A stretch of 64,000 nt of DNA, taken from positions 1,426,001 to 1,490,000 of the forward strand of contig JAKCFM010000001.1 in NCBI GenBank assembly GCA_025041195.1, in the 5' to 3' direction. Origin of the DNA: Halobacteriales archaeon YIM A00013. GTDB taxonomy: Archaea; Halobacteriota; Halobacteria; Halobacteriales; Haloarculaceae. Positions within the stretch are counted from its first letter, which is position 1. Every line of letters starts with the position of its first letter. The notes under the pieces are model-generated. The model was not told the origin of the DNA, did no database searches, and saw nothing but the letters and a program-made list of their open reading frames with translations. Position numbers and translations under genes: made by a program. This document shows, piece after piece, positions 1 to 64,000 of this stretch.

Positions 1-622
1 ATTGAGGCCGTTCGAGATCGATACAACGCTCTGACGGGTGCGGTTTCACCGCCACCAGAGGCAGTTCCCTCGGCATCTGGTGCGATCATCGACTGGTCGG
101 ATGGAGAGCTCACGTACTTCATTCTTGGCGACTGTTCGGTGATCCTTCAGACGAATACCAGTGTGATTCCAGTGATTGGTGGGGGACCTCGAACGCTTGA
201 CGAACGAGTGCTCGATAGAATGATAGCGCTACGAGAAGCAAACCCGGAGCTTTCGCAGGAAGCACTATGGGACCAAGTAACGCCACTGCTCAGAGAACAC
301 CGAACGCGAAAAAATACTCCGGACGGATACTGGGTGTTCAGCCTCAACCCCGAAGCTGTCAATTACGCTATGGAAGGGGGGGGGAATTCCACTGTCCGAG
401 ACGGAGTATGTGGTCGGCTTCACGGACGGTGTAGAGCCGCTACAGGAACCGTTTGATCTCTTTTCGGACTGGAGCACATTCGCATCGTACGTTCATCGAA
501 ACGGTATCGACCGAACGATCAGATTGCTACGAACGTTCGAAGGAACTGACGAGGACTGTCGGGAGTATCCCCGGTTGAAAGCGTCTGACGATGTCGGCAT
601 CGTCACCGTAGAGCCGGAGTGA
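1..622 (+). pseudogene. PP2C-type phosphatase-like protein, 5' end outside the window, frameshifted
   Basis: The reading frame is open from base 1 and encodes the middle of a protein related to the intact phosphatase at 4187-5077. Shared landmarks are YFILGDCSVI (bases about 115-144), a PDGYWVFSLNPEAV block (about 319-357), and after the shift VVGFTDGVEPL and a C-terminal KASDDVGIVTVE. In PP2C enzymes the GD, TDG and D-D/N motifs lie in the catalytic core and the last two carry metal-binding Asp residues. Frame 1 runs through a nine-G run at 376-384 and stops at 456. The homologous C-terminus continues in frame 2 from the run to the TGA at 620-622. One G fewer would restore a single frame. 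It may be a true pseudogene, a slippage-switched gene or a sequencing error. The N-terminal part lies upstream of the window. Confidence 0.75.
376..384 (+). repeat. Nine-G homopolymer at the frameshift point
   Basis: Nine consecutive G residues sit inside the phosphatase-like gene exactly where homology to the paralogue moves from frame 1 to frame 2. Runs of this length are prone to slippage in replication and to sequencing error. Confidence 0.9.
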
Positions 623-626
623 TTCA

Positions 627-1733
627 ATGGGAGCACATTCAATTGATGAAACGATGTTCGAATCGATCGCAACCGGCGAGGATCCCGAGGCGATCGTTTC
701 GTTTCTCGAATCGCTCCCACCCGAGCGAGAGCATGGATGGGAACTACACCTCACGAAGTTGATCGAAACCGCCCCGGACTGTCGGAGAACACTCCGGAGC
801 ATCCTCAATGACGAAGCGAGTCCGGAATCCGTCCGATTCGGGGCATTTTTTGCCTGTTGTATTTATCATCGTCGACAGGGCAACGTGACGCAGTTTGGGA
901 TGTTACTCCGGGAGTACGCTGAGTTCGACGATCATCCACTGTTCCCACACCTTCAGGGACTCCATCAGAGTCAGCTCTCATCGCCTGGAAGCGGTCACCG
1001 GGCGATCGAATTCGCCAGGGAAGCCGCCCAGAGAGTTGGCGCACATCCCGGGGTACGTCACAGTTTGGCCATCGCAATCGTCGAGCATCTCGAACAGGAA
1101 CCGTCCGAGTCTGCCCAGGAACTGCTCGAAGAAGCCCACGAAAACGTCACCACGGCAATCGAACGAATTGAGTATCCACGATATTTCGATACGTTGGGGC
1201 GCATTCTGACCCATCAGGGAAAATACGACGACGCAAGAGCGAACATACACAAGGCGATTGATCTAGAGGACGAGGCGAAAGAGGATTACGCAATCCGGAT
1301 CGGAATGTATCGCTCACACGAATTCAGGGTCATTCTCGAAGAGCATGCTGCTGATATTTCGAACGAACAACAGACAATTCGTACGCAACAGCGCGAGCTG
1401 GGTGAGAAGGTATCCGGAGCGGTTGCGCAACTGGAGCACGCCAGCGAACAGTCAGAAGAACGCATGCGAGAAATCCAGACCCAGACGTTGCAGTTCATGG
1501 CGTTTTTCGCGACGATGCTGGCGGTCATCGTCAGCTCGATAACCGTCACGACTCGCTTTCCGGTTCCCGACGCAGCAGCGTTGATTCTGGTGTTGACTGG
1601 CGGATTGCTCGCTGCGTTCGGCGGATTCACAATTGTTCTTCCGATCGATCGCGTTCGAACGAAAGCGGCTGCGTTGTTCGGGATGGGAACCCTGATTGCG
1701 GGTGCTGGAATTGGCGTTATCCTCTCCCTGTGA
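627..1733 (+). CDS. Helical-repeat/coiled-coil protein with three C-terminal membrane segments (copy 1)
   Basis: A 368-residue protein starting 4 bases after the phosphatase-like gene, so probably translationally coupled to it. Residues 1-180 look helical without clear repeat boundaries. Residues about 183-214 (HQGKYDDARANIHKAIDLE) read as one TPR-like helix pair. Residues about 230-286 are rich in E, Q and R with heptad-like spacing and probably form a coiled coil. Three hydrophobic segments follow at about 287-311, 316-339 and 347-368. There is no signal peptide, so the repeat domain is probably cytoplasmic. It is a clear paralogue of 3139-4206, most alike at the VRFGAFF block, LED..KEDYA and the first two membrane segments. 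I cannot name a family function; the fixed pairing with a PP2C-like gene suggests a membrane-anchored signalling partner. Confidence 0.8.
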   Translation: MGAHSIDETMFESIATGEDPEAIVSFLESLPPEREHGWELHLTKLIETAPDCRRTLRSILNDEASPESVRFGAFFACCIYHRRQGNVTQFGMLLREYAEFDDHPLFPHLQGLHQSQLSSPGSGHRAIEFAREAAQRVGAHPGVRHSLAIAIVEHLEQEPSESAQELLEEAHENVTTAIERIEYPRYFDTLGRILTHQGKYDDARANIHKAIDLEDEAKEDYAIRIGMYRSHEFRVILEEHAADISNEQQTIRTQQRELGEKVSGAVAQLEHASEQSEERMREIQTQTLQFMAFFATMLAVIVSSITVTTRFPVPDAAALILVLTGGLLAAFGGFTIVLPIDRVRTKAAALFGMGTLIAGAGIGVILSL

Positions 1734-1805
1734 GCAGTTCGTGGATTTCGGTTGTGACAGCATTGGTGTCTCGTCGCAACGTTCAAATCGATACCCAGTA
1801 GACCC

Positions 1806-3056
1806 ATGGATGTGAATCGGAACGATCGGGCGATCACGGGGTTAGTCATGCTGGGCCATTCGCTGGTGCATACCTACGAGTTCGTGTTGCCGGTGTTCAT
1901 TCCGATCTGGCTCGTACAGTTCTCCACGACGGAGTTCGTCGTCGGTTCGATTGTGGGCGTTGGCATGGCGTTGTTCGGACTCGGCGCGCCGCTGGCCGGC
2001 ATTCTGACCGATCGTCGTGGCTCAAAGCCGTTGATCGTCATTTCGATGCTCGGGATGGGGCTCTCGTTCGTGTTGCTCGCGGTTGCCGGACAGTTCGAGG
2101 GCTCAGGTGGTGAATCCACCCCAGCGCTGGTGCTCATCACGCTTGCGCTGGTGCTCTGGGGCTGTGCGGCAAGTCTCTATCATCCGGCCGGCCTCTCGTT
2201 GATCACCCGCGGCGTCGAAGCCCGCGGGAGCGCGTTTGCCTATCACGGCACCGCCGGCAATATCGGCACCGCCGTTGGACCATTTCTCGCCACAGTGTTG
2301 CTGTTCGTGTTGAACGATCAGTGGTCACTCGTTGCGTTCATTCTCGCCGTTCCGGCACTGATTGGTGTCGCGCTTGCAGTCCGAATCGACGTGAACGAGA
2401 CCGCTGCCGTCACTGCGGTGACCGATGGGGGCACAACCGGTATCAATTCACTTGCGGAGTTCAACGCCGAATCACGACGACTGCTCACTGGTGGCTTTCT
2501 GGTCGTGTTCGCTCTGGTGATGTGTTCTGGGCTCTACTATCGCGGGATGTTGACGTTCATGCCAGAAGTGCTCGGGGGGCTCAGCGCCATCAAACCGATC
2601 GAACTGTTCGGACGGACGTTCGAGCCAGCAAATTATCTCTACACAGGATTGCTGGCTGCCGGCGTTGGCGGCCAGTACGTTGGTGGGAAACTCACTGATC
2701 GTATATCGCTAGAGCGGGGCCTCGCCGGTACGTTTGCCGTGCTCGCTGGACTCGCACTCGTGTTTGAGCCGGTCGTCGCAATCGGAATGAGCGCTATCAT
2801 TCCGCTGTTGGTCGCAATCGGCTTCGTGCTGTTTTTCGTCCAGCCATTCTACCAGGCGACGGTCGCAGAGTACACGCCAGCTGACACACGTGGACTGTCG
2901 TACGGATTTACGTATCTGGGTGTCTTCGGCGTCGGCGCACTCGGAACGCCGCTTGCAGGCATTGCGCTCACCTACTTCCCGGAGTGGGCGCTGTTCGTCG
3001 TGCTTGCTGTGATCGCCTGTGGTGCGTTCGGGTTAGCAGTCTACCTTGCTAATTGA
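1806..3056 (+). CDS. Major facilitator superfamily transporter
   Basis: A 416-residue membrane protein with about 12 hydrophobic segments in two halves separated by a hydrophilic loop near residues 195-225. The loop between segments 2 and 3 has the MFS signature form GILTDRRGSKP. It belongs to the MFS secondary transporters of the cytoplasmic membrane. Substrate is not readable from sequence; the set of short loops and the YHPAG/YHGTAGN pattern resembles drug or sugar efflux-type families. ATG start at 1806 is 73 bases after copy 1 of the phosphatase/TPR module. It lies between the two inverted copies of that module, but its composition matches the bulk chromosome. Confidence 0.88.
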   Translation: MDVNRNDRAITGLVMLGHSLVHTYEFVLPVFIPIWLVQFSTTEFVVGSIVGVGMALFGLGAPLAGILTDRRGSKPLIVISMLGMGLSFVLLAVAGQFEGSGGESTPALVLITLALVLWGCAASLYHPAGLSLITRGVEARGSAFAYHGTAGNIGTAVGPFLATVLLFVLNDQWSLVAFILAVPALIGVALAVRIDVNETAAVTAVTDGGTTGINSLAEFNAESRRLLTGGFLVVFALVMCSGLYYRGMLTFMPEVLGGLSAIKPIELFGRTFEPANYLYTGLLAAGVGGQYVGGKLTDRISLERGLAGTFAVLAGLALVFEPVVAIGMSAIIPLLVAIGFVLFFVQPFYQATVAEYTPADTRGLSYGFTYLGVFGVGALGTPLAGIALTYFPEWALFVVLAVIACGAFGLAVYLAN

Positions 3057-3138
3057 TCAACGTAAGTCCATACAGATTTCTAACAAAAACAATATGGAAT
3101 GACAGATCAAGAGATTGCCTAAAGAGAAAATAATTTCC

Positions 3139-4206
3139 TTACCAGACAACAAGATAGATACCGCCAGTAACACCGATTACACCAAGGACAATAACACTAA
3201 CAACTCGTGTGATATCAAGATTCCCGGGGAGTAACAGACTCATACTTGCAAATCCACAGATCAATCCACCCATCAAGACGAGGATCAGCCCGACGGCAGC
3301 AGTCGGTTGTAATGAAACTGCTATTTGGGTCGATGTAAAGACTACAGCTAGAATTGCAGCGAAAAATCCCAGGAGTTGAACAAATCTCGACTGGATATTA
3401 TTTATTCGTTCTTGTACTTCTCCGGTTGCACGGTCTAATTCATACTTCTGTTGTTCAACTTCAATTCGCATCCGATGGAAATATCTATCAGCGATCCTCT
3501 CGGCGTAGTCTTCTTTTTTCGAATCCTCAAGATGTATTGATCGGTCCACTTCGTCAAGAGCCTCCTCAAACCGGCCATTGATTGCTAGTGCTCTGGCCTT
3601 GATTAGATATGGCTTTCCGTACTCAGGTTTCTCCGTTATTGCTGCTTCTATAGATTCTATGGCCTCTTGAGCGAGGGTTTCATGCTTGGTGCTTCGAACG
3701 AGTCCTTTCTCAATTCCATACACAATATTATGGGCTAATCCAACAGCCATTGGCCAATTTTCAGGATGATTTTTGACTATAGGACGGCATTTATCGATTG
3801 CTTCTGGATATTCCTTTCGTTTTCGATGCAATACTGATTCTAGATATTTATACATATCCCTATCCTGATATTCATCATTTCCAATATCCACCCATTTTGC
3901 AAAATCCCTAATATTATTCTTTCTTCTGGATTTCATTGCTAAAAAGTAGAATGCCGCAAAGCGAATGCGATCAATAGACGCCTCATACTCAGTGGTGGGC
4001 GTGCCATCCTCAAAGAGTTGTTTTACTGTCTTATTTCTTAATTCTATTTTATTAATATTAAAAAGGATCTTTATTTGTGGGTAGAATTTCGGATGCGTCT
4101 CCTCTGGAAGCCCGCTGAAAAATTCCGCTACAGTACTACGGGAAAAGTCCTCTTGTAATCGACGTTCCCACTCAACAAGTTCAGAGTTAGTCCATGGATT
4201 GGGCAT
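3139..4206 (-). CDS. Helical-repeat/coiled-coil protein with three C-terminal membrane segments (copy 2)
   Basis: A 355-residue protein from the ATG at 4206 (an in-frame ATG at 4239 would add 11 residues). Residues about 195-227 (ARALAINGRFEEALDEVD) are a good TPR unit. Residues about 228-273 are charged and helical, probably coiled coil, and membrane segments follow at about 274-300, 301-327 and 333-355. The paralogue at 627-1733 shares the domain order and several short blocks (RFAAF, LED..KEDYA, ILVL.GGL). Its start overlaps the end of the phosphatase gene by 20 bases, so the two are probably co-translated. It is strongly AT-rich, unlike copy 1. Function unknown; likely partner of the phosphatase at the membrane. 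Confidence 0.85.
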   Translation of the reverse strand: MPNPWTNSELVEWERRLQEDFSRSTVAEFFSGLPEETHPKFYPQIKILFNINKIELRNKTVKQLFEDGTPTTEYEASIDRIRFAAFYFLAMKSRRKNNIRDFAKWVDIGNDEYQDRDMYKYLESVLHRKRKEYPEAIDKCRPIVKNHPENWPMAVGLAHNIVYGIEKGLVRSTKHETLAQEAIESIEAAITEKPEYGKPYLIKARALAINGRFEEALDEVDRSIHLEDSKKEDYAERIADRYFHRMRIEVEQQKYELDRATGEVQERINNIQSRFVQLLGFFAAILAVVFTSTQIAVSLQPTAAVGLILVLMGGLICGFASMSLLLPGNLDITRVVSVIVLGVIGVTGGIYLVVW

Positions 4207-5077
4207 CTGAAAGCTGTAATGAAAGCATCGTTGCGTCATCGGAGGGCTTTGTCCGAGGATACTGTTGCAGCATGGAATCTGATTCTTCGATTTCTCGTAT
4301 CTCTTCGAGCACTGTTTTGTGACTATTTGACTTGATTCTGTTTAAAGCTTCCTCCCAAGAGACATAGATTTTATATGTATCTACCAAGCAGGAGAACCCA
4401 TCAGTCATCAAATGAAGCTTTACGCCTTCGCTAATATCGAATTTTCCTGTAAATGCCATATCTACAGCAGATGGATCAAGCCCAAACATCCAGTAGCTTT
4501 CAGGAGAATTCATATTATTTTTATTTCTCAAGAAAATGTCCTCCACCTGTTTTCGGGCTTCCCAGACATCTTCAGCACCGTCAGCAAACGCTCGTTGCAT
4601 TGCTTCTATCTGTTCTTGTTCTTTTGGAGCAACCCGCTTATCAGTCACAGGAACAACGGTGAAATTCTTCTCGATGAGAAGAGTACAATCGCCAAGGATT
4701 AGATACTCAATTTGATCAGGAACAGTTTCATTATGGACTCTGCGCAAAAGCACCCCAGCCGCCGCCGGCATATCGGAATTCCCAGTGGGCTCTTCGTTAG
4801 CAACCGTCCGGTACTGATCACGGACCAGTTCTAAACTGTCATGAGTAAAAGATGATAAATTACTATAATTTTCTCGGGATAGTTTACGGAAGGCTTTGTC
4901 CATTTGTTCAACATACCACTTTCCATCCGATTTGGCGGGCGTCTTCGGTTCCTCGCGATGTCCTGTAACACCATCAAGAACCCAAGCATAATTTTTATTC
5001 TCTCCAAATATATCCTCATTTACCGATCCACCGCTTGCAGAAATAGCACCAATTTTTGAGAATCCGGGGCTAGTCAT
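4187..5077 (-). CDS. PP2C-type protein phosphatase-like protein (intact copy)
   Basis: A 296-residue protein from the ATG at 5077; the homology to PP2C begins close to this start, so an upstream ATG at 5140 is less likely. PP2C landmarks are all present in order: NED at residues 20-22, LDGVTG at 34-39, LILGDC in the middle, LMTDGF near 224-228 and SDDAT near 279-283. The Asp residues of these motifs bind the catalytic Mn/Mg ions in known PP2C enzymes, so this copy is probably active. Serine/threonine dephosphorylation is the family reaction; the substrate is unknown. No membrane segment is seen. It is the first gene of a two-gene operon and lies in low-GC DNA. Confidence 0.82.
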   Translation of the reverse strand: MTSPGFSKIGAISASGGSVNEDIFGENKNYAWVLDGVTGHREEPKTPAKSDGKWYVEQMDKAFRKLSRENYSNLSSFTHDSLELVRDQYRTVANEEPTGNSDMPAAAGVLLRRVHNETVPDQIEYLILGDCTLLIEKNFTVVPVTDKRVAPKEQEQIEAMQRAFADGAEDVWEARKQVEDIFLRNKNNMNSPESYWMFGLDPSAVDMAFTGKFDISEGVKLHLMTDGFSCLVDTYKIYVSWEEALNRIKSNSHKTVLEEIREIEESDSMLQQYPRTKPSDDATMLSLQLSDAQSMD

Positions 5078-5160
5078 GTCGGACACCTTGTGCCGACTGC
5101 TATTAAAACACGCACCTGTCACGGGATAAGAGTGCAACAAAGAGGGCTGTACGAATTACA

Positions 5161-5586
5161 CTAGTAATCTAGCCATGTTATGAGCACCCGCCACGGAACG
5201 AGCAACACCAGCCCAACAGCGAGCGAAACGAGCGCGAACGTTACTGCAAAATCACCATGGAACAGATCCGTTGCTCGGAGTGCCTGGCCGATGACTACAG
5301 CAATGAGCCACGTTCCGGCGGCATAAACTGTGGCCGTCTTCGGGGTACAACGCGCCGACCGGCTGTACGTGCCAAGAATGAGACTGCCAACGATCCAGCC
5401 GAGCAAAAACGGGGTCGCCGTGCCGACAAGCCGCATCGGATTGGCGAGCAGATACTCCAGACCCCAGTGACGGAGTTCGCCGACGAGCACGAACAGGCCG
5501 ATCAGGAGCAAGTCGCCGAGGGCAACCAGCAGGGTTTCCGGCGAGCGGTCAATGCGAGCACTTGATCGATCTGCGGTTCCAGCCAT
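5161..5586 (-). CDS. DUF3054 family membrane protein
   Basis: A 141-residue protein with four hydrophobic segments, at about residues 22-40, 54-75, 88-108 and 115-136. The pattern of a short polar N-terminus, LALGD-type first helix, ANPMRLVGTATPFLLGW in the middle and a WRVLITW end matches the DUF3054 family as I know it from haloarchaea and actinobacteria. Function of the family is unknown. It is divergent from the HAD hydrolase at 5638 and converges on nothing; it closes the right edge of the low-GC island but its own base composition is chromosomal. Confidence 0.75.
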   Translation of the reverse strand: MAGTADRSSARIDRSPETLLVALGDLLLIGLFVLVGELRHWGLEYLLANPMRLVGTATPFLLGWIVGSLILGTYSRSARCTPKTATVYAAGTWLIAVVIGQALRATDLFHGDFAVTFALVSLAVGLVLLVPWRVLITWLDY

Positions 5587-5637
5587 GCGTGATCGTACCC
5601 CCCAGCAGGTCTTTATTTGATTGATCTCCGGAGTGCG

Positions 5638-6384
5638 ATGTGTTCACGTAGCACGACCAGCAAGATTACTTCGGAACCGCCACAACACTCGTCTGTGACC
5701 CAGGAGATCACCACCGTTCTCTTCGATCTCGACGACACGCTGTGTGAATACCGACAGACCGTGGCGGACGTCCTCGAAATCGCTCACGAAGACGTTGGCA
5801 TCGAACCGCTGTTCGAACCCGCAGAGTACGTGGCCCGGTACGACGAATTCGCCGAAAACGCAGATTCGAGCGAACAGCTGCGCCAAGAATGTTTCAGCAC
5901 TCTCGCCGCCGAACACGACCGCGATCCAGCGCTGGGTCGAGCAGTGGCTGCAGCCTACTCCAGAGAACGCGATCAAACGGACGTGCGACCATTTCCTGGC
6001 GCGATCGAGACGCTCGAAACGCTCTCTGACAGCCACAGCCTCGGGCTGATCACCAACGGCGTGCCGGATGCTCAGCGACCGAAGCTCGACACCCTCGATA
6101 TCAACGCATATTTTGATATCGTGCTCTTTGCCGGGAGCGAACTCCCCGCAAAACCGGCGCGTGCAGCGTTTGACCACGCACTCGACCATCTCGGCGCGAC
6201 ACCTTCGAAGTCGGTCCACGTCGGCAACTCGCTGAAATCCGACGTTGTCGGCGCGCAGCGAGCAGGAATCGATGCCATCTGGTTCGCTCCCCGCCAGCAC
6301 GCTGGAAGCAACCCCGATCCACGGCCAGCGTACACCGTCGAATCCATTCCGGAAGTGCTCGACGTGGTCGAATCCCCGTCCTGA
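5638..6384 (+). CDS. HAD superfamily hydrolase
   Basis: A 248-residue protein from the ATG at 5638; a TTG at 5617 would add seven residues. HAD motif I is FDLDDTL near residues 30-36, motif II is ITNG, motif III the Lys of KPARAAF, and motif IV is HVGNSLKSDVVGA. A helical cap is inserted after motif I, as in subfamily IA enzymes such as phosphoglycolate phosphatase and 2-haloacid dehalogenase. It should be a cytoplasmic phosphatase acting on a small phosphorylated metabolite. Substrate unknown. Confidence 0.85.
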   Translation: MCSRSTTSKITSEPPQHSSVTQEITTVLFDLDDTLCEYRQTVADVLEIAHEDVGIEPLFEPAEYVARYDEFAENADSSEQLRQECFSTLAAEHDRDPALGRAVAAAYSRERDQTDVRPFPGAIETLETLSDSHSLGLITNGVPDAQRPKLDTLDINAYFDIVLFAGSELPAKPARAAFDHALDHLGATPSKSVHVGNSLKSDVVGAQRAGIDAIWFAPRQHAGSNPDPRPAYTVESIPEVLDVVESPS

Positions 6385-6470
6385 ATCCCGAAACCACCAC
6401 CAAACTCGTTACATTCGACCGCACGCCACGGAGAGCGAACCGTTTTTTTGGTTCGCACCAACGTCCTCGC

Positions 6471-7742
6471 ATGAACGTTCAGCCCATCGCGGAGCTATCG
6501 CCAACTGAGCGCACCGCGTTGTTCAACCGCTCATCCGGCGTTGAAGACGCGATCCAGCCCGCCGAAGAGATAATCGAACGGGTGCGCACCGAGGGCGACG
6601 CCGCGCTACGTGCATACGCACGCGAATTCGACGACTGCGACGTTGGGAATCTCGATATCACCGACCAGACCGAAGCCGCAACCGAACGACTCGATCCTGA
6701 GCTTCTCGCTGCGATCGAAACGGCCGCCGACAACATCCGCGCGTTCCACGAAAAACAGCTGCCACAGGACTGGCGCGAGACGATCGAGGGCCGTGAGCTC
6801 GGGCGCCGATTCCGTCCGATCGAACGCGTGGGCGTCTACACACCCGGCGGAACGGCGTCATACCCATCGAGCGCGTTGATGGGGATCATTCCCGCCGTCG
6901 TGGCCGGCGTCGAACACGTGGGAGTCGTCACGCCACCCGCAGACCAACTCGACGACGCGACGCTCGCCGCGATTCAGATCGCCGGGGGCGACGCCGTCTA
7001 TCAGGTTGGCGGCGCTCAGGCGATTGCAGCACTGGCGTATGGTACCGAAACCGTCTCTCGTGTGGAGAAAATCGTCGGCCCTGGAAACCGGTTTGTTACG
7101 GCCGCAAAGCAACTGGTCCAGGGCGACGTTGAAATCGACTTTCTCGCCGGTCCGAGTGAGCTCGTTGTCGTCGCCGATGAAACTGCCAACGCCGCGTTCG
7201 TGGCTACAGACCTGCTTGCACAGGCCGAACACGATCCGAATGCGTCTGTCGTTGCGGTCACCCACCACGAACCCACCGCCGAACGGATTGCCGAGGAGAC
7301 CGACCAGCAGCTCGAAACGATCGATCGTAGCGATATTGCCCAGGAAGCGCTCGACAACGACGCCAGTGGCGTCTTTCTCGCACGATCACGATCCGAAGCC
7401 GTGCTGTTTGCCGAATCGTACGCCCCCGAACATCTCTCCATTCAGTCAGCCGACGACGAAGCGATTCTCGACCGGATCGATTCCGCCGGAAGTGTCTTTC
7501 TCGGACCGTACACCCCCGTAGCTGCCGGAGATTATGCAACCGGGACGAATCACGTCCTTCCGACGGGAGGTGGCGCGCGAACGACTGGCGGACTCGCCGT
7601 CGAAACGTTCCTCCGCTCAACAACCGTCCAACGGCTGAACAAAACTGCACTCGAAGACCTCCGCGAGACGATCACCGCAATCGCAACCACCGAAGGCCTT
7701 GACGCACACGCTCGCAGTGTCGATCGCCGATTTCAGTCCTGA
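6471..7742 (+). CDS. hisD: Histidinol dehydrogenase
   Basis: A 423-residue protein, the normal length for HisD, which oxidises L-histidinol to L-histidine with two NAD in the last steps of histidine synthesis. Recognisable stretches are VGVYTPGGTASYPSS, the nucleotide-binding GGAQAIAALAYGT, KIVGPGNRFV, DFLAGPSEL and the catalytic YAPEHLS. The GTNHVLPTGG motif near the end is also typical. The start at 6471 follows a T-rich stretch. Other his genes are not adjacent, which is usual for haloarchaea. Confidence 0.97.
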   Translation: MNVQPIAELSPTERTALFNRSSGVEDAIQPAEEIIERVRTEGDAALRAYAREFDDCDVGNLDITDQTEAATERLDPELLAAIETAADNIRAFHEKQLPQDWRETIEGRELGRRFRPIERVGVYTPGGTASYPSSALMGIIPAVVAGVEHVGVVTPPADQLDDATLAAIQIAGGDAVYQVGGAQAIAALAYGTETVSRVEKIVGPGNRFVTAAKQLVQGDVEIDFLAGPSELVVVADETANAAFVATDLLAQAEHDPNASVVAVTHHEPTAERIAEETDQQLETIDRSDIAQEALDNDASGVFLARSRSEAVLFAESYAPEHLSIQSADDEAILDRIDSAGSVFLGPYTPVAAGDYATGTNHVLPTGGGARTTGGLAVETFLRSTTVQRLNKTALEDLRETITAIATTEGLDAHARSVDRRFQS

Positions 7743-7745
7743 TTC

Positions 7746-8426
7746 TCAGTAGATCAGCTCGTCGCTGTTTTCGACCATGTACAGCGTTCGAGCGCCAATG
7801 TTCACTGCGTGATCGCCAACCCGCTCAAGATCTCGAATCGTGAGTAGCAACCGTGAAACCGCACCCATCAACGCCTCGATGTCGTCTTCTTTGTTGGCCT
7901 CATCGACCTCTGTCTCAATCAGATCGCGCATCACTGTCGTACTAGCCTTCTGACACAGCGAATCGAGCTCGTCATCCCGTGAATCGATCTCGAAACAGGC
8001 CTCTGCATCGCGGTCTGCATACGCCAGCATCGCGTTGTCGATCATTTCAAGGGTTAGATCGCCTATTGCCTGAATATCGACCTCCGGAAACATATCGGCC
8101 TCCGCGCGAAGCGTGTACTCGCCAAGATTCGTCGCCAGATCTGCGATCCGTTCGAGATCAGTGATGATCTTGAACGACGAGGCGATAAACCGGAGGTCAC
8201 CCGCAACTGGCTGTTGTAAGGCGAATAGATCGATACAGGACTGCTCGAGATTGAGATACATCTCGTTGATCTCGTTGTCCCCCTCGATCACATCGCGTGC
8301 GAGTTTCTCGTCTTTCTGTTCCATTGCGTTCAATCCCGAACGCAAACTCTCCGAAACGACCTCGCTCATGTACAACACGTCCGTTTCGAGTTCCTCAAGT
8401 TGCTCCTGATAGCCCTGACGTGCCAT
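7746..8426 (-). CDS. phoU: PhoU-type phosphate signalling regulator
   Basis: A 226-residue protein of two PhoU three-helix bundles. The second and fifth helices carry the family metal-site pattern: LERIADLATN in the first half and LERVGDHAVNI in the second. PhoU binds metal clusters and modulates the Pst phosphate transporter and its regulation. I take the ATG at 8426 because family members start at M-R-x-x-Y-Q-E; an ATG at 8453 would add nine residues. No pst genes are nearby. It is divergent from a second, AbrB-fused PhoU protein, and ends 3 bases from the hisD stop. Confidence 0.9.
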   Translation of the reverse strand: MARQGYQEQLEELETDVLYMSEVVSESLRSGLNAMEQKDEKLARDVIEGDNEINEMYLNLEQSCIDLFALQQPVAGDLRFIASSFKIITDLERIADLATNLGEYTLRAEADMFPEVDIQAIGDLTLEMIDNAMLAYADRDAEACFEIDSRDDELDSLCQKASTTVMRDLIETEVDEANKEDDIEALMGAVSRLLLTIRDLERVGDHAVNIGARTLYMVENSDELIY

Positions 8427-8720
8427 TGGTGTAATCACTACATCAACACTCATATATCCGATGAACGTAAAGATCTCTATAATTCCTCCGTATGAATATT
8501 TAGACCATATAGTTACTATTTACTCATCGTTGGTCAATCCCAGATAGAGGGATTGAAACGGCTGCTACTGGACGGGAAAGCGTACTACAAACCATTCAAT
8601 ATTCCTCCATTGCACCCACGAACCATCGGATCATTCGACGAATTATCGAGCAGTACCCTCTGACCACATCGAGTATATAGCGATGCCACAATTTATTGTT
8701 ATTCGTCCATCAGGGTCTGT
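8427..8720. promoter_or_regulatory. Divergent promoter region between two PhoU-type genes
   Basis: 294 bases without a gene, AT-rich at both ends. AT-rich candidate promoter elements lie near 8500-8520 (for the leftward gene) and at about 8685-8700 (for the rightward gene). The octamer ATTCCTCC occurs twice, at 8482-8489 and 8601-8608, 119 bases apart. I see no convincing palindrome. Confidence 0.5.
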
Positions 8721-9716
8721 ATGGAGACGAGGAAGGTTCAGGTAACTGGTGGATCCACATACACGGTTTCATTGCCGAAGGACTGGGCGACCGAGAACGA
8801 CATTTCGGCCGGGAGCGTCGTCGAATTCTATCCCGAAGACGACTCTCTCTTGTTATTACCCCAGGACGAACAAGAGCGAACGGAGGGTGAACTCGACATT
8901 ACCGGGATTGACGGTGTCGAACTGATGCGCATGGTTACGACGATGTACGTAAGCGGTTTTGACATCATCACACTCACCGCGAGTCGGATTACTGCTGCAC
9001 AGCGTCGGTCGATCAGGTCGGCCTCACAGCGACTTGTCGGGCTGGAGGTAATCGGAGAGACGAGCGAGAAAGTCTCACTCCAAGATCTTCTCGATTCGTC
9101 GGAGCTGTCGGTGACCAACGCAATCACTCGCATGCGATTGGTTTCGTTGAGCATGCTCTCGGACGCGGTGACTGCGCTCATTGAGAATGACAACGACCTC
9201 GCCACTGACGTTATCGAACGCGATGACGATGTCGACCGACTATGGTCGATGGTATCGCGGGTGTTCCGATCGGTGCTCCGAGATCCGGGGTCTGCTACGG
9301 ACGTTGGCTTGCCGCGTGAGACGTGTTTCGACTATCACTCAAGCGCTCGCCAGCTTGAACGGGTTGGCGACCACGCAGCAAAGATCGCGAATCTATCGCT
9401 AGATCTCGATGCAATCCCGTCAGAAGCTGCCGATGGGATCGTCGAGCTGAGGACCGAAGCGATGACAGCCGTCGAGAAAGCGATGGAAGCACTGCTTGAG
9501 GACGATACCGAAACGGCGACACGGCTTGGCACCAACGCCCGTGAACACGTCCGAGAGATCGATACACTCGCACGGGAAGTCGACGACAGCATCCGCGGAC
9601 TCGACCCACAGCCGGCGCAGTTGCTCGGGCTGATCGTGGATTCGCTCTCTCGGAGTGCAGATTACGGCGGAAACATCGCCGAGACGGCACTCCAGAACGC
9701 AGCACCAAAACCGTAG
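8721..9716 (+). CDS. AbrB/SpoVT DNA-binding domain fused to PhoU domains
   Basis: A 331-residue protein. Residues 1-45 form a SpoVT/AbrB-type swapped-hairpin (TRKVQVTGGSTYTVSLPKDW and the following SAGSVVEFY), a DNA-binding fold. The rest is helical and carries two PhoU-type bundles, with LERVGDHAAKI and LSRSADYGGNIAE as the metal-site motifs. This archaeal architecture suggests a phosphate-responsive transcription regulator. It is divergent from the plain PhoU at 7746-8426, so the two may be regulated together. The next gene, eS8, is on the opposite strand 7 bases away. Confidence 0.88.
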   Translation: METRKVQVTGGSTYTVSLPKDWATENDISAGSVVEFYPEDDSLLLLPQDEQERTEGELDITGIDGVELMRMVTTMYVSGFDIITLTASRITAAQRRSIRSASQRLVGLEVIGETSEKVSLQDLLDSSELSVTNAITRMRLVSLSMLSDAVTALIENDNDLATDVIERDDDVDRLWSMVSRVFRSVLRDPGSATDVGLPRETCFDYHSSARQLERVGDHAAKIANLSLDLDAIPSEAADGIVELRTEAMTAVEKAMEALLEDDTETATRLGTNAREHVREIDTLAREVDDSIRGLDPQPAQLLGLIVDSLSRSADYGGNIAETALQNAAPKP

Positions 9717-9723
9717 GTGTGTT

Positions 9724-10098
9724 TCAGTTCGAATCGAGGACGGCGTTGACCTGGCCGCTCTGACCCGGTCGCGACGTCACACGGGCGCGCCCTTCAGCCG
9801 TTTCGATGATGGCACCCTTGGTGATAATGTTCCGTCGAACGTAGTTGGGGTTCGCACTGTTCTCGATCACGTTTTCGATCGTTGCCGTGACGACGCCGTC
9901 GTCGGTGGCAACGTTGGCGCGATCCGTTGAGAGCGCACGCGTTTTCGTTTCGCCACCACGCGCCTCAACAACCTTCAGTGAGGGTTCGCCGACGCGGGTC
10001 TCCGTTGGGGAGTGACCCAGTTCGTGCAGTCGTTTTTTCCGTACCGAAACCCGTCGGCCACCGGTTCGCTTCTTCGGGGATCGCCCCTGGTCTTTCAT
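9724..10098 (-). CDS. rps8e: 30S ribosomal protein eS8 (S8e)
   Basis: A 124-residue protein, the normal archaeal length. The N-terminal MKDQGRSPKKRTGGRR and central ETRVGEPSLKVVEARGG are diagnostic, as is the C-terminal GRARVTSRPGQSGQVNA. It is an archaeal/eukaryotic small-subunit protein. The start is set at the ATG at 10098, where the family N-terminus begins; longer readings upstream have no homology. It stands alone rather than in a ribosomal operon, with the divergent DUF2240 gene starting 94 bases away. Confidence 0.96.
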   Translation of the reverse strand: MKDQGRSPKKRTGGRRVSVRKKRLHELGHSPTETRVGEPSLKVVEARGGETKTRALSTDRANVATDDGVVTATIENVIENSANPNYVRRNIITKGAIIETAEGRARVTSRPGQSGQVNAVLDSN

Positions 10099-10192
10099 AC
10101 CGCTATCCAGCCCGGAGACACACTTGAAATGCTCGGTCCGACGTGGCCACGTTTCGACAAGGTTAGCACCCTGGACACGAGCAGTTTCATCG

Positions 10193-10651
10193 ATGAGCCT
10201 GTCGATCACCGTTGGAGCGCCGTTTCACGCAGCTGGACGCGACCGCCTCGGAGAAAGCGAGTTCGTCGTCGCTCTGTCGCTCGATCGAGACTGGTTTTCT
10301 CCAGATCAGGCAAAGCGGCTGATCGACGTGGCCGTCGTCGATGGACTGCTCGAACGCGACGATGATCAGCTCACGCTCACGTTCGATCCTGAACCGGTTC
10401 CGGACGCGTTCAGCCCTGACGAATCCATTCTCCGACAACGAACCACCTTCGAACGCGTACTCGATCGGCGTACAACCGAAGCCGACGCGTCGAAACGGGA
10501 GGTCGTCGCGGCGATCAACGAACTCCAGGCCACACTTGGAGTTACCACAGATGCCGCTGCAGTGCTGTATGCACACCGAAATGGCCACGATGTCAAAGAG
10601 CTGGCTGCTGGAGTCCGCTCGGAGCTAACACACGAGCTCACAGGCGAATAA
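10193..10651 (+). CDS. DUF2240 family protein
   Basis: A 152-residue protein from the ATG at 10193, chosen because the MSLSITVGAPFHAAG opening matches the usual start of DUF2240 proteins. The first 70 residues look like a winged-helix fold (FSPDQAKRLIDVAVVDGLLERDDDQLTLTF) and the C-terminal half is helical, ending ELAAGVRSELTHE. The family is archaeal and has no established function. It is divergently placed to eS8, a common haloarchaeal arrangement. Confidence 0.8.
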   Translation: MSLSITVGAPFHAAGRDRLGESEFVVALSLDRDWFSPDQAKRLIDVAVVDGLLERDDDQLTLTFDPEPVPDAFSPDESILRQRTTFERVLDRRTTEADASKREVVAAINELQATLGVTTDAAAVLYAHRNGHDVKELAAGVRSELTHELTGE

Positions 10652-10742
10652 CATCATTTTTGCAACACCCATCTATCCATTAATATTGGACAAACCGAAT
10701 GTATGTTGTAGAAAGAGTCCGTGGGTACGGTGGGTTTCGAGA

Positions 10743-11402
10743 GTGAAATACTGTGATCTGCGACTCCATCAACCAGACTGGATGATCCATCCAATAGGAC
10801 GGTTCATCCGAGACGGTGATGTGGTTCAGTACGACGAGTTAGTGACGTGGAACCTTCATCCAGAACTGTCGGTTGAATATGAGCTGTTCTACGTGGAGTT
10901 GACGGATATAGCGAGCTACTGCCGTGCGCTTGAGACGATCGATACGATCGAATGGTATCGAACGGTTCGACTCGACGACCGGTCGCTGTTCGTTCTTGTC
11001 TGTCAACAACTACGTGAGCGACTGCTCGCGCTTCGGAAGACATTTGCCCGGCTACAGATCGTCGTTGTTCCGCCGGTCGTGTACGATACGGACGCCGTGA
11101 TGGAGTTCACGGTGATCGGTGAACAAAACGCACTGCAGACGCTCATCGAAAGCGTTCCAGGCGTGACCGTTCTCGACACAGGGGGACTTGAGACGTACGA
11201 CCGGCCGGCGATCGACAGTACCGCTTCGGTGACCGATCGGCAACTGGAGATGCTCGAAACTGCTGTCAGGATGGGATATTATGCCGTTCCTCGCGAGGCG
11301 TCGCTAGCCGATGTGGCGACGGCACTTGAGTGTGCAAAAAGCACCGTATCAGTGACGTTACGCAAGGCTGAGTCAACCATTATCCGATCGGCACTCACCT
11401 GA
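10743..11402 (+). CDS. HTH-10 (bacterio-opsin activator-like) transcription regulator
   Basis: A 219-residue protein from a GTG at 10743, placed there because these regulators begin K-Y-x-D-x-R-L-x-Q-P-x-W-M-x-H-P. An earlier GTG/ATG would add residues without homology. The N-terminal 150 residues are the mixed sensor-like domain found with HTH-10. The C-terminal HTH_10 domain begins at TDRQLEMLETAVRMGYY and includes the recognition helix ALECAKSTVSVTLRKAE. This is the DNA-binding domain of Bat. Ligand and targets are unknown; the next gene, a Tat-exported amidohydrolase, converges on it. Confidence 0.88.
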   Translation: MKYCDLRLHQPDWMIHPIGRFIRDGDVVQYDELVTWNLHPELSVEYELFYVELTDIASYCRALETIDTIEWYRTVRLDDRSLFVLVCQQLRERLLALRKTFARLQIVVVPPVVYDTDAVMEFTVIGEQNALQTLIESVPGVTVLDTGGLETYDRPAIDSTASVTDRQLEMLETAVRMGYYAVPREASLADVATALECAKSTVSVTLRKAESTIIRSALT

Positions 11403-11424
11403 TCGACAACACTGCGGGCGATTT

Positions 11425-12429
11425 TTACAGCAACTGTTGGATGTTTTGATAGCGGATCGCGGCCCATTGGTTGCGAGAAAGATCGAACGTCTCGAACAGT
11501 GCAAACTGATCGACTGCGTTGCTCGTCGAGAGTTTGTCGGTCCCGAACATGAGATGCTCCGCATGCGTTGTGAGAAATGTCTGTGCGAACGACCTGTCGC
11601 GTGTGAGTGCGTTCCAGCCAGACCCTCCGGAGAGGTCGCCATACAGGTTGTCGTACTGGGTGAGCAGTCGTGGAACTGGACCGCCAGAATCGACCGAGTT
11701 CGTGGGATAGCCGCCGAACTGTGCGGGGTTTTTCGAGAGCTGTGACCACCAGCCAGGGCCGTGTGCGATGAACGTCGTGTCAGGGTACGATTCAAGCATC
11801 GATTCGAACGCCCCCAATCCGATCTCGTCGGTCGCGTTCATCTCATCCATGTGAAACAGCAAGGGGACGTTATGGCTCGCACAGAGTTCATACACGGCGT
11901 GCATGTAGTCGTGATCGATCGGTAGCGGTGCTTTGAGCTCGCCGACCCCTTTTGCTCCCGCGTCGAGGTACGTGTTGATTCGCGTCTGGAGCCGATCGAG
12001 CCCAAACCGTTCGATCTGCTGTGGGCCGACCGACGCGAACGGAATGAGTCGATCAGGATGGGAAGCAACCTCACGGAGTACCCACCAGCTAGGGATTGGA
12101 TACGACCATGCTGTGGGTGATTCCAGTGGATGGACGATTGCTTTGTCCACACCGTGTTCATCCATCCAGTCGATCGCCGCGTCCGTTTGGAACGGTTCGC
12201 GACCGAACGCTGGTTCGGGCGTCAGATGGATGTGGACGTCGATTAACGGCAGTTCAGCCGGCTGTACGTCACCGTCAGAAGCGTTCGAGTCGGACGGTGT
12301 CGTTGCGTCCTCGCTTGAGGACTGCGTGGTAGCACCGTCCTCGTCCGCCGAACAGCCTGCAAGCCCAACGGCTGTGGCCCCACCGAGCAACGTGAGTGCC
12401 TCCCGGCGAGTGACTCCTTCTCGTACCAT
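11425..12429 (-). CDS. Tat-exported lipoprotein of the amidohydrolase (TIM-barrel) family
   Basis: A 334-residue protein from the ATG at 12429. A twin-arginine motif TRREALTLLGG is followed by a hydrophobic stretch and the lipobox LAGC, so it is folded in the cytoplasm, exported by Tat and probably lipid-anchored outside. A Ser/Asp/Thr-rich linker follows (residues about 30-60). The catalytic domain shows the amidohydrolase-2 metal ligands: DVHIH, LLFHMDEMN, FIAHGPG and FGTDKL. The family includes decarboxylases and hydrolases; the substrate is unknown. The export is unusual for this family, most members being cytoplasmic. Confidence 0.85.
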   Translation of the reverse strand: MVREGVTRREALTLLGGATAVGLAGCSADEDGATTQSSSEDATTPSDSNASDGDVQPAELPLIDVHIHLTPEPAFGREPFQTDAAIDWMDEHGVDKAIVHPLESPTAWSYPIPSWWVLREVASHPDRLIPFASVGPQQIERFGLDRLQTRINTYLDAGAKGVGELKAPLPIDHDYMHAVYELCASHNVPLLFHMDEMNATDEIGLGAFESMLESYPDTTFIAHGPGWWSQLSKNPAQFGGYPTNSVDSGGPVPRLLTQYDNLYGDLSGGSGWNALTRDRSFAQTFLTTHAEHLMFGTDKLSTSNAVDQFALFETFDLSRNQWAAIRYQNIQQLL

Positions 12430-12650
12430 GCGTGAGTGTATCATATCACCGACCGTAAGCTGTCCGAACGACCATGCAATCAATCACGTTTTCGCGAAAT
12501 GACGGATTGACGCGTTCGAACGACAGTTCGACGACGCTGGCGACCGAGCGGACGCACTACTGGAAAATGTCTTCGAAACCCTCGATTTCGGGAGGGTAGT
12601 AGCTGCAGTCCACGGTGAGAACGACCGTCGAACGCTCCGTTGAGGCCACC
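12430..12650. other. Intergenic stretch with no recognised feature
   Basis: 221 bases between the amidohydrolase start and the ilvE stop, both on the minus strand. It contains no open frame with protein-like composition that I trust and no clear repeat. The amidohydrolase promoter should lie in the left part. Confidence 0.5.
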
Positions 12651-13586
12651 TCAGTCTTCGACGTAGTAGAACCAGTCGTCGTGGTCGTCGACGCGTCGTT
12701 CCACACAGTCGAAGAAGGCGCTCTGGAGCTCCTCAGTGACAGGGCCGCGAGTGCCGGTGCCGATTTCGGTGTCGTCAACGGATCTGATCGGCGTGACCTC
12801 CGCTGCGCTGCCGGTGAAGAACAGCTCATCGGCAGTGTAGAGCTCGCCACGGCTGATCGAGGCCGAATCGTGCACCGTATAGCCCATTTCACGGGCGAGC
12901 GTGATCACCGACCGGCGGGTGATACCGTCCAAAATGCTCTCTGCGAGGCCGGGCGTGTAGATCTCGCCGTCCCGGACGAGAAAGACGTTCTCGCCGGGCC
13001 CTTCGGCAACGTTCCCCTCTTTGTTGAGAACAATCGCCTCAACGTAGCCGTTTCTGCGGGCTTCTTCGCCTGCGAGCATGCTGTTGACGTAGAGGCCTGT
13101 CGTTTTGGCGTTCGTCGGGATCTGACTGGACGCGTGCTTTCGCCACGAGGAGATCATCACGTCGACGCCGTTTTCCAGCGCCTCCTCGCCGAGATACTTC
13201 CCCCACGGCCAGCACGCGATCGCCACGTCCGTCGGACAGCCCGCCGGACTGACCCCGAGGCTGTCGTAGCCGTAGTAGGCGATCGGACGGATATAACACG
13301 ATTCGAGATCCTGGCGGCGGATCAGCTCGACCGTCGCCTCGGTGAGCTCCTCCGGTGAGAATTCGATCTCCATATCGTAGGGCTTTGCCGACTCGTACAG
13401 CCGATCCAGATGCTCTTCCCACCGGAAGATCGCTGGCCCGTGTTCTGTCTCATAACACCGAACCCCCTCGAACACACCACTGCCGTAGTGGAGTCCGTGG
13501 GTCAACACGTGAATCTGTGCGTCGTCCCAGTCGACGAACTCCCCGTTCATCCATATCGTATCGACATCCATATCCGCGAAACTCAT
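12651..13586 (-). CDS. ilvE: Branched-chain amino acid aminotransferase
   Basis: A 311-residue class IV PLP-dependent aminotransferase making Leu, Ile and Val from their 2-oxo acids. Typical blocks are HVLTHGLHYGSGVFEGVR, YIRPIAYYGYDSLGV, the PLP lysine in NAKTTGLYVN, VAEGPGENVFLV and GITRRSVITLA, with FTGSAAEV closing the cofactor site. The start at 13586 gives a short acidic lead before IWMNGEFV; an internal ATG at 13571 is also possible. ilvD lies elsewhere in this window at 40462-42186. Confidence 0.96.
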   Translation of the reverse strand: MSFADMDVDTIWMNGEFVDWDDAQIHVLTHGLHYGSGVFEGVRCYETEHGPAIFRWEEHLDRLYESAKPYDMEIEFSPEELTEATVELIRRQDLESCYIRPIAYYGYDSLGVSPAGCPTDVAIACWPWGKYLGEEALENGVDVMISSWRKHASSQIPTNAKTTGLYVNSMLAGEEARRNGYVEAIVLNKEGNVAEGPGENVFLVRDGEIYTPGLAESILDGITRRSVITLAREMGYTVHDSASISRGELYTADELFFTGSAAEVTPIRSVDDTEIGTGTRGPVTEELQSAFFDCVERRVDDHDDWFYYVED

Positions 13587-13737
13587 AGTCTACTCTCAGT
13601 TTGGGGGGGTAATGAGTGTTGGCGGTTTTTGCGACGCATTGTGAATCGTTCTCATGATCGTGGCGTGTGGCTCCCAGACCGACACCTCCGTTGCCAGGGT
13701 TGGAAGGTTCTTAACTGGCGGGCCCAATACGCCGATA

Positions 13738-14889
13738 ATGAACGGTAACGAGTTCGGACGACTGTTTCAGGTGACGACGTACGGCGAAAGCCACGGCCCA
13801 TCGATGGGTGTGACGGTGTCAGGCTGTCCTGCGGGTCTTGAGCTAACGGCTGCGGATATCCAGCGGGAACTCGATCGGCGAAAGCCCGGCCAGTCAATGA
13901 TTACGACCAGCCGAAACGAACCGGACGCCGTCGAAATCCACAGCGGACTGCAGGACGGTGTCACCACGGGAACGCCGATCGGAATGACGATTCAGAACAA
14001 AGATTCCCGATCTGGGAAATACGAGCCGTTTATCACCGCGCCACGGCCCAGTCACGGTGATTTTACCTACTCGGCGAAGTTTGGAACGCGCAACTGGGGT
14101 GGCGGTGGGCGCTCCTCGGCACGCGAAACCGTCAACTGGGTCGCTGCGGGTGCAATTGCACAGAAAATCCTCGAACAGGAAGGAATCACGATCGGGGCAC
14201 ACGTCAATCAGATCGGGGAGATATCCGCACCGTCAGTGACGTTCGATCAGCTGTTGGCCACTGCCGATGAGAATCCGGTGCGGTGTGCCCACCCGGAAAC
14301 CGCAGACCGAATGCAAGCGAAAATTGAGGAGTATCAGGAGGCTGGCGATTCGATCGGCGGCTCGATCTACTTCGAGGCACGCGGTGTTCCTCGCGGACTC
14401 GGCGCGCCGCGATTCGATTCGATTCCTGCCCGGTTGGGCCAGGCGTTGCTCGCCGTTCCGGCGGCGACAGGCTTCGAATTCGGGCTCGGTCGCGAGGCCA
14501 GAACCTACACCGGGAGTGAGCGCAACGAGGACTGGACGTTTGACGAGGACGGCGATCCAATCCCGGTTGGTAACGACCATGGCGGCATTCAGGGAGGGAT
14601 CACGACCGGTCAGCCTATTTTTGGCGAGCTGACACTTCACGCACCAACCTCGATTCCACAGTCACAGTCCACCGTGGACTGGGAGACCGGCGAACAGGCG
14701 GAGATCCAGGTGATTGGTCGACACGATCCCGTGTTGCCACCGCGTGGCGTCCCGGTCGTTGAGGCGATGGTGGCACTCACGCTGGTCGATTTCCTGTTAC
14801 TCGGCGGGCACGTCAATCCGGATCGGCTGGACGGACAGCTCGGTGAGTACGACACACCGTATCACCCACAATCGCCGAAAAACGAGTGA
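13738..14889 (+). CDS. aroC: Chorismate synthase
   Basis: A 383-residue protein catalysing the last shikimate step, EPSP to chorismate, with reduced FMN. The family signatures are all visible: GESHGPSMGVTVSGCPAG near the start, RPSHGDFTYSAKFG, GGGRSSARETVNWVAAGA, and the C-terminal RHDPVLPPRGVPVVEAM. The start is at ATG 13738, where the conserved MNGNEFGRLFQ begins; an ATG at 13654 would add 28 residues without homology. Downstream is a small membrane protein on the other strand. Confidence 0.97.
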   Translation: MNGNEFGRLFQVTTYGESHGPSMGVTVSGCPAGLELTAADIQRELDRRKPGQSMITTSRNEPDAVEIHSGLQDGVTTGTPIGMTIQNKDSRSGKYEPFITAPRPSHGDFTYSAKFGTRNWGGGGRSSARETVNWVAAGAIAQKILEQEGITIGAHVNQIGEISAPSVTFDQLLATADENPVRCAHPETADRMQAKIEEYQEAGDSIGGSIYFEARGVPRGLGAPRFDSIPARLGQALLAVPAATGFEFGLGREARTYTGSERNEDWTFDEDGDPIPVGNDHGGIQGGITTGQPIFGELTLHAPTSIPQSQSTVDWETGEQAEIQVIGRHDPVLPPRGVPVVEAMVALTLVDFLLLGGHVNPDRLDGQLGEYDTPYHPQSPKNE

Positions 14890-14895
14890 ACTCGG

Positions 14896-15102
14896 TTACC
14901 AGTACGGCGTCGACCGGACAACGCTCGATCGGACGCCGAGCGCGACCGCACCAGCGATACTGAGCAGGACGATCCCGATTGTCGGGATGGCCGCGGCTGC
15001 GTGTGTTCCCGTGAGCGTGCTCGAAAGCGTGACCAGTGATCCGATTGCGCTAAGAGCAATCACCAGCACGACGAGTCCGCCAAGCAGTCGTGTGCGTTCC
15101 AT
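14896..15102 (-). CDS. Small two-helix membrane protein
   Basis: A 68-residue protein with hydrophobic segments at about residues 8-28 and 38-57 and charged ends. I do not recognise a family. It converges on aroC with 6 bases between stops and is divergent from 15203-15919. The compact placement and proper ATG support it being real, but nothing in the sequence tells its role. Confidence 0.6.
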   Translation of the reverse strand: MERTRLLGGLVVLVIALSAIGSLVTLSSTLTGTHAAAAIPTIGIVLLSIAGAVALGVRSSVVRSTPYW

Positions 15103-15202
15103 GGTAGTGCGTCACTGCGCTGGACAATTTACGTTTCGGCTTGTGGCGAGGCGGCCAGCGAGCTTCCAACACGATAAAGCCCGCTTCGAACGGAGCTAGC
15201 CC

Positions 15203-15919
15203 ATGACAACGGTCGCTGTGCTGTGTGATCCACCACAAGCGGGAGCTGTCCTCACGGGACTGACCGGAACTGCGTCGCCACTCTCCGAGGAGGGAGCTGT
15301 CACGCTGTACACTGCGCTGTTGCGTGACAGCTGCCGAGCCGTAGAACGGAGCGGTGGGGAGCTGCTCGTCAACTACCGGGAGCGTACAGACAATGCCGAA
15401 GCGACGGTCCGATCGCTCGTCGAGCCCGCGCTCGATGCACTCGATGACGTCAGATTCGAACGCCAGGTTGGGAGTGTGTTTTCCTCTCGTGCCGGCAACA
15501 CGGCAACACACCTGCTGAAGCGGGAACAACAGGATTCGGTCGCGATCACAACGCCCGAAGCAGCGTTGCTCTCACGATCGCAGATAGACGCCGCGGCGAT
15601 GAAACTCCGGCAATCAGCGGTCGTCCTCGGTCCTGCATCCCGAGGGCGGGTGTACTACGCCGGCTTTCACGACCCGATCGACTTCGAGGCCGCCTTCGAT
15701 TCGCCAGCGATCGAAACGCTCACTGATCGAGCGAGTACGACCGGTCGCGACGTGGATTTCATCGAGCAGTCCTCGCTCCTCGAAACACAGGACGATCTCT
15801 CGGGGGTGGTTGCACAGCTGCGCGCCAGACGACAGGCGGACCGACTCGTCCCACCACATACGATGGCGGCGATCGATGAGTTGGGTCTCGGCGACACTGG
15901 ATCGCTGGCCGACCGTTAA
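15203..15919 (+). CDS. Probable GT-A-fold nucleotidyl/glycosyltransferase-like protein (DUF2064-like)
   Basis: A 238-residue cytoplasmic protein. The order of an N-terminal AVLCDPP segment, the helix LYTALLRDSCRAVERSGGELLVNYR, a middle VFSSRAGNTATHLL and GPASRGRVYYAGF resembles the DUF2064/CofC-like group of GT-A-fold proteins, which carry nucleotide-sugar or GTP-using transferases. The family PGxxKTR nucleotide loop is not obvious, so activity is doubtful. The stop codon overlaps the AT-rich promoter element of the following tRNA. Confidence 0.5.
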   Translation: MTTVAVLCDPPQAGAVLTGLTGTASPLSEEGAVTLYTALLRDSCRAVERSGGELLVNYRERTDNAEATVRSLVEPALDALDDVRFERQVGSVFSSRAGNTATHLLKREQQDSVAITTPEAALLSRSQIDAAAMKLRQSAVVLGPASRGRVYYAGFHDPIDFEAAFDSPAIETLTDRASTTGRDVDFIEQSSLLETQDDLSGVVAQLRARRQADRLVPPHTMAAIDELGLGDTGSLADR

Positions 15920-15927
15920 TAATTAAA
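15916..15927 (+). promoter_or_regulatory. TATA-box candidate for tRNA-Ser
   Basis: The AT-only stretch TTAATAATTAAA lies 32-43 bases upstream of the mature tRNA 5' end, the position expected for an archaeal box A with a short leader. It overlaps the stop codon of the preceding gene. Confidence 0.65.
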
Positions 15928-15930
15928 GGA

Positions 15931-15965
15931 CCCCACCGGTAAGGAGTAGTACGGATGCGGTGGGG
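15931..15965 (+). repeat. Inverted copy of the tRNA-Ser acceptor strand
   Basis: CCCCACCG at 15931-15938 is the reverse complement of CGGTGGGG at 15958-15965, which includes the tRNA 5' acceptor strand. The same sequence extended to CCCCACCGGTA recurs as a direct repeat at 16034-16044, the tRNA 3' end. The left copy may lie upstream of the transcription start. Confidence 0.6.
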
Positions 15966-16041
15966 TGGCGGAGTGGACTAACGCGCCTGTCTTGAAAACA
16001 GGTGGCCTATGGCCTCATGGGTTCGAATCCCATCCCCACCG
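15959..16041 (+). tRNA. tRNA-Ser (anticodon UGA)
   Basis: 83 bases folding as a class II tRNA. The acceptor GGTGGGG pairs with CCCCACC at 16034-16040, discriminator G. The anticodon stem CCTGT/ACAGG encloses CTTGAAA with anticodon TGA at 15993-15995. A long variable arm is present (GGCC..GGCC) and the T arm is ATGGG-TTCGAAT-CCCAT. CCA is not encoded and there is no intron. Confidence 0.96.
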
Positions 16042-16146
16042 GTACCAGTTTTTGTGACCGCGTGGTTGCTCCAACACCGTTCCCCTGTTCGAAGTCGAGA
16101 GCGACGCATTGGGTGGGTTTTTCCGGACTCGGACCAATTGACGGCT

Positions 16147-16959
16147 ATGCGAGTTGGCATCGTCGCACAGCAACAGAAACCCCGTGCTACCGCCCTTGCT
16201 ACTGAGCTCACCCGGTCGATAGACGATGCTGTCGTCGACGAAACGACGGCCACAACGATTGACGCACCTGGCATCGAAATCGACGAAATGGGCGGGTGCG
16301 ATCTCGTCGTCAGTATTGGCGGCGATGGAACGTTCTTGTTCGCTGCAAGGGGAATCGGTGCCACACCGATAATGGGCGTTAATCTGGGCGAGGTTGGATT
16401 TCTCAACGCAACACCCCCGGACGATGCGCTCGAAACCGTCCAGGAAACGATTCATGCGCTCGAATCGGCCACACAACCCCCACTCCAGCCCGTCCCCAGG
16501 CTGTTGGGAGTGACCACCGACTGGACGCTGCCCCCAGCACTCAACGAGGTTGCCATCATGGCACCCCGTCGAGGACCACCAACGGAGCTATCCTTTGCGA
16601 TCGAGGTGGATGGCGATCAGTACACCTGCGATCGGGCAGATGGAATTATCATCGCGACGCCAACCGGCTCGACAGCGTACAATCTGAGCGAAACCGGGCC
16701 GCTTGTTCATCCGACCGTTGACGGGCTCGTGATCACACAGATGAGCGCCGCTGGGGGCATGCCACCGCTCGTGGTCGACAGCGACGCCTGCGTGAAAATC
16801 ACTGCTCGTGGCCCTGGTGACGTGGTTGCCGTCAGCGATGGGCGGGCAAAGCACACCGAGGCAGCGCCACTGTCACTTGCGGTCTCGACCGACGCGCCAC
16901 CGGTCAGGATCGCCGGCCCGGAGATTGACTTTTTTGGTGCACTCAGCAAATTGGAATGA
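16147..16959 (+). CDS. nadK: NAD kinase (ATP/polyphosphate)
   Basis: A 270-residue enzyme making NADP from NAD. The nucleotide site SIGGDGTFLFAARG with the catalytic Asp, NLGEVGFLN, the ALNEVAIMAP loop and the GIIIATPTGSTAYNLS motif are diagnostic of the NadK family. The ATG at 16147 gives the standard start MRVGIVAQ; the frame is open upstream into the tRNA but that part is not coding. The next gene is mptA on the same strand, 72 bases on. Confidence 0.95.
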   Translation: MRVGIVAQQQKPRATALATELTRSIDDAVVDETTATTIDAPGIEIDEMGGCDLVVSIGGDGTFLFAARGIGATPIMGVNLGEVGFLNATPPDDALETVQETIHALESATQPPLQPVPRLLGVTTDWTLPPALNEVAIMAPRRGPPTELSFAIEVDGDQYTCDRADGIIIATPTGSTAYNLSETGPLVHPTVDGLVITQMSAAGGMPPLVVDSDACVKITARGPGDVVAVSDGRAKHTEAAPLSLAVSTDAPPVRIAGPEIDFFGALSKLE

Positions 16960-17031
16960 GACAAATGCGCGTGGTTGATGTGGACAAATAATTCGCAACC
17001 CCTATTCGGTCCAAACTCCTCGTTGTTGTTA

Positions 17032-17958
17032 ATGAGCCAGCAGTTACCGGACGTGCAGGCGTCGAGTCCAACCGTGAGCATCGGACTCAATCGCGTCGGC
17101 GTGACCGGTGTCGAAAAGCTCGTGGAGATCGATCAGAACGGTGATCGACCCGTCGTCCTGATGGCAGAGTTCGAAGTGTTTGTCGACCTGCCCAAATGGC
17201 GAAAGGGTGCGGATATGAGTCGGAACATGGAGGTCATCGACGAGACGCTCGAATCGGCCGTCGGTGACACCGCATCCGGTGTCGAAGACGTCTGTGGGAC
17301 GGCCGCCGAACGACTGCTCGAAAAACACGAGTACACGACGCAGGCTGAAGTTCGTATGGAGGCCCGCTATGTCGTCCACGATCGCACGCCAGCATCCGAG
17401 CGCCTCACGCAGTCGACTGCCGACATCATCGCGAGTGCAACGGCGACAGAAGACGGGACCAGTGAAGAAATTGGTGCGCGCGTAACGGGCATGACGGTGT
17501 GTCCGTGCTCACAGGGAATGTCCGCCGCACGTGCTCGGGAGACGCTCCTCGATCTCGGCGTCGACGATGACACCATCGAGGACTTCCTCGAAGCCGTCCC
17601 ACAGCCTGGCCACTCCCAGCGCGGGCACGCCACGCTGACGATCGAAACCGACGGCTCTGTCGATATCGATGTCACGGACGTCATTGATATCGCTCGTGAC
17701 TCGATGAGTGCGCGGATCTACAACCTGGCAAAGCGACCTGACGAGGATTACATGACCTACGACGCACACGCCGATGCGAAGTTCGTCGAAGACTGTGTCA
17801 GGTCATTGGCCGATGGTGTCACTGAGACGTTTTCTGCACTCCCAGACTCGGCCGTCATCACGATGAAACAGTCGAACGACGAGTCGATCCACCAGCATAA
17901 CGCCCACGCAGAGCGCGTTGCGACGATGGAAGAACTCCGGGCAGAAATCGACGGGTGA
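17032..17958 (+). CDS. mptA: GTP cyclohydrolase MptA (GTP cyclohydrolase IV / FolE2 family)
   Basis: A 308-residue protein of the FolE2/MptA group, which opens GTP to 7,8-dihydroneopterin 2',3'-cyclic phosphate as the first pterin step in archaea. Signatures include [24 protein letters not shown], the metal/substrate motif [12 protein letters not shown] and [12 protein letters not shown]. The C-terminal half includes [11 protein letters not shown]. The start is the ATG at 17032, which opens MSQQLPDVQ; an earlier ATG adds an unlikely lead. Haloarchaea use the product for folate-type cofactors. A beta-RFAP synthase homologue is also present in this window. Confidence 0.94.
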
Positions 17959-17969
17959 AACGATTGGAC

Positions 17970-18776
17970 TCAGTCGAACGTTAGCGGTTCTGCATTCTCC
18001 CAGTGCGGTTCAAACTCGCCACGCACTTCGCTCGCAAAGCTACGATCTTTCAGATCGATGAGCGCAAACCGGTCGGATTCGCGCAATGGGTGCGCAACTT
18101 CGATACACACTTCAGAATCATCAACGATGGTGAACGTGCCCGTTACGTCGGAGCTCGTCCGGCAGTCGAAATTCCGGTGTGGAGAGAGACTCGTCCGATA
18201 GCGCGTCCCAACCGATGGTGGGAGATCATCGACGAGCGCCGGACGCATCAACAGCGAAACGTCAACGTCACGGGAGAGCGCATCTTCCAGCGCGATCGAG
18301 ACGCGTTCACCAATCATGTTGATATCGAAGCGATCGGAGACCGTCGAGGCGACCATCACGATCCGGTCGTCTGCTGCATCGAGGCGCTCGACGAGCAGAT
18401 CGTCGACCTCTTCAGGGCCGACGGCGGCGGTCCAGAATCGCTCGTCGTGTGGCTCTGCGCTTTCGAGACTGTCGGTTAGCTCCTGTACGATCTCCTCGTA
18501 CTGGGATTCCTTTTCCGAAAGCTCTCGTTTTTTATCTTCGAGCAGTCGATCAAGCGCGGTTGCGGGCTCGACGGCGACGTACTTTTTCGGACGGGACGCC
18601 GTTTGCGACCGAACGAGGCTGTACTGCTCGATGCTGTTGAGGACGTCGTAAATCCGACCCATTGGCACCTCGCTGACGTGAGACAACTCTTTTGCCGTTG
18701 TCGGGCCAGTTTTTAAGAGTGCGCGATAGGCGCGCGCTTCGTATTCGGAGAGGCCCAGGTCTCGCAAATTAGCCAT
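17970..18776 (-). CDS. TrmB family transcription regulator
   Basis: A 268-residue protein. The N-terminal winged helix reads LRDLGLSEYEARAYRALL and the recognition part VSEVPMGRIYDVLNSI, as in TrmB regulators of sugar and central metabolism. A helical linker (residues about 75-110, KKRELSEKESQYEEIVQEL) probably dimerises. The C-terminal half is a PLD-like/TrmB effector domain that binds a small ligand. The ATG at 18776 is preferred over 18788 because the family starts close to the first helix. Targets are not evident; the gene converges on mptA. Confidence 0.9.
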   Translation of the reverse strand: MANLRDLGLSEYEARAYRALLKTGPTTAKELSHVSEVPMGRIYDVLNSIEQYSLVRSQTASRPKKYVAVEPATALDRLLEDKKRELSEKESQYEEIVQELTDSLESAEPHDERFWTAAVGPEEVDDLLVERLDAADDRIVMVASTVSDRFDINMIGERVSIALEDALSRDVDVSLLMRPALVDDLPPSVGTRYRTSLSPHRNFDCRTSSDVTGTFTIVDDSEVCIEVAHPLRESDRFALIDLKDRSFASEVRGEFEPHWENAEPLTFD

Positions 18777-18820
18777 TGTATAGAGCAATTCTTCCCTATC
18801 GATAAAAACACATCGGGAGT

Positions 18821-20419
18821 TTACTCCCCCTGAACGCGCGAAATGAGGGCTTCTGGTGTTCGAACGCGATCAGAGGCCGTCTCGCCGGTGGTTACCGCCG
18901 CCCAGCCGTCGTGATCCCCGGTGAGTACGACGATCTTCTCGTGGTCGGCGATTCTAAGCGCGGCCCGGTGGAGATCGCTTCCGGGTTCATCCGCGACCGT
19001 GATCGTAAGCGGCGTCGAGCGGGCTCGTTCAACGGCGGTGGCGTAATGTGCCACCTCTGCTCCCATCCGATCGCTGGCACCAGCAAACTGCGCGAGGCTT
19101 TCGCGTGCGATCTCGGCGTAGCGGTCCGTTTCGGTGAGTACCGACAGATCAACGAGTGCGTTGGCGAGTGTGGTGTTCGAATCGAGCGGATAGAGCGGCC
19201 GATCGAGCAGTCCTGGACCTTCAATGGGGCCATCGACGAATCGGCCATCGCTCGATCGCAGGCCGTCGATCGTCCAGTCTGCTACCGACGTTGCAGTCTC
19301 ACGGACTGCTGGGTCGATGGTCTGGGCAACCGTCGTCAGCGCGCGCAACAGCGACGCCTGATCCGTGAGCAGTCCGGCGGGGCCACCAGCAAAATGCTGG
19401 ACGCGACCGTCAGCATCGAGAAGCGTGGTGGTGATGTGATCGAGTGCGCGTTCTCCAAACCGCTTGGCGCTCTCATCATCAGTGAGTGCGTAGTAGCGTG
19501 CGCAGGCGCGGATGGCGATCGCGTTCCCATCAGCGAACACGGTTGCGTCAACTGGCGGGCTCTCGGTCGATTCTCGATCGGTCGCACTGCGGGTGTAGTA
19601 GTCGCTTGCTGCCTGACTCCCAGCAAACGCCGATCCCGTCCAGAGCGTGGTTGCAAGGAACTCGATGAGTCGCTCGGCCGATCGTCGATACCGCTCCTCA
19701 CCAGTGTACTGGTAGGCAGTGGCGTATGCGCCACAGAGCGCCCCGTTCGTCGATAGCAGTTTTGCGCGGTGTGGATCCCCCCAGCTGGGTTCGTTCGCAT
19801 ACCGGTATGCACTGCCATCGTACTCGTCGATCAGTCCACGCGAAACGGCGTCAAGCGTTCTGGTCGCCGGCTCTCGCGCCCGCTTGAGCGCAAACTCGAT
19901 CGTTCTGGGAAGCGGAAACTTCGCACCCGTCCCCCAGCCTGCGTGTTCCGTATCGAACGCCCCGTGAAGCTGCTCGGTCATGTGGCGCTCGATCCGTTCG
20001 GAGAGCGCCCCCGCCGGGGGTTGACCACCCTGGAGCGGCCGCGGAACCGAGCCCGTTTGACCGTCTTCGTAGGAATCGCGAACGCGCTCTATAACGTTTC
20101 TGAACGTGTTTGCATCCATATACGTCGATCCAGTCAGGATTGCTCCGGACGGAGAAAGAAAGACGACCGTCGGAAACCCACCCATCGTGTACCGGTCTCG
20201 AATCCGCGGCCGGCGATCGGGATCGACGAGCACGGGAACGAAATCGTCGTTGACGTTGGCGGCGATCATCGGCGAATCGAACGTTTCGCTCGCCATCGTC
20301 TCACACCGATCACACCAGGGCGGTGACAGCACTACCAACAGGGGTGTATCGGTCTCACGGGCGATTTCAAACGGCTCGGGCCCCCACTCGTGAAACTCCA
20401 CGAGCGTGTCACTGTCCAT
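18821..20419 (-). CDS. Thioredoxin-domain protein of the DUF255 (YyaL/spermatogenesis-associated 20) family
   Basis: A 532-residue protein from the ATG at 20419. The N-terminal thioredoxin-like domain carries LSPPWCDRCETM (CxxC near residues 35-38) and the cis-proline region MGGFPTVVFLSP. The rest is a six-hairpin alpha/alpha barrel like N-acylglucosamine 2-epimerase, with LLSTNGALCGAYATAY and VFADGNAIAIRACARYY. Family members are often about 700 residues, so this is a short version. Cellular role of the family is uncertain. It lies 46 bases from the SRAP gene on the same strand. Confidence 0.9.
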   Translation of the reverse strand: MDSDTLVEFHEWGPEPFEIARETDTPLLVVLSPPWCDRCETMASETFDSPMIAANVNDDFVPVLVDPDRRPRIRDRYTMGGFPTVVFLSPSGAILTGSTYMDANTFRNVIERVRDSYEDGQTGSVPRPLQGGQPPAGALSERIERHMTEQLHGAFDTEHAGWGTGAKFPLPRTIEFALKRAREPATRTLDAVSRGLIDEYDGSAYRYANEPSWGDPHRAKLLSTNGALCGAYATAYQYTGEERYRRSAERLIEFLATTLWTGSAFAGSQAASDYYTRSATDRESTESPPVDATVFADGNAIAIRACARYYALTDDESAKRFGERALDHITTTLLDADGRVQHFAGGPAGLLTDQASLLRALTTVAQTIDPAVRETATSVADWTIDGLRSSDGRFVDGPIEGPGLLDRPLYPLDSNTTLANALVDLSVLTETDRYAEIARESLAQFAGASDRMGAEVAHYATAVERARSTPLTITVADEPGSDLHRAALRIADHEKIVVLTGDHDGWAAVTTGETASDRVRTPEALISRVQGE

Positions 20420-20465
20420 GACTATAGTCGGCCGGCCGGCTGAATGGGTGTTTCGGAAGGCCAGA

Positions 20466-21155
20466 CTACCGATCGTCGATGGCCTCCACAACGGCTGGGG
20501 TGTCGTTCGTTGGATCGTTGACGGCCCGCGAAACGGGATAGCGATCGAGGACAGCGTCGTCGATCGGCTCTAGCGTCTCGACACCAGCACCTGCTAGCCA
20601 CGCCTGTTCGGTGGGCTCCGAGAGCACCACCGGCATTCGGTCGTGAATCGGTTCGACGGTGGCGGTTGGCGACTGGGTCAGTATCGTAAACGAGATGAGC
20701 TCCTCTGCACTCCGGTCTGGGCCGTCCTGGGCGAACGCATCGAGTTGTGTTTGCACGTGTGTCGGCGTCCACCGCTCGTAGAGCCCGGCCAGTGCAAATG
20801 GATCGCCGTCGCTGTGGACAAACCGGAAGGGCTGGCTGCGTTCATCGCTCGACCATTCGTAGAAACCATCCACCGGAACGAGACAGCGACGATGGCGATA
20901 GGCGTCAGCGAACGTTCGTCGATCGGCCACCGTTTCAGCACGGGCGTTGATGTGATCGGTCGTTCGTTTGTCGGCCCACGACGGCACTAATCCCCAGTGT
21001 GCGCGCTGAATCGTATCAGCATCGTCATCTCGGATGATTGGTAACTGTTGGCCTGGTGCTGCGTTGTATCGAGGCTCGAACGAAAACGACAGTTGGGCGT
21101 CGAACCGCGTTTCGAGCGCTGCTGGGTCGACGAACAGACTGTACCGACCACACAT
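20466..21155 (-). CDS. SRAP-type abasic-site protein (SOS response-associated peptidase)
   Basis: A 229-residue protein of the YedK/HMCES family. The N-terminus MCGRYSLF leaves the catalytic Cys at position 2, which crosslinks to abasic sites in single-stranded DNA after Met removal. YNAAPGQQLPII, HWGLVPSWA, INARAETV and the CLVPVDGFYEW block are diagnostic, and HDRMPVVL supplies the active-site His. It protects abasic sites during replication. Start is certain because the Cys must be at residue 2. Confidence 0.95.
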   Translation of the reverse strand: MCGRYSLFVDPAALETRFDAQLSFSFEPRYNAAPGQQLPIIRDDDADTIQRAHWGLVPSWADKRTTDHINARAETVADRRTFADAYRHRRCLVPVDGFYEWSSDERSQPFRFVHSDGDPFALAGLYERWTPTHVQTQLDAFAQDGPDRSAEELISFTILTQSPTATVEPIHDRMPVVLSEPTEQAWLAGAGVETLEPIDDAVLDRYPVSRAVNDPTNDTPAVVEAIDDR

Positions 21156-21241
21156 GGACAGTAGTTGGGTCTCAATCAGCTTAAACGTCTACCCCTTCAT
21201 CCACACATCCATTTAAATTAAATGAGGCACAACCGTCGACC

Positions 21242-21616
21242 GTGTCCAACGATCCACCCTTCGAAATCACTGCCCGTCCCGAACGACGGTTTACCGGAAA
21301 CACGCTCCGATACGACGGTGACGTGACGTTTACGCTCACGGCAGCCGATCCGAACGACGAGCCGCTCGAACAGACGATCACGCGTGTCCTTGAGGAGGGT
21401 CCGTATCGCTACGGCGACTGGTTCGACCTGCCGATCCCCGTCTGGTTGGTTCACGACGCAGACCGGAGCGATACGTTCAGGGTGTCGATCAGCGATGGCA
21501 GGGTCAGATTACACGTCCTTCCGGGGACGACGGGACCGGGGCTCGAAGCGTTCTACGGACGGCTTCTCGAACGAACGGAAACGCCGTGGGAGATCGACCG
21601 GCAGGTCAGCGTATGA
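21242..21616 (+). CDS. Conserved-looking hypothetical protein
   Basis: A 124-residue acidic protein from a GTG at 21242, with an AT-rich promoter element just upstream (about 21210-21222). It has no membrane segment. Beta-strand-like stretches alternate with turns (RYDGDVTFTLTA, GDWFDLPIPVWLVHD, DGRVRLHVLPGT). I do not recognise the family. It is divergent from the SRAP gene and lies 61 bases before the LOR/SDH gene on the same strand. Confidence 0.65.
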   Translation: MSNDPPFEITARPERRFTGNTLRYDGDVTFTLTAADPNDEPLEQTITRVLEEGPYRYGDWFDLPIPVWLVHDADRSDTFRVSISDGRVRLHVLPGTTGPGLEAFYGRLLERTETPWEIDRQVSV

Positions 21617-21677
21617 CGCCACCTCACGGCTCGCCGGAGACACAACCGATATTGCGGGGTGGATCAACTCCTGACGT

Positions 21678-22904
21678 ATGACAGTGTCTCGCGCAGTCGA
21701 GTTAGACGGCCACATTATCGACTCAGGAACGCTTCAAACCTGTTTCACCACTATTATGGAGCAGGGTGGAACCTTTGAGGTGGAGTCGTTTGATATCGGC
21801 AAATCCGAAACCGATGAGTCCTACGCACGACTGTCTGTCCGGGCAGACACCGAAGACGAGTTGAAAGCGATCATCCACGAACTCCATCAAAACGGAGCCA
21901 ATCCGATCGATCCGAACAACGCCACGCTTGAGCCCGCGCCCGCCGATCAGGTCGTTCCCACCGGCTTCTATTCGACGACGAATCACCCCACTGACGTGCG
22001 CATTGATGGCGAGTGGATTCCCGTCGAACGCAACGAAATGGACTGTGCAGTGGTCGTCGAGCGGACGCCCGCAGGCGCACGCGCAACAGCACGCGTGCTC
22101 AATGCGATCGAAGCGGACGATCAGGTGGTAGTTGGTGAAACTGGCGTGCGAGTCAAACCCCCTGAACGGCCGCGTGACAACTCCGGTGCGTTCGGATTCA
22201 TGCAGGGTGGGGTCTCAAGCGAACGCCCCTCGCAGTCGACGATCGCGAAAATAGCCGACGCCATCATTGAAACGAAATCATCGGGCGGGAACGTGCTCGC
22301 CGTCTGTGGCCCGGCACTGATTCACTCCGGGGCGCGCGAAGCGCTTGCTCGGCTCGTTCGAACGGGATATATAGATATGCTGTCGGCGGGCAACGGGTTC
22401 GCGGTCCACGATATCGAACGCGACCGATTCGGAACGTCGCTCGGAATGAACACCGAAACGCTGGATCATCCGCGCAGCGGACACAAACACCACATTTACG
22501 CGCTCAGTGAGGTGATTCGAGCAGGCTCAATCACCAACGCCGTTGGGGAGGGCCTCATCGGCTCCGGCGTGATGTATGAGTGTGTCACCAACGACGTGCC
22601 GTACGTCCTCGCCGGCTCTATCCGTGATGATGGCCCGCTCCCGGACACGATCACCGACACGATTAAGGCCCAGAACGCGATCAGAGAGCAGGCACACCAG
22701 GCAGACATGGTGTTGATGCTCTCGACGCTGCTCCACTCGGTCGCCGTCGGGAACTGTCTCCCTTCGACAACACGCGTCGTCTGCGTTGATATCAATCCGG
22801 CCACCGTCACGCAACTCCTCGACCGTGGTTCAGATCAGGCCGTCGGCATGGTCACCGACATCGGGACGTTCGTGCCAATGCTCGCAGAGCAGATCTGTGA
22901 GTAG
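21678..22904 (+). CDS. LOR/SDH-domain protein, archaeal ornithine cyclodeaminase type (TIGR00300)
   Basis: A 408-residue protein. The N-terminal part (FTTIMEQGGTFEVESFDIG) is the conserved region first described in bifunctional lysine-ketoglutarate reductase/saccharopine dehydrogenase. The second half contains an NAD-binding deoxyhypusine-synthase-like fold: LAVCGPALIHSGAREALARL, LSAGNGFAVHDIE and RVVCVDINPATVTQL. The TIGR00300 family includes archaeal ornithine cyclodeaminase, which makes proline from ornithine with NAD. This is the best assignment; the enzyme activity itself is inferred. Confidence 0.85.
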   Translation: MTVSRAVELDGHIIDSGTLQTCFTTIMEQGGTFEVESFDIGKSETDESYARLSVRADTEDELKAIIHELHQNGANPIDPNNATLEPAPADQVVPTGFYSTTNHPTDVRIDGEWIPVERNEMDCAVVVERTPAGARATARVLNAIEADDQVVVGETGVRVKPPERPRDNSGAFGFMQGGVSSERPSQSTIAKIADAIIETKSSGGNVLAVCGPALIHSGAREALARLVRTGYIDMLSAGNGFAVHDIERDRFGTSLGMNTETLDHPRSGHKHHIYALSEVIRAGSITNAVGEGLIGSGVMYECVTNDVPYVLAGSIRDDGPLPDTITDTIKAQNAIREQAHQADMVLMLSTLLHSVAVGNCLPSTTRVVCVDINPATVTQLLDRGSDQAVGMVTDIGTFVPMLAEQICE

Positions 22905-22959
22905 TTTCAAGGGCAACGATCGCCAGATTAATAATGTATAGGGCTATTTTATTAATAAA

Positions 22960-23820
22960 ATGGACGATGCTGTCACAGGCGGTTCACCCTGGCGGACGAA
23001 TCGATACACACAGGTCGGCGTTCTCGCCGTCATCGTCCTGTGTGGGTTATCAGTCGTTGGAATTTTCTCGGGCCCTTCGAAGGTAGTGATAATCGCGTGG
23101 GTTGCGCTGCTGGCAATGGCACTCGCCGCATTCGTTGGTACTCGCGGAGAGACGGCCACCGCCAGGCGCCTCGTTTGGGGCTACGGACTGGCGAGTGGGG
23201 CGATGATTGCGAGTGCGTCGTTGTTTCTCGTTCCGGACGCAATCGGCTTTGATCCGAAGATCGGTGGCATTGGAATCACACTCGGCGTATTGCTCGGATA
23301 CGGTGCACACACGATCGGCCATCGGCTCTCACACATTGAGGGACTAGGAACGATCACCGTTCAGTTGAGCGCGCATTCGTTTGCTGGCGGCGCGATCATC
23401 GGATTGATCTACGGAACGCTACCTGATCTCGGATTGCTTGTCGGACTGAGTATCATTTCACACAAGGCACCCGCCGGCTATGCGGCCGCAAGACGGCTCG
23501 TTCGCGACGGAAAAACACCAACCGTCCTGTTGCTCCCGTCGGCTGCCGTTGGACTCGCTGCACTGCCCGCAGCGATGATTACGATTCAGAGCACGCCTGT
23601 CGAAAACGCGCTGTTGTTTGGCTTTGCAACCGGTGTCTTTCTCCACATAGCGATGGACTTTCTCCCACAGTGTGAGACGGGCTCGGAGTTCAGTGATGCG
23701 CTCGGCGTGACAGAGTCCGCCGCCGTCCATGCCGCACTGGACAAGCTCAGGATTCATGCCGTCATCAGCACGATCAGTGGTGCTGTCGTCGTCGTCGGTG
23801 CCTGGGCACTGATCTCGTAA
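22960..23820 (+). CDS. ZIP family metal transporter
   Basis: A 286-residue protein with about eight hydrophobic segments. The metal-site helices carry the ZIP pattern: AHSFAGGAIIGL in segment 4 and SHKAPAGYA in segment 5, corresponding to the family HNxPEG and HKxPEG motifs. It should import divalent metal, typically zinc, across the cytoplasmic membrane. The promoter region has an AT-rich TTATTAATAAA immediately before the ATG. The next gene, on the opposite strand 5 bases away, is a tiny zinc-ribbon protein. Confidence 0.88.
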   Translation: MDDAVTGGSPWRTNRYTQVGVLAVIVLCGLSVVGIFSGPSKVVIIAWVALLAMALAAFVGTRGETATARRLVWGYGLASGAMIASASLFLVPDAIGFDPKIGGIGITLGVLLGYGAHTIGHRLSHIEGLGTITVQLSAHSFAGGAIIGLIYGTLPDLGLLVGLSIISHKAPAGYAAARRLVRDGKTPTVLLLPSAAVGLAALPAAMITIQSTPVENALLFGFATGVFLHIAMDFLPQCETGSEFSDALGVTESAAVHAALDKLRIHAVISTISGAVVVVGAWALIS

Positions 23821-23825
23821 GTTCG

Positions 23826-23936
23826 TTAGTGGAGCATCGTTTCACAGTGTGGACAGATCTTCATCCGAATCGGAATCTTTGATTCACACCAGGGACACTG
23901 CATCTCTCCCGTATCACTATCGTCTTGGCGCAACAT
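23826..23936 (-). CDS. 36-residue double-CxxC zinc-ribbon protein
   Basis: The minus strand from the ATG at 23936 to the TAA at 23826 encodes 36 residues with two CxxC knuckles, CPWC at residues 14-17 and CPHC near 28-31, separated by ESKIPIRMKI. This is a complete zinc-ribbon in a protein with almost nothing else. Such short zinc-finger proteins are common in haloarchaea. It ends 5 bases from the ZIP transporter stop. Function unknown; nucleic-acid or protein binding is the usual inference. Confidence 0.7.
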   Translation of the reverse strand: MLRQDDSDTGEMQCPWCESKIPIRMKICPHCETMLH

Positions 23937-24013
23937 GGTGAGTTTATTTTATCAGTCGAAATAATAACTATAACGATCAATGTGCGGAGTGACAGAGGGG
24001 TGCCTCGGTTGGC

Positions 24014-24541
24014 TCACAACTCGATTCTGGAGGTGGGATCATCGAGTTCCCAGAGGAGTTTCGGGAGAAACGCATCGAGATGGTCCACAACTTTGCGTTC
24101 GGAGACGTCCAGTCCATCGCAGTGCTGGTGTGCTTTCTCCCTGATGGAAACGTGAATCTCACCGTCCTCAACGTGAATCTCCAGGGGAAAGACCGAACAG
24201 CGCGTTGGCTTCCAATCGTGTTCGGCATGCAGCGAACAGAGTCCCTCGTCGTTGAGGAAATAGCAGGCCTGGTCGTCGACATCGACGAACTCATCGCGGT
24301 CTTTGGATTCTCGTCGGATGAAATCGTGGCCTTTCAGTTGTTTGAGTGGCCCATCGAGCGATTCACGGGCGGCGAGTTCGCGGAGGTCTTCCCCGTAGAG
24401 CAAGACGCCGTGCTGACAACACCAGGTGCATTCCGACACGCACTCGAACGTGAGCGACTCGTCAAACTCAACGATTGCCTCACAGCCGGGATACACCTCC
24501 ACGCGCGAATGTCCGCTCACGAACGATACAGAGGGTGGCAA
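24014..24541 (-). CDS. YkgJ-type cysteine-cluster protein
   Basis: A 175-residue protein with the zinc/iron-chelating cysteine cluster of the YkgJ family: CVSECTWCCQHG near residues 34-45, then CYFLNDEGLCSLH and RCSVFPLEI further on. The spacing C-x3-C-x2-CC is typical. The family has no firmly known function; metal binding is inferred. Start uncertain: an in-frame GTG lies at codon 13. It follows TFS by 18 bases on the same strand, so it is probably in the same operon. Confidence 0.85.
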   Translation of the reverse strand: MPPSVSFVSGHSRVEVYPGCEAIVEFDESLTFECVSECTWCCQHGVLLYGEDLRELAARESLDGPLKQLKGHDFIRRESKDRDEFVDVDDQACYFLNDEGLCSLHAEHDWKPTRCSVFPLEIHVEDGEIHVSIREKAHQHCDGLDVSERKVVDHLDAFLPKLLWELDDPTSRIEL

Positions 24542-24559
24542 CGATGATACGTGTGTCGG

Positions 24560-24886
24560 CTAGGAATATCCGCGCCAGCGTTTCCCACACTCCTGGCACT
24601 TGAAAAACCGCGTTGGTGGTTCGTCGGCGGAGCCCGTCTGTTTGATCGTATACCAGGCCCGGTCGTGGCCACAGCCATCACAGATAACCTCCGTGGACGG
24701 AAGCCCCTCGTCGGCAGCACCCTCCTCGGTTTCGATCACGTCGTCGAACGTCTGTTCGTCGGTGCTGATGAACGCCTCTGCTCGGTCGTCATCGCGTTCG
24801 GTCCGTTGATCGCAGCTCGAACAGACCATTTCGTCGGTGTCGCGGTCTGTGTGCATCAGCGAGCCACACGCATCGCAAAACTGCAT
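24560..24886 (-). CDS. tfs: Transcription factor S (TFS, RNA polymerase cleavage factor)
   Basis: A 108-residue protein with two zinc ribbons. The N-terminal one is FCDACGSLMHTD and CSSC, like RpoM/Rpb9; the C-terminal TFIIS-type ribbon has CDGCGHDRAWY, the acidic hairpin SADEPPTRFFKC and CGKRW. The D-E pair stimulates transcript cleavage by backtracked RNA polymerase. Start set at the ATG at 24886, the standard N-terminus MQFC. It lies 37 bases after the beta-RFAP synthase gene on the same strand. Confidence 0.95.
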   Translation of the reverse strand: MQFCDACGSLMHTDRDTDEMVCSSCDQRTERDDDRAEAFISTDEQTFDDVIETEEGAADEGLPSTEVICDGCGHDRAWYTIKQTGSADEPPTRFFKCQECGKRWRGYS

Positions 24887-24923
24887 ATCGGACCTAGTCG
24901 CTCGATGGGCTAAAAACGGCTGG

Positions 24924-25889
24924 TCACCGATCGATCGAAATGGCGCCCGTATTTCGTGGTTTCGCACAGTAGACCGTCGCATCAAGACCAACCGTTTCTA
25001 GCGTCTCCTCGACGGCCTGGAGCCCAAGCGGGGCCTGCTCCACCGACGTGAGCCCATACACTGCCGGTCCCCACGAGGATTGGCCAACCCCAAAGAGTGC
25101 GCCACAGTCTCTGAGCTCAGTAATGAGTGCTCCAGCAGGGGGTCGGTAAACGCCGCCTTGCTGTTCTGCGTACCACGAACCGTTCAATCGACCGATGGCA
25201 TTGATCGCTTGCCCGAACTGCTCGATCGAGTCACTCGCCACGGCTGGTAACAGCTCGTGAGTCACGACCGTCGCAATCGTATCACTAATGGCGGGATCTG
25301 CGGATTCGACGACCGTTCGCATCGACGCGTCTTCGGATGCGCCGTGGTCTCCAACCACGCCATCGGGAACGACCACGACAAATCGCCACGATTCGGGGAT
25401 CGTGTGGCGCGCGATCACGGGCGGAACGGACCACTCACCGTGTTCAGGGGGTGCCGTAGTGAACCGCTCGGTTGGGTGGCCGCCATCAATCACGAAGCCA
25501 CCGGATTCGAACGTTGCGACGCCAATGCCGCTGCGACCGCTCCGACCAAGCGAGGGGGCTCGCGACCGGATCGCCGGGTCGAGATCGTAGGCGCGTGCAA
25601 TCCCAGCGAGTGTCGCAAGTGCGTGTTGCGTTCCGCTGCCGAGTCCAACGTGGCGATCGAGCGATTCGTGCACCTGGATCTTTGCCCCCGGGACTGAAAG
25701 CAGTTCGACGGCCGCGTTCGCAACATCGCTGACGATCGATGGCGCACGGACAGTTTCAGCTCTCTGCACCTCGATCCGGACGGTAGGCGCATCGATGGCA
25801 AGCCCGATGCCGCCATAGAGGCGCTGGCGAGCTAACGAGAGATTCTGAAACCCTAAATGGAGCCGAGGGCCTGTCCGTACGACGACCAT
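24924..25889 (-). CDS. mptG: Beta-ribofuranosylaminobenzene 5'-phosphate synthase (GHMP-kinase fold)
   Basis: A 321-residue protein from the ATG at 25889, which opens MVVVRTGPRLHLGF like other family members; the frame is open far upstream but without homology. GHMP features are GPRLHLGF, VGLGSGTQHALATLAG (phosphate loop) and the FGVGQSSWGPAVYGL block. The methanogen enzyme joins 4-hydroxybenzoate or p-aminobenzoate to PRPP, committing to methanopterin. Haloarchaea are thought to use folates, so the biological product here is uncertain. It sits after TrkH and the small membrane gene, 65 bases away. Confidence 0.86.
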   Translation of the reverse strand: MVVVRTGPRLHLGFQNLSLARQRLYGGIGLAIDAPTVRIEVQRAETVRAPSIVSDVANAAVELLSVPGAKIQVHESLDRHVGLGSGTQHALATLAGIARAYDLDPAIRSRAPSLGRSGRSGIGVATFESGGFVIDGGHPTERFTTAPPEHGEWSVPPVIARHTIPESWRFVVVVPDGVVGDHGASEDASMRTVVESADPAISDTIATVVTHELLPAVASDSIEQFGQAINAIGRLNGSWYAEQQGGVYRPPAGALITELRDCGALFGVGQSSWGPAVYGLTSVEQAPLGLQAVEETLETVGLDATVYCAKPRNTGAISIDR

Positions 25890-25954
25890 GCCCGAGTAAC
25901 GCTGGACACGGCCATTCCGGTTGCGACACCGGAGAGTTGTACCACTATCGACAG

Positions 25955-26200
25955 CTACTCCGAGATGATCGAGTGGAGTAAGTGGCCAACGAACACGAGC
26001 AGATAGCCGATCGCGAGCCCGGTCGTGAGCCACATTCGGCCGAGCAGTGCGATCAGGAGAATCAGAATCGGCCCAGTGAGAATCAGCAGATCGTAAATTG
26101 GGTCGCGATCGCCCGCCCACGACAGAAAGCTCACTGAAGCGAGATCCGTCGGGACGAGCTGTGTCAACAGCGAGACGATCGTTGCGATAGCAGAGCTCAT
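25955..26200 (-). CDS. Small membrane protein coupled to trkH
   Basis: An 81-residue protein with two or three hydrophobic segments (LLILTGPILILLIALLG and TGLAIGYLLVFVGHLLH). Its ATG at 26200 overlaps the trkH stop by four bases (ATGA), so it is translated with the transporter. I know no function; the coupling suggests an accessory role in potassium uptake. Confidence 0.75.
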   Translation of the reverse strand: MSSAIATIVSLLTQLVPTDLASVSFLSWAGDRDPIYDLLILTGPILILLIALLGRMWLTTGLAIGYLLVFVGHLLHSIISE

Positions 26201-27717
26201 CGTGAGCCTCCGTAGACGAGCGCGCGCAACAACACCAGGACAGGAATGAACTCAAGGCGGCCAACCCACATATTAAACATCAACAAGAATTTTGCGGCCG
26301 AGGGCATTGCAGGTCCGGTGATACCAGTCGAAAGCCCGACGTTGCCCTGTGCACTTGCCACTTCGAACACCACATTTTCGAGCGTGTACACGTCAGACGA
26401 CACCAGCAACAACAGTCCCGTGATCCCGACCACAAGCAAGACGATACCCAGTAAGGCGATGATCGACGCCTCTTCGAGTTCTTTTGAAACTTCCGTATCT
26501 GTCAGGGTCCGGCCATCGATTTCGAATCGTCGGATCGCCGACTCCGGATAGAACACGTCGGAGATTCGTCTGATCATTCCCTTCGCGAGCGTCAACAGTC
26601 GTATGAGCTTGATTCCACCGACGGTAGAGCCCGCTGCCGCGCCGATGAACATCCCTGCAGAGAGCGTTAGCTGGGAGAGCACTGACCACTGTCCACCGAT
26701 GTCTGCGGTCTGAAAGCCAGTGCACGAGGCAGCGGAAATAAACTGGAAGAGTCCGTATCGAAGGGATTGGAGCGACGTTCCGTACGTGTTGAAGTGGAGG
26801 AGCAATCCGATGAGGAAGATCGACCCGGCGCTGAAGTAGATCGCAACCCACCGCGTCTGCAGATCTCGGGCGACCGATCGACCGTCACCACTCAACAACA
26901 GATAATGGATCGGGAACGCGATCGATCCCGCGATCATTATCGGGATCATGGCAAACTCGATCAGTGGTTCCTGATAGCTCGCGAGCGAATTATCAGTAAC
27001 CGAAAAGCCACCGGTTGAGAGGCCAGTCATCGCGTGGTTGATCGCATCCCAGATCGGCATGCCGACCAGCCATAACAATAGCGTTGCCACGAGCGTGAAC
27101 ACGAGGAAAATCCACCAGATCGTCCGGACGGTCGAAACGATGGACGGGTGAATCTTGTCCGAGCGGGCCTCGCTCTCATACAGGGTGAGCGACCCACTGC
27201 CTGGTCGGGCGAGAATTGCGGTGGTCAACACGATCACGCCGACGCCACCAACCCATTCGGTGAACGACCGCCACCACTGAATCGTTCGAGGGAGGGTGTT
27301 TTCATGCACTGACATCGTGAGGCCAGTGCCAGTAAAGCCGCTCATGCTCTCGAAAACGCCGTTCAATGGGTGTCGAAACGCCGCGAGTGTCGGGGTGTCG
27401 AACGCGCCCGCCCAGCCAGGAGCGAGGGCAGCAGTCCAGGAGATCGTCAGAAACGGTAGCGAGCCGAGAATCGCGACCAGTAACCATCCGAGTGCGGCCA
27501 CCATCATCCCGTGGAGCTTATCGACCGATCCTCTGGTGCCGTATCGGAGCGAGAGATACCCAAGGGCGTAGGTGATCGCGGCCGAAATGAGCAGTCCAGG
27601 AATTGCGAACAGCTCACCCCACAACAGCCCCACGACAATCGACAGCACCATCATGCCAGCAAGCGCCTGGAGAATCCGACCAATGTCGGGCAGAAGGGTG
27701 CGGAGACTGGAACTCAT
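26197..27717 (-). CDS. trkH: TrkH-type potassium transporter membrane subunit
   Basis: A 506-residue protein with about ten hydrophobic segments and the four pore loops of the Trk/Ktr/HKT family. Selectivity-filter glycines appear in SMSGFTGTGLT, TGLSTGGFSVTD, SAASCTGFQTAD and AQGNVGLSTGI. It forms the K+ channel-like subunit of the Trk system, with gating by the cytoplasmic TrkA-type subunit encoded just upstream at 27766-28470. Typical length. A TTG or GTG earlier start is not needed. Confidence 0.95.
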   Translation of the reverse strand: MSSSLRTLLPDIGRILQALAGMMVLSIVVGLLWGELFAIPGLLISAAITYALGYLSLRYGTRGSVDKLHGMMVAALGWLLVAILGSLPFLTISWTAALAPGWAGAFDTPTLAAFRHPLNGVFESMSGFTGTGLTMSVHENTLPRTIQWWRSFTEWVGGVGVIVLTTAILARPGSGSLTLYESEARSDKIHPSIVSTVRTIWWIFLVFTLVATLLLWLVGMPIWDAINHAMTGLSTGGFSVTDNSLASYQEPLIEFAMIPIMIAGSIAFPIHYLLLSGDGRSVARDLQTRWVAIYFSAGSIFLIGLLLHFNTYGTSLQSLRYGLFQFISAASCTGFQTADIGGQWSVLSQLTLSAGMFIGAAAGSTVGGIKLIRLLTLAKGMIRRISDVFYPESAIRRFEIDGRTLTDTEVSKELEEASIIALLGIVLLVVGITGLLLLVSSDVYTLENVVFEVASAQGNVGLSTGITGPAMPSAAKFLLMFNMWVGRLEFIPVLVLLRALVYGGSR

Positions 27718-27765
27718 CTCTCCGATCGTTCCACAGTCAGAACCAAATAAGATACGCTTCGTGGA

Positions 27766-28470
27766 TCACCGACCGTGTTCTCGCGATGGCGAAGAATCAT
27801 CGAAATGCCCGAAGATATCCGTCACCCTGGGTGTAGCGCCTTGCTGGGCGTACACCGTCACGAGATCGCCAGCCTGGATCGTGGTGTTTCCTCGTGGGGT
27901 GATTGGATCTGCTCCTTCTTCGCGTTCGATCGCCACGAGCAGCATGTCATCGGTGAGAATGTCCGAATCACCGGCTTCGGAGAGCGTCAGCCCTTCGATG
28001 GGAGCTTCGTCTGACACGTGGATTTCGAACACTTCTGCGGTCTCACCGACGGACATGTAATCGATGACGGCGGGTCGCTCGACGGCGCGGTAGAGATAAT
28101 CGGCGATCAATCGCTGTGGATTCTGCATCGTATGGACGCCAATCCGCTCAAAGATGGCCATGTGGTGGGGATCCTGAACCACCGAGACGACCTCTGGAAC
28201 GTCGAACTCGCCAGCGAGCAACGACACCATGATGTTCGTCGCATCCCGGTCGGTCGTCGAGATCACAGCGTCTGATTGGTCAATGCCGGCGTCCACGAGC
28301 GTCTCCTGGTTCGTTGCGTCGTCGTGGAGCACGAGACAGTCATATCGATTGGCTGCCCGCTCGGCGCGGTCGCGATCGCGTTCGATGACGACGACTTCGT
28401 TCCCTCCAGCAGTCGCCACATCGATGAGCTGGATGCCGATGTCGCCAGCACCGACGATAATGAGATACAT
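27766..28470 (-). CDS. trkA: TrkA-type NAD-binding potassium uptake regulator
   Basis: A 234-residue protein with an RCK-N Rossmann domain (MYLIIVGAGDIGIQL, with E at the end of strand 2 and HDDATN) and a C-terminal RCK-C domain (EIHVSDEAPIEGLTLSEAG, and IQAGDLVTVYA). These rings gate TrkH in response to nucleotide. It is the first gene of the trkA-trkH-small membrane protein unit, with 48 bases to trkH. Confidence 0.93.
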   Translation of the reverse strand: MYLIIVGAGDIGIQLIDVATAGGNEVVVIERDRDRAERAANRYDCLVLHDDATNQETLVDAGIDQSDAVISTTDRDATNIMVSLLAGEFDVPEVVSVVQDPHHMAIFERIGVHTMQNPQRLIADYLYRAVERPAVIDYMSVGETAEVFEIHVSDEAPIEGLTLSEAGDSDILTDDMLLVAIEREEGADPITPRGNTTIQAGDLVTVYAQQGATPRVTDIFGHFDDSSPSREHGR

Positions 28471-28517
28471 CGTTGTGTATCGCTCCGATGGTCAGTGGTG
28501 AAAATCCATCGAATGGA

Positions 28518-29432
28518 TCAGCACTCGTACTGCGACAGCAGCTCCGATTTGTGTTTTCTAATCGTCATAATACAGACATCAGTCGTGTCGCTCACCTCCT
28601 GTTGGGTGACACAGCTTCCACCAGTCATCCGATCGGCCGTGTAGATGGCGCCAGCGGCGATCGCAACCGGATTTGCGCCGGAGCCAATGTATTCGTCGGA
28701 TGCACTCTCGATGATTCTGTTTGCCGTGAACACGGTCCGGTGGCCGACATCGAGTTCTGAGCCGAATCGCTCAACATACTCCTCTGGGGCACCCGGTTCG
28801 ACCGCGAGTCCAAGCTTCGTGTTGATCGCTCGCTTTGCGCGCGCGATCGAGTTCCGATCGATTCTGGATACGAGCTCGATCTCGCCGAGCGAGCGTGGGA
28901 GCCGTACGTTGCTCGCAGCGATGTGCAACGACGCTGACGTGAGTGCCTCGACCGACCGTCCTCGAAGCACACCGTTTGTCTGTGACAGCCGAAAAATGTC
29001 CGTTGCAGTCTCACGGACGTCTGTCGGCAGTCCAAGCGCCGCACCCATGCGTTCGATCTCGGCCGTCGCCTGCTTTTGGTACTGTTCTGTGGAGTCGCTG
29101 GACTGCGATTGCATCCGACGCAAGCGGTGCATCCGCCGTCGCTTTCGAGCCCCGATGAGATTGCCACGCGCGTCGACATCTCGCCAGCTGATCGATGTCG
29201 AGAGCATCGTCTCCGAGCCTGTTCGATCCATTGGAGGCCCCGTTCGTGAGCGTTCTTGATCCTCCGCAAAACTGTACGATCGCCACTCCGGACCATGATC
29301 GATAGATCCCTCCGAAACGACCATCCCGCAGTCGACACACGTGCGCTCGCCGTGTTTTGGATCCGCGACGATATTCCCGCCACAGTCCGGACACGTCGGT
29401 TTGCGTGTTTTTTTGTTTTCTTGAACACTCAT
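28518..29432 (-). CDS. tfb: Transcription initiation factor TFB
   Basis: A 304-residue archaeal TFIIB. The N-terminal zinc ribbon is CPDCGGNIVADPKHGERTC and CGMVVSE. It is followed by the B-reader/B-linker region, and then two cyclin folds with the repeats ATDIFRLSQTNGVLRGRS and ANRIIESASDEYIGSGANP. The factor bridges TBP and RNA polymerase at promoters. Haloarchaea encode several TFBs; which one this is cannot be told. Start at the ATG 29432; an ATG at 29456 would add eight residues. Two divergent genes share a 154-base upstream region. Confidence 0.96.
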   Translation of the reverse strand: MSVQENKKTRKPTCPDCGGNIVADPKHGERTCVDCGMVVSEGSIDHGPEWRSYSFAEDQERSRTGPPMDRTGSETMLSTSISWRDVDARGNLIGARKRRRMHRLRRMQSQSSDSTEQYQKQATAEIERMGAALGLPTDVRETATDIFRLSQTNGVLRGRSVEALTSASLHIAASNVRLPRSLGEIELVSRIDRNSIARAKRAINTKLGLAVEPGAPEEYVERFGSELDVGHRTVFTANRIIESASDEYIGSGANPVAIAAGAIYTADRMTGGSCVTQQEVSDTTDVCIMTIRKHKSELLSQYEC

Positions 29433-29586
29433 TTTGAGATGCTGTTCTCTACGCACCTACTAAAGAATTGCGCAAATTCACTTAATTTTCCAATCCGATA
29501 CATTCACTGACGCTGTAATCATCGATATATCCTGAAATTCCAGCGCGCCCACAAAATTCTTCACCGATTATCGCTTGAGCCTAGAT

Positions 29587-30480
29587 ATGCACGATCTCTC
29601 CCATCGGCGATCGCCAGCCACGATCGTCGAGGCTGGGGCGTTACTCCAGTCGACGACGCCGGTACGGCTGTCGATTCTTGAGCAGTTGAAAGACGATGCT
29701 ACGGACAGTCAACAGGAGATTGCCGCCGCGGTCGATCTGTCCGCCTCTGCGGTGTCGCAGCATCTTGGGGCTCTTGCTGGTGGTTCGCGTCCAATCGTCA
29801 ACCGTGATGGATCGTTTCCGGTGGTGACACCCGTCGGATCGAAGCTGCTCGATAACATCTACCAGTTGGTAGGCTTTCACGGCTTTGACACCGAGTCCAT
29901 AGACTGGTCATCCGCGGCCGTCGCCGATCTCCTCGATCCGATCTGTGTCGCCAATGGGCCGTTGTTCACGCTCACGTACTACTCGATCGGGCTCAGGAAC
30001 TCTTCGGGCGACCGACTCGATCTGCTGTTGTTTCCAAAGCGCATTAGCGTCGCGTCGATACTCACCGACGTACGAACCTGGCAAGAGCGCCGCGGTGAAT
30101 CCGTCACGAGAGAGCAGATCAGATACCGGTTGAAAAAGCTCGCTGAAGCGGACGTGATCGAATTTTCTGATGCAACGATCACCCTTACCGAACACGGAAA
30201 GCTGCAGCTCAGACTGTTCGAACGGGTGATTCAACTGTTCACAGCCGAGACTGACGCCATCGAGACCGAATCATCGAAAACGAGAGTGGGCTTTGATCGC
30301 AGCTCCGATGGACCAACGGTCGTGCCTGCGCTCTGTGGACCCAACGGCGAGCCGGTCGCTACCGATTCGCTGACGGTTGCCGAGCTCGCCGAACTTGCCG
30401 CTCGGTACGCAGACACTTTCGACCCGAAAGAGACGCTCGACCTCTCGTGGGTACTTGAAGAAGAGCCGCCGGCGACCTGA
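29587..30480 (+). CDS. Winged-helix transcription regulator
   Basis: A 297-residue protein from the ATG at 29587 (a TTG 12 bases earlier is possible). Residues about 15-75 form an ArsR-like winged helix (PVRLSILEQLKDDA, EIAAAVDLSASAVSQHLGAL). Residues about 140-225 look like a second winged helix (SVTREQIRYRLKKLAEADVIEF). The C-terminal part is acidic and unconserved. No cysteine metal site is visible. It is divergent from tfb and its stop is 2 bases from that of the Tat-signal protein. Targets unknown. Confidence 0.82.
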   Translation: MHDLSHRRSPATIVEAGALLQSTTPVRLSILEQLKDDATDSQQEIAAAVDLSASAVSQHLGALAGGSRPIVNRDGSFPVVTPVGSKLLDNIYQLVGFHGFDTESIDWSSAAVADLLDPICVANGPLFTLTYYSIGLRNSSGDRLDLLLFPKRISVASILTDVRTWQERRGESVTREQIRYRLKKLAEADVIEFSDATITLTEHGKLQLRLFERVIQLFTAETDAIETESSKTRVGFDRSSDGPTVVPALCGPNGEPVATDSLTVAELAELAARYADTFDPKETLDLSWVLEEEPPAT

Positions 30481-30482
30481 GA

Positions 30483-31931
30483 TCACCGTGCGCGGCCAAC
30501 TTTCTGATGCCAGTTCGTGATCTTCTTTCCGCGCCGGAATCCACCCCGATGATTGAACCGTTCGAGATCGGCAGGGAGAATCTCTGGATACGACGGTGCA
30601 TCCTCCAGTGTTGCAAGCTGTTTGAACAGCTCTTCACGATCGTATTTCCGTTTGGGATCCATCGAAATCGTTGCCGCCGTATACAACGCACCCGGCGAGA
30701 ACTGCTGTGATTCGTAGAGATGACGCAGCTCGCTCGCCTGATTCGAGAGATCCGCGGCAATGTCGAGTCGGGTGTTGATCTCACTGGCTTCAGAGATCAT
30801 ATCGTTCGATTCCGCGATGCGTTCGGCCGCATAGCCGAGATGGTTCGGCGTGTTCGTTTCAGCCACCGATTCGAGATGCTTGAGCACCGTCTCGGTCTCG
30901 TTGACGATCGCTTTGTGATCGGTGGAAATTCCTTCGGGACCGAAACAACCAGTGAACAGATCTGGAAAGAGGGGCACTGCGAGCCGGCTACCCAGCAAAT
31001 ACCAGTCCTCGTGTTGCACGCCGGTCGTCTCTCGCGCAACGGTGGCGATCGAGGAGAACATGTCATGATACGCGCCGGTGACTGAATGATCCGGTCGACC
31101 GATCTGCTCGATTCCATGTTGCTCGTGGTCGAGCGCCAGGATTTCTGGGTCGATCTCGAACGATGATTCCCGAACGATCGTGCTGATACCCGACTGTTCA
31201 CCCTGGCCAAGCACGGAGACAATGTTGATGGGAAGCTGTTGATTGGCAGCGTGCTTCACCTCAAGGGCTGCAATGTTCTTTCCGAACACGCGTTCATTGT
31301 GGCTGATCGGATCCTCAACGCCCGATTGTAACTTTTGCTGGTGCTTTTCTACCGCCGTGCGCCGCTCCGTGTTGAGCTCCCAGTTGCCGAGTGCCGTCAT
31401 GAACGGCTTCATATATTCTCCCTGGCAGAACTCCAGATACGTTTCTGAAGATTGACGGGCGGCGTGCTGGGTAACATGTTCGGGCAACGATTCAAGGGCC
31501 GACCAGTAGGCCTGAATATTGCGGTCCTGTTTCGTAGCTGAGTAGTACTTCGCGTAATCCAGGCTGTGTAAGATCCCCTGCTGAATCAGCGTCTGGCAGA
31601 GTGCCCACCGGAGTCTCACCTCCTGGTTGTCCGTCTCCCGAACGGCCCGTGCGTGAAGACGTTTCAGATCATACGTGTCCATCAGAATGATCGGCTGTTC
31701 GTGTCGGCTCGCGTTTCCCAGTATCGATGGGAGGTTAGAAAATAATGTAGAAAAGCACATACTTGGTGGCGTGAGATAGGCTTCAGTGATCATGGTGTCA
31801 TCTCCTTGTTTTTTATGGGTGTTAATTCTACTGGACGGTGTTGCCTCTGATTTGGTGCTCAGTCCGTACACCCCAACAACGGCGGGGAGGACTGAGCGTA
31901 GCAGCTGCCTGCGTGTCTGCCCCATAGTCAT
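30483..31931 (-). CDS. Large Tat-signal protein of unknown function
   Basis: A 482-residue protein. Residues 1-30 look like a Tat signal (TRRQLLRS then LPAVVGVYGL), though without a lipobox, so it may be secreted. An alternative start at an in-frame ATG 46 residues in would remove the signal. The mature part is largely helical, rich in E, Q, R and N, with a single Cys cluster absent and no clear membrane segment. I recognise no domain. A purine-rich AGAGG lies eight bases before the ATG at 31931. It converges on the winged-helix gene. Confidence 0.6.
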   Translation of the reverse strand: MTMGQTRRQLLRSVLPAVVGVYGLSTKSEATPSSRINTHKKQGDDTMITEAYLTPPSMCFSTLFSNLPSILGNASRHEQPIILMDTYDLKRLHARAVRETDNQEVRLRWALCQTLIQQGILHSLDYAKYYSATKQDRNIQAYWSALESLPEHVTQHAARQSSETYLEFCQGEYMKPFMTALGNWELNTERRTAVEKHQQKLQSGVEDPISHNERVFGKNIAALEVKHAANQQLPINIVSVLGQGEQSGISTIVRESSFEIDPEILALDHEQHGIEQIGRPDHSVTGAYHDMFSSIATVARETTGVQHEDWYLLGSRLAVPLFPDLFTGCFGPEGISTDHKAIVNETETVLKHLESVAETNTPNHLGYAAERIAESNDMISEASEINTRLDIAADLSNQASELRHLYESQQFSPGALYTAATISMDPKRKYDREELFKQLATLEDAPSYPEILPADLERFNHRGGFRRGKKITNWHQKVGRAR

Positions 31932-31940
31932 ATATATGAC
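31927..31940 (-). promoter_or_regulatory. Perfect 14-base palindrome over the start codon
   Basis: GTCATATATATGAC reads the same on both strands and includes the start ATG of the Tat-signal protein. It could be an operator, or chance in AT-rich DNA. Confidence 0.5.
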
Positions 31941-32214
31941 CTCTCTGGAGTTAATATTGTTGGAAATTAATAACTAACTAGTAATTCCTTTATCACTAGA
32001 TTAATCATGTCGATAGAATGGGTCCAAGATATCAGGACTAATTTAATATCGGCGCAATTGCGGTGCTAGCTCGGCAATAACAACTACCTGTGTGGATTGG
32101 TTGGATATTCTATATTATCTATTGATACATTAGTTGCGCCCGAATATGATCACTGGCGATTGCTAATCCCCCAATTGGATTACACACAATTTGGCGACGA
32201 GCAGAGAGGAGCGA
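31932..32214. other. AT-rich intergenic region
   Basis: 283 bases with no gene I can support, markedly richer in A+T than flanking DNA. It should contain the promoter of the Tat-signal protein at its left end. No clear terminal repeat, tRNA or RNA structure was found. Confidence 0.5.
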
Positions 32215-32799
32215 TCAGACCGTACCAATACACTGGAGCCACTCACCGTCATTGCTGGTGAACTTTGTGTTGGATATCGATGCCTCCGCAAGGAGCGACC
32301 GCAGTTCCGGTTCGGTGTACCGTGTGAACACCCGCTGGTCGTTCTCGTAGGTGTTGCCGACGGTCCGTCCCTCACCCTTTTTTACTGCCAGCGCGATCGT
32401 TCCCTCCGCAAGAAGATTGCCGAACGCTTCGAGTGTTCTGAGGGCGTCGCCACGGGGAACGTGCAGAAAGGACGCACAGGCCCAGATGCCGTTGAACGAA
32501 CCGCTCGAAAATCCTGGCATACGCATATCCATCCGAGCAACGCGACCGGGGACCCGGTCGTCCGCGCTGGCAAGAAACTTCTTGGACAGATCAATTCCAA
32601 CCACATCGTATCCCCGGCGATCAAACGTTTCGGTCTCCCAGCCGGGACCACAGCCAACATCCAGGATGCGATTGCCATCACAGCTGTCGAGAAACCGTTC
32701 GAGCAGGGGTTCGATCGCAGTCCGATCCACGTGACGCGATTCGTATTCGGCTGCGACGGCGTCGTACGTGTCGACGGTCGCCCCTAGATCGGGATCCAT
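32215..32799 (-). CDS. SAM-dependent class I methyltransferase
   Basis: A 194-residue protein from the ATG at 32799. Motif I is ILDVGCGPGWET, followed by VVGIDLSKKFL (acidic residue binding the SAM ribose), RMDMRMPGF and FNGIWACASFLHV (motif IV region). It is a small-molecule-type methyltransferase of the cytoplasm; substrate unknown. Longer starts run into the promoter of adk. The gene is divergent from adk, 70 bases away. Confidence 0.88.
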   Translation of the reverse strand: MDPDLGATVDTYDAVAAEYESRHVDRTAIEPLLERFLDSCDGNRILDVGCGPGWETETFDRRGYDVVGIDLSKKFLASADDRVPGRVARMDMRMPGFSSGSFNGIWACASFLHVPRGDALRTLEAFGNLLAEGTIALAVKKGEGRTVGNTYENDQRVFTRYTEPELRSLLAEASISNTKFTSNDGEWLQCIGTV

Positions 32800-32869
32800 A
32801 CCCCAAGAAATGGCACACACCTGAAAGCAGTTTCTACAAGCTTTTAGGGGCGGCCACCACCGTTTAGCT

Positions 32870-33499
32870 ATGGGCACCGAACAACCACGAATCCTGTTAC
32901 TTGGTCCACCGGGGGCTGGCAAGGGCACACAGAGCGAGCATCTCGTTACTGCGTTCGATCTCGACCACGTGACGACGGGCGACGCGTTGCGCGCAAACAA
33001 GGACATGGAAACGGAGTACGGGACTCCCCGCGAGTATATGGACGCGGGCGAACTCGTCCCAGATCCGGTTGTCAACGAGATCGTCGCCGCCGCACTTGAT
33101 GACGCCGACGGCTACGTCCTCGACGGCTATCCACGAAATCTCTCACAGGCCGAGTATCTCGATGAGATCACCACACTCGATCACGTGCTGTTTCTCGACG
33201 TCGACCGTGAGGAGCTGTTGCGCCGACTCACCGGCCGGCGCGTCTGTCCGGAGTGTGGAAAAACGTATCACGTCGAGTTCAATCAGCCCGAAACCGAGGG
33301 CGTCTGTGATGCCTGCGGGAGCGAACTCACCCAGCGCGACGATGACACCGAGGACGTTGTGAACGAACGGCTCGACGTCTACGATGAGAACACGCTCCCA
33401 GTCGTCGAATACTATCGCGACCAGGGCGAGCTCATCGAGATTGACGGCAACGACTCACCCGACGGCGTCTGGGAGACGATCCAGACCACGCTGGAGTGA
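32870..33499 (+). CDS. adk: Adenylate kinase
   Basis: A 209-residue enzyme interconverting ATP + AMP and 2 ADP. The P-loop is [13 protein letters not shown], the AMP site includes TTGDALRAN and [13 protein letters not shown], and the LID carries a four-cysteine zinc site (CPECGKTYH and CDACG). It starts the archaeal cluster adk, DUF106, cmk, truB, which elsewhere often follows secY; here it is detached from the ribosomal operon about 21 kb away. Confidence 0.97.
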
Positions 33500-33591
33500 G
33501 GGGTAGGGATCCCTCCCTTCGGTGGTGTGTCACACGCCATCAGATCTACAGAAAGGAGGTTTCATAACGCCTCATGCCCTAGGACTGGCCA

Positions 33592-34512
33592 ATGGTACGT
33601 GCTGAACAGAAGGTGAACGATCTTCTTGCGGAAGATTCTGGCATGAGCGATGCACTCTCCGCCGTGCTCGCCGAAGCCGAACAAAATGGAGGAACGGTGG
33701 AGTGGGCCGATGTCAACGGCGAGTTGACGAGTGGCCAGTGGGGGCGGATCATCGAAAAGGGACTGCTCCAGAGCGCCAACGGAAACGGATTCGCCGTCCA
33801 GCAGCCCGAGACGATCAAAGGCGCGCTCAACGGGCAGTTTAACGCGTCAACATCAAACGCGTCCAACGGCAGCACATCCGCTGACGATTCGGACGAAGAC
33901 TCCTCCTGGACGACCTACGACAAACTCGCCGGGCTCGTTGCCCTCGGCATGATGGCGGGCTACTCAATTCAACCCATCAAAAACACCGTGGGCGGGATCA
34001 TGCACATGCTCCTCGGCCCAGTCAACGCAGTCTTGCCGTTCTATGGCGTCGTTCTTCTGTTGGCCGTTGCACTGGGATTCTACTCGACGGTGTTTCGCGC
34101 AAAGCTGATGGACACTGAGATGATGGGCGACCACCAGGAGAAGATGAAAGACCTTCAGGACCGCCAAAAGGCCGCCCGCGAGCGTGGTGACGACGAAGCG
34201 ATCGAGCGCCTTCAGAAAGAGCAGATGGACATGATGGGCGACCAGCTCGGGATGTTCAAACAGCAGTTTAGACCCATGGTGTGGATCATGCTGCTGACGA
34301 TTCCGGTGTTCCTCTGGCTCTACTGGATGATCGGTCCGGGTCCGCTCCCCGCCGGCGACACCACGGTGATCATGCCGTTTGCCGGGAAGGTCGCCTGGAC
34401 GGACAGTCTGCTGGTCTTTCCCGCCTGGCTGGCCTGGTATATGATCTGTTCGATCGGCTCCACGCAGGTCATCCAGAAGGGGTTGAATATGGATATCACA
34501 CCGGGTTCGTAA
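33592..34512 (+). CDS. DUF106 membrane protein (EMC3/TMCO1/Oxa1-superfamily insertase-like)
   Basis: A 306-residue protein. After an acidic N-terminal 105 residues there are three or four hydrophobic segments: about 112-130, 140-165, 228-250 and 268-290. Between segments 2 and 3 lies a charged helical hairpin (EKMKDLQDRQKAARERGDD and IERLQKEQMDMMGDQ) with FKQQFRPMVWIM. This is the form of archaeal DUF106 proteins, which are distant YidC/Oxa1 relatives proposed to insert membrane proteins. The position between adk and cmk is the usual archaeal one. Confidence 0.9.
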   Translation: MVRAEQKVNDLLAEDSGMSDALSAVLAEAEQNGGTVEWADVNGELTSGQWGRIIEKGLLQSANGNGFAVQQPETIKGALNGQFNASTSNASNGSTSADDSDEDSSWTTYDKLAGLVALGMMAGYSIQPIKNTVGGIMHMLLGPVNAVLPFYGVVLLLAVALGFYSTVFRAKLMDTEMMGDHQEKMKDLQDRQKAARERGDDEAIERLQKEQMDMMGDQLGMFKQQFRPMVWIMLLTIPVFLWLYWMIGPGPLPAGDTTVIMPFAGKVAWTDSLLVFPAWLAWYMICSIGSTQVIQKGLNMDITPGS

Positions 34513-34548
34513 GACAACTACTTTTAGGCCACCGGTCCGAGGGTAAAC

Positions 34549-35127
34549 ATGTTAATCACGGTTTCCGGCCCGGCGGGCGTCGGAACGAGCACGACCGCAG
34601 AGCGACTCGCCGACGTGCTGGGATACGATCACGTGAGTGGAGGCGATATTTTCCGCTCGCTCGCCGAAGAACGCGGGATGAGTGTTCTAGAGTTTAATCA
34701 GCTCGCTGAAGAGAACGATCAGATCGATCGCGATCTCGATCGGCGCCAGCGGACGCTCGCGCAGGATAACGACGATCTCATTCTCGAATCCCGGCTCGCT
34801 GGCTGGATGGCCGGCGAGAATGCTGATTATAAGATCTGGCTGGATGCACCGCCCTCGATTCGAGCCGCACGAATTGCAGACCGTGAAAACAAGCCCGTCG
34901 AAACCGCTCGTGAGGAAACCCAGGCCCGTGAAGCGAGCGAGGCACGTCGCTATCGCGAGTGTTACGACATCGATATCGAGGACCGATCGATCTACGATCT
35001 CACTATCAACACTGCTCGGCTCGATCCCGACGGCATCGTTCGGACGATCCGATCGTTCGTCGATGCGTACGACGAGCAGGCCGATGAGGGGACGATGCCG
35101 ATCACGGGCGTCCGGTACGAGTTCTAG
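34549..35127 (+). CDS. cmk: Cytidylate kinase
   Basis: A 192-residue archaeal-type (d)CMP kinase. It has the P-loop [17 protein letters not shown], the substrate-region [15 protein letters not shown] and a lid Arg-rich segment [12 protein letters not shown]. It phosphorylates CMP and dCMP with ATP. Directly follows DUF106 (36 bases) and precedes truB (4 bases between stop and start), consistent with one operon. Confidence 0.94.
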
Positions 35128-35131
35128 GCCA

Positions 35132-35989
35132 ATGCGTGGGCCACCCTCAGAGCGCGATATCGAGTCGTTGTGCTCGTTTGGCGTCGTGAATCTCGATAAG
35201 CCGCCCGGTCCGTCCGCCCACCAGGTGACGGCGTGGCTTCGCGATCAGCTCGACGTCGATCGGGCAGCCCATGCCGGGACGCTCGATCCGAAGGTAACGG
35301 GCTGTTTGCCGGTGTTAACCGGCGATGCGACCAGGATGGCACAGGTGTTCGATGACAGCATCAAGGCCTATGTGGCAGTGCTCGAACTCCATGGCCAGGC
35401 CGATGATCTCTCCGCACTCGAAGCGTTCGAAGGAGAGATCTATCAGAAGCCACCACGCAAGAGCGCGGTTGCTCGTCGGCTTCGGACCCGGACGATCCAT
35501 AGCCTCGAACTGCTCGAACGCGATGGCCGCCAGGCACTCCTCTTCGTCGAGTGTCAGAGTGGGACGTACATTCGAAAGCTCTGTCACGATCTCGGGCTGG
35601 CGATCGGGACCGGCGCGCACATGGGCGATCTTCGCCGGGTGCAGACCGGGACGTTCGATGACACCGATCTGTTCACAATGGAAGATCTGACCGATGCGGT
35701 GGCGTTTGCTGCGGAGGGCGACGAAGCGGCGATCCGTGAGGTGGTTCAGCCCGCAGAGCGCGCACTGGTCGGGCTTGGGTCGGTTACGATTGCGCCATCG
35801 GCCGCCGAAGAGATTGCCAACGGCGCTCCGCTGTACGCGCCGGGAATCATCGAAACGGAAGGCGTCGAACAGGAGGCACTCGTCGCGTGTTACACGCCCG
35901 ACGGCGCAGCGGTGTCGATCGGAACGCTCGTTGGCGACCCGGACGCAGAAAACGGACTCGTCGTCGACACCGAGCGCGTGCTCGTCTGA
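35132..35989 (+). CDS. truB: tRNA/rRNA pseudouridine synthase (TruB/Cbf5)
   Basis: A 285-residue protein from the ATG at 35132, immediately after the cmk stop. GVVNLDKPPGPSAHQV, the catalytic Asp in AHAGTLDPKVTGCLPV, and the C-terminal PUA domain (GAPLYAPGII and GDPDAENGLVVDTERVL) identify it. Archaeal Cbf5 acts in H/ACA ribonucleoprotein and on tRNA position 55. The long frame open upstream overlaps cmk and is not coding. The gene is followed 75 bases on by tRNA-Pro. Confidence 0.95.
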   Translation: MRGPPSERDIESLCSFGVVNLDKPPGPSAHQVTAWLRDQLDVDRAAHAGTLDPKVTGCLPVLTGDATRMAQVFDDSIKAYVAVLELHGQADDLSALEAFEGEIYQKPPRKSAVARRLRTRTIHSLELLERDGRQALLFVECQSGTYIRKLCHDLGLAIGTGAHMGDLRRVQTGTFDDTDLFTMEDLTDAVAFAAEGDEAAIREVVQPAERALVGLGSVTIAPSAAEEIANGAPLYAPGIIETEGVEQEALVACYTPDGAAVSIGTLVGDPDAENGLVVDTERVLV

Positions 35990-36026
35990 GCCCCACCAAA
36001 CTGGCCACCAGCGGGGAGAAAAGCGA

Positions 36027-36036
36027 CACGCTTAAT
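36027..36036 (+). promoter_or_regulatory. Possible promoter element of tRNA-Pro
   Basis: A short AT-rich stretch around CGCTTAATCG lies about 30-38 bases upstream of the tRNA 5' end, the expected position for an archaeal box A. The match is weak. Confidence 0.4.
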
Positions 36037-36064
36037 CGTGGATGGTACGTTGGCTCAGGTACGC

Positions 36065-36137
36065 GGGGCCGTGGGGTAGCCTGGTATCCTCTGCGCATGG
36101 GGTGCGTTGGACCTGAGTTCGAATCTCAGCGGTCCCA
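36065..36137 (+). tRNA. tRNA-Pro (anticodon GGG)
   Basis: 73 bases. The acceptor GGGGCCG pairs with CGGTCCC at 36130-36136 (one G-U pair), discriminator A. The D arm and T arm (CTGAG-TTCGAAT-CTCAG) are regular. The anticodon loop ATGGGGT puts U33 at 36098 and GGG at 36099-36101. The lower anticodon stem is imperfect. CCA not encoded, no intron. Confidence 0.9.
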
Positions 36138-36212
36138 CATTCTACACTTTCGATACGTCGAGAGCCATCTTACTCCAGAAGACAGTTACTCCGCTGATAG
36201 AAACTGACTGGC

Positions 36213-37394
36213 ATTCCTACTCGACGACAGGTGCTGGTCGGCGCCGGGACCACCTGCATCATGGGACTCGCTGGGTGTGGCACCCAGAGCACGGTGTCGT
36301 ATGCAGGCCGCGAAGATGCGACGACAGCATGGTGGCCACAGCCACAGTACGGCAGTTACGAGACGTGTTACAACCCAGAGACAACAGTGACCCCAGATGA
36401 ACCGAGCGTGCGCTGGGAAATAGAAATAGCAAGTCCAGCAGCACGACCAGTGGTGGTTGACGGAGTCGCTGTGTTGCCGACAGCCGATGGAGTACGAGCC
36501 CTTTCGGTGACAGATGGCACCGAACTGTGGAGAACAGGGGTGAACGGATCGTCGCAGTATCCGCAGTCCGTGACAACACACGATGGAGTGGTCTTTATCT
36601 CACGAGTTGAGTCACCCGAGATCATTGCAGTGGATCTCCACTCAGGAACCCAACAGTGGAAGCTGTCACTCGACCTGTTGCCAGTGGCACTCACGATCAG
36701 CAGACGTGGACCAGCCCTGTATGTTGGCTTCACCGACGGCCGTATCTACAAACTCAATCCCACAACTGGCGAAACAATCTGGAAGCAGGAGCTGTTCGGA
36801 GCAATTTCGACGCTCGTTGTAGCGGAATCCACGTGCCTGGTCGGTACTGAAGGCGGTGCTGTATACGCTCTCTCATCGCATGATGGACAGGGTATCTGGC
36901 GGCGGAAATTCCCAGGGATGATCTCTGCACTGGGATCACTGTGGGGGAGTAGTAACGGAGCAACGCACTTTGTCAGCTGCTTTGGCGGCCCAGTCTACGG
37001 GGTAGGGGAGATAACTGGTGCCACTGTCTGGCAATCGGACGATGTGTGGTCAGATGAGTCGCTCGTTATCACCAAGGATCGCCTGTTTGCGGCCGGTGAA
37101 TCACTCACCGCCATCAGTACGGACGGGGGGACGCAGAGCTGGACGGCCGGTACTACCACCCAGTGTGGGCCAGCTGGCGCTGGAGAGCTCGTGTTCGTGG
37201 CCACGGAAACCAGCATTGATGCGTACAAGATGGGTGGTGGGGCCGGGGTTGGCGGGATACGGTTCGGCCCAACACAGTGGAGCCAGCCCGTCGAAGGCAG
37301 ACCCGAGCAGGGAATTGCGATCGCCGACGGCGCTGTCTTCGTGATGACAATGGGTATAGATGGCGACCGGTCGATGGCCTACGCGATCGAGTAG
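36213..37394 (+). CDS. PQQ-like beta-propeller Tat lipoprotein (copy 1, probable ATT start)
   Basis: From the ATT at 36213 this encodes 393 residues, exactly the length of the tandem paralogue at 37452. The first codons then read I/M-PTRRQVLVGAG, matching MPTRRQLLAGLG of the paralogue, with the Tat motif and lipobox LAGC. The next possible normal start is a GTG at 36231, which would cut off the twin arginines. A stop at 36198 excludes an upstream ATG in frame. The body is a BamB-type propeller with repeated blade motifs such as AVDLHSGTQQW, KLNPTTGETIWK and TAISTDGGTQSW. Role of the exported propeller is unknown. Confidence 0.8.
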   Translation: MPTRRQVLVGAGTTCIMGLAGCGTQSTVSYAGREDATTAWWPQPQYGSYETCYNPETTVTPDEPSVRWEIEIASPAARPVVVDGVAVLPTADGVRALSVTDGTELWRTGVNGSSQYPQSVTTHDGVVFISRVESPEIIAVDLHSGTQQWKLSLDLLPVALTISRRGPALYVGFTDGRIYKLNPTTGETIWKQELFGAISTLVVAESTCLVGTEGGAVYALSSHDGQGIWRRKFPGMISALGSLWGSSNGATHFVSCFGGPVYGVGEITGATVWQSDDVWSDESLVITKDRLFAAGESLTAISTDGGTQSWTAGTTTQCGPAGAGELVFVATETSIDAYKMGGGAGVGGIRFGPTQWSQPVEGRPEQGIAIADGAVFVMTMGIDGDRSMAYAIE

Positions 37395-37451
37395 TGTTCT
37401 GGATGAACCCTCTATGAGAAAACACTTAGTTACGTACGGAAACGAAAACGC

Positions 37452-38633
37452 ATGCCCACACGTCGACAGCTGCTGGCCGGGCTCGGATGCGGTGGGATCT
37501 TCGGTGTGGCCGGCTGTCTCTCCGAGGAGACTGAGTTTTATCCTGGCGATGAGGAGGAGCGAACAAAATGGTGGCCACAGTCTCAGTACGACGGCTATGG
37601 GACGTGTTTCAACCCGGAGACGAGGGTGTCAGCTGACTCGCCGAGCGTGCGCTGGGAGCTTGAAATATCCAGTCCATCAGCGCGACCGATCGTCGTCGAT
37701 CGGGTGGCTCTGTTGCCGACGATGAAGGGTGTTCGAGCGGTGTCGACCGTGGATGGAAGCGAGCAATGGATGGCAAGGGAGCAGGACTCGGTGATGTGGC
37801 CCAGATCCGTCGCCGCACACGACGGACTGGTGTTCATTTCTCGCTCTGAAGCCCCAGAGCTGGTGGCGATCGATCTGCAGACGGGAAAACGAACGTGGGA
37901 GCGAACCTTCGAACGGTCACCAACAGCATTCACGATAGATCAGTTGATCCCACAGCTACTCTTTGGTGACGACAGGGGAACCGTCTACAGCGTCGATCCA
38001 GACACTGGCGAGACGAACTGGAAGCAGTCCGTCTTCGGACCAGTCTCCAAGATCGTGACCAAGAATGGGTTTCATCTGGTCGGAACGGGGGGCGGTGCGG
38101 TGTACGCGCTGTTTGGCGAGGAGGGGGATGGTCTCTGGCGTCGGAGATTCCCGGGAGCAATTACGGCGCTGGGGTCGATGAACGGGGGCTACAACGGGTC
38201 GGGAGCGTTCGTCAGCTGTTTTGGTGGCAAAACCTACGCACTCAACCCGAACAAGGCGGGCGCAATCGTCTGGTCGAAAGACGTCTGGTCTCCGGGATCG
38301 GTTGTCGTGACGAGCAGCCACGTGTACACAGCTGGGAACGCCATCTCTGCGATCAACTATCGGAAGGGAAAGCAAAACTGGTCCGTGGGGCAGACGGTCC
38401 AGTGTGGCCCAGCCGCTGCCGGCGACCTCGTCTTCGTTGGCGCGGAAAACGCCGTCGAGGCGTACAAAATGGGCGGCGGCGCTGGACTCGGCGGCGTCCG
38501 AATCGATACGAAAGGCTGGAGACAGCCAGTCGATGGAACTCCCCAGAACGGGTTTGCGGTCGCTGACGGGGCGGTCTTCGTCATGACGGAAGGAGGGAAC
38601 GAGGAGCCATCGAAGGCGTACGCGATCGAATGA
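37452..38633 (+). CDS. PQQ-like beta-propeller Tat lipoprotein (copy 2)
   Basis: A 393-residue protein starting at ATG 37452 with a Tat signal MPTRRQLLAGLGCGG and lipobox VAGC. The blades repeat the tryptophan-docking pattern: AIDLQTGKRTWE, SVDPDTGETNWK and AINYRKGKQNWS. It is closely similar to the preceding gene along its entire length, so the pair arose by tandem duplication. Likely lipid-anchored on the outer face of the membrane. PQQ binding itself is not implied by the fold name; function unknown. Confidence 0.87.
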   Translation: MPTRRQLLAGLGCGGIFGVAGCLSEETEFYPGDEEERTKWWPQSQYDGYGTCFNPETRVSADSPSVRWELEISSPSARPIVVDRVALLPTMKGVRAVSTVDGSEQWMAREQDSVMWPRSVAAHDGLVFISRSEAPELVAIDLQTGKRTWERTFERSPTAFTIDQLIPQLLFGDDRGTVYSVDPDTGETNWKQSVFGPVSKIVTKNGFHLVGTGGGAVYALFGEEGDGLWRRRFPGAITALGSMNGGYNGSGAFVSCFGGKTYALNPNKAGAIVWSKDVWSPGSVVVTSSHVYTAGNAISAINYRKGKQNWSVGQTVQCGPAAAGDLVFVGAENAVEAYKMGGGAGLGGVRIDTKGWRQPVDGTPQNGFAVADGAVFVMTEGGNEEPSKAYAIE

Positions 38634-38717
38634 TGGCCATAGGTCTTCACCCGTGAACTGTCAGCTCAATCCTCATCGAAATTCATTTCTTATCACTGAT
38701 CAAATCTCATCGAACGA

Positions 38718-39239
38718 ATGCCCGGCCCGACATTTCTCGACGCCGACGCGATTGAACTCCGTGTGCCAACGAAAGCGGATCGGGAGTGGATCAACAAACA
38801 GCAAAACGATTCCCGAATCTGGCGGTCAATGCTCACGCACACGCCAACACAGCTCGAAGACACGCCGTACGAACAGGACGACGAGACCGTCCGCCTGCTG
38901 ATCTGCGATTCAAATGTGCCGGTGGGAAAGATCTGGCTGCGACAGGCCGGCATTCAACAGCGCTACGGCACCGGAACGCTCGGCTACTGGATCGCACCCG
39001 ACGAGTGGGGCCAGGGCTACGCCACGGCCGCCGTCGAGCGCATGGTGACCTATGGTTTCAAACAGCGCAGACTCCACCGGATCACGGCCGACGTGTTCGA
39101 GTGCAACCCGGCGTCTGCAGCCGTGGTAGAAACCAATGGCTTTCACCAGGAAGGCACTGAACGAGAGGCTGCGTTTATCGACGGCGAGTATCACGACGTC
39201 CGCAACTACGGGCTGTTGCGATCCGAATGGATGTGCTGA
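38718..39239 (+). CDS. GNAT family N-acetyltransferase (RimJ/RimL type)
   Basis: A 173-residue protein with the GNAT motif A (TLGYWIAPDEWGQGYATAAVERMVTYGF) read in parts: YWIAPDEWGQGYATAA binds acetyl-CoA, and RITADVFECNPASAAVVETNGF is motif B. RimL-like enzymes acetylate protein N-termini or small amines. The closest use is not readable. It is between the propeller pair and an AI-2E type permease on the same strand. Confidence 0.9.
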   Translation: MPGPTFLDADAIELRVPTKADREWINKQQNDSRIWRSMLTHTPTQLEDTPYEQDDETVRLLICDSNVPVGKIWLRQAGIQQRYGTGTLGYWIAPDEWGQGYATAAVERMVTYGFKQRRLHRITADVFECNPASAAVVETNGFHQEGTEREAAFIDGEYHDVRNYGLLRSEWMC

Positions 39240-39342
39240 ATCGCACTGTGATACGCCGGGGGAACACCGAAGTGGATTGCCCGTAACACCAGTGTATGGA
39301 ACGTGCGCCGACACGGAGCCACACAAACGGCTGTGATCGCCC

Positions 39343-40461
39343 GTGAACGCGCTGTTCGACGCCGACCGAAGCCTGCTGCCGTGGTGGTTTCTGGTCGCCA
39401 TCCTCACCGTGATCGTGCTGGCGATCGCCTACGCGTTCGTTGGAACGATTGTTGTTGGGATTTTCTTCTACTACGCAATGCGCCCGATCAACCGTCGCAT
39501 CCGTCGATTTACCAGCGCACGCCGATTCGCGGCTGTTACCACGCTGGTGCTCGTTCTCTTGCCGATCATCGTTTTTCTGACCTACACGCTGTTTGTCGGC
39601 CTCGAAAGTCTGAACATGGCGCTTTCAGAAGGCATTCGACAGGCACTCCGGCCGTACGTGGATCTCACCAGATGGCTCGAAGAGCCACAGACGCTGGTGA
39701 CGATCACCGAACGGCTCCAGCGGTCGGCACCGCTCCAGGGGATTCTCACGGCCAGCATCGACGTGCTCGTGGCGGTGACGAACGCGCTCGTTCACGTGGG
39801 TTTGATCGTCGCGATCGTTTACTACCTGCTCCGTGATGGCGCACGGATCGAAGCCTGGTTTCGAGAAGAGGTGGGGCCAGACAGTGCTGCCTACGCCTAC
39901 GCCAGTGCAGTGGACACGGACTTAGAAACCGTCTACTTCGGAAACGTCATCGCCCTGGTGATGATCACGTTCGGCGCAATCGTCTGGTACCACGGCTACA
40001 ACGTGATTGCGCCGCCACACCTCCAGGTGCCGGTGCCAATGTTGCTTGGGCTATTGACCGGCATTGCAAGCATCATCCCAATCGTCGTTGGAAAGCTCGT
40101 CTACCTGCCGATAACGGCGTATCTGGTGTTGCATGCAATCCGGACATCACCAGTCCAGCTCTGGTATCCAGCACTGTTCGGAATCGTCTCGCTCGTCGTT
40201 CTCGATCTGATTCCACAGTCATTCATCCAGCCGTATATCGCCGGTCGAAAGCTCCACGTTGGATTAACGATCTTCGCGTACGTGTTCGGCGGGCTGTTTT
40301 TCGGCTGGTATGGGCTGTTTCTGGGTCCGATCATCCTCGTCTTTGCCCTTCAGGCGATCCGGCTGGTCATCACCGATCTCCTCCATGGAGGGCCGGTGAC
40401 GCCACGACCGACGGCTGCTCGCGATCTGGGCTCCGATCCAGCGCTCGAAGCCGATGAGTGA
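39343..40461 (+). CDS. AI-2E family transporter (UPF0118 permease)
   Basis: A 372-residue membrane protein from a GTG at 39343. About seven to eight hydrophobic segments: an N-terminal pair, a soluble segment around residues 85-130, then five more. PYIAGRKLHVGLTIFAYVFGG and FGWYGLFLGPIILVFALQA are the conserved C-terminal blocks of this family, which includes transporters for autoinducer-2 and Na+/H+ antiporters. Substrate unknown. It converges on ilvD with no gap. Confidence 0.9.
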   Translation: MNALFDADRSLLPWWFLVAILTVIVLAIAYAFVGTIVVGIFFYYAMRPINRRIRRFTSARRFAAVTTLVLVLLPIIVFLTYTLFVGLESLNMALSEGIRQALRPYVDLTRWLEEPQTLVTITERLQRSAPLQGILTASIDVLVAVTNALVHVGLIVAIVYYLLRDGARIEAWFREEVGPDSAAYAYASAVDTDLETVYFGNVIALVMITFGAIVWYHGYNVIAPPHLQVPVPMLLGLLTGIASIIPIVVGKLVYLPITAYLVLHAIRTSPVQLWYPALFGIVSLVVLDLIPQSFIQPYIAGRKLHVGLTIFAYVFGGLFFGWYGLFLGPIILVFALQAIRLVITDLLHGGPVTPRPTAARDLGSDPALEADE

Positions 40462-42186
40462 TCACTCCTCTTTGATCGCCGGATTCGTCACCGCTCCGTT
40501 CGCCGCCGAGCCAAACGTAGCGCCGTACTTTGCGAGCACCCCGCCCGTGTAGTTCGGGGTGGGCGCATCCATCGCCGCCCGTCGATCCTCGATCGTTGTC
40601 TCTGAGAGCGCAACGTCAAGCTGGCGTGCTTCGATGTCGATCGAAATCGTGTCACCGTCTTCGAGAACGCCGATCGGACCACCGACGAACGCTTCGGGCG
40701 CAATGTGACCGATCATTGGACCGCGAGTCGCCCCAGAGAACCGACCATCCGTGAGTAGCGCCACGTCATCCTCGTGGCCCTGGCCGACGACAGCGGCTGT
40801 GACGCCGAGCATCTCACGCATTCCAGGCCCACCCTGGGGTCCCTCGTTGCGGACGACGATCACATCACCCGACTCGATTGCTCCGTCCTGCACGTAAGCC
40901 ATCGCAGCCTCTTCGGTTTCGAACACCCGAGCAGGTCCTTCGTGCGTGAACGCATCCGAGCCGGTCGCTTTCAACACCGCCCCATCAGGAGCGAGATTGC
41001 CGCGCAAGATTTTGATCGCTCCCTCCGGCGTGAATGGATCGTCGACCGGCCGTAAAAACGGAGCGTCGATCGCCGAATCCGCGGGGAGATCGAGTTCTTC
41101 GAGTTCTTCGGCGATCGTTCGTCCCGTGATCGTCATCGCCTCGCCGTCGATCAACCCTGCCGCATGGAGCCGACGAATGACGACCGGCACACCCCCAACA
41201 TCGTGGAGATCTTTCATCTTTTTCGTCCCGCCAGGCTGCAGCTTGGCAATCTTCGGTGTTCGACGGCTGATCGCGTCGAAATCCGCTAGCGTGAGATCGA
41301 TTCCGGCCTCTGCCGCCATCGCCAGCAGGTGCAACACCGCGTTCGTTGAGCCGCCGGTCGCAACCTGCACAGCGATTGCGTTCTCGAACGATGCCTTCGT
41401 GAGAATCGACGACGGCGTCCGGTCGTCCTGAACCGCCTCCAACGCGAGCTCCCCAGCGCGAGTCGCGACCGACCGCCGCTCTGCAGATTCTGCCGGCGGA
41501 CTTGCCGATCCGAGTGGCGCCAGCCCGATAGCCTCGCTGATGGAGGCCATGGTGTTTGCGGTGAACATTCCGCCACACGATCCCGCCCCCGGACAGGCAT
41601 CACGTTCTAGCGAATCGAGCTCTTCTTCGCTCATGTCGCCGGATGCGACCGACCCAACCCCCTCGAAGACGTTCTGGACGGTCACCTCCCGGCCGTCGTG
41701 TTCGCCGGGCATGATCGATCCACCGTACAGAAAGACGCTCGGGAGATCCGTCCGAATCGCCGCCATCATCATCCCCGGCAAATTCTTATCACAGCCCGCA
41801 ACCGTCACCAGTGCGTCCATTCGCTCCCCAAACGCAACGAGCTCAACCGAATCCGCAATCAGTTCGCGTGAAATCAGCGATGCCTTCATTCCCTCGGTGC
41901 CCATCGAAATCGCATCCGAGATGGTGATCGTCCCGAACTCGATCGCCATCCCGGATTCGGATTCGACACCATCGATTGCAGATTCCGCAACCGTATCGAG
42001 ATGCACGTTACACGGCGTGATATCGGCCGATGGATTCGCGATGCCAACCATCGGACTGGAGAAATCGGCGTCATCGTAACCCATTGCTCGGAACATTGCG
42101 CGGTGGGGCGCTCGGTCCGGCCCCTCGGTCACCTCGTGACTCGGCAGGGTGTCTGATTTACCATATCGATGAAGCTCGTCGCTCAT
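40462..42186 (-). CDS. ilvD: Dihydroxy-acid dehydratase
   Basis: A 574-residue Fe-S enzyme dehydrating dihydroxy acids in valine and isoleucine synthesis. Cysteine motifs are GCDKNLPGM and the [14 protein letters not shown] block; DITPCNVHL holds the third cluster Cys. [24 protein letters not shown] and the C-terminal GHIAPEA block are diagnostic. Start at ATG 42186 (MSDELHRYG); an earlier in-frame start 18 bases upstream is less typical. It is alone, with ilvE far away at 12651. Confidence 0.97.
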
Positions 42187-42276
42187 ATCTCCACGAACGC
42201 CCACAGTCGTATAACTCTCCGGTGGGGGTCAAATCTTGCTGGCTTGCTGGCGATCAATTCCACCATTATGTAGACT

Positions 42277-42309
42277 ATCCTACTATATCCTCCGAACTAT
42301 TGGTAGGAT
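42277..42309. repeat. Short inverted repeat in the ilvD/glycosyltransferase divergent region
   Basis: ATCCTAC at 42277-42283 and GTAGGAT at 42303-42309 form 7-base arms with a 19-base spacer in the 197-base divergent promoter region. The region is AT-rich with a TTTTATTTT stretch nearer to the glycosyltransferase. Confidence 0.4.
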
Positions 42310-42383
42310 CTCCAACCATTTTATTTTGGAGTTCTATCTGGTGATTACCCAAGCCTACTTGGCCCTGCTATTACACTAGAGCA

Positions 42384-43418
42384 ATGATGACCCCACAGAT
42401 TGCTGTTGTATATTATCCAGAGGGGGCAGGGCACGCGACTCGCATGCTTGCCGTGGGTCGGGCACTCGAGCAACGGGGGGCGACGGTGCACGTCGCCGGC
42501 GGGGGTCCAGGGACGGAGTTCGTTCGGATGAACGGCTACGATCCGTTCACGCCGACCACCGTCGATTTTATCGACACCAGACAGCTGGGAATGGGTGGTG
42601 TCCTCACGGATAGTGTTCCACGCGCCGTTCAACGCATCAGAGATCTCGTTGGCTGGCTCCGAGGCGTTAGTCCGGCGGCACTCGTGACCGACGATATGTT
42701 CGCGACGATTGCGGCTAACGTCGCTGGGGTGACAACCTACCACGTGAGTCATAACTCACCCGGGCTGTATTCGCAGTATCTTGAGCGGATAGCCACGTCG
42801 ATGCTTTCCTTGCACCATCAGTACTCTGCGCGGTCGTTTTTCTATCCAGCAGTGTGGGAGCCGTGTCGTGCTGACCCGCCACGATGCACACGCGTCGGCC
42901 CAATCGCACTCGAAGGATCCGCTGAGACACCAGATATCGACGTGCTCGTTGTGCCGAGCGTCTACTCCCGGGAGATGGATCGGTTTATCGAGCCAGTGCA
43001 AGAAGCTGGCCGGTCAGTGCTCGCAGTTGGTGGGCCAGACTGGGAGCCAGTCGTCTCGCTCTTTCCCTACATCGAAGCCGCGACTGTCGTCGTCTGTTCG
43101 GGCTATTCAACGGTCATGGAGGCGGCCGTTGCCGGAACACCGTGTGTCGTGCGGCCGTTTACGGACGAACAGCGTGGCGTCGCCGCGTTGCTCGCCAACA
43201 CGGAGGGTTTTACTGTCGTCGACTCTCCGTCGGCGGTTGCTCGTGCGGTAGCGCAACCGCCACCAGCACCATCATTCGAGAACGGGACTGATCTGGTTGC
43301 TGAACGAGTTCTCACAGAGAGTGATACCACAGGTCCGACCCGTCCCCGACCAGCGGCCACTCCGAGCAACGCTACTGGTTCGCGGCAGACTGAATCCAGA
43401 CAGTCTTCTGGTTTGTAA
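42384..43418 (+). CDS. MurG-like (GT28 family) glycosyltransferase
   Basis: A 344-residue GT-B-fold enzyme. The N-terminal glycine-rich YPEGAGHATRMLAVGRAL binds the acceptor lipid or phosphate region, and the C-terminal donor site is VVCSGYSTVMEAAVAGTP. These are the MurG/UGT-type patterns. The last 40 residues are low-complexity Ser, Thr, Pro and Arg, and overlap the end of the convergent aldehyde dehydrogenase by 47 bases. Likely acts in lipid glycosylation or cell-envelope synthesis; the acceptor is unknown. Confidence 0.82.
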   Translation: MMTPQIAVVYYPEGAGHATRMLAVGRALEQRGATVHVAGGGPGTEFVRMNGYDPFTPTTVDFIDTRQLGMGGVLTDSVPRAVQRIRDLVGWLRGVSPAALVTDDMFATIAANVAGVTTYHVSHNSPGLYSQYLERIATSMLSLHHQYSARSFFYPAVWEPCRADPPRCTRVGPIALEGSAETPDIDVLVVPSVYSREMDRFIEPVQEAGRSVLAVGGPDWEPVVSLFPYIEAATVVVCSGYSTVMEAAVAGTPCVVRPFTDEQRGVAALLANTEGFTVVDSPSAVARAVAQPPPAPSFENGTDLVAERVLTESDTTGPTRPRPAATPSNATGSRQTESRQSSGL

Positions 43419-44748
43419 ACGCCTCAATCCCGCGCTTCGATAGCTCTCGTCCGTAGCCCGACCGGCCAATGCCACCAAAGGGGAGGCGAGGATCGGATTT
43501 GGTGAGCTCGTTGATGAACACACTGCCGGCGTCAATACGACCCGCCAGCTCCCTGGCGCTGTCGAGATCAGAACTCCAGATCGAACAGCCGAGCCCGTAC
43601 GGCGAATCGTTGGCCAGCTCGATTGCGCTGTCAATCGAATCAACCTCGAAGAGGGGAGCTACGGGGCCAAACACCTCCTCGTTCGTCATTGGCGTCCCCG
43701 GCGGGACGTCGGACAACACCGTGGGTTCGAAGAAATACCCAGTCCGGTCGAGTGAGTCACCGCCCAGCTCAAGCGTGGCGCCGGCCGCAATCGTTGCACT
43801 CACCTGCTGGTCGAGGGTTTCGAGGAGATCTTCCCTCGCCTGTGGCCCAACATCGGTTGATTCGTCGGTCGGATCGCCGACCGTCAGTGCAGCCATTGCA
43901 TCGATGAATCGGTCTCGAAACTGGTCATACACCGATTCGTGGACGATGAATCGCTTTGCGGCGATACAGGACTGTCCGGAGTTTATCATTCTCGCCCTGG
44001 CTCCAACACGGGCTGCTGCCTCGACGTCAGCATCGGCAAGCACGATGAACGGATCGCTGCCGCCGAGTTCGAGCACGGACGGCAACAGTTCCGTCCCAGC
44101 AGCGCCGCCCACTGCGGTGCCAGCGCGCTCGCTTCCCGTCAGCGTCACCCCCTTGATACGATCGTCCGTGATCAGCGACTCGACCCGGTCGGAGCCGACG
44201 AGTAGGCTCTTGAACACCCCATCCGGGACTCCAGCCGCCGAAATCACGCGCTCAATCGCTCGTGCACAGCCAGGAACGTTCGAGGCGTGTTTCAACAGCG
44301 CGGTGTTGCCGGCCACCAGGGCAGGCGCCACAAACCGAAACACCTGCCAGAACGGAAAGTTCCACGGCATTACGGCAAGCACCGGACCGATCGGATCGTG
44401 GCGGACGAACGTCGTCGCGTGTGGGTCACTCGGCAGCTGTTCGCTGGCCAAATACGAGCCGGCGTGTTCGGCGTAATGTGCACACACCCACGCGCATTTT
44501 TCGACCTCCGATCGGGACTCTGTTATCGGTTTGCCCATCTCCAACGTGATGAGGGCCGCGTACTCCTCACTCTCCGATCGGAGCTGCTCGGCAACTCGCT
44601 GGAGGCGTTGGCGTCGATCTCGTAGCGGACGATTGGCCCACGATCTGCCGGCCCGAACGGCAGCCGTGATCGCACGCTCGACCGTTGGGTCATCGTGAGG
44701 GGCAATCGGATCGAGCGGCTGCTCCGTTGTGGGATCAATTCGATCCAT
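43372..44748 (-). CDS. NAD(P)-dependent aldehyde dehydrogenase (succinate-semialdehyde type)
   Basis: A 458-residue protein from the ATG at 44748; an earlier ATG at 44796 adds 16 residues. Family marks: VMPWNFPFWQ, GSERAG and the catalytic ELGGSDPFI (Glu) and SGQSCIAAKRFIV (Cys), then NEEVFGPVAP and LPFGGIGRSGYGRE. The closest group is GabD-like succinate-semialdehyde dehydrogenase, but substrate preference cannot be settled from sequence. Confidence 0.92.
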   Translation of the reverse strand: MDRIDPTTEQPLDPIAPHDDPTVERAITAAVRAGRSWANRPLRDRRQRLQRVAEQLRSESEEYAALITLEMGKPITESRSEVEKCAWVCAHYAEHAGSYLASEQLPSDPHATTFVRHDPIGPVLAVMPWNFPFWQVFRFVAPALVAGNTALLKHASNVPGCARAIERVISAAGVPDGVFKSLLVGSDRVESLITDDRIKGVTLTGSERAGTAVGGAAGTELLPSVLELGGSDPFIVLADADVEAAARVGARARMINSGQSCIAAKRFIVHESVYDQFRDRFIDAMAALTVGDPTDESTDVGPQAREDLLETLDQQVSATIAAGATLELGGDSLDRTGYFFEPTVLSDVPPGTPMTNEEVFGPVAPLFEVDSIDSAIELANDSPYGLGCSIWSSDLDSARELAGRIDAGSVFINELTKSDPRLPFGGIGRSGYGRELSKRGIEAFTNQKTVWIQSAANQ

Positions 44749-44836
44749 GGTCGAATCACAACCGGCATCCACAAGAAAATATTCATTAATCAACATTCAA
44801 AAATTTGTAACAGGCCAAGATTTATCAACTATCTAA

Positions 44837-44861
44837 TGCGCAATAACCTGGTGCGTAATAA
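44837..44861 (+). promoter_or_regulatory. Direct repeat in the coxB promoter
   Basis: TGCGCAATAA at 44837-44846 and TGCGTAATAA at 44852-44861 differ by one base and are spaced 15 bases apart. They lie about 40-60 bases upstream of coxB, overlapping the likely AT-rich promoter region, and could be an activator or repressor site. Confidence 0.45.
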
Positions 44862-44898
44862 ATAAGTATCTATGAAATAATCATGAGCCGTGCCATCG

Positions 44899-45723
44899 AT
44901 GTCCGTGTTAGTAGGGCTCACTGTGCAGACGTTCGGAATCGGCGCATCACCAGCACCTGTCATTTTACAGGGTCAATCCCGGACGATGGACGAGGTCTTT
45001 CCCCATCTGTTCTCGATATTTCTCATCCTGGGAACGCTCGTCGGTATTGTGGTGTTGTCGTATATGGTGTACGTTGGAGTTCGCTATCGGTCTGATGGAA
45101 CAACCGATGAGCGAGCCGATTCACCGCAGCTCGGGGAGTTACCGGAAGGTGGCGGTGACGGGCGAAAACTGGCGGTTTCGTTGACGTTGAGCGCGATTAT
45201 TGTGATTGCGCTGATATCATACGCGTGGTTTCTGTTACTGGGAGTCGAGGGAGGGCCCCCAGAAGTCAGTGGGGAGCCCAGCACCGATGAGCCCCTGTCG
45301 GTGACAGTGGTTGGTGAGCAGTTCTCCTGGAAGTATATTTATCCGAACGGGAATACGGCGTACACCCTCCGGGTACCCAATGATCGTCCGGTTGCGCTCA
45401 CCGTCACGTCGAGCGACGTGATGCACACCTACGGCATTCCGGAATACGATCTGAAAACCGACGCGATCCCGGCACAGAACACGACAATCTGGTTCAATCC
45501 CAACGAGACGGGGACCGTCGAAGCACACTGTTATGAACTGTGTGGGACCGGCCACTCGGAGATGACCTCCGAGGTGATCATTATGGACGGCGCAGCGTTC
45601 GATGGCTGGTACGCCCAGAGCACCAGCGACGCCACACCGACACCAAACGAATCGACGGACAAGGTGGCCTACGCCATAGACCGTCCACAGAGCGAACTGG
45701 CGGACAACTACGTGCTGGTGTAA
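44899..45723 (+). CDS. coxB: Cytochrome c oxidase subunit II
   Basis: A 274-residue protein. Two membrane segments (about residues 30-53 and 85-108) precede an extracellular cupredoxin domain. The CuA site is complete: His in MHTYGIPE, then CYELCGTGHSEM with two Cys, His and Met. Electrons enter the oxidase here, in haloarchaea from halocyanin. GTG at 44890 is an alternative start. First gene of the operon with the fused coxAC (3-base gap) and coxD. Confidence 0.95.
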   Translation: MSVLVGLTVQTFGIGASPAPVILQGQSRTMDEVFPHLFSIFLILGTLVGIVVLSYMVYVGVRYRSDGTTDERADSPQLGELPEGGGDGRKLAVSLTLSAIIVIALISYAWFLLLGVEGGPPEVSGEPSTDEPLSVTVVGEQFSWKYIYPNGNTAYTLRVPNDRPVALTVTSSDVMHTYGIPEYDLKTDAIPAQNTTIWFNPNETGTVEAHCYELCGTGHSEMTSEVIIMDGAAFDGWYAQSTSDATPTPNESTDKVAYAIDRPQSELADNYVLV

Positions 45724-45726
45724 CCG

Positions 45727-48222
45727 ATGAGTGACGACAGATCCACTGATGAGACAGCTGTACAGCCCGATGGTGGCCACGCGAGCCAGCCGCTTGCCGA
45801 GCCCACGTCGAAGCAATCCGCACTCCGCCGGTTTTTCACGCGGGATGATCTCCCTCCGTACGGCGCGCTCCGGCGATGGCTGCTCACGACAAATCACAAG
45901 GATGTTGGCGTGCTCTACGTCATTACCGCGCTGTTGTTTCTCGTGTTCGGTGGCGTGCTGGCGCTGTTGATGCGCGTTGAGCTGTTGACACCCGTTGGAG
46001 ACTTTTTGAGTGCCGACGGATACAACCAGACCGTTTCAACACACGGGTTAATCATGGTGTTCTGGTTTCTCTCGCCGTTTGCGTTCGGCTTTGCGAACTA
46101 CATCGTGCCACTGCAGATTGGCGCGAAAGATCTCGCGTTTCCACGGCTCAACGCCCTGAGCTACTGGCTCTATCTGTTTTCGGGAATACTAATCGGACTC
46201 TCATTTTTCCAGGGTGGGAGTTTCTCGGGCGGCTGGACGATGTACGCGCCGTTGTCGGTCCCAAACTATATGCCACAGATCGGGTCGACGACGACGATCC
46301 TCGCGCTCACGCTGTTTGTTATTTCAGTCACCGTTTCGTCAGTGAACTTCCTGACGACGATGCACCGCATGCGCGCACCGGGGCTCACGCTCCGGCGGAT
46401 GCCGCTGTTCACCTGGTCAATTTTGCTCACCGTCTGGATGATGCTGTTCGCGTTCGCGGCGTTGCTGGCCGCACTCCTGATTTTGAGCTCCGATCGCATT
46501 CTCGGGACAACCTACTTCACCGCTGAAGGGACGCCCGGATCGTTGCTCTGGACGCATCTGTTCTGGTTTTTCGGCCATCCAGAGGTGTATATCGTCTTTT
46601 TCCCGGCACTGGGAGCGATGGCGGAGATGTTCCAGACGTTCACCGGTCGCCGGCTGGTCGGTCGCAAGTGGTTTATCGTTTCAATGCTGCTCGTTGCGCT
46701 CCAGAGCTTTCTGGTCTGGATGCACCACATGTTTCTCACATCGATCAATCTCCAGATCAAGACGCTGTTTATGATCACGACGATCGGCATTTCCCTGCCG
46801 TTCGACCTGATGGTGTTCTCGTTGATCTACACGATGGTGAAAGGCAGGTTGCGATTCACGACGCCGTTTTTGTTCGCGTTTGGGTCGCTGTTCGTCTTCA
46901 TCATCGGCGGTATCACAGGCGTCTTTCTCGGAGCAGTTGTTCTTGATTACCAGCTCAGGGGCACCTACTGGGTGGTGGCGCATTTCCACTACGTGATGGT
47001 CTCTGGGGTCATGGCGCTCGTCGGTGCGCTGTACTACTGGTATCCGAAGCTCACCGGTCGGATGTTCAACCGCCGGCTCGGAAAGCTCTCGTTCTGGCTG
47101 TTTTTCGCCGGTTTCAACCTGCTGTATTTCCCGATGTTCATCGCCTGGGAGACGCCACGACGCGTGTTCGACTACCCAGCAGAGCTCACTGGCTTTCATC
47201 AGCTCGCCACCGTCGGTGGGTTTCTGCTCGGGTTTGCGTTTTTGCTCGTCATCTGGAACTGTTATCGCAGCCTCTGGGACGGCGAGCCGGTCAGTTCGAA
47301 TCCCTGGGCGCACGCCACCACTGCTGAGTGGGCCATTCCCTCGCCACCACCCCTGGAAAACTACCCAGGCATGCCGTCCTACGAAAGCGGCTCACTCGAC
47401 TTTCTGGACCGTGACTCAGTCACGACTGATGGTGGCACGGTCACGAAGCCGACGCCCTCGGGGCATGACGGTCACGACAGCCACGCGAGTCCCTGGCCGC
47501 TAGGGATCTCGATCGGCTCGTTCGTGTTGTTCCTCGGACTCTCAGGCGTCGCCACCGGCGGCATCTACGTCCCACTCACGATCATTGGCGGTGGGCTGCT
47601 TGCCGTCACCCTGCTTGGATTCGGGATGGAATCGTTTTCTGTTACAGAGCCCGCTGTTGCCGAACGGTGGCCGTTCGCGGGGATCGAAAACGGAAAGCTG
47701 GGCGTCTGGATCTTCCTGGCTTCGGACATCGTCCTGTTCGGTGCGTTCGTTGGCTCATACGCCTTCCTCCGAGCGGGATACGGCTGGCAAGCCTGGGAGA
47801 TCGTCCCGCATAACCCAATCCCAGGATTGATCAACACGTACATCTTGCTGACGAGCAGTTTCTGTGTGGTGTTAGCCCTCGTCGCCGCCCAGAAGGGCAG
47901 ACGGTGGGGCGTCGTCGCCGGGCTGACGACAACGCTGTTGCTCGGGATTGCCTTTTTGATCAACAAAGGAATCGAATGGGTCGAGCTCTTTCACCACAAC
48001 GTCTGGCTGTCCACGGACGTGCAGGCCTCAACGTTCTTTTTGACGACCGGACTGCACGGACTGCACGTCGTGCTTGGCCTCGTGATCGTGCTGTATATGA
48101 TCCCGCGAGCGCTCAATGGAGCGTATCTCGACGATGAACGGCCAGTGGAGTATTTCGGCCTCTACTGGCACTTTGTCGATATCGTCTGGTTGTTCCTGTT
48201 CCCGCTGTTCTACATCCTCTAA
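45727..48222 (+). CDS. coxA: Cytochrome c oxidase subunit I-III fusion
   Basis: An 831-residue protein. Residues about 45-520 are subunit I: the heme ligands in NQTVSTHGLIMVF, the CuB region FFGHPEVYIVFFP, and the AHFHYVMVSG heme-ligand pair. After a hydrophilic linker (about residues 560-585) and two short segments, the last 200 residues are subunit III (KLGVWIFLASDIVLFGAF, THLHGLHVV-like GLHGLHVVLGL and FGLYWHFVDIVW). The I-III fusion is known in haloarchaea and some bacteria. It pumps protons while reducing O2. Confidence 0.96.
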   Translation: MSDDRSTDETAVQPDGGHASQPLAEPTSKQSALRRFFTRDDLPPYGALRRWLLTTNHKDVGVLYVITALLFLVFGGVLALLMRVELLTPVGDFLSADGYNQTVSTHGLIMVFWFLSPFAFGFANYIVPLQIGAKDLAFPRLNALSYWLYLFSGILIGLSFFQGGSFSGGWTMYAPLSVPNYMPQIGSTTTILALTLFVISVTVSSVNFLTTMHRMRAPGLTLRRMPLFTWSILLTVWMMLFAFAALLAALLILSSDRILGTTYFTAEGTPGSLLWTHLFWFFGHPEVYIVFFPALGAMAEMFQTFTGRRLVGRKWFIVSMLLVALQSFLVWMHHMFLTSINLQIKTLFMITTIGISLPFDLMVFSLIYTMVKGRLRFTTPFLFAFGSLFVFIIGGITGVFLGAVVLDYQLRGTYWVVAHFHYVMVSGVMALVGALYYWYPKLTGRMFNRRLGKLSFWLFFAGFNLLYFPMFIAWETPRRVFDYPAELTGFHQLATVGGFLLGFAFLLVIWNCYRSLWDGEPVSSNPWAHATTAEWAIPSPPPLENYPGMPSYESGSLDFLDRDSVTTDGGTVTKPTPSGHDGHDSHASPWPLGISIGSFVLFLGLSGVATGGIYVPLTIIGGGLLAVTLLGFGMESFSVTEPAVAERWPFAGIENGKLGVWIFLASDIVLFGAFVGSYAFLRAGYGWQAWEIVPHNPIPGLINTYILLTSSFCVVLALVAAQKGRRWGVVAGLTTTLLLGIAFLINKGIEWVELFHHNVWLSTDVQASTFFLTTGLHGLHVVLGLVIVLYMIPRALNGAYLDDERPVEYFGLYWHFVDIVWLFLFPLFYIL

Positions 48223-48228
48223 CGAACC

Positions 48229-48489
48229 ATGGCAAACACAAAACTCTACACCGTGATTTACGTCGTACTGTTCGTCTTTGCGACCGCGCAGGTTGCGATC
48301 GAAGGAATGTCGCTGGGCTTTGAACTCGCCGTCGGGCTCATCATCGGGCTCTCGGTGGTCAAGGCCGTCCTCGTCGCTGGCTATTACCAGCATCTGTTCA
48401 CCGAACCGCGGTCGGTGACCTATGTGGTGCTCAGTGGCCTGCTCACGGCGCTCGCACTCACGTTCGCCGCATCGTATTCGATCACGTGA
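48229..48489 (+). CDS. coxD: Cytochrome c oxidase subunit IV
   Basis: An 86-residue protein with three hydrophobic segments: about 8-22, 26-50 and 60-83. AVLVAGYYQHLFTEPRS matches the prokaryotic subunit IV family. It follows the I-III fusion by 6 bases and completes the oxidase operon. Confidence 0.85.
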   Translation: MANTKLYTVIYVVLFVFATAQVAIEGMSLGFELAVGLIIGLSVVKAVLVAGYYQHLFTEPRSVTYVVLSGLLTALALTFAASYSIT

Positions 48490-48535
48490 GCATCGGTTCG
48501 TAGCGCCTTTTTCGAGCGGATCCAATCACTCACTG

Positions 48536-48781
48536 ATGAGTACTCCGGGGGATATCTCACCCACTGATCTCTCGCCGATGGCATGGCGGTTGCTCCGTGT
48601 TGGAGCTGGCTTCGAACAACGGGCTGTTGAACGATCAATCGATGAAATACAACAGGCGCACATTTCGATGCTCGAACGGGGCGCACGGTCGCTTTCTCCG
48701 GCACGTCGAGCAACGCTGTTCGAACTGTACGCCGACGAACTCACCACCGAACAGATTCGAGCCATTGTGGACAATTTTTGA
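48536..48781 (+). CDS. Small helical hypothetical protein
   Basis: An 81-residue protein from the ATG at 48536. It is rich in Arg, Glu and Ala, with helix-forming segments AWRLLRVGAGFEQRAVERSIDE and LFELYADELTTEQIRAI. No membrane segment. Family not recognised. It is placed 46 bases after coxD on the same strand and 62 bases before the DASS transporter. A longer reading upstream in this frame overlaps coxD. Confidence 0.55.
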   Translation: MSTPGDISPTDLSPMAWRLLRVGAGFEQRAVERSIDEIQQAHISMLERGARSLSPARRATLFELYADELTTEQIRAIVDNF

Positions 48782-48843
48782 ACCAATACTGGTTAGGAAA
48801 TCGAAATGATTATTACTGCTTCCTAGAATGTGGCTGTGTATCA

Positions 48844-50439
48844 ATGATACACCGGTTACAATCGGCTGTTCGCAGTAGAATGAGCATCTTCCTGGTGGCG
48901 CTACTCGGTGCGGTAGTGATTGCAGGCTTACCAACACCGGAGGGGCTCTCGATTCGGGGCCAGTACGCGCTGTCGACGATGTACTTCGCGGCGGTGTTGT
49001 GGATTTCTGGGGCCGTTCCGCTTGCGGTGACAGCGCTGTCCATTCCGGCGTTGCTGACCGCCTTTGGTGTGTACGCGGACCTTGATCAGGCGTTGCGGGG
49101 GTTTGCCGACCATCTGATCTTTCTGTTTATCGCAGGATTCATGCTGGCCAATGCGCTTCAGAAGTACGACATCGACCGCCGGATCGCGCTGTATATGATC
49201 GTCCGACTGGGGAGTTCCCCCCGGTTTTTGGTGTTGGCAGTGATGTGTGCGACGGCGATACTCTCTATGTGGGTGTCGAATACGGCAACGACGGCGATGA
49301 TGACGCCGATTGCGCTCGGCGTGCTCACGCAGGTGATTGGTCGCGAAGAAATCGAATCGCGGGATGATCACGTTGCGACGGATGGCGGGCTCGCACAGGC
49401 TGGTGATGGGTTTACCAACATTCAGCTGTCGATGTTGCTCGGCACGGCGTATGCGGCCAGCGTTGGTGGTGTTGGGACGCTTATTGGGACGCCACCGAAC
49501 GCGGTGTTGGCCACACAGCTAGAGGCGATGCACAATTATGAGATTGGATTCGTTGATTGGTTGTTCATCGGGCTGCCAATCGTCTTCGTTACGCTGCCGC
49601 TGGTCTGGTATCTGTTGACCTACCAGTTCTACCCGCCACGGATCGATGACGTTGGTGCGGCCAGGGAACAGGCACGCACGGAGCTTGCGGAGCTCGGAAC
49701 GCTCTCGTCCCGTGGGCGATGGGCGCTGTACATTTTCACGGCGACAGCACTGTTGTGGATGATCGGTGGGTTAGACCGGCTCGCCGAGTCGTTCCTTGGG
49801 CCAATGTGGCTGACCACGCTGTTTGGTGGCGAGGGAATGACGGTGTTGGGCGTCGAGGGCCACCAGGGACTGCTGTATTACGTGATGGTCGGTTTGTATG
49901 CCATCCCAGCGCTGGTGCTCGCCGAGACGATGACAATCGATGAGCTGCTCGACATCGACTGGGGCGTGATTTTGCTGTTCGGTGGCGGGATTTCGCTTGC
50001 CGATTCGCTTGCAGACACCGGCGCAACCGAGTGGATCGCCCAGTCCGTCTTCGATGGGCTAACCGGTGCACCAATCATTGTGGTCGTCGGGGCGGTGGTG
50101 TTGCTCATCATCTTCCTGACGGAGATGACCTCAAACACGGCGACGGCGTCGATTATCGTTCCGGTGTTGATCTCTATCGGTGGGACGTTCGCAGCGACGC
50201 TTGGGCTCGCACCCGTCTCTGCGGGGATCTTTCTGGCAGTGAGTGGCGCGATCGCGGCGAGTTTCGCGTTTGCGTTGCCGGTCGCCACACCACCGAACGC
50301 CATTGTCTTCGGAAGCGGCTATCTCGAACAGAGTCACATGATGCGCGCGGGCGTCATCCTCAACCTCGTGATGACCGCCGTGTTGACAATACTGATCTGG
50401 TTGTTGTTCCAGTTCGTCTGGCCAGTCGTCCTCTGGTGA
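48844..50439 (+). CDS. DASS/SLC13 family sodium-coupled anion permease
   Basis: A 531-residue protein with about 11-12 hydrophobic segments. The substrate-site signatures are the paired SNT motifs MWVSNTATTAMMTP and TEMTSNTATASIIVPV, with VGTLIGTPPNAV and the second hairpin LPVATPPNAIVFG. These identify divalent anion:Na+ symporters for dicarboxylate, citrate or sulfate. Start set at ATG 48844; an ATG 66 bases upstream adds a Cys-rich unlikely lead. Confidence 0.93.
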   Translation: MIHRLQSAVRSRMSIFLVALLGAVVIAGLPTPEGLSIRGQYALSTMYFAAVLWISGAVPLAVTALSIPALLTAFGVYADLDQALRGFADHLIFLFIAGFMLANALQKYDIDRRIALYMIVRLGSSPRFLVLAVMCATAILSMWVSNTATTAMMTPIALGVLTQVIGREEIESRDDHVATDGGLAQAGDGFTNIQLSMLLGTAYAASVGGVGTLIGTPPNAVLATQLEAMHNYEIGFVDWLFIGLPIVFVTLPLVWYLLTYQFYPPRIDDVGAAREQARTELAELGTLSSRGRWALYIFTATALLWMIGGLDRLAESFLGPMWLTTLFGGEGMTVLGVEGHQGLLYYVMVGLYAIPALVLAETMTIDELLDIDWGVILLFGGGISLADSLADTGATEWIAQSVFDGLTGAPIIVVVGAVVLLIIFLTEMTSNTATASIIVPVLISIGGTFAATLGLAPVSAGIFLAVSGAIAASFAFALPVATPPNAIVFGSGYLEQSHMMRAGVILNLVMTAVLTILIWLLFQFVWPVVLW

Positions 50440-50742
50440 CTAGATCCAGACGAACACGTAGACGTACGTAAAGCCAAAGAACGTGCAGATGAACGCCGCA
50501 ACAATTTTGAGATGGTAGACGAACAGCTCGTCTGTCTCAGTATCGTTCGCCGACTCGTAGCGGTCGCGTTCCGTTTCATCCAGCGCATCGTCGTGTCGTT
50601 CACCCAGGTGTAACGCACACAATCGCTCGGTCGGAAACGGCCGATCACAGAACGGACAGCGATCGGCTGGCGTCACATCCTCAGGAACGGACGTTGCGAG
50701 TGACTGACCCCTTGCATCGTCGTGTGGAAATTGGCGTGGCAT
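50440..50742 (-). CDS. C2H2-like zinc finger protein with one membrane segment
   Basis: A 100-residue protein. CPFCDRPFPTERLCALHLGERH (residues about 29-50, read here in parts: CPFC, then ALHLGERH) is a C2H2-type finger. A hydrophobic C-terminal segment (residues about 78-100, ending YVYVFVWI) anchors it. Such DUF7410-like proteins occur beside cox genes in haloarchaea. It converges on the DASS gene and precedes no gene of the oxidase, though the next membrane gene, 50744, ends one base from its start. Confidence 0.7.
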   Translation of the reverse strand: MPRQFPHDDARGQSLATSVPEDVTPADRCPFCDRPFPTERLCALHLGERHDDALDETERDRYESANDTETDELFVYHLKIVAAFICTFFGFTYVYVFVWI

Positions 50743-50743
50743 A

Positions 50744-52132
50744 TCAGGAGACGAATGGCGGCGCCGCGTACGGTTGTAACACGATCCACATGCTCACCAC
50801 GGTGTAGGCCATCATGGTCACGACCAGCGGATACTGGATCCGTAGCGGCTGGAGCGTGCCGGTGAACAGTTCGAACGCACTCGCGTGTGCGACCCAGACA
50901 GCAACGACGTGGCCGAAAAGCACGAGCAGCAACTGGAGGGCCCCGATCCACGGACCGGGAACGAGCCGAACCGGAACCATGGAGCCACCGAGCGGCTGAA
51001 CGATCGCAACCAGCAGCACTGGGAGTAGTTCAAGCAGATAGCCCAGATAATGCGCGAGATGGTAGCTGGCGGCGATCGCCAACAATGATGGCACGAACCG
51101 ACCGGCGATCACGTCCGCGGAGACAAACGTCGGCCCCGTCCGTCGAGTGTACCGGACGGCCAGCCGATACACGAACAAAAACAGCAGATAGCCACCGACA
51201 AGCGCGAGCAGATAGACGGCCAGCGCAGCAACGCCAGGTCCGGGGACGATTGATCGAACGACTGTGGCCCACAGCTCGGTCCCAGTGAGTCCATCGTACG
51301 TTGTCGCCCAGAGGATGGCGATGACGAAGCGAACGTCACCCCATCGCACGAGATCGGCGGCTGGCGAGCGTATCGTGAGCGTGCCGTTGTCGAAGTGAAG
51401 CGGTGCGACGCTCCCATAGGCGCGAAACACCCTGGAAATCGGGTCGATCCGTTCGAACCACCGACTGCCAACAAGCCAGCCCCCACCAATGGTGAGCAGC
51501 GAGTAGCCGATGATCACCGCGCTGAGCAGCCGCGGATCGGTGGCGAGTGGCGTCACAACCTCAAGAAACACAAGTCCCAGCAAGCCACCGACAGCGGCCC
51601 ACCGTTCGAGCACGGGTGGTATCTGACGTCTGCGACCACCACCATCAACTGCGTCGACGATCGTTCGCCAGGGGTTGAGCAGTGGCCAGCTGTTGGCGAA
51701 CAGATACACGGAGATGGTGAAGCCAGCCCACCAGCCAACCCAGACGAACAGTATCGTGAGACTGCTCAACGGAGCGACGGGGCCAACGAATCCAACGACG
51801 AGGAGAACGAGCAGCCAGCCGACCGAGAGCCAGCCGACCCGCCCACCGAGCCTTTGCAGCCAGTTGGGGAGTCGAACGGTTACGGAACGCCGGCTGAACC
51901 AACAGAGAAACTCCCGATCGGTCACCGTCGCGGTGAGCAAAAACGAGCTGAAGACGACGCCACCGCCAGTTGATAGCAACAGCCACTGGGGGACGGTTAC
52001 GGGTTCGTCAGAGGGACGTATCGCACCAGCGTGGGCAAGCACCGGATCACAGAGCCACAGTGTGAGACAGCCAGCAAGAGCGAACAAGCAACTCACACGC
52101 ACCCATCGGAGGGACCACTTCGAAGGCATCAA
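50744..52132 (-). CDS. Polytopic membrane protein of unknown function
   Basis: A 462-residue protein with about 11 hydrophobic segments and an N-terminal segment that may be a signal anchor. Short loops contain polar conserved-looking stretches (NSWPLLNPWRTIVDAVD and ATTYDGLTGTELW). I recognise no transporter signature. It lies between two membrane genes on the same strand, near the oxidase operon on the other strand, so a role in respiratory membrane assembly is possible but only inferred. Confidence 0.75.
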   Translation of the reverse strand: MMPSKWSLRWVRVSCLFALAGCLTLWLCDPVLAHAGAIRPSDEPVTVPQWLLLSTGGGVVFSSFLLTATVTDREFLCWFSRRSVTVRLPNWLQRLGGRVGWLSVGWLLVLLVVGFVGPVAPLSSLTILFVWVGWWAGFTISVYLFANSWPLLNPWRTIVDAVDGGGRRRQIPPVLERWAAVGGLLGLVFLEVVTPLATDPRLLSAVIIGYSLLTIGGGWLVGSRWFERIDPISRVFRAYGSVAPLHFDNGTLTIRSPAADLVRWGDVRFVIAILWATTYDGLTGTELWATVVRSIVPGPGVAALAVYLLALVGGYLLFLFVYRLAVRYTRRTGPTFVSADVIAGRFVPSLLAIAASYHLAHYLGYLLELLPVLLVAIVQPLGGSMVPVRLVPGPWIGALQLLLVLFGHVVAVWVAHASAFELFTGTLQPLRIQYPLVVTMMAYTVVSMWIVLQPYAAPPFVS

Positions 52133-52133
52133 A

Positions 52134-52577
52134 TCAGCCGACGAGAACGAGTTGGCCTGCGATCACGGCGATGGCGATACAGCCGAGCAGCCAGAGCGCT
52201 ACGCCGGTGGCTTCTGCGCTCTTGCGGCCGTGACTGCGCAGTGAAACGTAGATTCCCGAGATGAGATAGCCACCGAGAATTCCACCAAGCACGACGGCGA
52301 TGAGGATGCCCGCGGTCTGGCCCGCAAACTGCCCGATTGAGTCACTGGCGAGAAACGCTAGCGTTCCCCCGCCGGCGACGGCAACAAGAAGCAAAAATCC
52401 GAGGATCCAGCTGGGCGGAATATCCTCCTCGGCGGTGGCTGACTGTGGTGGGGGTGTGGCCCGGTTCGATTGGCTCGTTCGCAGTTGGGTGTACACCACC
52501 ACCACCGCCACGAGCAACACACCCATCGATACGGTGAGTGCGACCGTGTTTGAGAGTATCATGGTGTACCACCCCAT
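52134..52577 (-). CDS. Four-helix membrane protein of unknown function
   Basis: A 147-residue protein with hydrophobic segments at about 11-31, 55-76, 84-110 and 125-145; an internal ATG at 52562 would shorten it by five residues. A linker rich in Pro, Gln, Ser and Ala follows the first segment. No family recognised. It starts the three-gene minus-strand run 52577-50440. Confidence 0.7.
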   Translation of the reverse strand: MGWYTMILSNTVALTVSMGVLLVAVVVVYTQLRTSQSNRATPPPQSATAEEDIPPSWILGFLLLVAVAGGGTLAFLASDSIGQFAGQTAGILIAVVLGGILGGYLISGIYVSLRSHGRKSAEATGVALWLLGCIAIAVIAGQLVLVG

Positions 52578-52633
52578 AGCGAGCCATCCCTAATAAGAAT
52601 TGTAGCGAACGGTCAGTTCAGTTAGATGAGTTG

Positions 52634-53209
52634 TCACTCGAAGTCGCGGCGCATCGCAATCTCGAACCAGGGGCAGAGTCTGAGTTGGCGGTACTGACGG
52701 GGATTCTCGTACAGTCGTTCGTACGGAACCCAAAGATAGCCACCAACTTCGTCCGGATCCGGATCAAGTGTCGTCTCATCGAGCGTGCATTTCAACACTG
52801 AGCACACCTCGAACTCGACGCCGTCATTGAGATAGTATCGTTTGTACTCGAACTTATCCGTCACCCGGAGATCTGCGTACTGCGACGGCTCGATGCCGAG
52901 CTCTTCTTCGAGGCGCTCTTCGGTGGCATCGATCTGGGTCTGTCCCTCGATGGGATGGGAGGCGACGGTTCCATCCCAGTGTGTGTCCCAGAGTCGTTTG
53001 TCTGCGCTGCGCTGTGCGAGCAGAATGTTTCCGTCACCATCGAACACGAGTGCGGTGAACGCTCGGTGGCGGATTCCGTCACCGGTGTGGGCGGTGAGTC
53101 GGTTGACGACCTCCTGCGGGTTGTCATCGCCGTCCACAGCGACGACGTTCTGGGCCGCATTCTCGTGCGACAGCTCGTCGTCGGACGACGAGATCGAATC
53201 TGTGGCCAT
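52634..53209 (-). CDS. Nudix protein, isopentenyl-diphosphate isomerase-like but lacking the catalytic Cys
   Basis: A 191-residue protein. The IDI type I/Nudix layout is present: HRAFTALVFDGDGNILLAQRS, W-D-G-T-V-A-S-H-P where bacterial enzymes have V-C-G-H-P, the Nudix box RLEEELGI, the E-V-C site at VEFEVCSV and a C-terminal LCPWFEIAM like E. coli SPWM. The Cys that acts as the acid/base in type I isomerase is Ala here. So it may be an inactive isomerase or another Nudix hydrolase. The N-terminal 25 residues are acidic and unconserved. Confidence 0.8.
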   Translation of the reverse strand: MATDSISSSDDELSHENAAQNVVAVDGDDNPQEVVNRLTAHTGDGIRHRAFTALVFDGDGNILLAQRSADKRLWDTHWDGTVASHPIEGQTQIDATEERLEEELGIEPSQYADLRVTDKFEYKRYYLNDGVEFEVCSVLKCTLDETTLDPDPDEVGGYLWVPYERLYENPRQYRQLRLCPWFEIAMRRDFE

Positions 53210-53260
53210 GCGCGTGACTCAGTGTGGTGATCTTAAGGCCTCTTCGAATTCCGTGGTGGG

Positions 53261-53680
53261 CTACCCAAGCCGTTCATCCAGAATAAGTCGCGTTTTCGTG
53301 CTCTTTACCTCCTCTAACCCGCGTGCTTTGGTAATCAGATCGTTCACTCGTCGCGTGTCAGTTGCATCGACAACCAGCACAATGTCTTCTTCGCCGCTCA
53401 CCTGCCAGACGAAATCGACCTCATCCCACTCGGCCATGCACTCAGACACTGCCGTCGTGTCTACGTCTACTGCGACGGAAATCTCAACCATCGCCTTGAC
53501 GTTACCCGTCCGCGTCGACACCGTAAATCGCTCGATGACTCCATTATCGACCAGCCGATCGACTCGATTTCTGACCGTCCCCTCGGAGGTGTCGACCGTC
53601 GAGGCGATCTCCGTGTAGGGCATTCGAGCATCTCGACGGAGGACGTTCAGGATATCCCGATCGAGACTGTCCATTTCCAT
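53261..53680 (-). CDS. Lrp/AsnC family transcription regulator
   Basis: A 139-residue protein. The N-terminal winged helix (DSLDRDILNVLRRDARM and TEIASTVDTSEGTVRNRV) is followed by a RAM effector-binding domain (VEISVAVDVDTTAVSECM, VSGEEDIVLVVDAT). Full-length for the family. It is divergent from carA, which has an inverted repeat in the shared 102-base region; this fits a feast/famine regulator controlling nitrogen-linked genes and itself. Confidence 0.9.
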   Translation of the reverse strand: MEMDSLDRDILNVLRRDARMPYTEIASTVDTSEGTVRNRVDRLVDNGVIERFTVSTRTGNVKAMVEISVAVDVDTTAVSECMAEWDEVDFVWQVSGEEDIVLVVDATDTRRVNDLITKARGLEEVKSTKTRLILDERLG

Positions 53681-53723
53681 TGAGGTTATTGTGTAACAGT
53701 GGCCGTCACTTGTGAATTACGAT

Positions 53724-53744
53724 ATTCGAAGTGAGATTTCGAAT
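53724..53744. promoter_or_regulatory. Inverted repeat between lrp and carA
   Basis: ATTCGAA at 53724-53730 and TTCGAAT at 53738-53744 form a perfect 7-base inverted repeat with a 7-base spacer. Lrp-family proteins bind sites of this kind, and it sits 39 bases from carA and 44 from lrp. It is a candidate operator, not proven. Confidence 0.55.
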
Positions 53745-53782
53745 GACAATGGTTAAGGCGATCAATAGATACTTTTTTCGTA

Positions 53783-54850
53783 ATGACGAACGCCTACGTT
53801 GCGCTCGAGGGGGGACGTGTGGTCACCGCTCGCTCTCGTGCTCCGGGTCGTGCTCAAGGGGAACTGGTGTTCACAACCGCATACACCGGATACGAGGAGA
53901 GTCTCACCGATCCATCGTACGAAGAGCAGGTGTTAACCTTTTCCTATCCGTTGATCGGCAACTACGGCGTCCGCGAGGAGCGATTCGAATCCGACCGGGT
54001 GCATCCACGGGCAGCCGTCGCCCGCGAGCTGACCGACGATGTCGCTGCGTGGCTTACAGAAGAAGGCATTCCAGCGGTTGATCAGCTCGACACGCGCGAA
54101 CTTGTGATTGCCATTCGTGAGGAGGGTGCGATGAAGTGTGGAATCGCTGCTGGCCCGGACGCAACACCCGAGCAGGCGCTTGAGGAGCTCGCTGCGTGCG
54201 TGTCGATGAGCGATCACACCGAGATTGGCGAACAGGTGACGGTTGACAGTCCCGTCGCGTACAATCGCGACGGCAACGGGCCAGACGTCGCCCTCATCGA
54301 CTGTGGTGCAAAAGGCTCGATCATCACGTCGCTCATCGATCGCGGCGCAACGGTCCACGTGTTGCCCTGTGACATCACCGCAGACGACGTCACGGAGCTT
54401 GCGCCGGATATACTGTTCATCTCGAATGGCCCCGGCGACCCGAAGAACTTCGAGGCGGCCGGTGAGCTCGTCTCGACGTTCGCTGGCGACATTCCGATGG
54501 CCGGGATCTGTCTCGGCCAGCAGGTGATCGCCGACGCGCTCGGTGGCGACACCGAGAAGATGACGTTTGGCCATCGTGGCGTCAACCAGCCCGTCCGCGA
54601 TCTCCGCTCCGGACAGGTGCTCATGACGACCCAGAACCACGGCTACACGGTCAGCGATCCCGGCCAGCTCGAAGTGACCCAGGTGAACGTCAACGACGAC
54701 ACGCCAGAGGGACTCGACAGCGACGAACTCAACATCATCACCCGGCAGTATCACCCAGAGGCCAACCCTGGCCCAGAAGACACGCTCGGCTTTTTCGACG
54801 ACGTTGTGGCGCTTTCTGGCTCGACGAAAGCAATCTCCTCAGCGGACTGA
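53783..54850 (+). CDS. carA: Carbamoyl-phosphate synthase small subunit
   Basis: A 355-residue glutaminase subunit supplying ammonia for carbamoyl phosphate. The N-terminal domain begins ATG 53783 with AYVALEGGRVVTA and contains GYEESLTDPSYEEQVLTFSYPLIG. The class I amidotransferase triad is Cys in GICLGQQV, and His and Glu in QYHPEANPGP. The large subunit gene carB is not in this window, so it must be elsewhere. Downstream is a degraded ATPase gene. Confidence 0.96.
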   Translation: MTNAYVALEGGRVVTARSRAPGRAQGELVFTTAYTGYEESLTDPSYEEQVLTFSYPLIGNYGVREERFESDRVHPRAAVARELTDDVAAWLTEEGIPAVDQLDTRELVIAIREEGAMKCGIAAGPDATPEQALEELAACVSMSDHTEIGEQVTVDSPVAYNRDGNGPDVALIDCGAKGSIITSLIDRGATVHVLPCDITADDVTELAPDILFISNGPGDPKNFEAAGELVSTFAGDIPMAGICLGQQVIADALGGDTEKMTFGHRGVNQPVRDLRSGQVLMTTQNHGYTVSDPGQLEVTQVNVNDDTPEGLDSDELNIITRQYHPEANPGPEDTLGFFDDVVALSGSTKAISSAD

Positions 54851-54975
54851 ACACACGACAAACATCATTTTTGTGGTGATCATTGCTGAGTAATAGCAGT
54901 TGCAGGTGAGTTCCAGCGCTCTGTTCGCTTCGGCGGTTGCGCCGTTCGGTTACCGGGCTGAACGATGGTCACGAA

Positions 54976-55006
54976 TAGCCTAATCTGAGTTAGCCTAATT
55001 CAGATT
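54976..55006. promoter_or_regulatory. DtxR-box-like repeats
   Basis: TAGCCTAAT occurs at 54976-54984 and again at 54991-54999, 15 bases apart, and the second copy is TTAGCCTAA, the core of the DtxR/IdeR-type operator. AATCTGA (54982-54988) and TCAGATT (55000-55006) add a 7-base inverted repeat. In haloarchaea such sites bind iron-dependent regulators. It lies upstream of a degraded gene, so it may be a leftover of a former regulated gene. Confidence 0.5.
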
Positions 55007-55439
55007 GGTGTATTCTGCGTTGCATTACACCGAAACCGTCGTCGATATCGGTCGCTGGTGGTACAACGGCCACGAGGTTGATGTGGTTGGACTCACTGCA
55101 GAGGGGGCACTGGTCGTCGGAGCGTGTACATTCACGAATTCGCCGCTCGATTACGGTGCGCTCGCATCACTCGAAACACACGCCGATCACATCCGGTGGA
55201 AGCCACATGGCAGCGAGCCCCAGGTGAAATATGCCTTGTTCAGTCGGAATGGAACGACACCGTCCGTTCAGGAAGCCGTCGCCGATCGTGAGACGCTTCG
55301 ATCGTTCGATCTTCACGATCAAGAATCGTCGAACAACAATCAGCGCAAAAGAAATCCGCGATCCGCGCTCGATCAGCTGAACATGTCCCGCATCACGGGA
55401 TGCATCTCCATTAACTGCTCTTCTGCAATCTCCTCGTAG
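55005..55439 (+). pseudogene. Remnant of a DUF234-type (archaeal ATPase) gene
   Basis: Residues about 10-60 of the frame (DIGRWWYNGHEVDVVGL, ALVVGACTFTNSPLDYGAL) match the PD-(D/E)xK-like DUF234 domain that ends a family of archaeal AAA ATPases. There is no ATPase domain in front: an in-frame stop lies just upstream at 54996. The frame runs 67 bases into the 3' end of secY, where its tail has no meaning. Only the domain part, about 55010-55375, is likely to be descended from a gene. It stands between carA and secY. Confidence 0.65.
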
Positions 55440-56827
55440 AGCTTATACGTGATCGAGACGGTGAGCAGGAGTCCAGTTCCAGACACCTGTCCGATCGTCC
55501 CGAGCATGTTGGCCCCAACGGCGAGTAGCCCAACGAGCGCACCGCCGATGATCGTCACCTGCGGAATGTATCGCGCGAGCACCTTCTCCATCACACCAGG
55601 ATTCCGACGGAAGCCGGGAATCTGCATTCCGGAGTTCTGGATCTTCTCTGCGGAGGCTTCTGGCCCCATGTCCGTCGTTTCTACCCAGAAGACTGCAAAC
55701 AGCGCACCGCCAACGACCATGAACAGCAGGTCGATGCCGATCCGCAGCAGTATCTGGGCGGGCTCTGTGGCCAGCGCGTCGATCCACTGCGTCGACCGAA
55801 TGGGCTGGAAGTAGTAGAACAGCCCATCCGTTGGAACCAGTCCTGCTTGTTGGTTCTGTGTATACTCCCAGAACGGCATCATGTTGCCGAACTGGCCGTA
55901 CAGCAGTTTGCCAACGAGCTGAATGTTGGCCTGCAGCGCGCGGACGAGAATCATCGGCAGCACGCTGGCGTAGATGAGCTTCACGGGATACCGACCACGG
56001 GCACCCTTCACCTTCGCGTGACTCAGTGGAATCTCAACGCGCACGCTCTCTGCGTACACGACGATCGCGAAGATCAACAACGTGGTGAACAGCGCGAGGA
56101 GATTCCCGGGGCCGAGTAGCAGTGAAGACAGTCCACTGCCTGAAAACACCGGACCGAGCGGTGTCTTTCCGACGATAATGTCGAACCAGCTCGCGAAGAA
56201 TCCTTTCGGCTGACCGGTCCCAAAGAACCCGCGCATGAGCGACTGGCTCACGCCGGCAATAATGAACAGGCCGATTCCGCTTCCGACGCCCCACTTGCTG
56301 ATCACTTCGTCCATGAACAGCAACAGGAGACCGCCGACCAGGAGCTGCGCGAAGATGAGCACCTGAACGCCAAACGTGCCGATCCCGAGCTGGGCGCCAA
56401 GCGTCTCGCTCGCGGGCAGCATGCCCCCGATAAACACCATCGGCAGCCCAGTCAAGAAGATCATCACGACGACCAGGAACTTCTGCAGTCCCTGATACAG
56501 CGCCTGATCTCGTGGATTCGAGGTGTCGAGCCCGAGGAGATTCGCCCCACCGAGCAGCTGCAGCACAATGCTTGCAGTGACGATCGGTCCAATTCCCAGA
56601 TGTAACACGGTCCCGGTTCCACCAGCCAGAATGGCACGGAACTGACCGTAAATATCAGACGATCCCTGTGTCCCAAGTCCGAACAGGAAGACGTTCGTCA
56701 GGAAGAAATACAGGACAAGCACGCCTGCTGTCCAGCCAATCTTCCGTTTGAACGGTACATGGCCCTGTGGGCGTGAGACGGTGGGCATCCGGGTGAGGAC
56801 CGGGGCGGCGGTCTCCTTCCAACTCAT
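55373..56827 (-). CDS. secY: Protein translocase subunit SecY
   Basis: A 484-residue protein with ten membrane segments. It has the lateral-gate/plug region near GGTGTVLHLGIGPIVTA and the cytoplasmic loops carrying the conserved VRVEIPLSHAKVKGARG and FRRNPGVMEKVLARYIPQVT. It is the channel of the Sec translocon. The ATG overlaps the uL15 stop by one base, marking the end of the ribosomal operon. Its 3' end is overlapped by the DUF234 remnant. Confidence 0.96.
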   Translation of the reverse strand: MSWKETAAPVLTRMPTVSRPQGHVPFKRKIGWTAGVLVLYFFLTNVFLFGLGTQGSSDIYGQFRAILAGGTGTVLHLGIGPIVTASIVLQLLGGANLLGLDTSNPRDQALYQGLQKFLVVVMIFLTGLPMVFIGGMLPASETLGAQLGIGTFGVQVLIFAQLLVGGLLLLFMDEVISKWGVGSGIGLFIIAGVSQSLMRGFFGTGQPKGFFASWFDIIVGKTPLGPVFSGSGLSSLLLGPGNLLALFTTLLIFAIVVYAESVRVEIPLSHAKVKGARGRYPVKLIYASVLPMILVRALQANIQLVGKLLYGQFGNMMPFWEYTQNQQAGLVPTDGLFYYFQPIRSTQWIDALATEPAQILLRIGIDLLFMVVGGALFAVFWVETTDMGPEASAEKIQNSGMQIPGFRRNPGVMEKVLARYIPQVTIIGGALVGLLAVGANMLGTIGQVSGTGLLLTVSITYKLYEEIAEEQLMEMHPVMRDMFS

Positions 56828-57327
56828 TATTCTTCGTTCTCTCCCTCGTCCTCGGTATCGTTTTTGGTTTCCGCCGCGCGTTTCTCACCGCGCTCTGTCA
56901 GTTTGACCGATCCGCCTGCGTCCTCGATCAGCGCAACGGCGCTCTCGGAGAACGCATCGGCGGTTACAGTAAGTGTGCCGTGTACCTGTCCGCCGCCAAG
57001 CACTTTGATGTAATCAACGTCCTCGCTCGTATTGAGTACGTCGCGCACATCGATGGCGTAGCCATCTGCAGTCTCCTCTGCGAGGCCATCGGCCACGAAG
57101 AGCGCTGCATCCTCATCGAGTCGGCGGACGTCGATCGTCTCGACCGTCTCTTTTGCTTTTTCCGGCCGCTTGAAGCCGTGTTTGCCGACCGATTCGTAGT
57201 TGTGGAACTCGTGTTTCGAGCGACCTGCACGTCCTCGGCCACCGCGATGGCCGGCACCACGACGGTTCTTGTGCGTACCGCCGCCGTGCGTGCGAGAGCC
57301 GCGCTGTCGTTTCTTTTTGCTGGTCAT
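56827..57327 (-). CDS. rpl15: 50S ribosomal protein uL15
   Basis: A 166-residue protein. The basic glycine-rich N-terminus (GSRTHGGGTHKNRRGAGHRGGRG) inserts into 23S rRNA, and the C-terminal L18e/L15 domain carries DGYAIDVRDVL and FSESAVALIEDAGG. Its stop overlaps secY by one base and its start overlaps uL30 by four. Confidence 0.96.
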   Translation of the reverse strand: MTSKKKRQRGSRTHGGGTHKNRRGAGHRGGRGRAGRSKHEFHNYESVGKHGFKRPEKAKETVETIDVRRLDEDAALFVADGLAEETADGYAIDVRDVLNTSEDVDYIKVLGGGQVHGTLTVTADAFSESAVALIEDAGGSVKLTERGEKRAAETKNDTEDEGENEE

Positions 57328-57785
57328 CGCATGGTAGTGAGGAGCTCGTCGATCTCCTCGGTCGTGTGTTTACCAAGCTGGCCACCCTCTTTCGTTGGGT
57401 GTTTGAGTCCGTTGTGGCCGCCACGTGGGGGATGAAGCCGAAGCGTCGGTGAAATCCCCGCCTCGCGCAGCGTCGTCTCCTCGGCCACGAGCGCACTTGC
57501 CAGCGCATCGATACTGTCGTAATCGGTGTTTGCATCAACCCACTCCGCATCGAGTGCGTCGCCCGATTCCGTCTGTCCGCGGGTTTCGAGCAACAGCGCA
57601 ACCGTCTCATCGCTTGGCGTTCCGTGGGCAACCCAGTCATTCACCTTCGTGATCATGCCACGGTAGGTCTCGGTCTCCGGAACGAGCGTACAGTGGTTGA
57701 CGCGGCCGAGATTGAGCATCGAGATCGTGTCTCGAACGCCCTCGCTCATGTCGACCTCACCGCGAATCTGAACGAGTGCTTCCAT
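57324..57785 (-). CDS. rpl30: 50S ribosomal protein uL30
   Basis: A 153-residue protein, longer than bacterial L30 by the archaeal C-terminal extension. It begins VQIRGEVDMSEGVRDT and LNLGRVNHCTLVP and ends with the archaeal LRLHPPRGGHNGLKHP. Stop overlaps the uL15 start by 4 bases; start abuts uS5. Confidence 0.95.
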   Translation of the reverse strand: MEALVQIRGEVDMSEGVRDTISMLNLGRVNHCTLVPETETYRGMITKVNDWVAHGTPSDETVALLLETRGQTESGDALDAEWVDANTDYDSIDALASALVAEETTLREAGISPTLRLHPPRGGHNGLKHPTKEGGQLGKHTTEEIDELLTTMR

Positions 57786-58411
57786 TATTCGGCCACCTCC
57801 AGCTGCTCCTGTCGTGGGCCACGGGCCTGCGCCGAGTTCATCAGCGCATTGTACGTCGCCTTCGAGAGGTTGATCGTCGTTCGAGTGTTGCCGTGACTCT
57901 TCGTCCAGGCGTCCTCGACGCCCGCGAGCTCAAGCACGCTCCGGACCGTCTCGCTCGCTGCGAGCCCGAGTCCAAGCGGTGCTGGCATCAACTCGACCGT
58001 CACGCTGCCGGCTTTGCCTTCCGTCCGACGGGCAAGCGAATGGTTACCGCCCGCGCGGTCCTCCCAGGAACCGCTGCCGCGCTCAACCTGGATGATGTTC
58101 AGCTTGGCAATCTCGATCGCTTTCTGGATTGCACCGCCAACCTGGTCATCCCGACCTTCAGCATAGCCAACGAAGCCGTTGCGATTGCCGATAACGACTG
58201 CACAGCGGAATTTGACCCGGCGACCCGAGTCAGTCATCCGCTGGACCATGTTGATATCGAGCACGTCGTCTTCGAGGTCCGGCAGCAGCTGATCGACGAG
58301 TTCGGGCTCTTTCAGCGGGAGCCCGCTCGCGAGTGCCTGCTCCATCGACGTCACGTCACCCTCAGCAACCTGCTTGCCAAGGCGCGTCTGTGGTTCCCAG
58401 CCGTTACTCAT
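57785..58411 (-). CDS. rps5: 30S ribosomal protein uS5
   Basis: A 208-residue protein with the S5 double-stranded RNA-binding domain ([19 protein letters not shown]) and the C-terminal ribosomal S5 fold ([37 protein letters not shown]). It lies in the entry tunnel and helps proofreading. Stop and start overlap neighbours by 1 and 4 bases. Confidence 0.96.
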
Positions 58412-58962
58412 AGCTCATCCTCCAGTCGATTCCGTACGTCGTCGAAATGTTCGGGCAGTTCGGTCGCATCGAATTCACCACTGTACAGCGGGTCATCCAG
58501 GGAAGCCGCATAGTCGGCGATATGCTCGCCACGGGTTCGGTCCCACTCTGCGAACACGTCGTCGCTGTGTGGAATGTCGATCCCAGCGTCGATAGCGCCT
58601 TCCTGGACCGCGAACACCTTGTTGCCGGGCGTCGCGGTGTTGAGTCCGATGTCGAGCACTGCGTCCTCGAGTCCCGCTGCAATCGCGCGCTTGCCAGCAA
58701 GATAGCCGGTCAAGTACGCAGCAGGCAGGTTACTCGTCGGTGCTTCCCAGCCAAACTCCGATAGATCAGCCGAGTGTGCGCTCGCCAACGTTCGATCCCC
58801 CTCTGAGCCTGTGCTCACCAGCTGCGCCCTGATGTGTTTGTTACTCTTGCGAGCAACCAGGCGTGGCTTGCCGGATTTCAACAGGCGCAACCGCTGATGG
58901 TAGTTCGTGCGTGCCTCACGGCGACGCCGCATCGGCACTTTGTATCGTGGTCCGGTTGCCAT
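58408..58962 (-). CDS. rpl18: 50S ribosomal protein uL18
   Basis: A 184-residue protein with the archaeal/eukaryotic L18/L5e form. The N-terminus [20 protein letters not shown] and the core [15 protein letters not shown] bind 5S rRNA. The C-terminal half ([37 protein letters not shown]) is also typical. Confidence 0.96.
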
Positions 58963-58964
58963 CG

Positions 58965-59408
58965 TTATTCTTGCTCCTCGATGTATCGCTCTAGGTCACC
59001 GACACTGTCGAACTCGCCACCGCTGGCCTGATCGTACAGCGATCGGTACTCCGATGAGGAGAGCTCGCCCTCATCGCGGAGTTCACGCAAGCGACGTCGC
59101 TGTGCGCGAATCCGACCCATCCAGTCGTCCTTTCGATTCTGCCGTGCGCCGGCGGTACCTTTCCGGGAGCCGTGTCCCTTCAGGTGCCCGTAGGCGCGCT
59201 TTTTGTTGCGCTCACGCGCACGACCCCGCGAATTCGACCGCTTTTCGCGTTTGGTCTGAATGAGGTCGCGATCGATTAGATCCCGAACGTCCTCGCGCGT
59301 GATCGCATCGGCAATCTCGCCCTGTGCTTCCGGGTCGAGCCAGACGCGGTTTTTGCCGATGTCGAGCTCGTCCGCTGCGATTCGTTTCTGATTTTTCAGA
59401 TCACTCAT
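58965..59408 (-). CDS. rpl19e: 50S ribosomal protein eL19
   Basis: A 147-residue archaeal/eukaryotic protein from the ATG at 59408 ([16 protein letters not shown]), which overlaps the eL32 stop by 8 bases. [22 protein letters not shown] and the basic [20 protein letters not shown] are diagnostic. Confidence 0.95.
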
Positions 59409-60108
59409 CGGTGCGTTCAACCTCCACGTACGTTGGGTTCAGCACGCGAATGCCCGCCTCCTCGGCGGTCTCTTCGATGTGCTCGCGTTTGCGCGCGCCC
59501 ACCGTCGAGCCGATGCGAACGGCGTGGGTCTCACCATCGACGCCCTCGAGGTCGTCCGTGTTAAACACACGAACCTCCTCGAAGCCGCTTGGGTGGCGAC
59601 CACGTGCCGCTTTCGGCGTTCGAAAGCCAGCTTCGACGGTCGCGCCCTTGCCTTTCTGCCCGCGGCGCTGTTTCGAGAGATTTCCACGCGGTGCACGCCA
59701 CGATTCAGGCGTACGCTTTTTCTTGTGGTAGTCCTGCCGACGGAATGCCGGCGTTCCCTCACGAGCGCGTTGTGCGAGTTTCTGTTCGGTCTCCTCGTCG
59801 AGATCCGGCGTTTTATCCACCAGCCCGCGTGGCTGGAGTTCGGTCTCGACGGCCGTGTCGGGCTCTGGCTCTGGCGTCTCGTCTTCGATCTCTGCTTCGG
59901 TCTCGGTTTCGATTTCGAGATCGCCAATGTCGGCCTTGATACGCGCTGCGAGTGCGTTGCCAATCCCATCAACATCCGAGAGATCGGACTGGTCTGCAGA
60001 GCGTAGATCGTCGACCGACTCGAAGCCTGCCTCACGGAGCGATTCGGCCTTGCTTTCGCCGATACCGCTGACTTCCGTCAGTGCTGTCGGTGTCTCTTCG
60101 TCTGCCAT
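59401..60108 (-). CDS. rpl32e: 50S ribosomal protein eL32
   Basis: A 235-residue protein. The N-terminal 60 residues contain a helix-hairpin-helix extension ([17 protein letters not shown]) common in haloarchaea, followed by an acidic linker. The L32e domain has [29 protein letters not shown] and the [14 protein letters not shown] end. Confidence 0.95.
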
Positions 60109-60641
60109 CAGGCCTCACCTCGGTTCGGTTTCTGTGTGATGTACACGCCGTCCTGGAAGACCCGTGGGTCTTTGTCAGTCACGCGTGTGAGCTGTTCAAT
60201 ATCCGCGGCCGTCTGGCCCACTGCTTCGATGTCGGGCCCTGAGAGCGTGACAGACTCGCCGTCAACGCTCACGTCGGTATCACCGTGGATCGGTGTCCGT
60301 CGGTCGGCCCGCTCACCGAGGAAGTTCGAGATGACGACATCGTCGCTCTCGACACTGACCTGCATCGGGAAGTGTGAGTAGAGCACTTCCATCTCGTAGG
60401 TCCAGCCTTCGGTGACGCCGTGGATCATGTTCCGGATGTGGCTCTCGAACGTGCCAACGGTCGAGTTCGTCTTTGCGTCGGTTTCGTCGGTTTCGACACG
60501 AACCGTGTCGTCTTCGACGGTGACGCGTACATCCGGATACCACAGCCGCCGCGTTACGGTGCCCGTTGGCCCATCGATCGTGAGATCGAGATGGTCAACG
60601 GACCCGCTTACGTCGTCCGGTAGTTCGATTGTTGTACTCAT
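60108..60641 (-). CDS. rpl6: 50S ribosomal protein uL6
   Basis: A 177-residue protein with two L6 repeats, seen at [21 protein letters not shown] and [16 protein letters not shown]. The C-terminal [10 protein letters not shown] is the archaeal ending. It follows uS8 by 6 bases. Confidence 0.96.
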
Positions 60642-60647
60642 TGTCGT

Positions 60648-61040
60648 TCAGTAGACGTATGCGATTACCTGGCCACCGACGCCCTGTTCGCGGGCCTCGT
60701 AGTGGCTCATGATGCCGCTGCTGGTGGTCACGATGAGCGTCCCGTAATCACGAGCGGGGAGAAATCGTTTCTCCCACGTTTCGAACTCGTCGACACCCAC
60801 GGAGTATCGCGGGTTGACAGGGCCGCATTCGTTGATCGCACCTTTCAGATCAACCTCGAACTCGCCGGCTTTCCCGTCGTCGACGTACTCGAAGCCGTCG
60901 ATATACCCGAAGTCATAGAAGACTTCGAGGACGCTGCCGATGATGTTCGAAGCGGGCGATACGGTGTGGCTGAGATGGCCCACGCTCTCGGCGTTATCGA
61001 GTCCCGATAGCGCGTTGCTGAGTGGATCGTTGTCCGCCAT
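60648..61040 (-). CDS. rps8: 30S ribosomal protein uS8
   Basis: A 130-residue archaeal S8. The start [18 protein letters not shown] and the core [22 protein letters not shown] are typical, and the C-terminal [19 protein letters not shown] is the rRNA-binding motif shared with bacterial S8. Confidence 0.96.
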
Positions 61041-61042
61041 TG

Positions 61043-61225
61043 TTAGCTGTACTTTTTGAATCCCATCTCGCGGGCGATCTCACGGAAGCACTGCCGACAG
61101 AGCCAGATATCATACTTGCCTACCAGTCCCTGTTTACGCTCACAGCGCTGGCACTGCTCGATCTGGTCCGTTCGCTTCGAGCCGTCATCGCCCGTCTCCG
61201 GGTCCTGATGTTCACTTTCGCTCAT
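61043..61225 (-). CDS. rps14: 30S ribosomal protein uS14 (zinc-binding)
   Basis: A 60-residue protein with an acidic N-terminus and the four-Cys zinc site CQRCERKQG and CRQCF, ending ARE-x-x-GFKKYS. It is the short zinc-type S14. Confidence 0.94.
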
Positions 61226-61228
61226 GTG

Positions 61229-61753
61229 TTACTGTACCTCCACGTCGTAGGTCGATTCGAGAAAGTCGATCGCGTCCTCGACCGTCAGTCGGTGGTTCGT
61301 TGGGATCTGGCGGGTCGCCTTATCGCGTTTGCGAACCCGGTAGCCCGGACGCACCAGATTGACCGTCACGTCGAGCCCGTAGATACCGATCTGTGGGTCG
61401 TACTCCTGGTTCTCGAAGTTGGTGTGCTCTTCGATGCCGAAGCTGAAGTTGCCAGTCTCATCGAACTGTGACCGGCTGATTTCCGTGAACGTCAGCGCCG
61501 TTTCGAGAAAGTCCTCTGCGAGATCATCGCGGAGCGTGACTTTCGTGCCGATCGGATCGCCCTCGCGGACGTTGAACTCCGGAACCGTCTTTTCGGCCAC
61601 CGTTCTGACCGGCTGCTGGTCGGTGATCTCACCGAGGATCTCCTCGGCGTCGGCGAGTTCTTGTCCGCCGGAGCCGACGCCCATGTGGACGACGACCTTC
61701 TCAACGACGGGAGAGCGCATCTCGTGGCTCACTGCCGTTTCGGACCCACTCAT
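61229..61753 (-). CDS. rpl5: 50S ribosomal protein uL5
   Basis: A 174-residue 5S rRNA-binding protein. [21 protein letters not shown], the [19 protein letters not shown] region and [22 protein letters not shown] are diagnostic. Its start overlaps the eS4 stop by four bases. Confidence 0.96.
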
Positions 61754-62460
61754 TCGTCGCTCACCTCCTCACTGTCGAGGAAGTTCTCGTCGATCACGAC
61801 GACGTACTCTTCGATCGTCTCGAAGTCGTCGTCGTCCTGCCCGACGAGAACGCCGTTCGGCGAGCTGCCAGGCGTCACGTCGATTTGTTCGATCGTCCCG
61901 ATCTCGCCCGCGTGGCGGCCCTTGACGGCCGTCACGAGCGCACCATCCTCGTATGGGAAATGCGCCAGGACCGACGCGTCGTCGGTGCTGATGACGATAG
62001 AGTCGTTCGGGCTGATCGAATCATCGTCGGTCAGCAGCGTCCGTCCGTCGTGCAGACCGAGCTGGATCTGCCCACCGCCGACGTGGTGCTTTTCGGTCAC
62101 TTTGCCGAGCTTGCCGTCAGTATCGGCCACGTCGATCGGCGTCAGTGCGAGTCGACCGCCCTCGTCCGGGAACACCCGGTAGAACTCCTCGCGGTCGCCA
62201 AAGCCGACGATGTCGAACATGCCGACAGGGCGTCGGACGTCGGACGGCACGTCGCCGTTGACATGCACGCTGCCCTGTTCGAGGGCGTACTGTGCCTCTT
62301 TTTTCGAGGCAACGTAGCCGAGCACGTCCCGGAGCACGATGAGGAGGGGAACGCCCGCCTCGCCGTGTGGGCCACCACTGGCTTTGACCGTGTAGTGTTG
62401 TTCTTTGCGCGCGATCGGCCACGTCTTCGGGACGGAGAGTCGCTTCTGGTGCTTACTCAT
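61750..62460 (-). CDS. rps4e: 30S ribosomal protein eS4
   Basis: A 236-residue archaeal/eukaryotic protein. The N-terminal [16 protein letters not shown] and [14 protein letters not shown], an S4 RNA-binding domain ([21 protein letters not shown]) and a KOW-type C-terminus ([17 protein letters not shown]) are all present. Its start overlaps the uL24 stop. Confidence 0.96.
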
Positions 62461-62812
62461 CGTTTGCCTCCGTGAGACGCGCCTCCCGCACGTCGTCGTC
62501 GAGATCCAGGTCCGTTACCTGTACGTTGCTCGCATCGAGCGGCCGGGCGACCTCTTCGCCGTCAGCCGTCTCAAGCGTAACGTCCTCGACTGCGATCGTG
62601 CCCTCGCTCAGATCAACATTGACGACCTCGCCGTCCGTGCCAGCGAAATCGCCGCGCTGGACGGTGACAGTGTCGCCTGCGTTGACCCGGACCGAGCGCT
62701 GGTCGTACTCCTCGCGCAGTTCGGGCGCGAGTGGTGCACGAACCTGCTTGTGGCGCTGGTGCAGGGGCGCATCACGTGTATTTTCACGTTGTTTGTGTGG
62801 TTGTCGAGTCAT
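62453..62812 (-). CDS. rpl24: 50S ribosomal protein uL24
   Basis: A 119-residue protein. APLAPELREEYDQRSVRVNAGDTV leads to the KOW motif RGDFAGTDGEVVNVD. The archaeal form has this extended N-terminus. It is eight bases downstream of uL14. Confidence 0.95.
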   Translation of the reverse strand: MTRQPHKQRENTRDAPLHQRHKQVRAPLAPELREEYDQRSVRVNAGDTVTVQRGDFAGTDGEVVNVDLSEGTIAVEDVTLETADGEEVARPLDASNVQVTDLDLDDDVREARLTEANDE

Positions 62813-62819
62813 GATTAGC

Positions 62820-63218
62820 CTAGACGATCATCGTCGCCGTGCTGGCGACGCTACCGAATCGTTCAGCGACCTCTCGTGCGATTGGACCCTTGATTTCAGT
62901 GCCGCGTGGATCTTGATTCTCATCAACGATCACTGCAGCATTGTCTTCGAATTTTACGCGGGTCCCATCCGGTCGTCGGATCGACTTGCGCTGTCGAATG
63001 ACGACCGCTTTGAGCACCTGTCGTCGCATCTCTGGGGTGCCTTTCGTGATTGAAACGGTCACGAGATCACCGAGTCCGGCTTTCGGGTGGCGGTTTTTCG
63101 TGCCACCGTAGCCATCGACGCTGGTGATCTTCAGCTCACGAGCACCCGTGTTGTCCGCACACGTCAACAGCGAGCCCTTCTCTAGGCCCTGCGTAACGTC
63201 TGCTTTGAGTGCGCGCAT
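62820..63218 (-). CDS. rpl14: 50S ribosomal protein uL14
   Basis: A 132-residue protein with the L14 signature ([21 protein letters not shown]) and [21 protein letters not shown]. It binds the translation factor and L19 bridge surface. One-base overlap with uS17. Confidence 0.96.
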
Positions 63219-63571
63219 TAGTGCTCACCCTCCTCGGCCGCGGAAACCTCAACCACGACGTGGGATTTCGTCTTCGAGAGCGGTCGCGTCTCTGCTATTT
63301 TCACATCATCGCCGACAGAAAGCGGCTCAAGCACTTCCGGCACGTGTGCCGGAATGCGCGAGCGTCGCTTCATGTATCGGTCGTACTTCGGCACGTTGAC
63401 CTCGTACTCCCGCTCGACGATGACGGTTCGTTGCATGTCCGTCGAGACGACTCGCCCCTCAATCACCTGACCGCGAACGGGCAGCTGACCGAAGAACGGG
63501 CACGTCTCATAATCGTAGTCCTCCGGATTGTCTGGTTCCGGTGGGTGTGCTACGTCGAGTCCTATTGCCAT
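63218..63571 (-). CDS. rps17: 30S ribosomal protein uS17
   Basis: A 117-residue archaeal S17 with an N-terminal extension ([18 protein letters not shown]), the OB-fold [19 protein letters not shown] and [19 protein letters not shown]. The start overlaps the RNase P protein stop by 10 bases. Confidence 0.95.
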
Positions 63572-63849
63572 TGTGAACCTCCAGTGCGCTCGGTGCGTCG
63601 GGCTGGTCTGGCGATCAGTCGTTCACCGTCGACGAAGACCGTCGAATCGGCCTCTGGAAGACGGAATGCGAACGTCGCGATAGCCTTTGGCACCTGGCGC
63701 GTCCGAGCCCCATCGCGAATCACGAGGGTATTGGTCGTCTCATTGACAACCGGTCCGTGACAGTCAACGAGCGTTGGATCTGTCGACTCTGTGACCCGCG
63801 CGTGCAGGCCGATGAGTTCGTGTCGTGCGATGGTCTCGGGTGTAATCAT
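63562..63849 (-). CDS. rnp1: RNase P protein component 1 (p29/Pop4)
   Basis: A 95-residue protein from the ATG at 63849 (MITPETIARHELIG). LIGLHARVTESTDPTLVD and the Sm-like VNETTNTLVIRDG are the archaeal p29 features. It is a protein subunit of RNase P that processes tRNA 5' ends. The position between uL29 and uS17 is conserved in archaea. Confidence 0.93.
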   Translation of the reverse strand: MITPETIARHELIGLHARVTESTDPTLVDCHGPVVNETTNTLVIRDGARTRQVPKAIATFAFRLPEADSTVFVDGERLIARPARRTERTGGSQWQ

Positions 63850-63856
63850 TGTCAGT

Positions 63857-64000
63857 CTATTCGTCGGTTTCGAGGTCGCCTTCTTCGCGCTGGATCGTCT
63901 TGATCCGCGCAATCGTCCGGCGAAGCTCTTTGATTCGACCCGGATTCTCGGGTGCACCACCGGTTGCCTGGACGGCACGATCGTTGAGCAACTCCGTCTG
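63857..64000 (-). CDS. rpl29: 50S ribosomal protein uL29, C-terminal part (runs off the window)
   Basis: The frame is open from the right window edge to the TAG at 63857-63859, giving 47 residues: [17 protein letters not shown] and [17 protein letters not shown] are the archaeal L29 C-terminus. The N-terminus lies beyond 64000. Confidence 0.9.

Follow-up and report, generated by a model that had tools for sequence, protein, structure and literature searches.

How does translation of a Tat-lipoprotein gene begin when ATT stands where its start codon belongs? The gene, here called A, lies in a window of 64,000 nucleotides (the whole stretch of DNA that was analyzed, G000:C1:1426001-1490000) from a genome of 3.73 Mb in 3 contigs, and is followed by a tandem paralogue, B (Table 1). 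A haloarchaeal origin of the genome is suggested by its BRE/TATA promoters and Tat lipoproteins. Reading the letters directly, we found no ATG, GTG or TTG ahead of the GTG at 36231 in the frame 36201-37394 (plus strand). The 5' end reads TGA (36195), TAG (36198), AAA, CTG (36204), ACT, GGC, ATT (36213), CCT, ACT, CGA, CGA, CAG, GTG (36231), and the frame closes with the TAG ending at 37394, with zero internal stops. Counted from the ATT, it has 393 codons, the same number as B. An earlier note on this DNA had placed an ATT at 36213, with a stop at 36198 that blocks any upstream ATG and a GTG at 36231 that loses the Tat motif, and had counted 393 residues from the ATT, as in the paralogue, with PTRRQ kept; the letters bear out all of this. 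Its claim that the frame fits only from the ATT goes too far. It missed the in-frame CTG at 36204, though this codon is less likely as a start because it lies upstream of the predicted transcript start. ATT 36213 and CTG 36204, both near-cognate, are the only candidate start codons ahead of the twin arginine.

Table 1. Features of the gene A locus (positions in the window)
Feature	Position	Strand	Basis or remark
tRNA-Pro (anticodon GGG), just upstream of gene A	36065..36138	+	ARAGORN
Promoter-like BRE/TATA element AGAAGACAGTTAC, 36 bases before ATT 36213	36177..36189	+	position weight matrix score 4.57
In-frame stop TAG, preceded by TGA 36195; closes the gene A frame upstream	36198..36200	+	sequence
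CTG, second in-frame near-cognate codon between stop and ATT	36204..36206	+	sequence
ATT at the well-supported ancestral start position of gene A	36213..36215	+	alignment with relatives
Gene A, Tat-lipoprotein, PQQ/BamB-like beta-propeller repeats, 393 codons	36213..37394	+	Pfam PQQ_2, E 5.8e-22
Twin-arginine motif TRRQVL; lost if the start is GTG 36231 or later	36219..36236	+	sequence, alignment with B
GTG, first canonical start in the gene A frame (residue 7); product without twin arginine	36231..36233	+	sequence
First in-frame ATG of gene A (residue 17), after the Tat motif; only MGLAGC left ahead of the mature part	36261..36263	+	sequence
Lipobox LAGC	36267..36278	+	sequence; 16 residues between second Arg and Cys
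Gene B, tandem paralogue of A, ATG start, 393 residues	37452..38633	+	53% identical to A

The relatives of gene A show where its start belongs. In 33 of 44 an ATG stands exactly at the distance of the ATT from the twin arginine, and in 10 it stands 1 codon nearer or 3-5 codons farther, as assigned by a rule (the nearest ATG, GTG or TTG before the twin arginine) that is blind to non-canonical starts. A subset of 29 relatives, with six starts set by hand, has ATG in 29 of 29, exactly at the aligned codon in 21; among the 15 more distant relatives (12 assigned by the rule, L114 and L118 read by eye as ATG), ATG is found in 14 and is exactly aligned in 12. The subset of 29 includes L005, a paralogue from the own genome, and leaves out L048 (same place and N-terminus as L019), the weaker own-genome paralogues L006-L013 and the weaker or partial matches L024-L042, of which L024 and L030 were seen to start with ATG. 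The nearest relatives (B and the genes of G001, G006, G106 and G108) all start at the position of the ATT. L108, from another family, has no ATG near the twin arginine and only GTG codons 29-32 codons upstream of the arginines. A start at those codons would mean an unusually long n-region.

Genes A and B align end to end, and at codon 1 the sole difference between them is ATT versus ATG. Over codons 2-6 (PTRRQ), we counted 0, 0 and 3 changes at positions 1, 2 and 3, respectively; since these codons differ at third positions only, the segment must have been translated for a long time. The pattern ATT-CCN-WSN-CGN-CG occurs at 10 sites in the own genome. Only at gene A is it followed by a lipobox and a long frame (393 codons); frames at the remaining nine sites have 5-114 codons and no lipobox. 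The ATG version of the pattern gave 12 sites, with a lipobox and a long frame in B only. One of these 12, L141, has a Tat-like start and 217 codons, with no lipobox match. Judged from these patterns, the ATT-Tat-lipobox arrangement of gene A is not due to chance.

Upstream of the gene, we scored candidate promoters with a BRE/TATA matrix (consensus CGAAA....TTTA) made from 206 genes with an ATG common to this genome and the sister species G001. Sites were found for 114 of the 206 genes and peak at 37 bases before the ATG, which is consistent with many mRNAs being leaderless. The element of gene A is 27 bases from CTG 36204 and 54 from GTG 36231, and it aligns with an element that precedes the ATG of the G001 gene by 35-36 bases. 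Its score, reached by 10% of shuffled upstreams, is weak alone; the likelihood ratio against shuffled upstreams was 2.07 for the ATT, 0.59 for the CTG, 0.53 for GTG 36231 and 0.56 for ATG 36261. A decayed promoter was considered and rejected, the score being an ordinary one (65th percentile of real genes). Since the spacing to the ATT is the one usual for ATG starts here, we infer that the 5' end of the transcript lies near the ATT, downstream of the CTG. Taken together, the homologues, the third-position-only changes in PTRRQ, the pattern search in the own genome and the promoter spacing make it well supported that ATT 36213 occupies the ancestral start position of gene A.

Translated from the ATT or earlier, gene A carries the motif TRRQVL in its n-region; the twin arginines are described as essential for Tat export (PMC2945643). 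The spacing of its lipobox Cys (16 residues) falls inside the 12-21 residues given for haloarchaeal Tat lipoproteins, from the second Arg to the lipobox Cys, in the same source (PMC2945643). An AlphaFold model of gene A, computed from a two-row alignment, is poor (mean pLDDT 51.5) and consists mostly of strands. Two relatives, L109 and L118 (around position 1500), keep MPSRRQ and have no lipobox Cys in the stretch read; these proteins may be anchored by the signal segment instead.

In G001, the same tRNA-Pro stands in the same surrounding gene order and is followed by a single gene of this kind, and gene A is absent from the site. Sharing 83% identity with B and 52% with A, the G001 gene is B's orthologue. 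The tree groups B with the G001 gene and places A as sister to that pair (support 100/99), so the A/B split predates the species split. Gene A was probably lost in G001, a gain in this lineage being the alternative. It was found in none of the 6 further genomes searched within the genus. Wider searches took in 146 genomes of the family, 392 of the order and 391 of the class, sets that overlap and contain the own genome, with at most 12, 4 and 4 candidates scored per genome; no listed match outside the own genome lies above the 52% of G001.

That gene A is a mobile element inserted at the tRNA is unsupported, as no second copy of the tRNA 3' end occurs within the window. A protein search of the genome contigs yielded two matches, both weak and bacterial (2 of 15 candidate stretches), which were set aside. 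In a different genus, G013:C1:396752-399060 holds two adjacent matches of this lipoprotein family, perhaps another tandem pair. G006:C1 and G002:C1 have matches at identical coordinates (2566744-2567910) and with near-identical scores in supposedly different genomes; assembly G006 (9% contamination) may contain the G002 chromosome.

Gene A does not evolve faster than B. Relative-rate (Tajima) tests of A versus B with five outgroups gave p values of 0.49-0.91, and the tree path is 0.42 for A and 0.45 for B. At 202 columns that are invariant in three outgroups, both genes keep 137. Four relatives, among them B's own orthologue, share 132 invariant columns, of which 115 are retained in A and 129 in B; this comparison is biased towards B. 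No further decay of gene A was found in its internal stops, its end-to-end alignment with B or its rate. Given no rate excess and no internal stop, any inactivation of gene A would be recent. About 3.9% of random substitutions in the gene create a stop, and under neutral drift it would stay open with probability 0.10 at 0.05 changes per site, falling to 0.01 at 0.1. B and its G001 orthologue are 0.49 apart in synonymous distance, or about 0.245 for each lineage. On this scale, a loss of function in gene A, if any, probably occurred within about the last fifth of the time since the species split (at the 10% level, counting substitutions and ignoring indels). Among 229 genes, A ranks at the 5th percentile in codon adaptation and B at the 39th; the low value of A fits weak expression and may point to a gene whose low expression lets it get by with a weak start.

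We also surveyed 422 gene pairs for start losses. It yielded 23 mechanical candidates, 15 with the start lost in G001 and 8 with it lost in G000, and no clean background rate; by construction, every candidate has a canonical start at most 12 codons downstream, as does gene A (GTG, 6 codons on). Near 1370420 of G000:C1 (survey frame X+106419), G001 has ATG and this genome ATT at a possible upstream start, with an ATG five codons later, and this difference is probably harmless. A Tat lipoprotein on the minus strand (near 374065 in G000, near 385576 in G001) has an ATG two codons before the arginines in G000 and an isoleucine codon there in G001. Both copies have a second ATG 16 codons before the arginines.

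Can an AUU be read as a start in such a transcript? In the passages cited here, Babski et al. review AUG, GUG and UUG as all usable in archaeal mRNAs whatever the leader (PMC7531240). Chen et al. report that on a short-leader mRNA of Haloferax volcanii AUG is 5-37 times more efficient than GUG, with no detectable activity from UUG (PMC4574771), and in Haloarcula hispanica AUG is described as crucial without a strong SD, GUG or UUG being sufficient with one (PMC8501985). Across 36 prokaryote groups, an ancestral AUG is given as changed to AUU in 1 of 61,358 cases and an ancestral GUG in 1 of 5,080 (PMC5622118). Outside these three codons, AUU is an established start of infC and pcnB in E. coli (PMC1780047, PMC9410913), and PMC4574771 cites Srinivasan et al. 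(2006) for a GUC start in Halobacterium. Among the matches listed for literature on AUU, non-AUG and non-canonical archaeal starts, none was a natural AUU start in an archaeon. The GUC start in Halobacterium reportedly used an altered initiator tRNA. Given the weakness of GUG and UUG in haloarchaeal assays and the rarity of the AUG to AUU change, initiation on an AUU that opens a leaderless mRNA should, by analogy, be poor. The ATT start proposed in the earlier note thus stands as the ancestral start position, on the evidence of homologues, third-position-only changes and promoter spacing. As a site of ribosome initiation it is hypothetical, and judging from the haloarchaeal assays initiation there would be inefficient.

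The explanation we prefer, with a rough probability of 0.55, is a recent start loss that silenced or strongly weakened a redundant copy. In this view, position 36213 of gene A would once have held an ATG, read from a transcript with little leader, if any, to give a full-length, Tat-exported lipoprotein resembling B. The ATG would then have become ATT through a recent G-to-T change, and the body of the gene would be intact because the change is recent. If leaderless haloarchaeal mRNAs are as strongly AUG-dependent as the assays suggest, full-length exported A would be present at a very low level or absent, and the downstream starts (GTG 36231, ATG 36261) would yield a protein without the twin-arginine signal that stays intracellular. 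B would cover the function of gene A. The earlier note had named a lost start, with at most an unexported fragment, as its alternative, and we find that this fits better than initiation at the ATT. Against a start loss, the promoter score is ordinary and the frame undamaged, as expected were A still used; going by the review of Babski et al. (PMC7531240), leader and start rules may also be looser than one reporter suggests, the reporter codons in the cited passages on haloarchaea being AUG, GUG and UUG.

The same homologous position, kept Tat motif and lipobox, intact frame, lack of acceleration versus B and promoter at the right spacing would also be found if the ATT were a working start, the initiator tRNA starting on an AUU that lies at or close to the 5' terminus of a leaderless mRNA to give a low level of exported lipoprotein. 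AUU starts are, after all, established in E. coli (PMC1780047, PMC9410913). However, in a haloarchaeal short-leader mRNA GUG already costs a factor of 5-37 and UUG abolishes all detectable activity, and a very recent loss predicts the intact frame equally. Moreover, one sequence of the gene A lineage was found, so that the ATT is known from a single genome. We therefore regard a working ATT as unlikely, and view with equal doubt a living gene A whose leaderless mRNA, beginning with AUU, would limit the dose of one of two tandem lipoproteins. It is rather improbable that the ATT is an assembly error, or a variant private to the isolate in a species that has ATG. A single-base difference at one site in one genome would be compatible with this, as would the in-frame stops met in 61 of 422 G001 genes read in this genome, against 48 of 422 in the reverse direction, in a noisy survey. 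Yet apparent frameshifts are not in excess here (8 versus 10, of 422 each way, one gene being counted twice in the 8), and the ATT is a lone substitution outside any homopolymer run. This survey used stop-to-stop frames including untranslated upstream parts, and its counts say little.

A start at CTG 36204 on a leadered transcript would add three residues to the full-length protein. This near-cognate codon is in frame after the stop and keeps the Tat motif, and in two distant relatives, L117 and L121, the start likewise lies three codons farther away from the twin arginine; but all the nearest relatives start at the ATT position, the promoter ratio is 0.59 versus 2.07 for the ATT, and the CTG lies outside the predicted transcript, which makes its use very improbable. 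We give just as little credit to GTG 36231 or ATG 36261 as the true functional start of a protein that is cytoplasmic by design. GTG is a normal haloarchaeal start codon, the first canonical one in the frame, and may well serve as a fallback. Nevertheless, the upstream PTRRQ is conserved, its codons having changed at third positions only, and the lipobox is retained. A promoter at leaderless spacing is lacking for both codons (ratios 0.53 and 0.56), although a leadered start needs none there.

Start loss in itself is ordinary, and the case matters mainly if the AUU works. Its use in gene A would be noteworthy, as archaeal leaderless initiation would then tolerate a codon beyond AUG, GUG and UUG, and gene finders would trim the signal peptide off such genes. 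If the AUU fails, as under the start loss that we prefer, the A/B pair would catch a gene shortly after its start was lost, and automatic annotation from GTG 36231 would conceal the loss by reporting an ordinary cytoplasmic protein.

Compared with known systems, gene A resembles E. coli infC and pcnB in having ATT where the start codon belongs. Those genes are bacterial and their AUU starts are proven by experiment, whereas gene A is archaeal, has a predicted leaderless mRNA and is known from sequence alone. Like start-loss pseudogenes, it would owe its missing start to one base change, with an intact paralogue; unlike typical ones, its frame is complete, with no second lesion seen. Its TRRQVL motif, uncharged stretch, LAGC lipobox and Arg-Cys gap are those of haloarchaeal Tat lipoproteins (TatLipo class), from which it differs in having no canonical start ahead of the twin arginine. 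Both A and B resemble PQQ_2/BamB-like beta-propeller lipoproteins, as they match PQQ_2 (PF13360) above the curated cut-off (gene A 78.9 bits versus 27.6). Both fall below the equivalog cut-off of BamB (TIGR03300), gene A far under it with 78.5 versus 285.2 bits, and unlike BamB, gene A has a signal of the Tat type.
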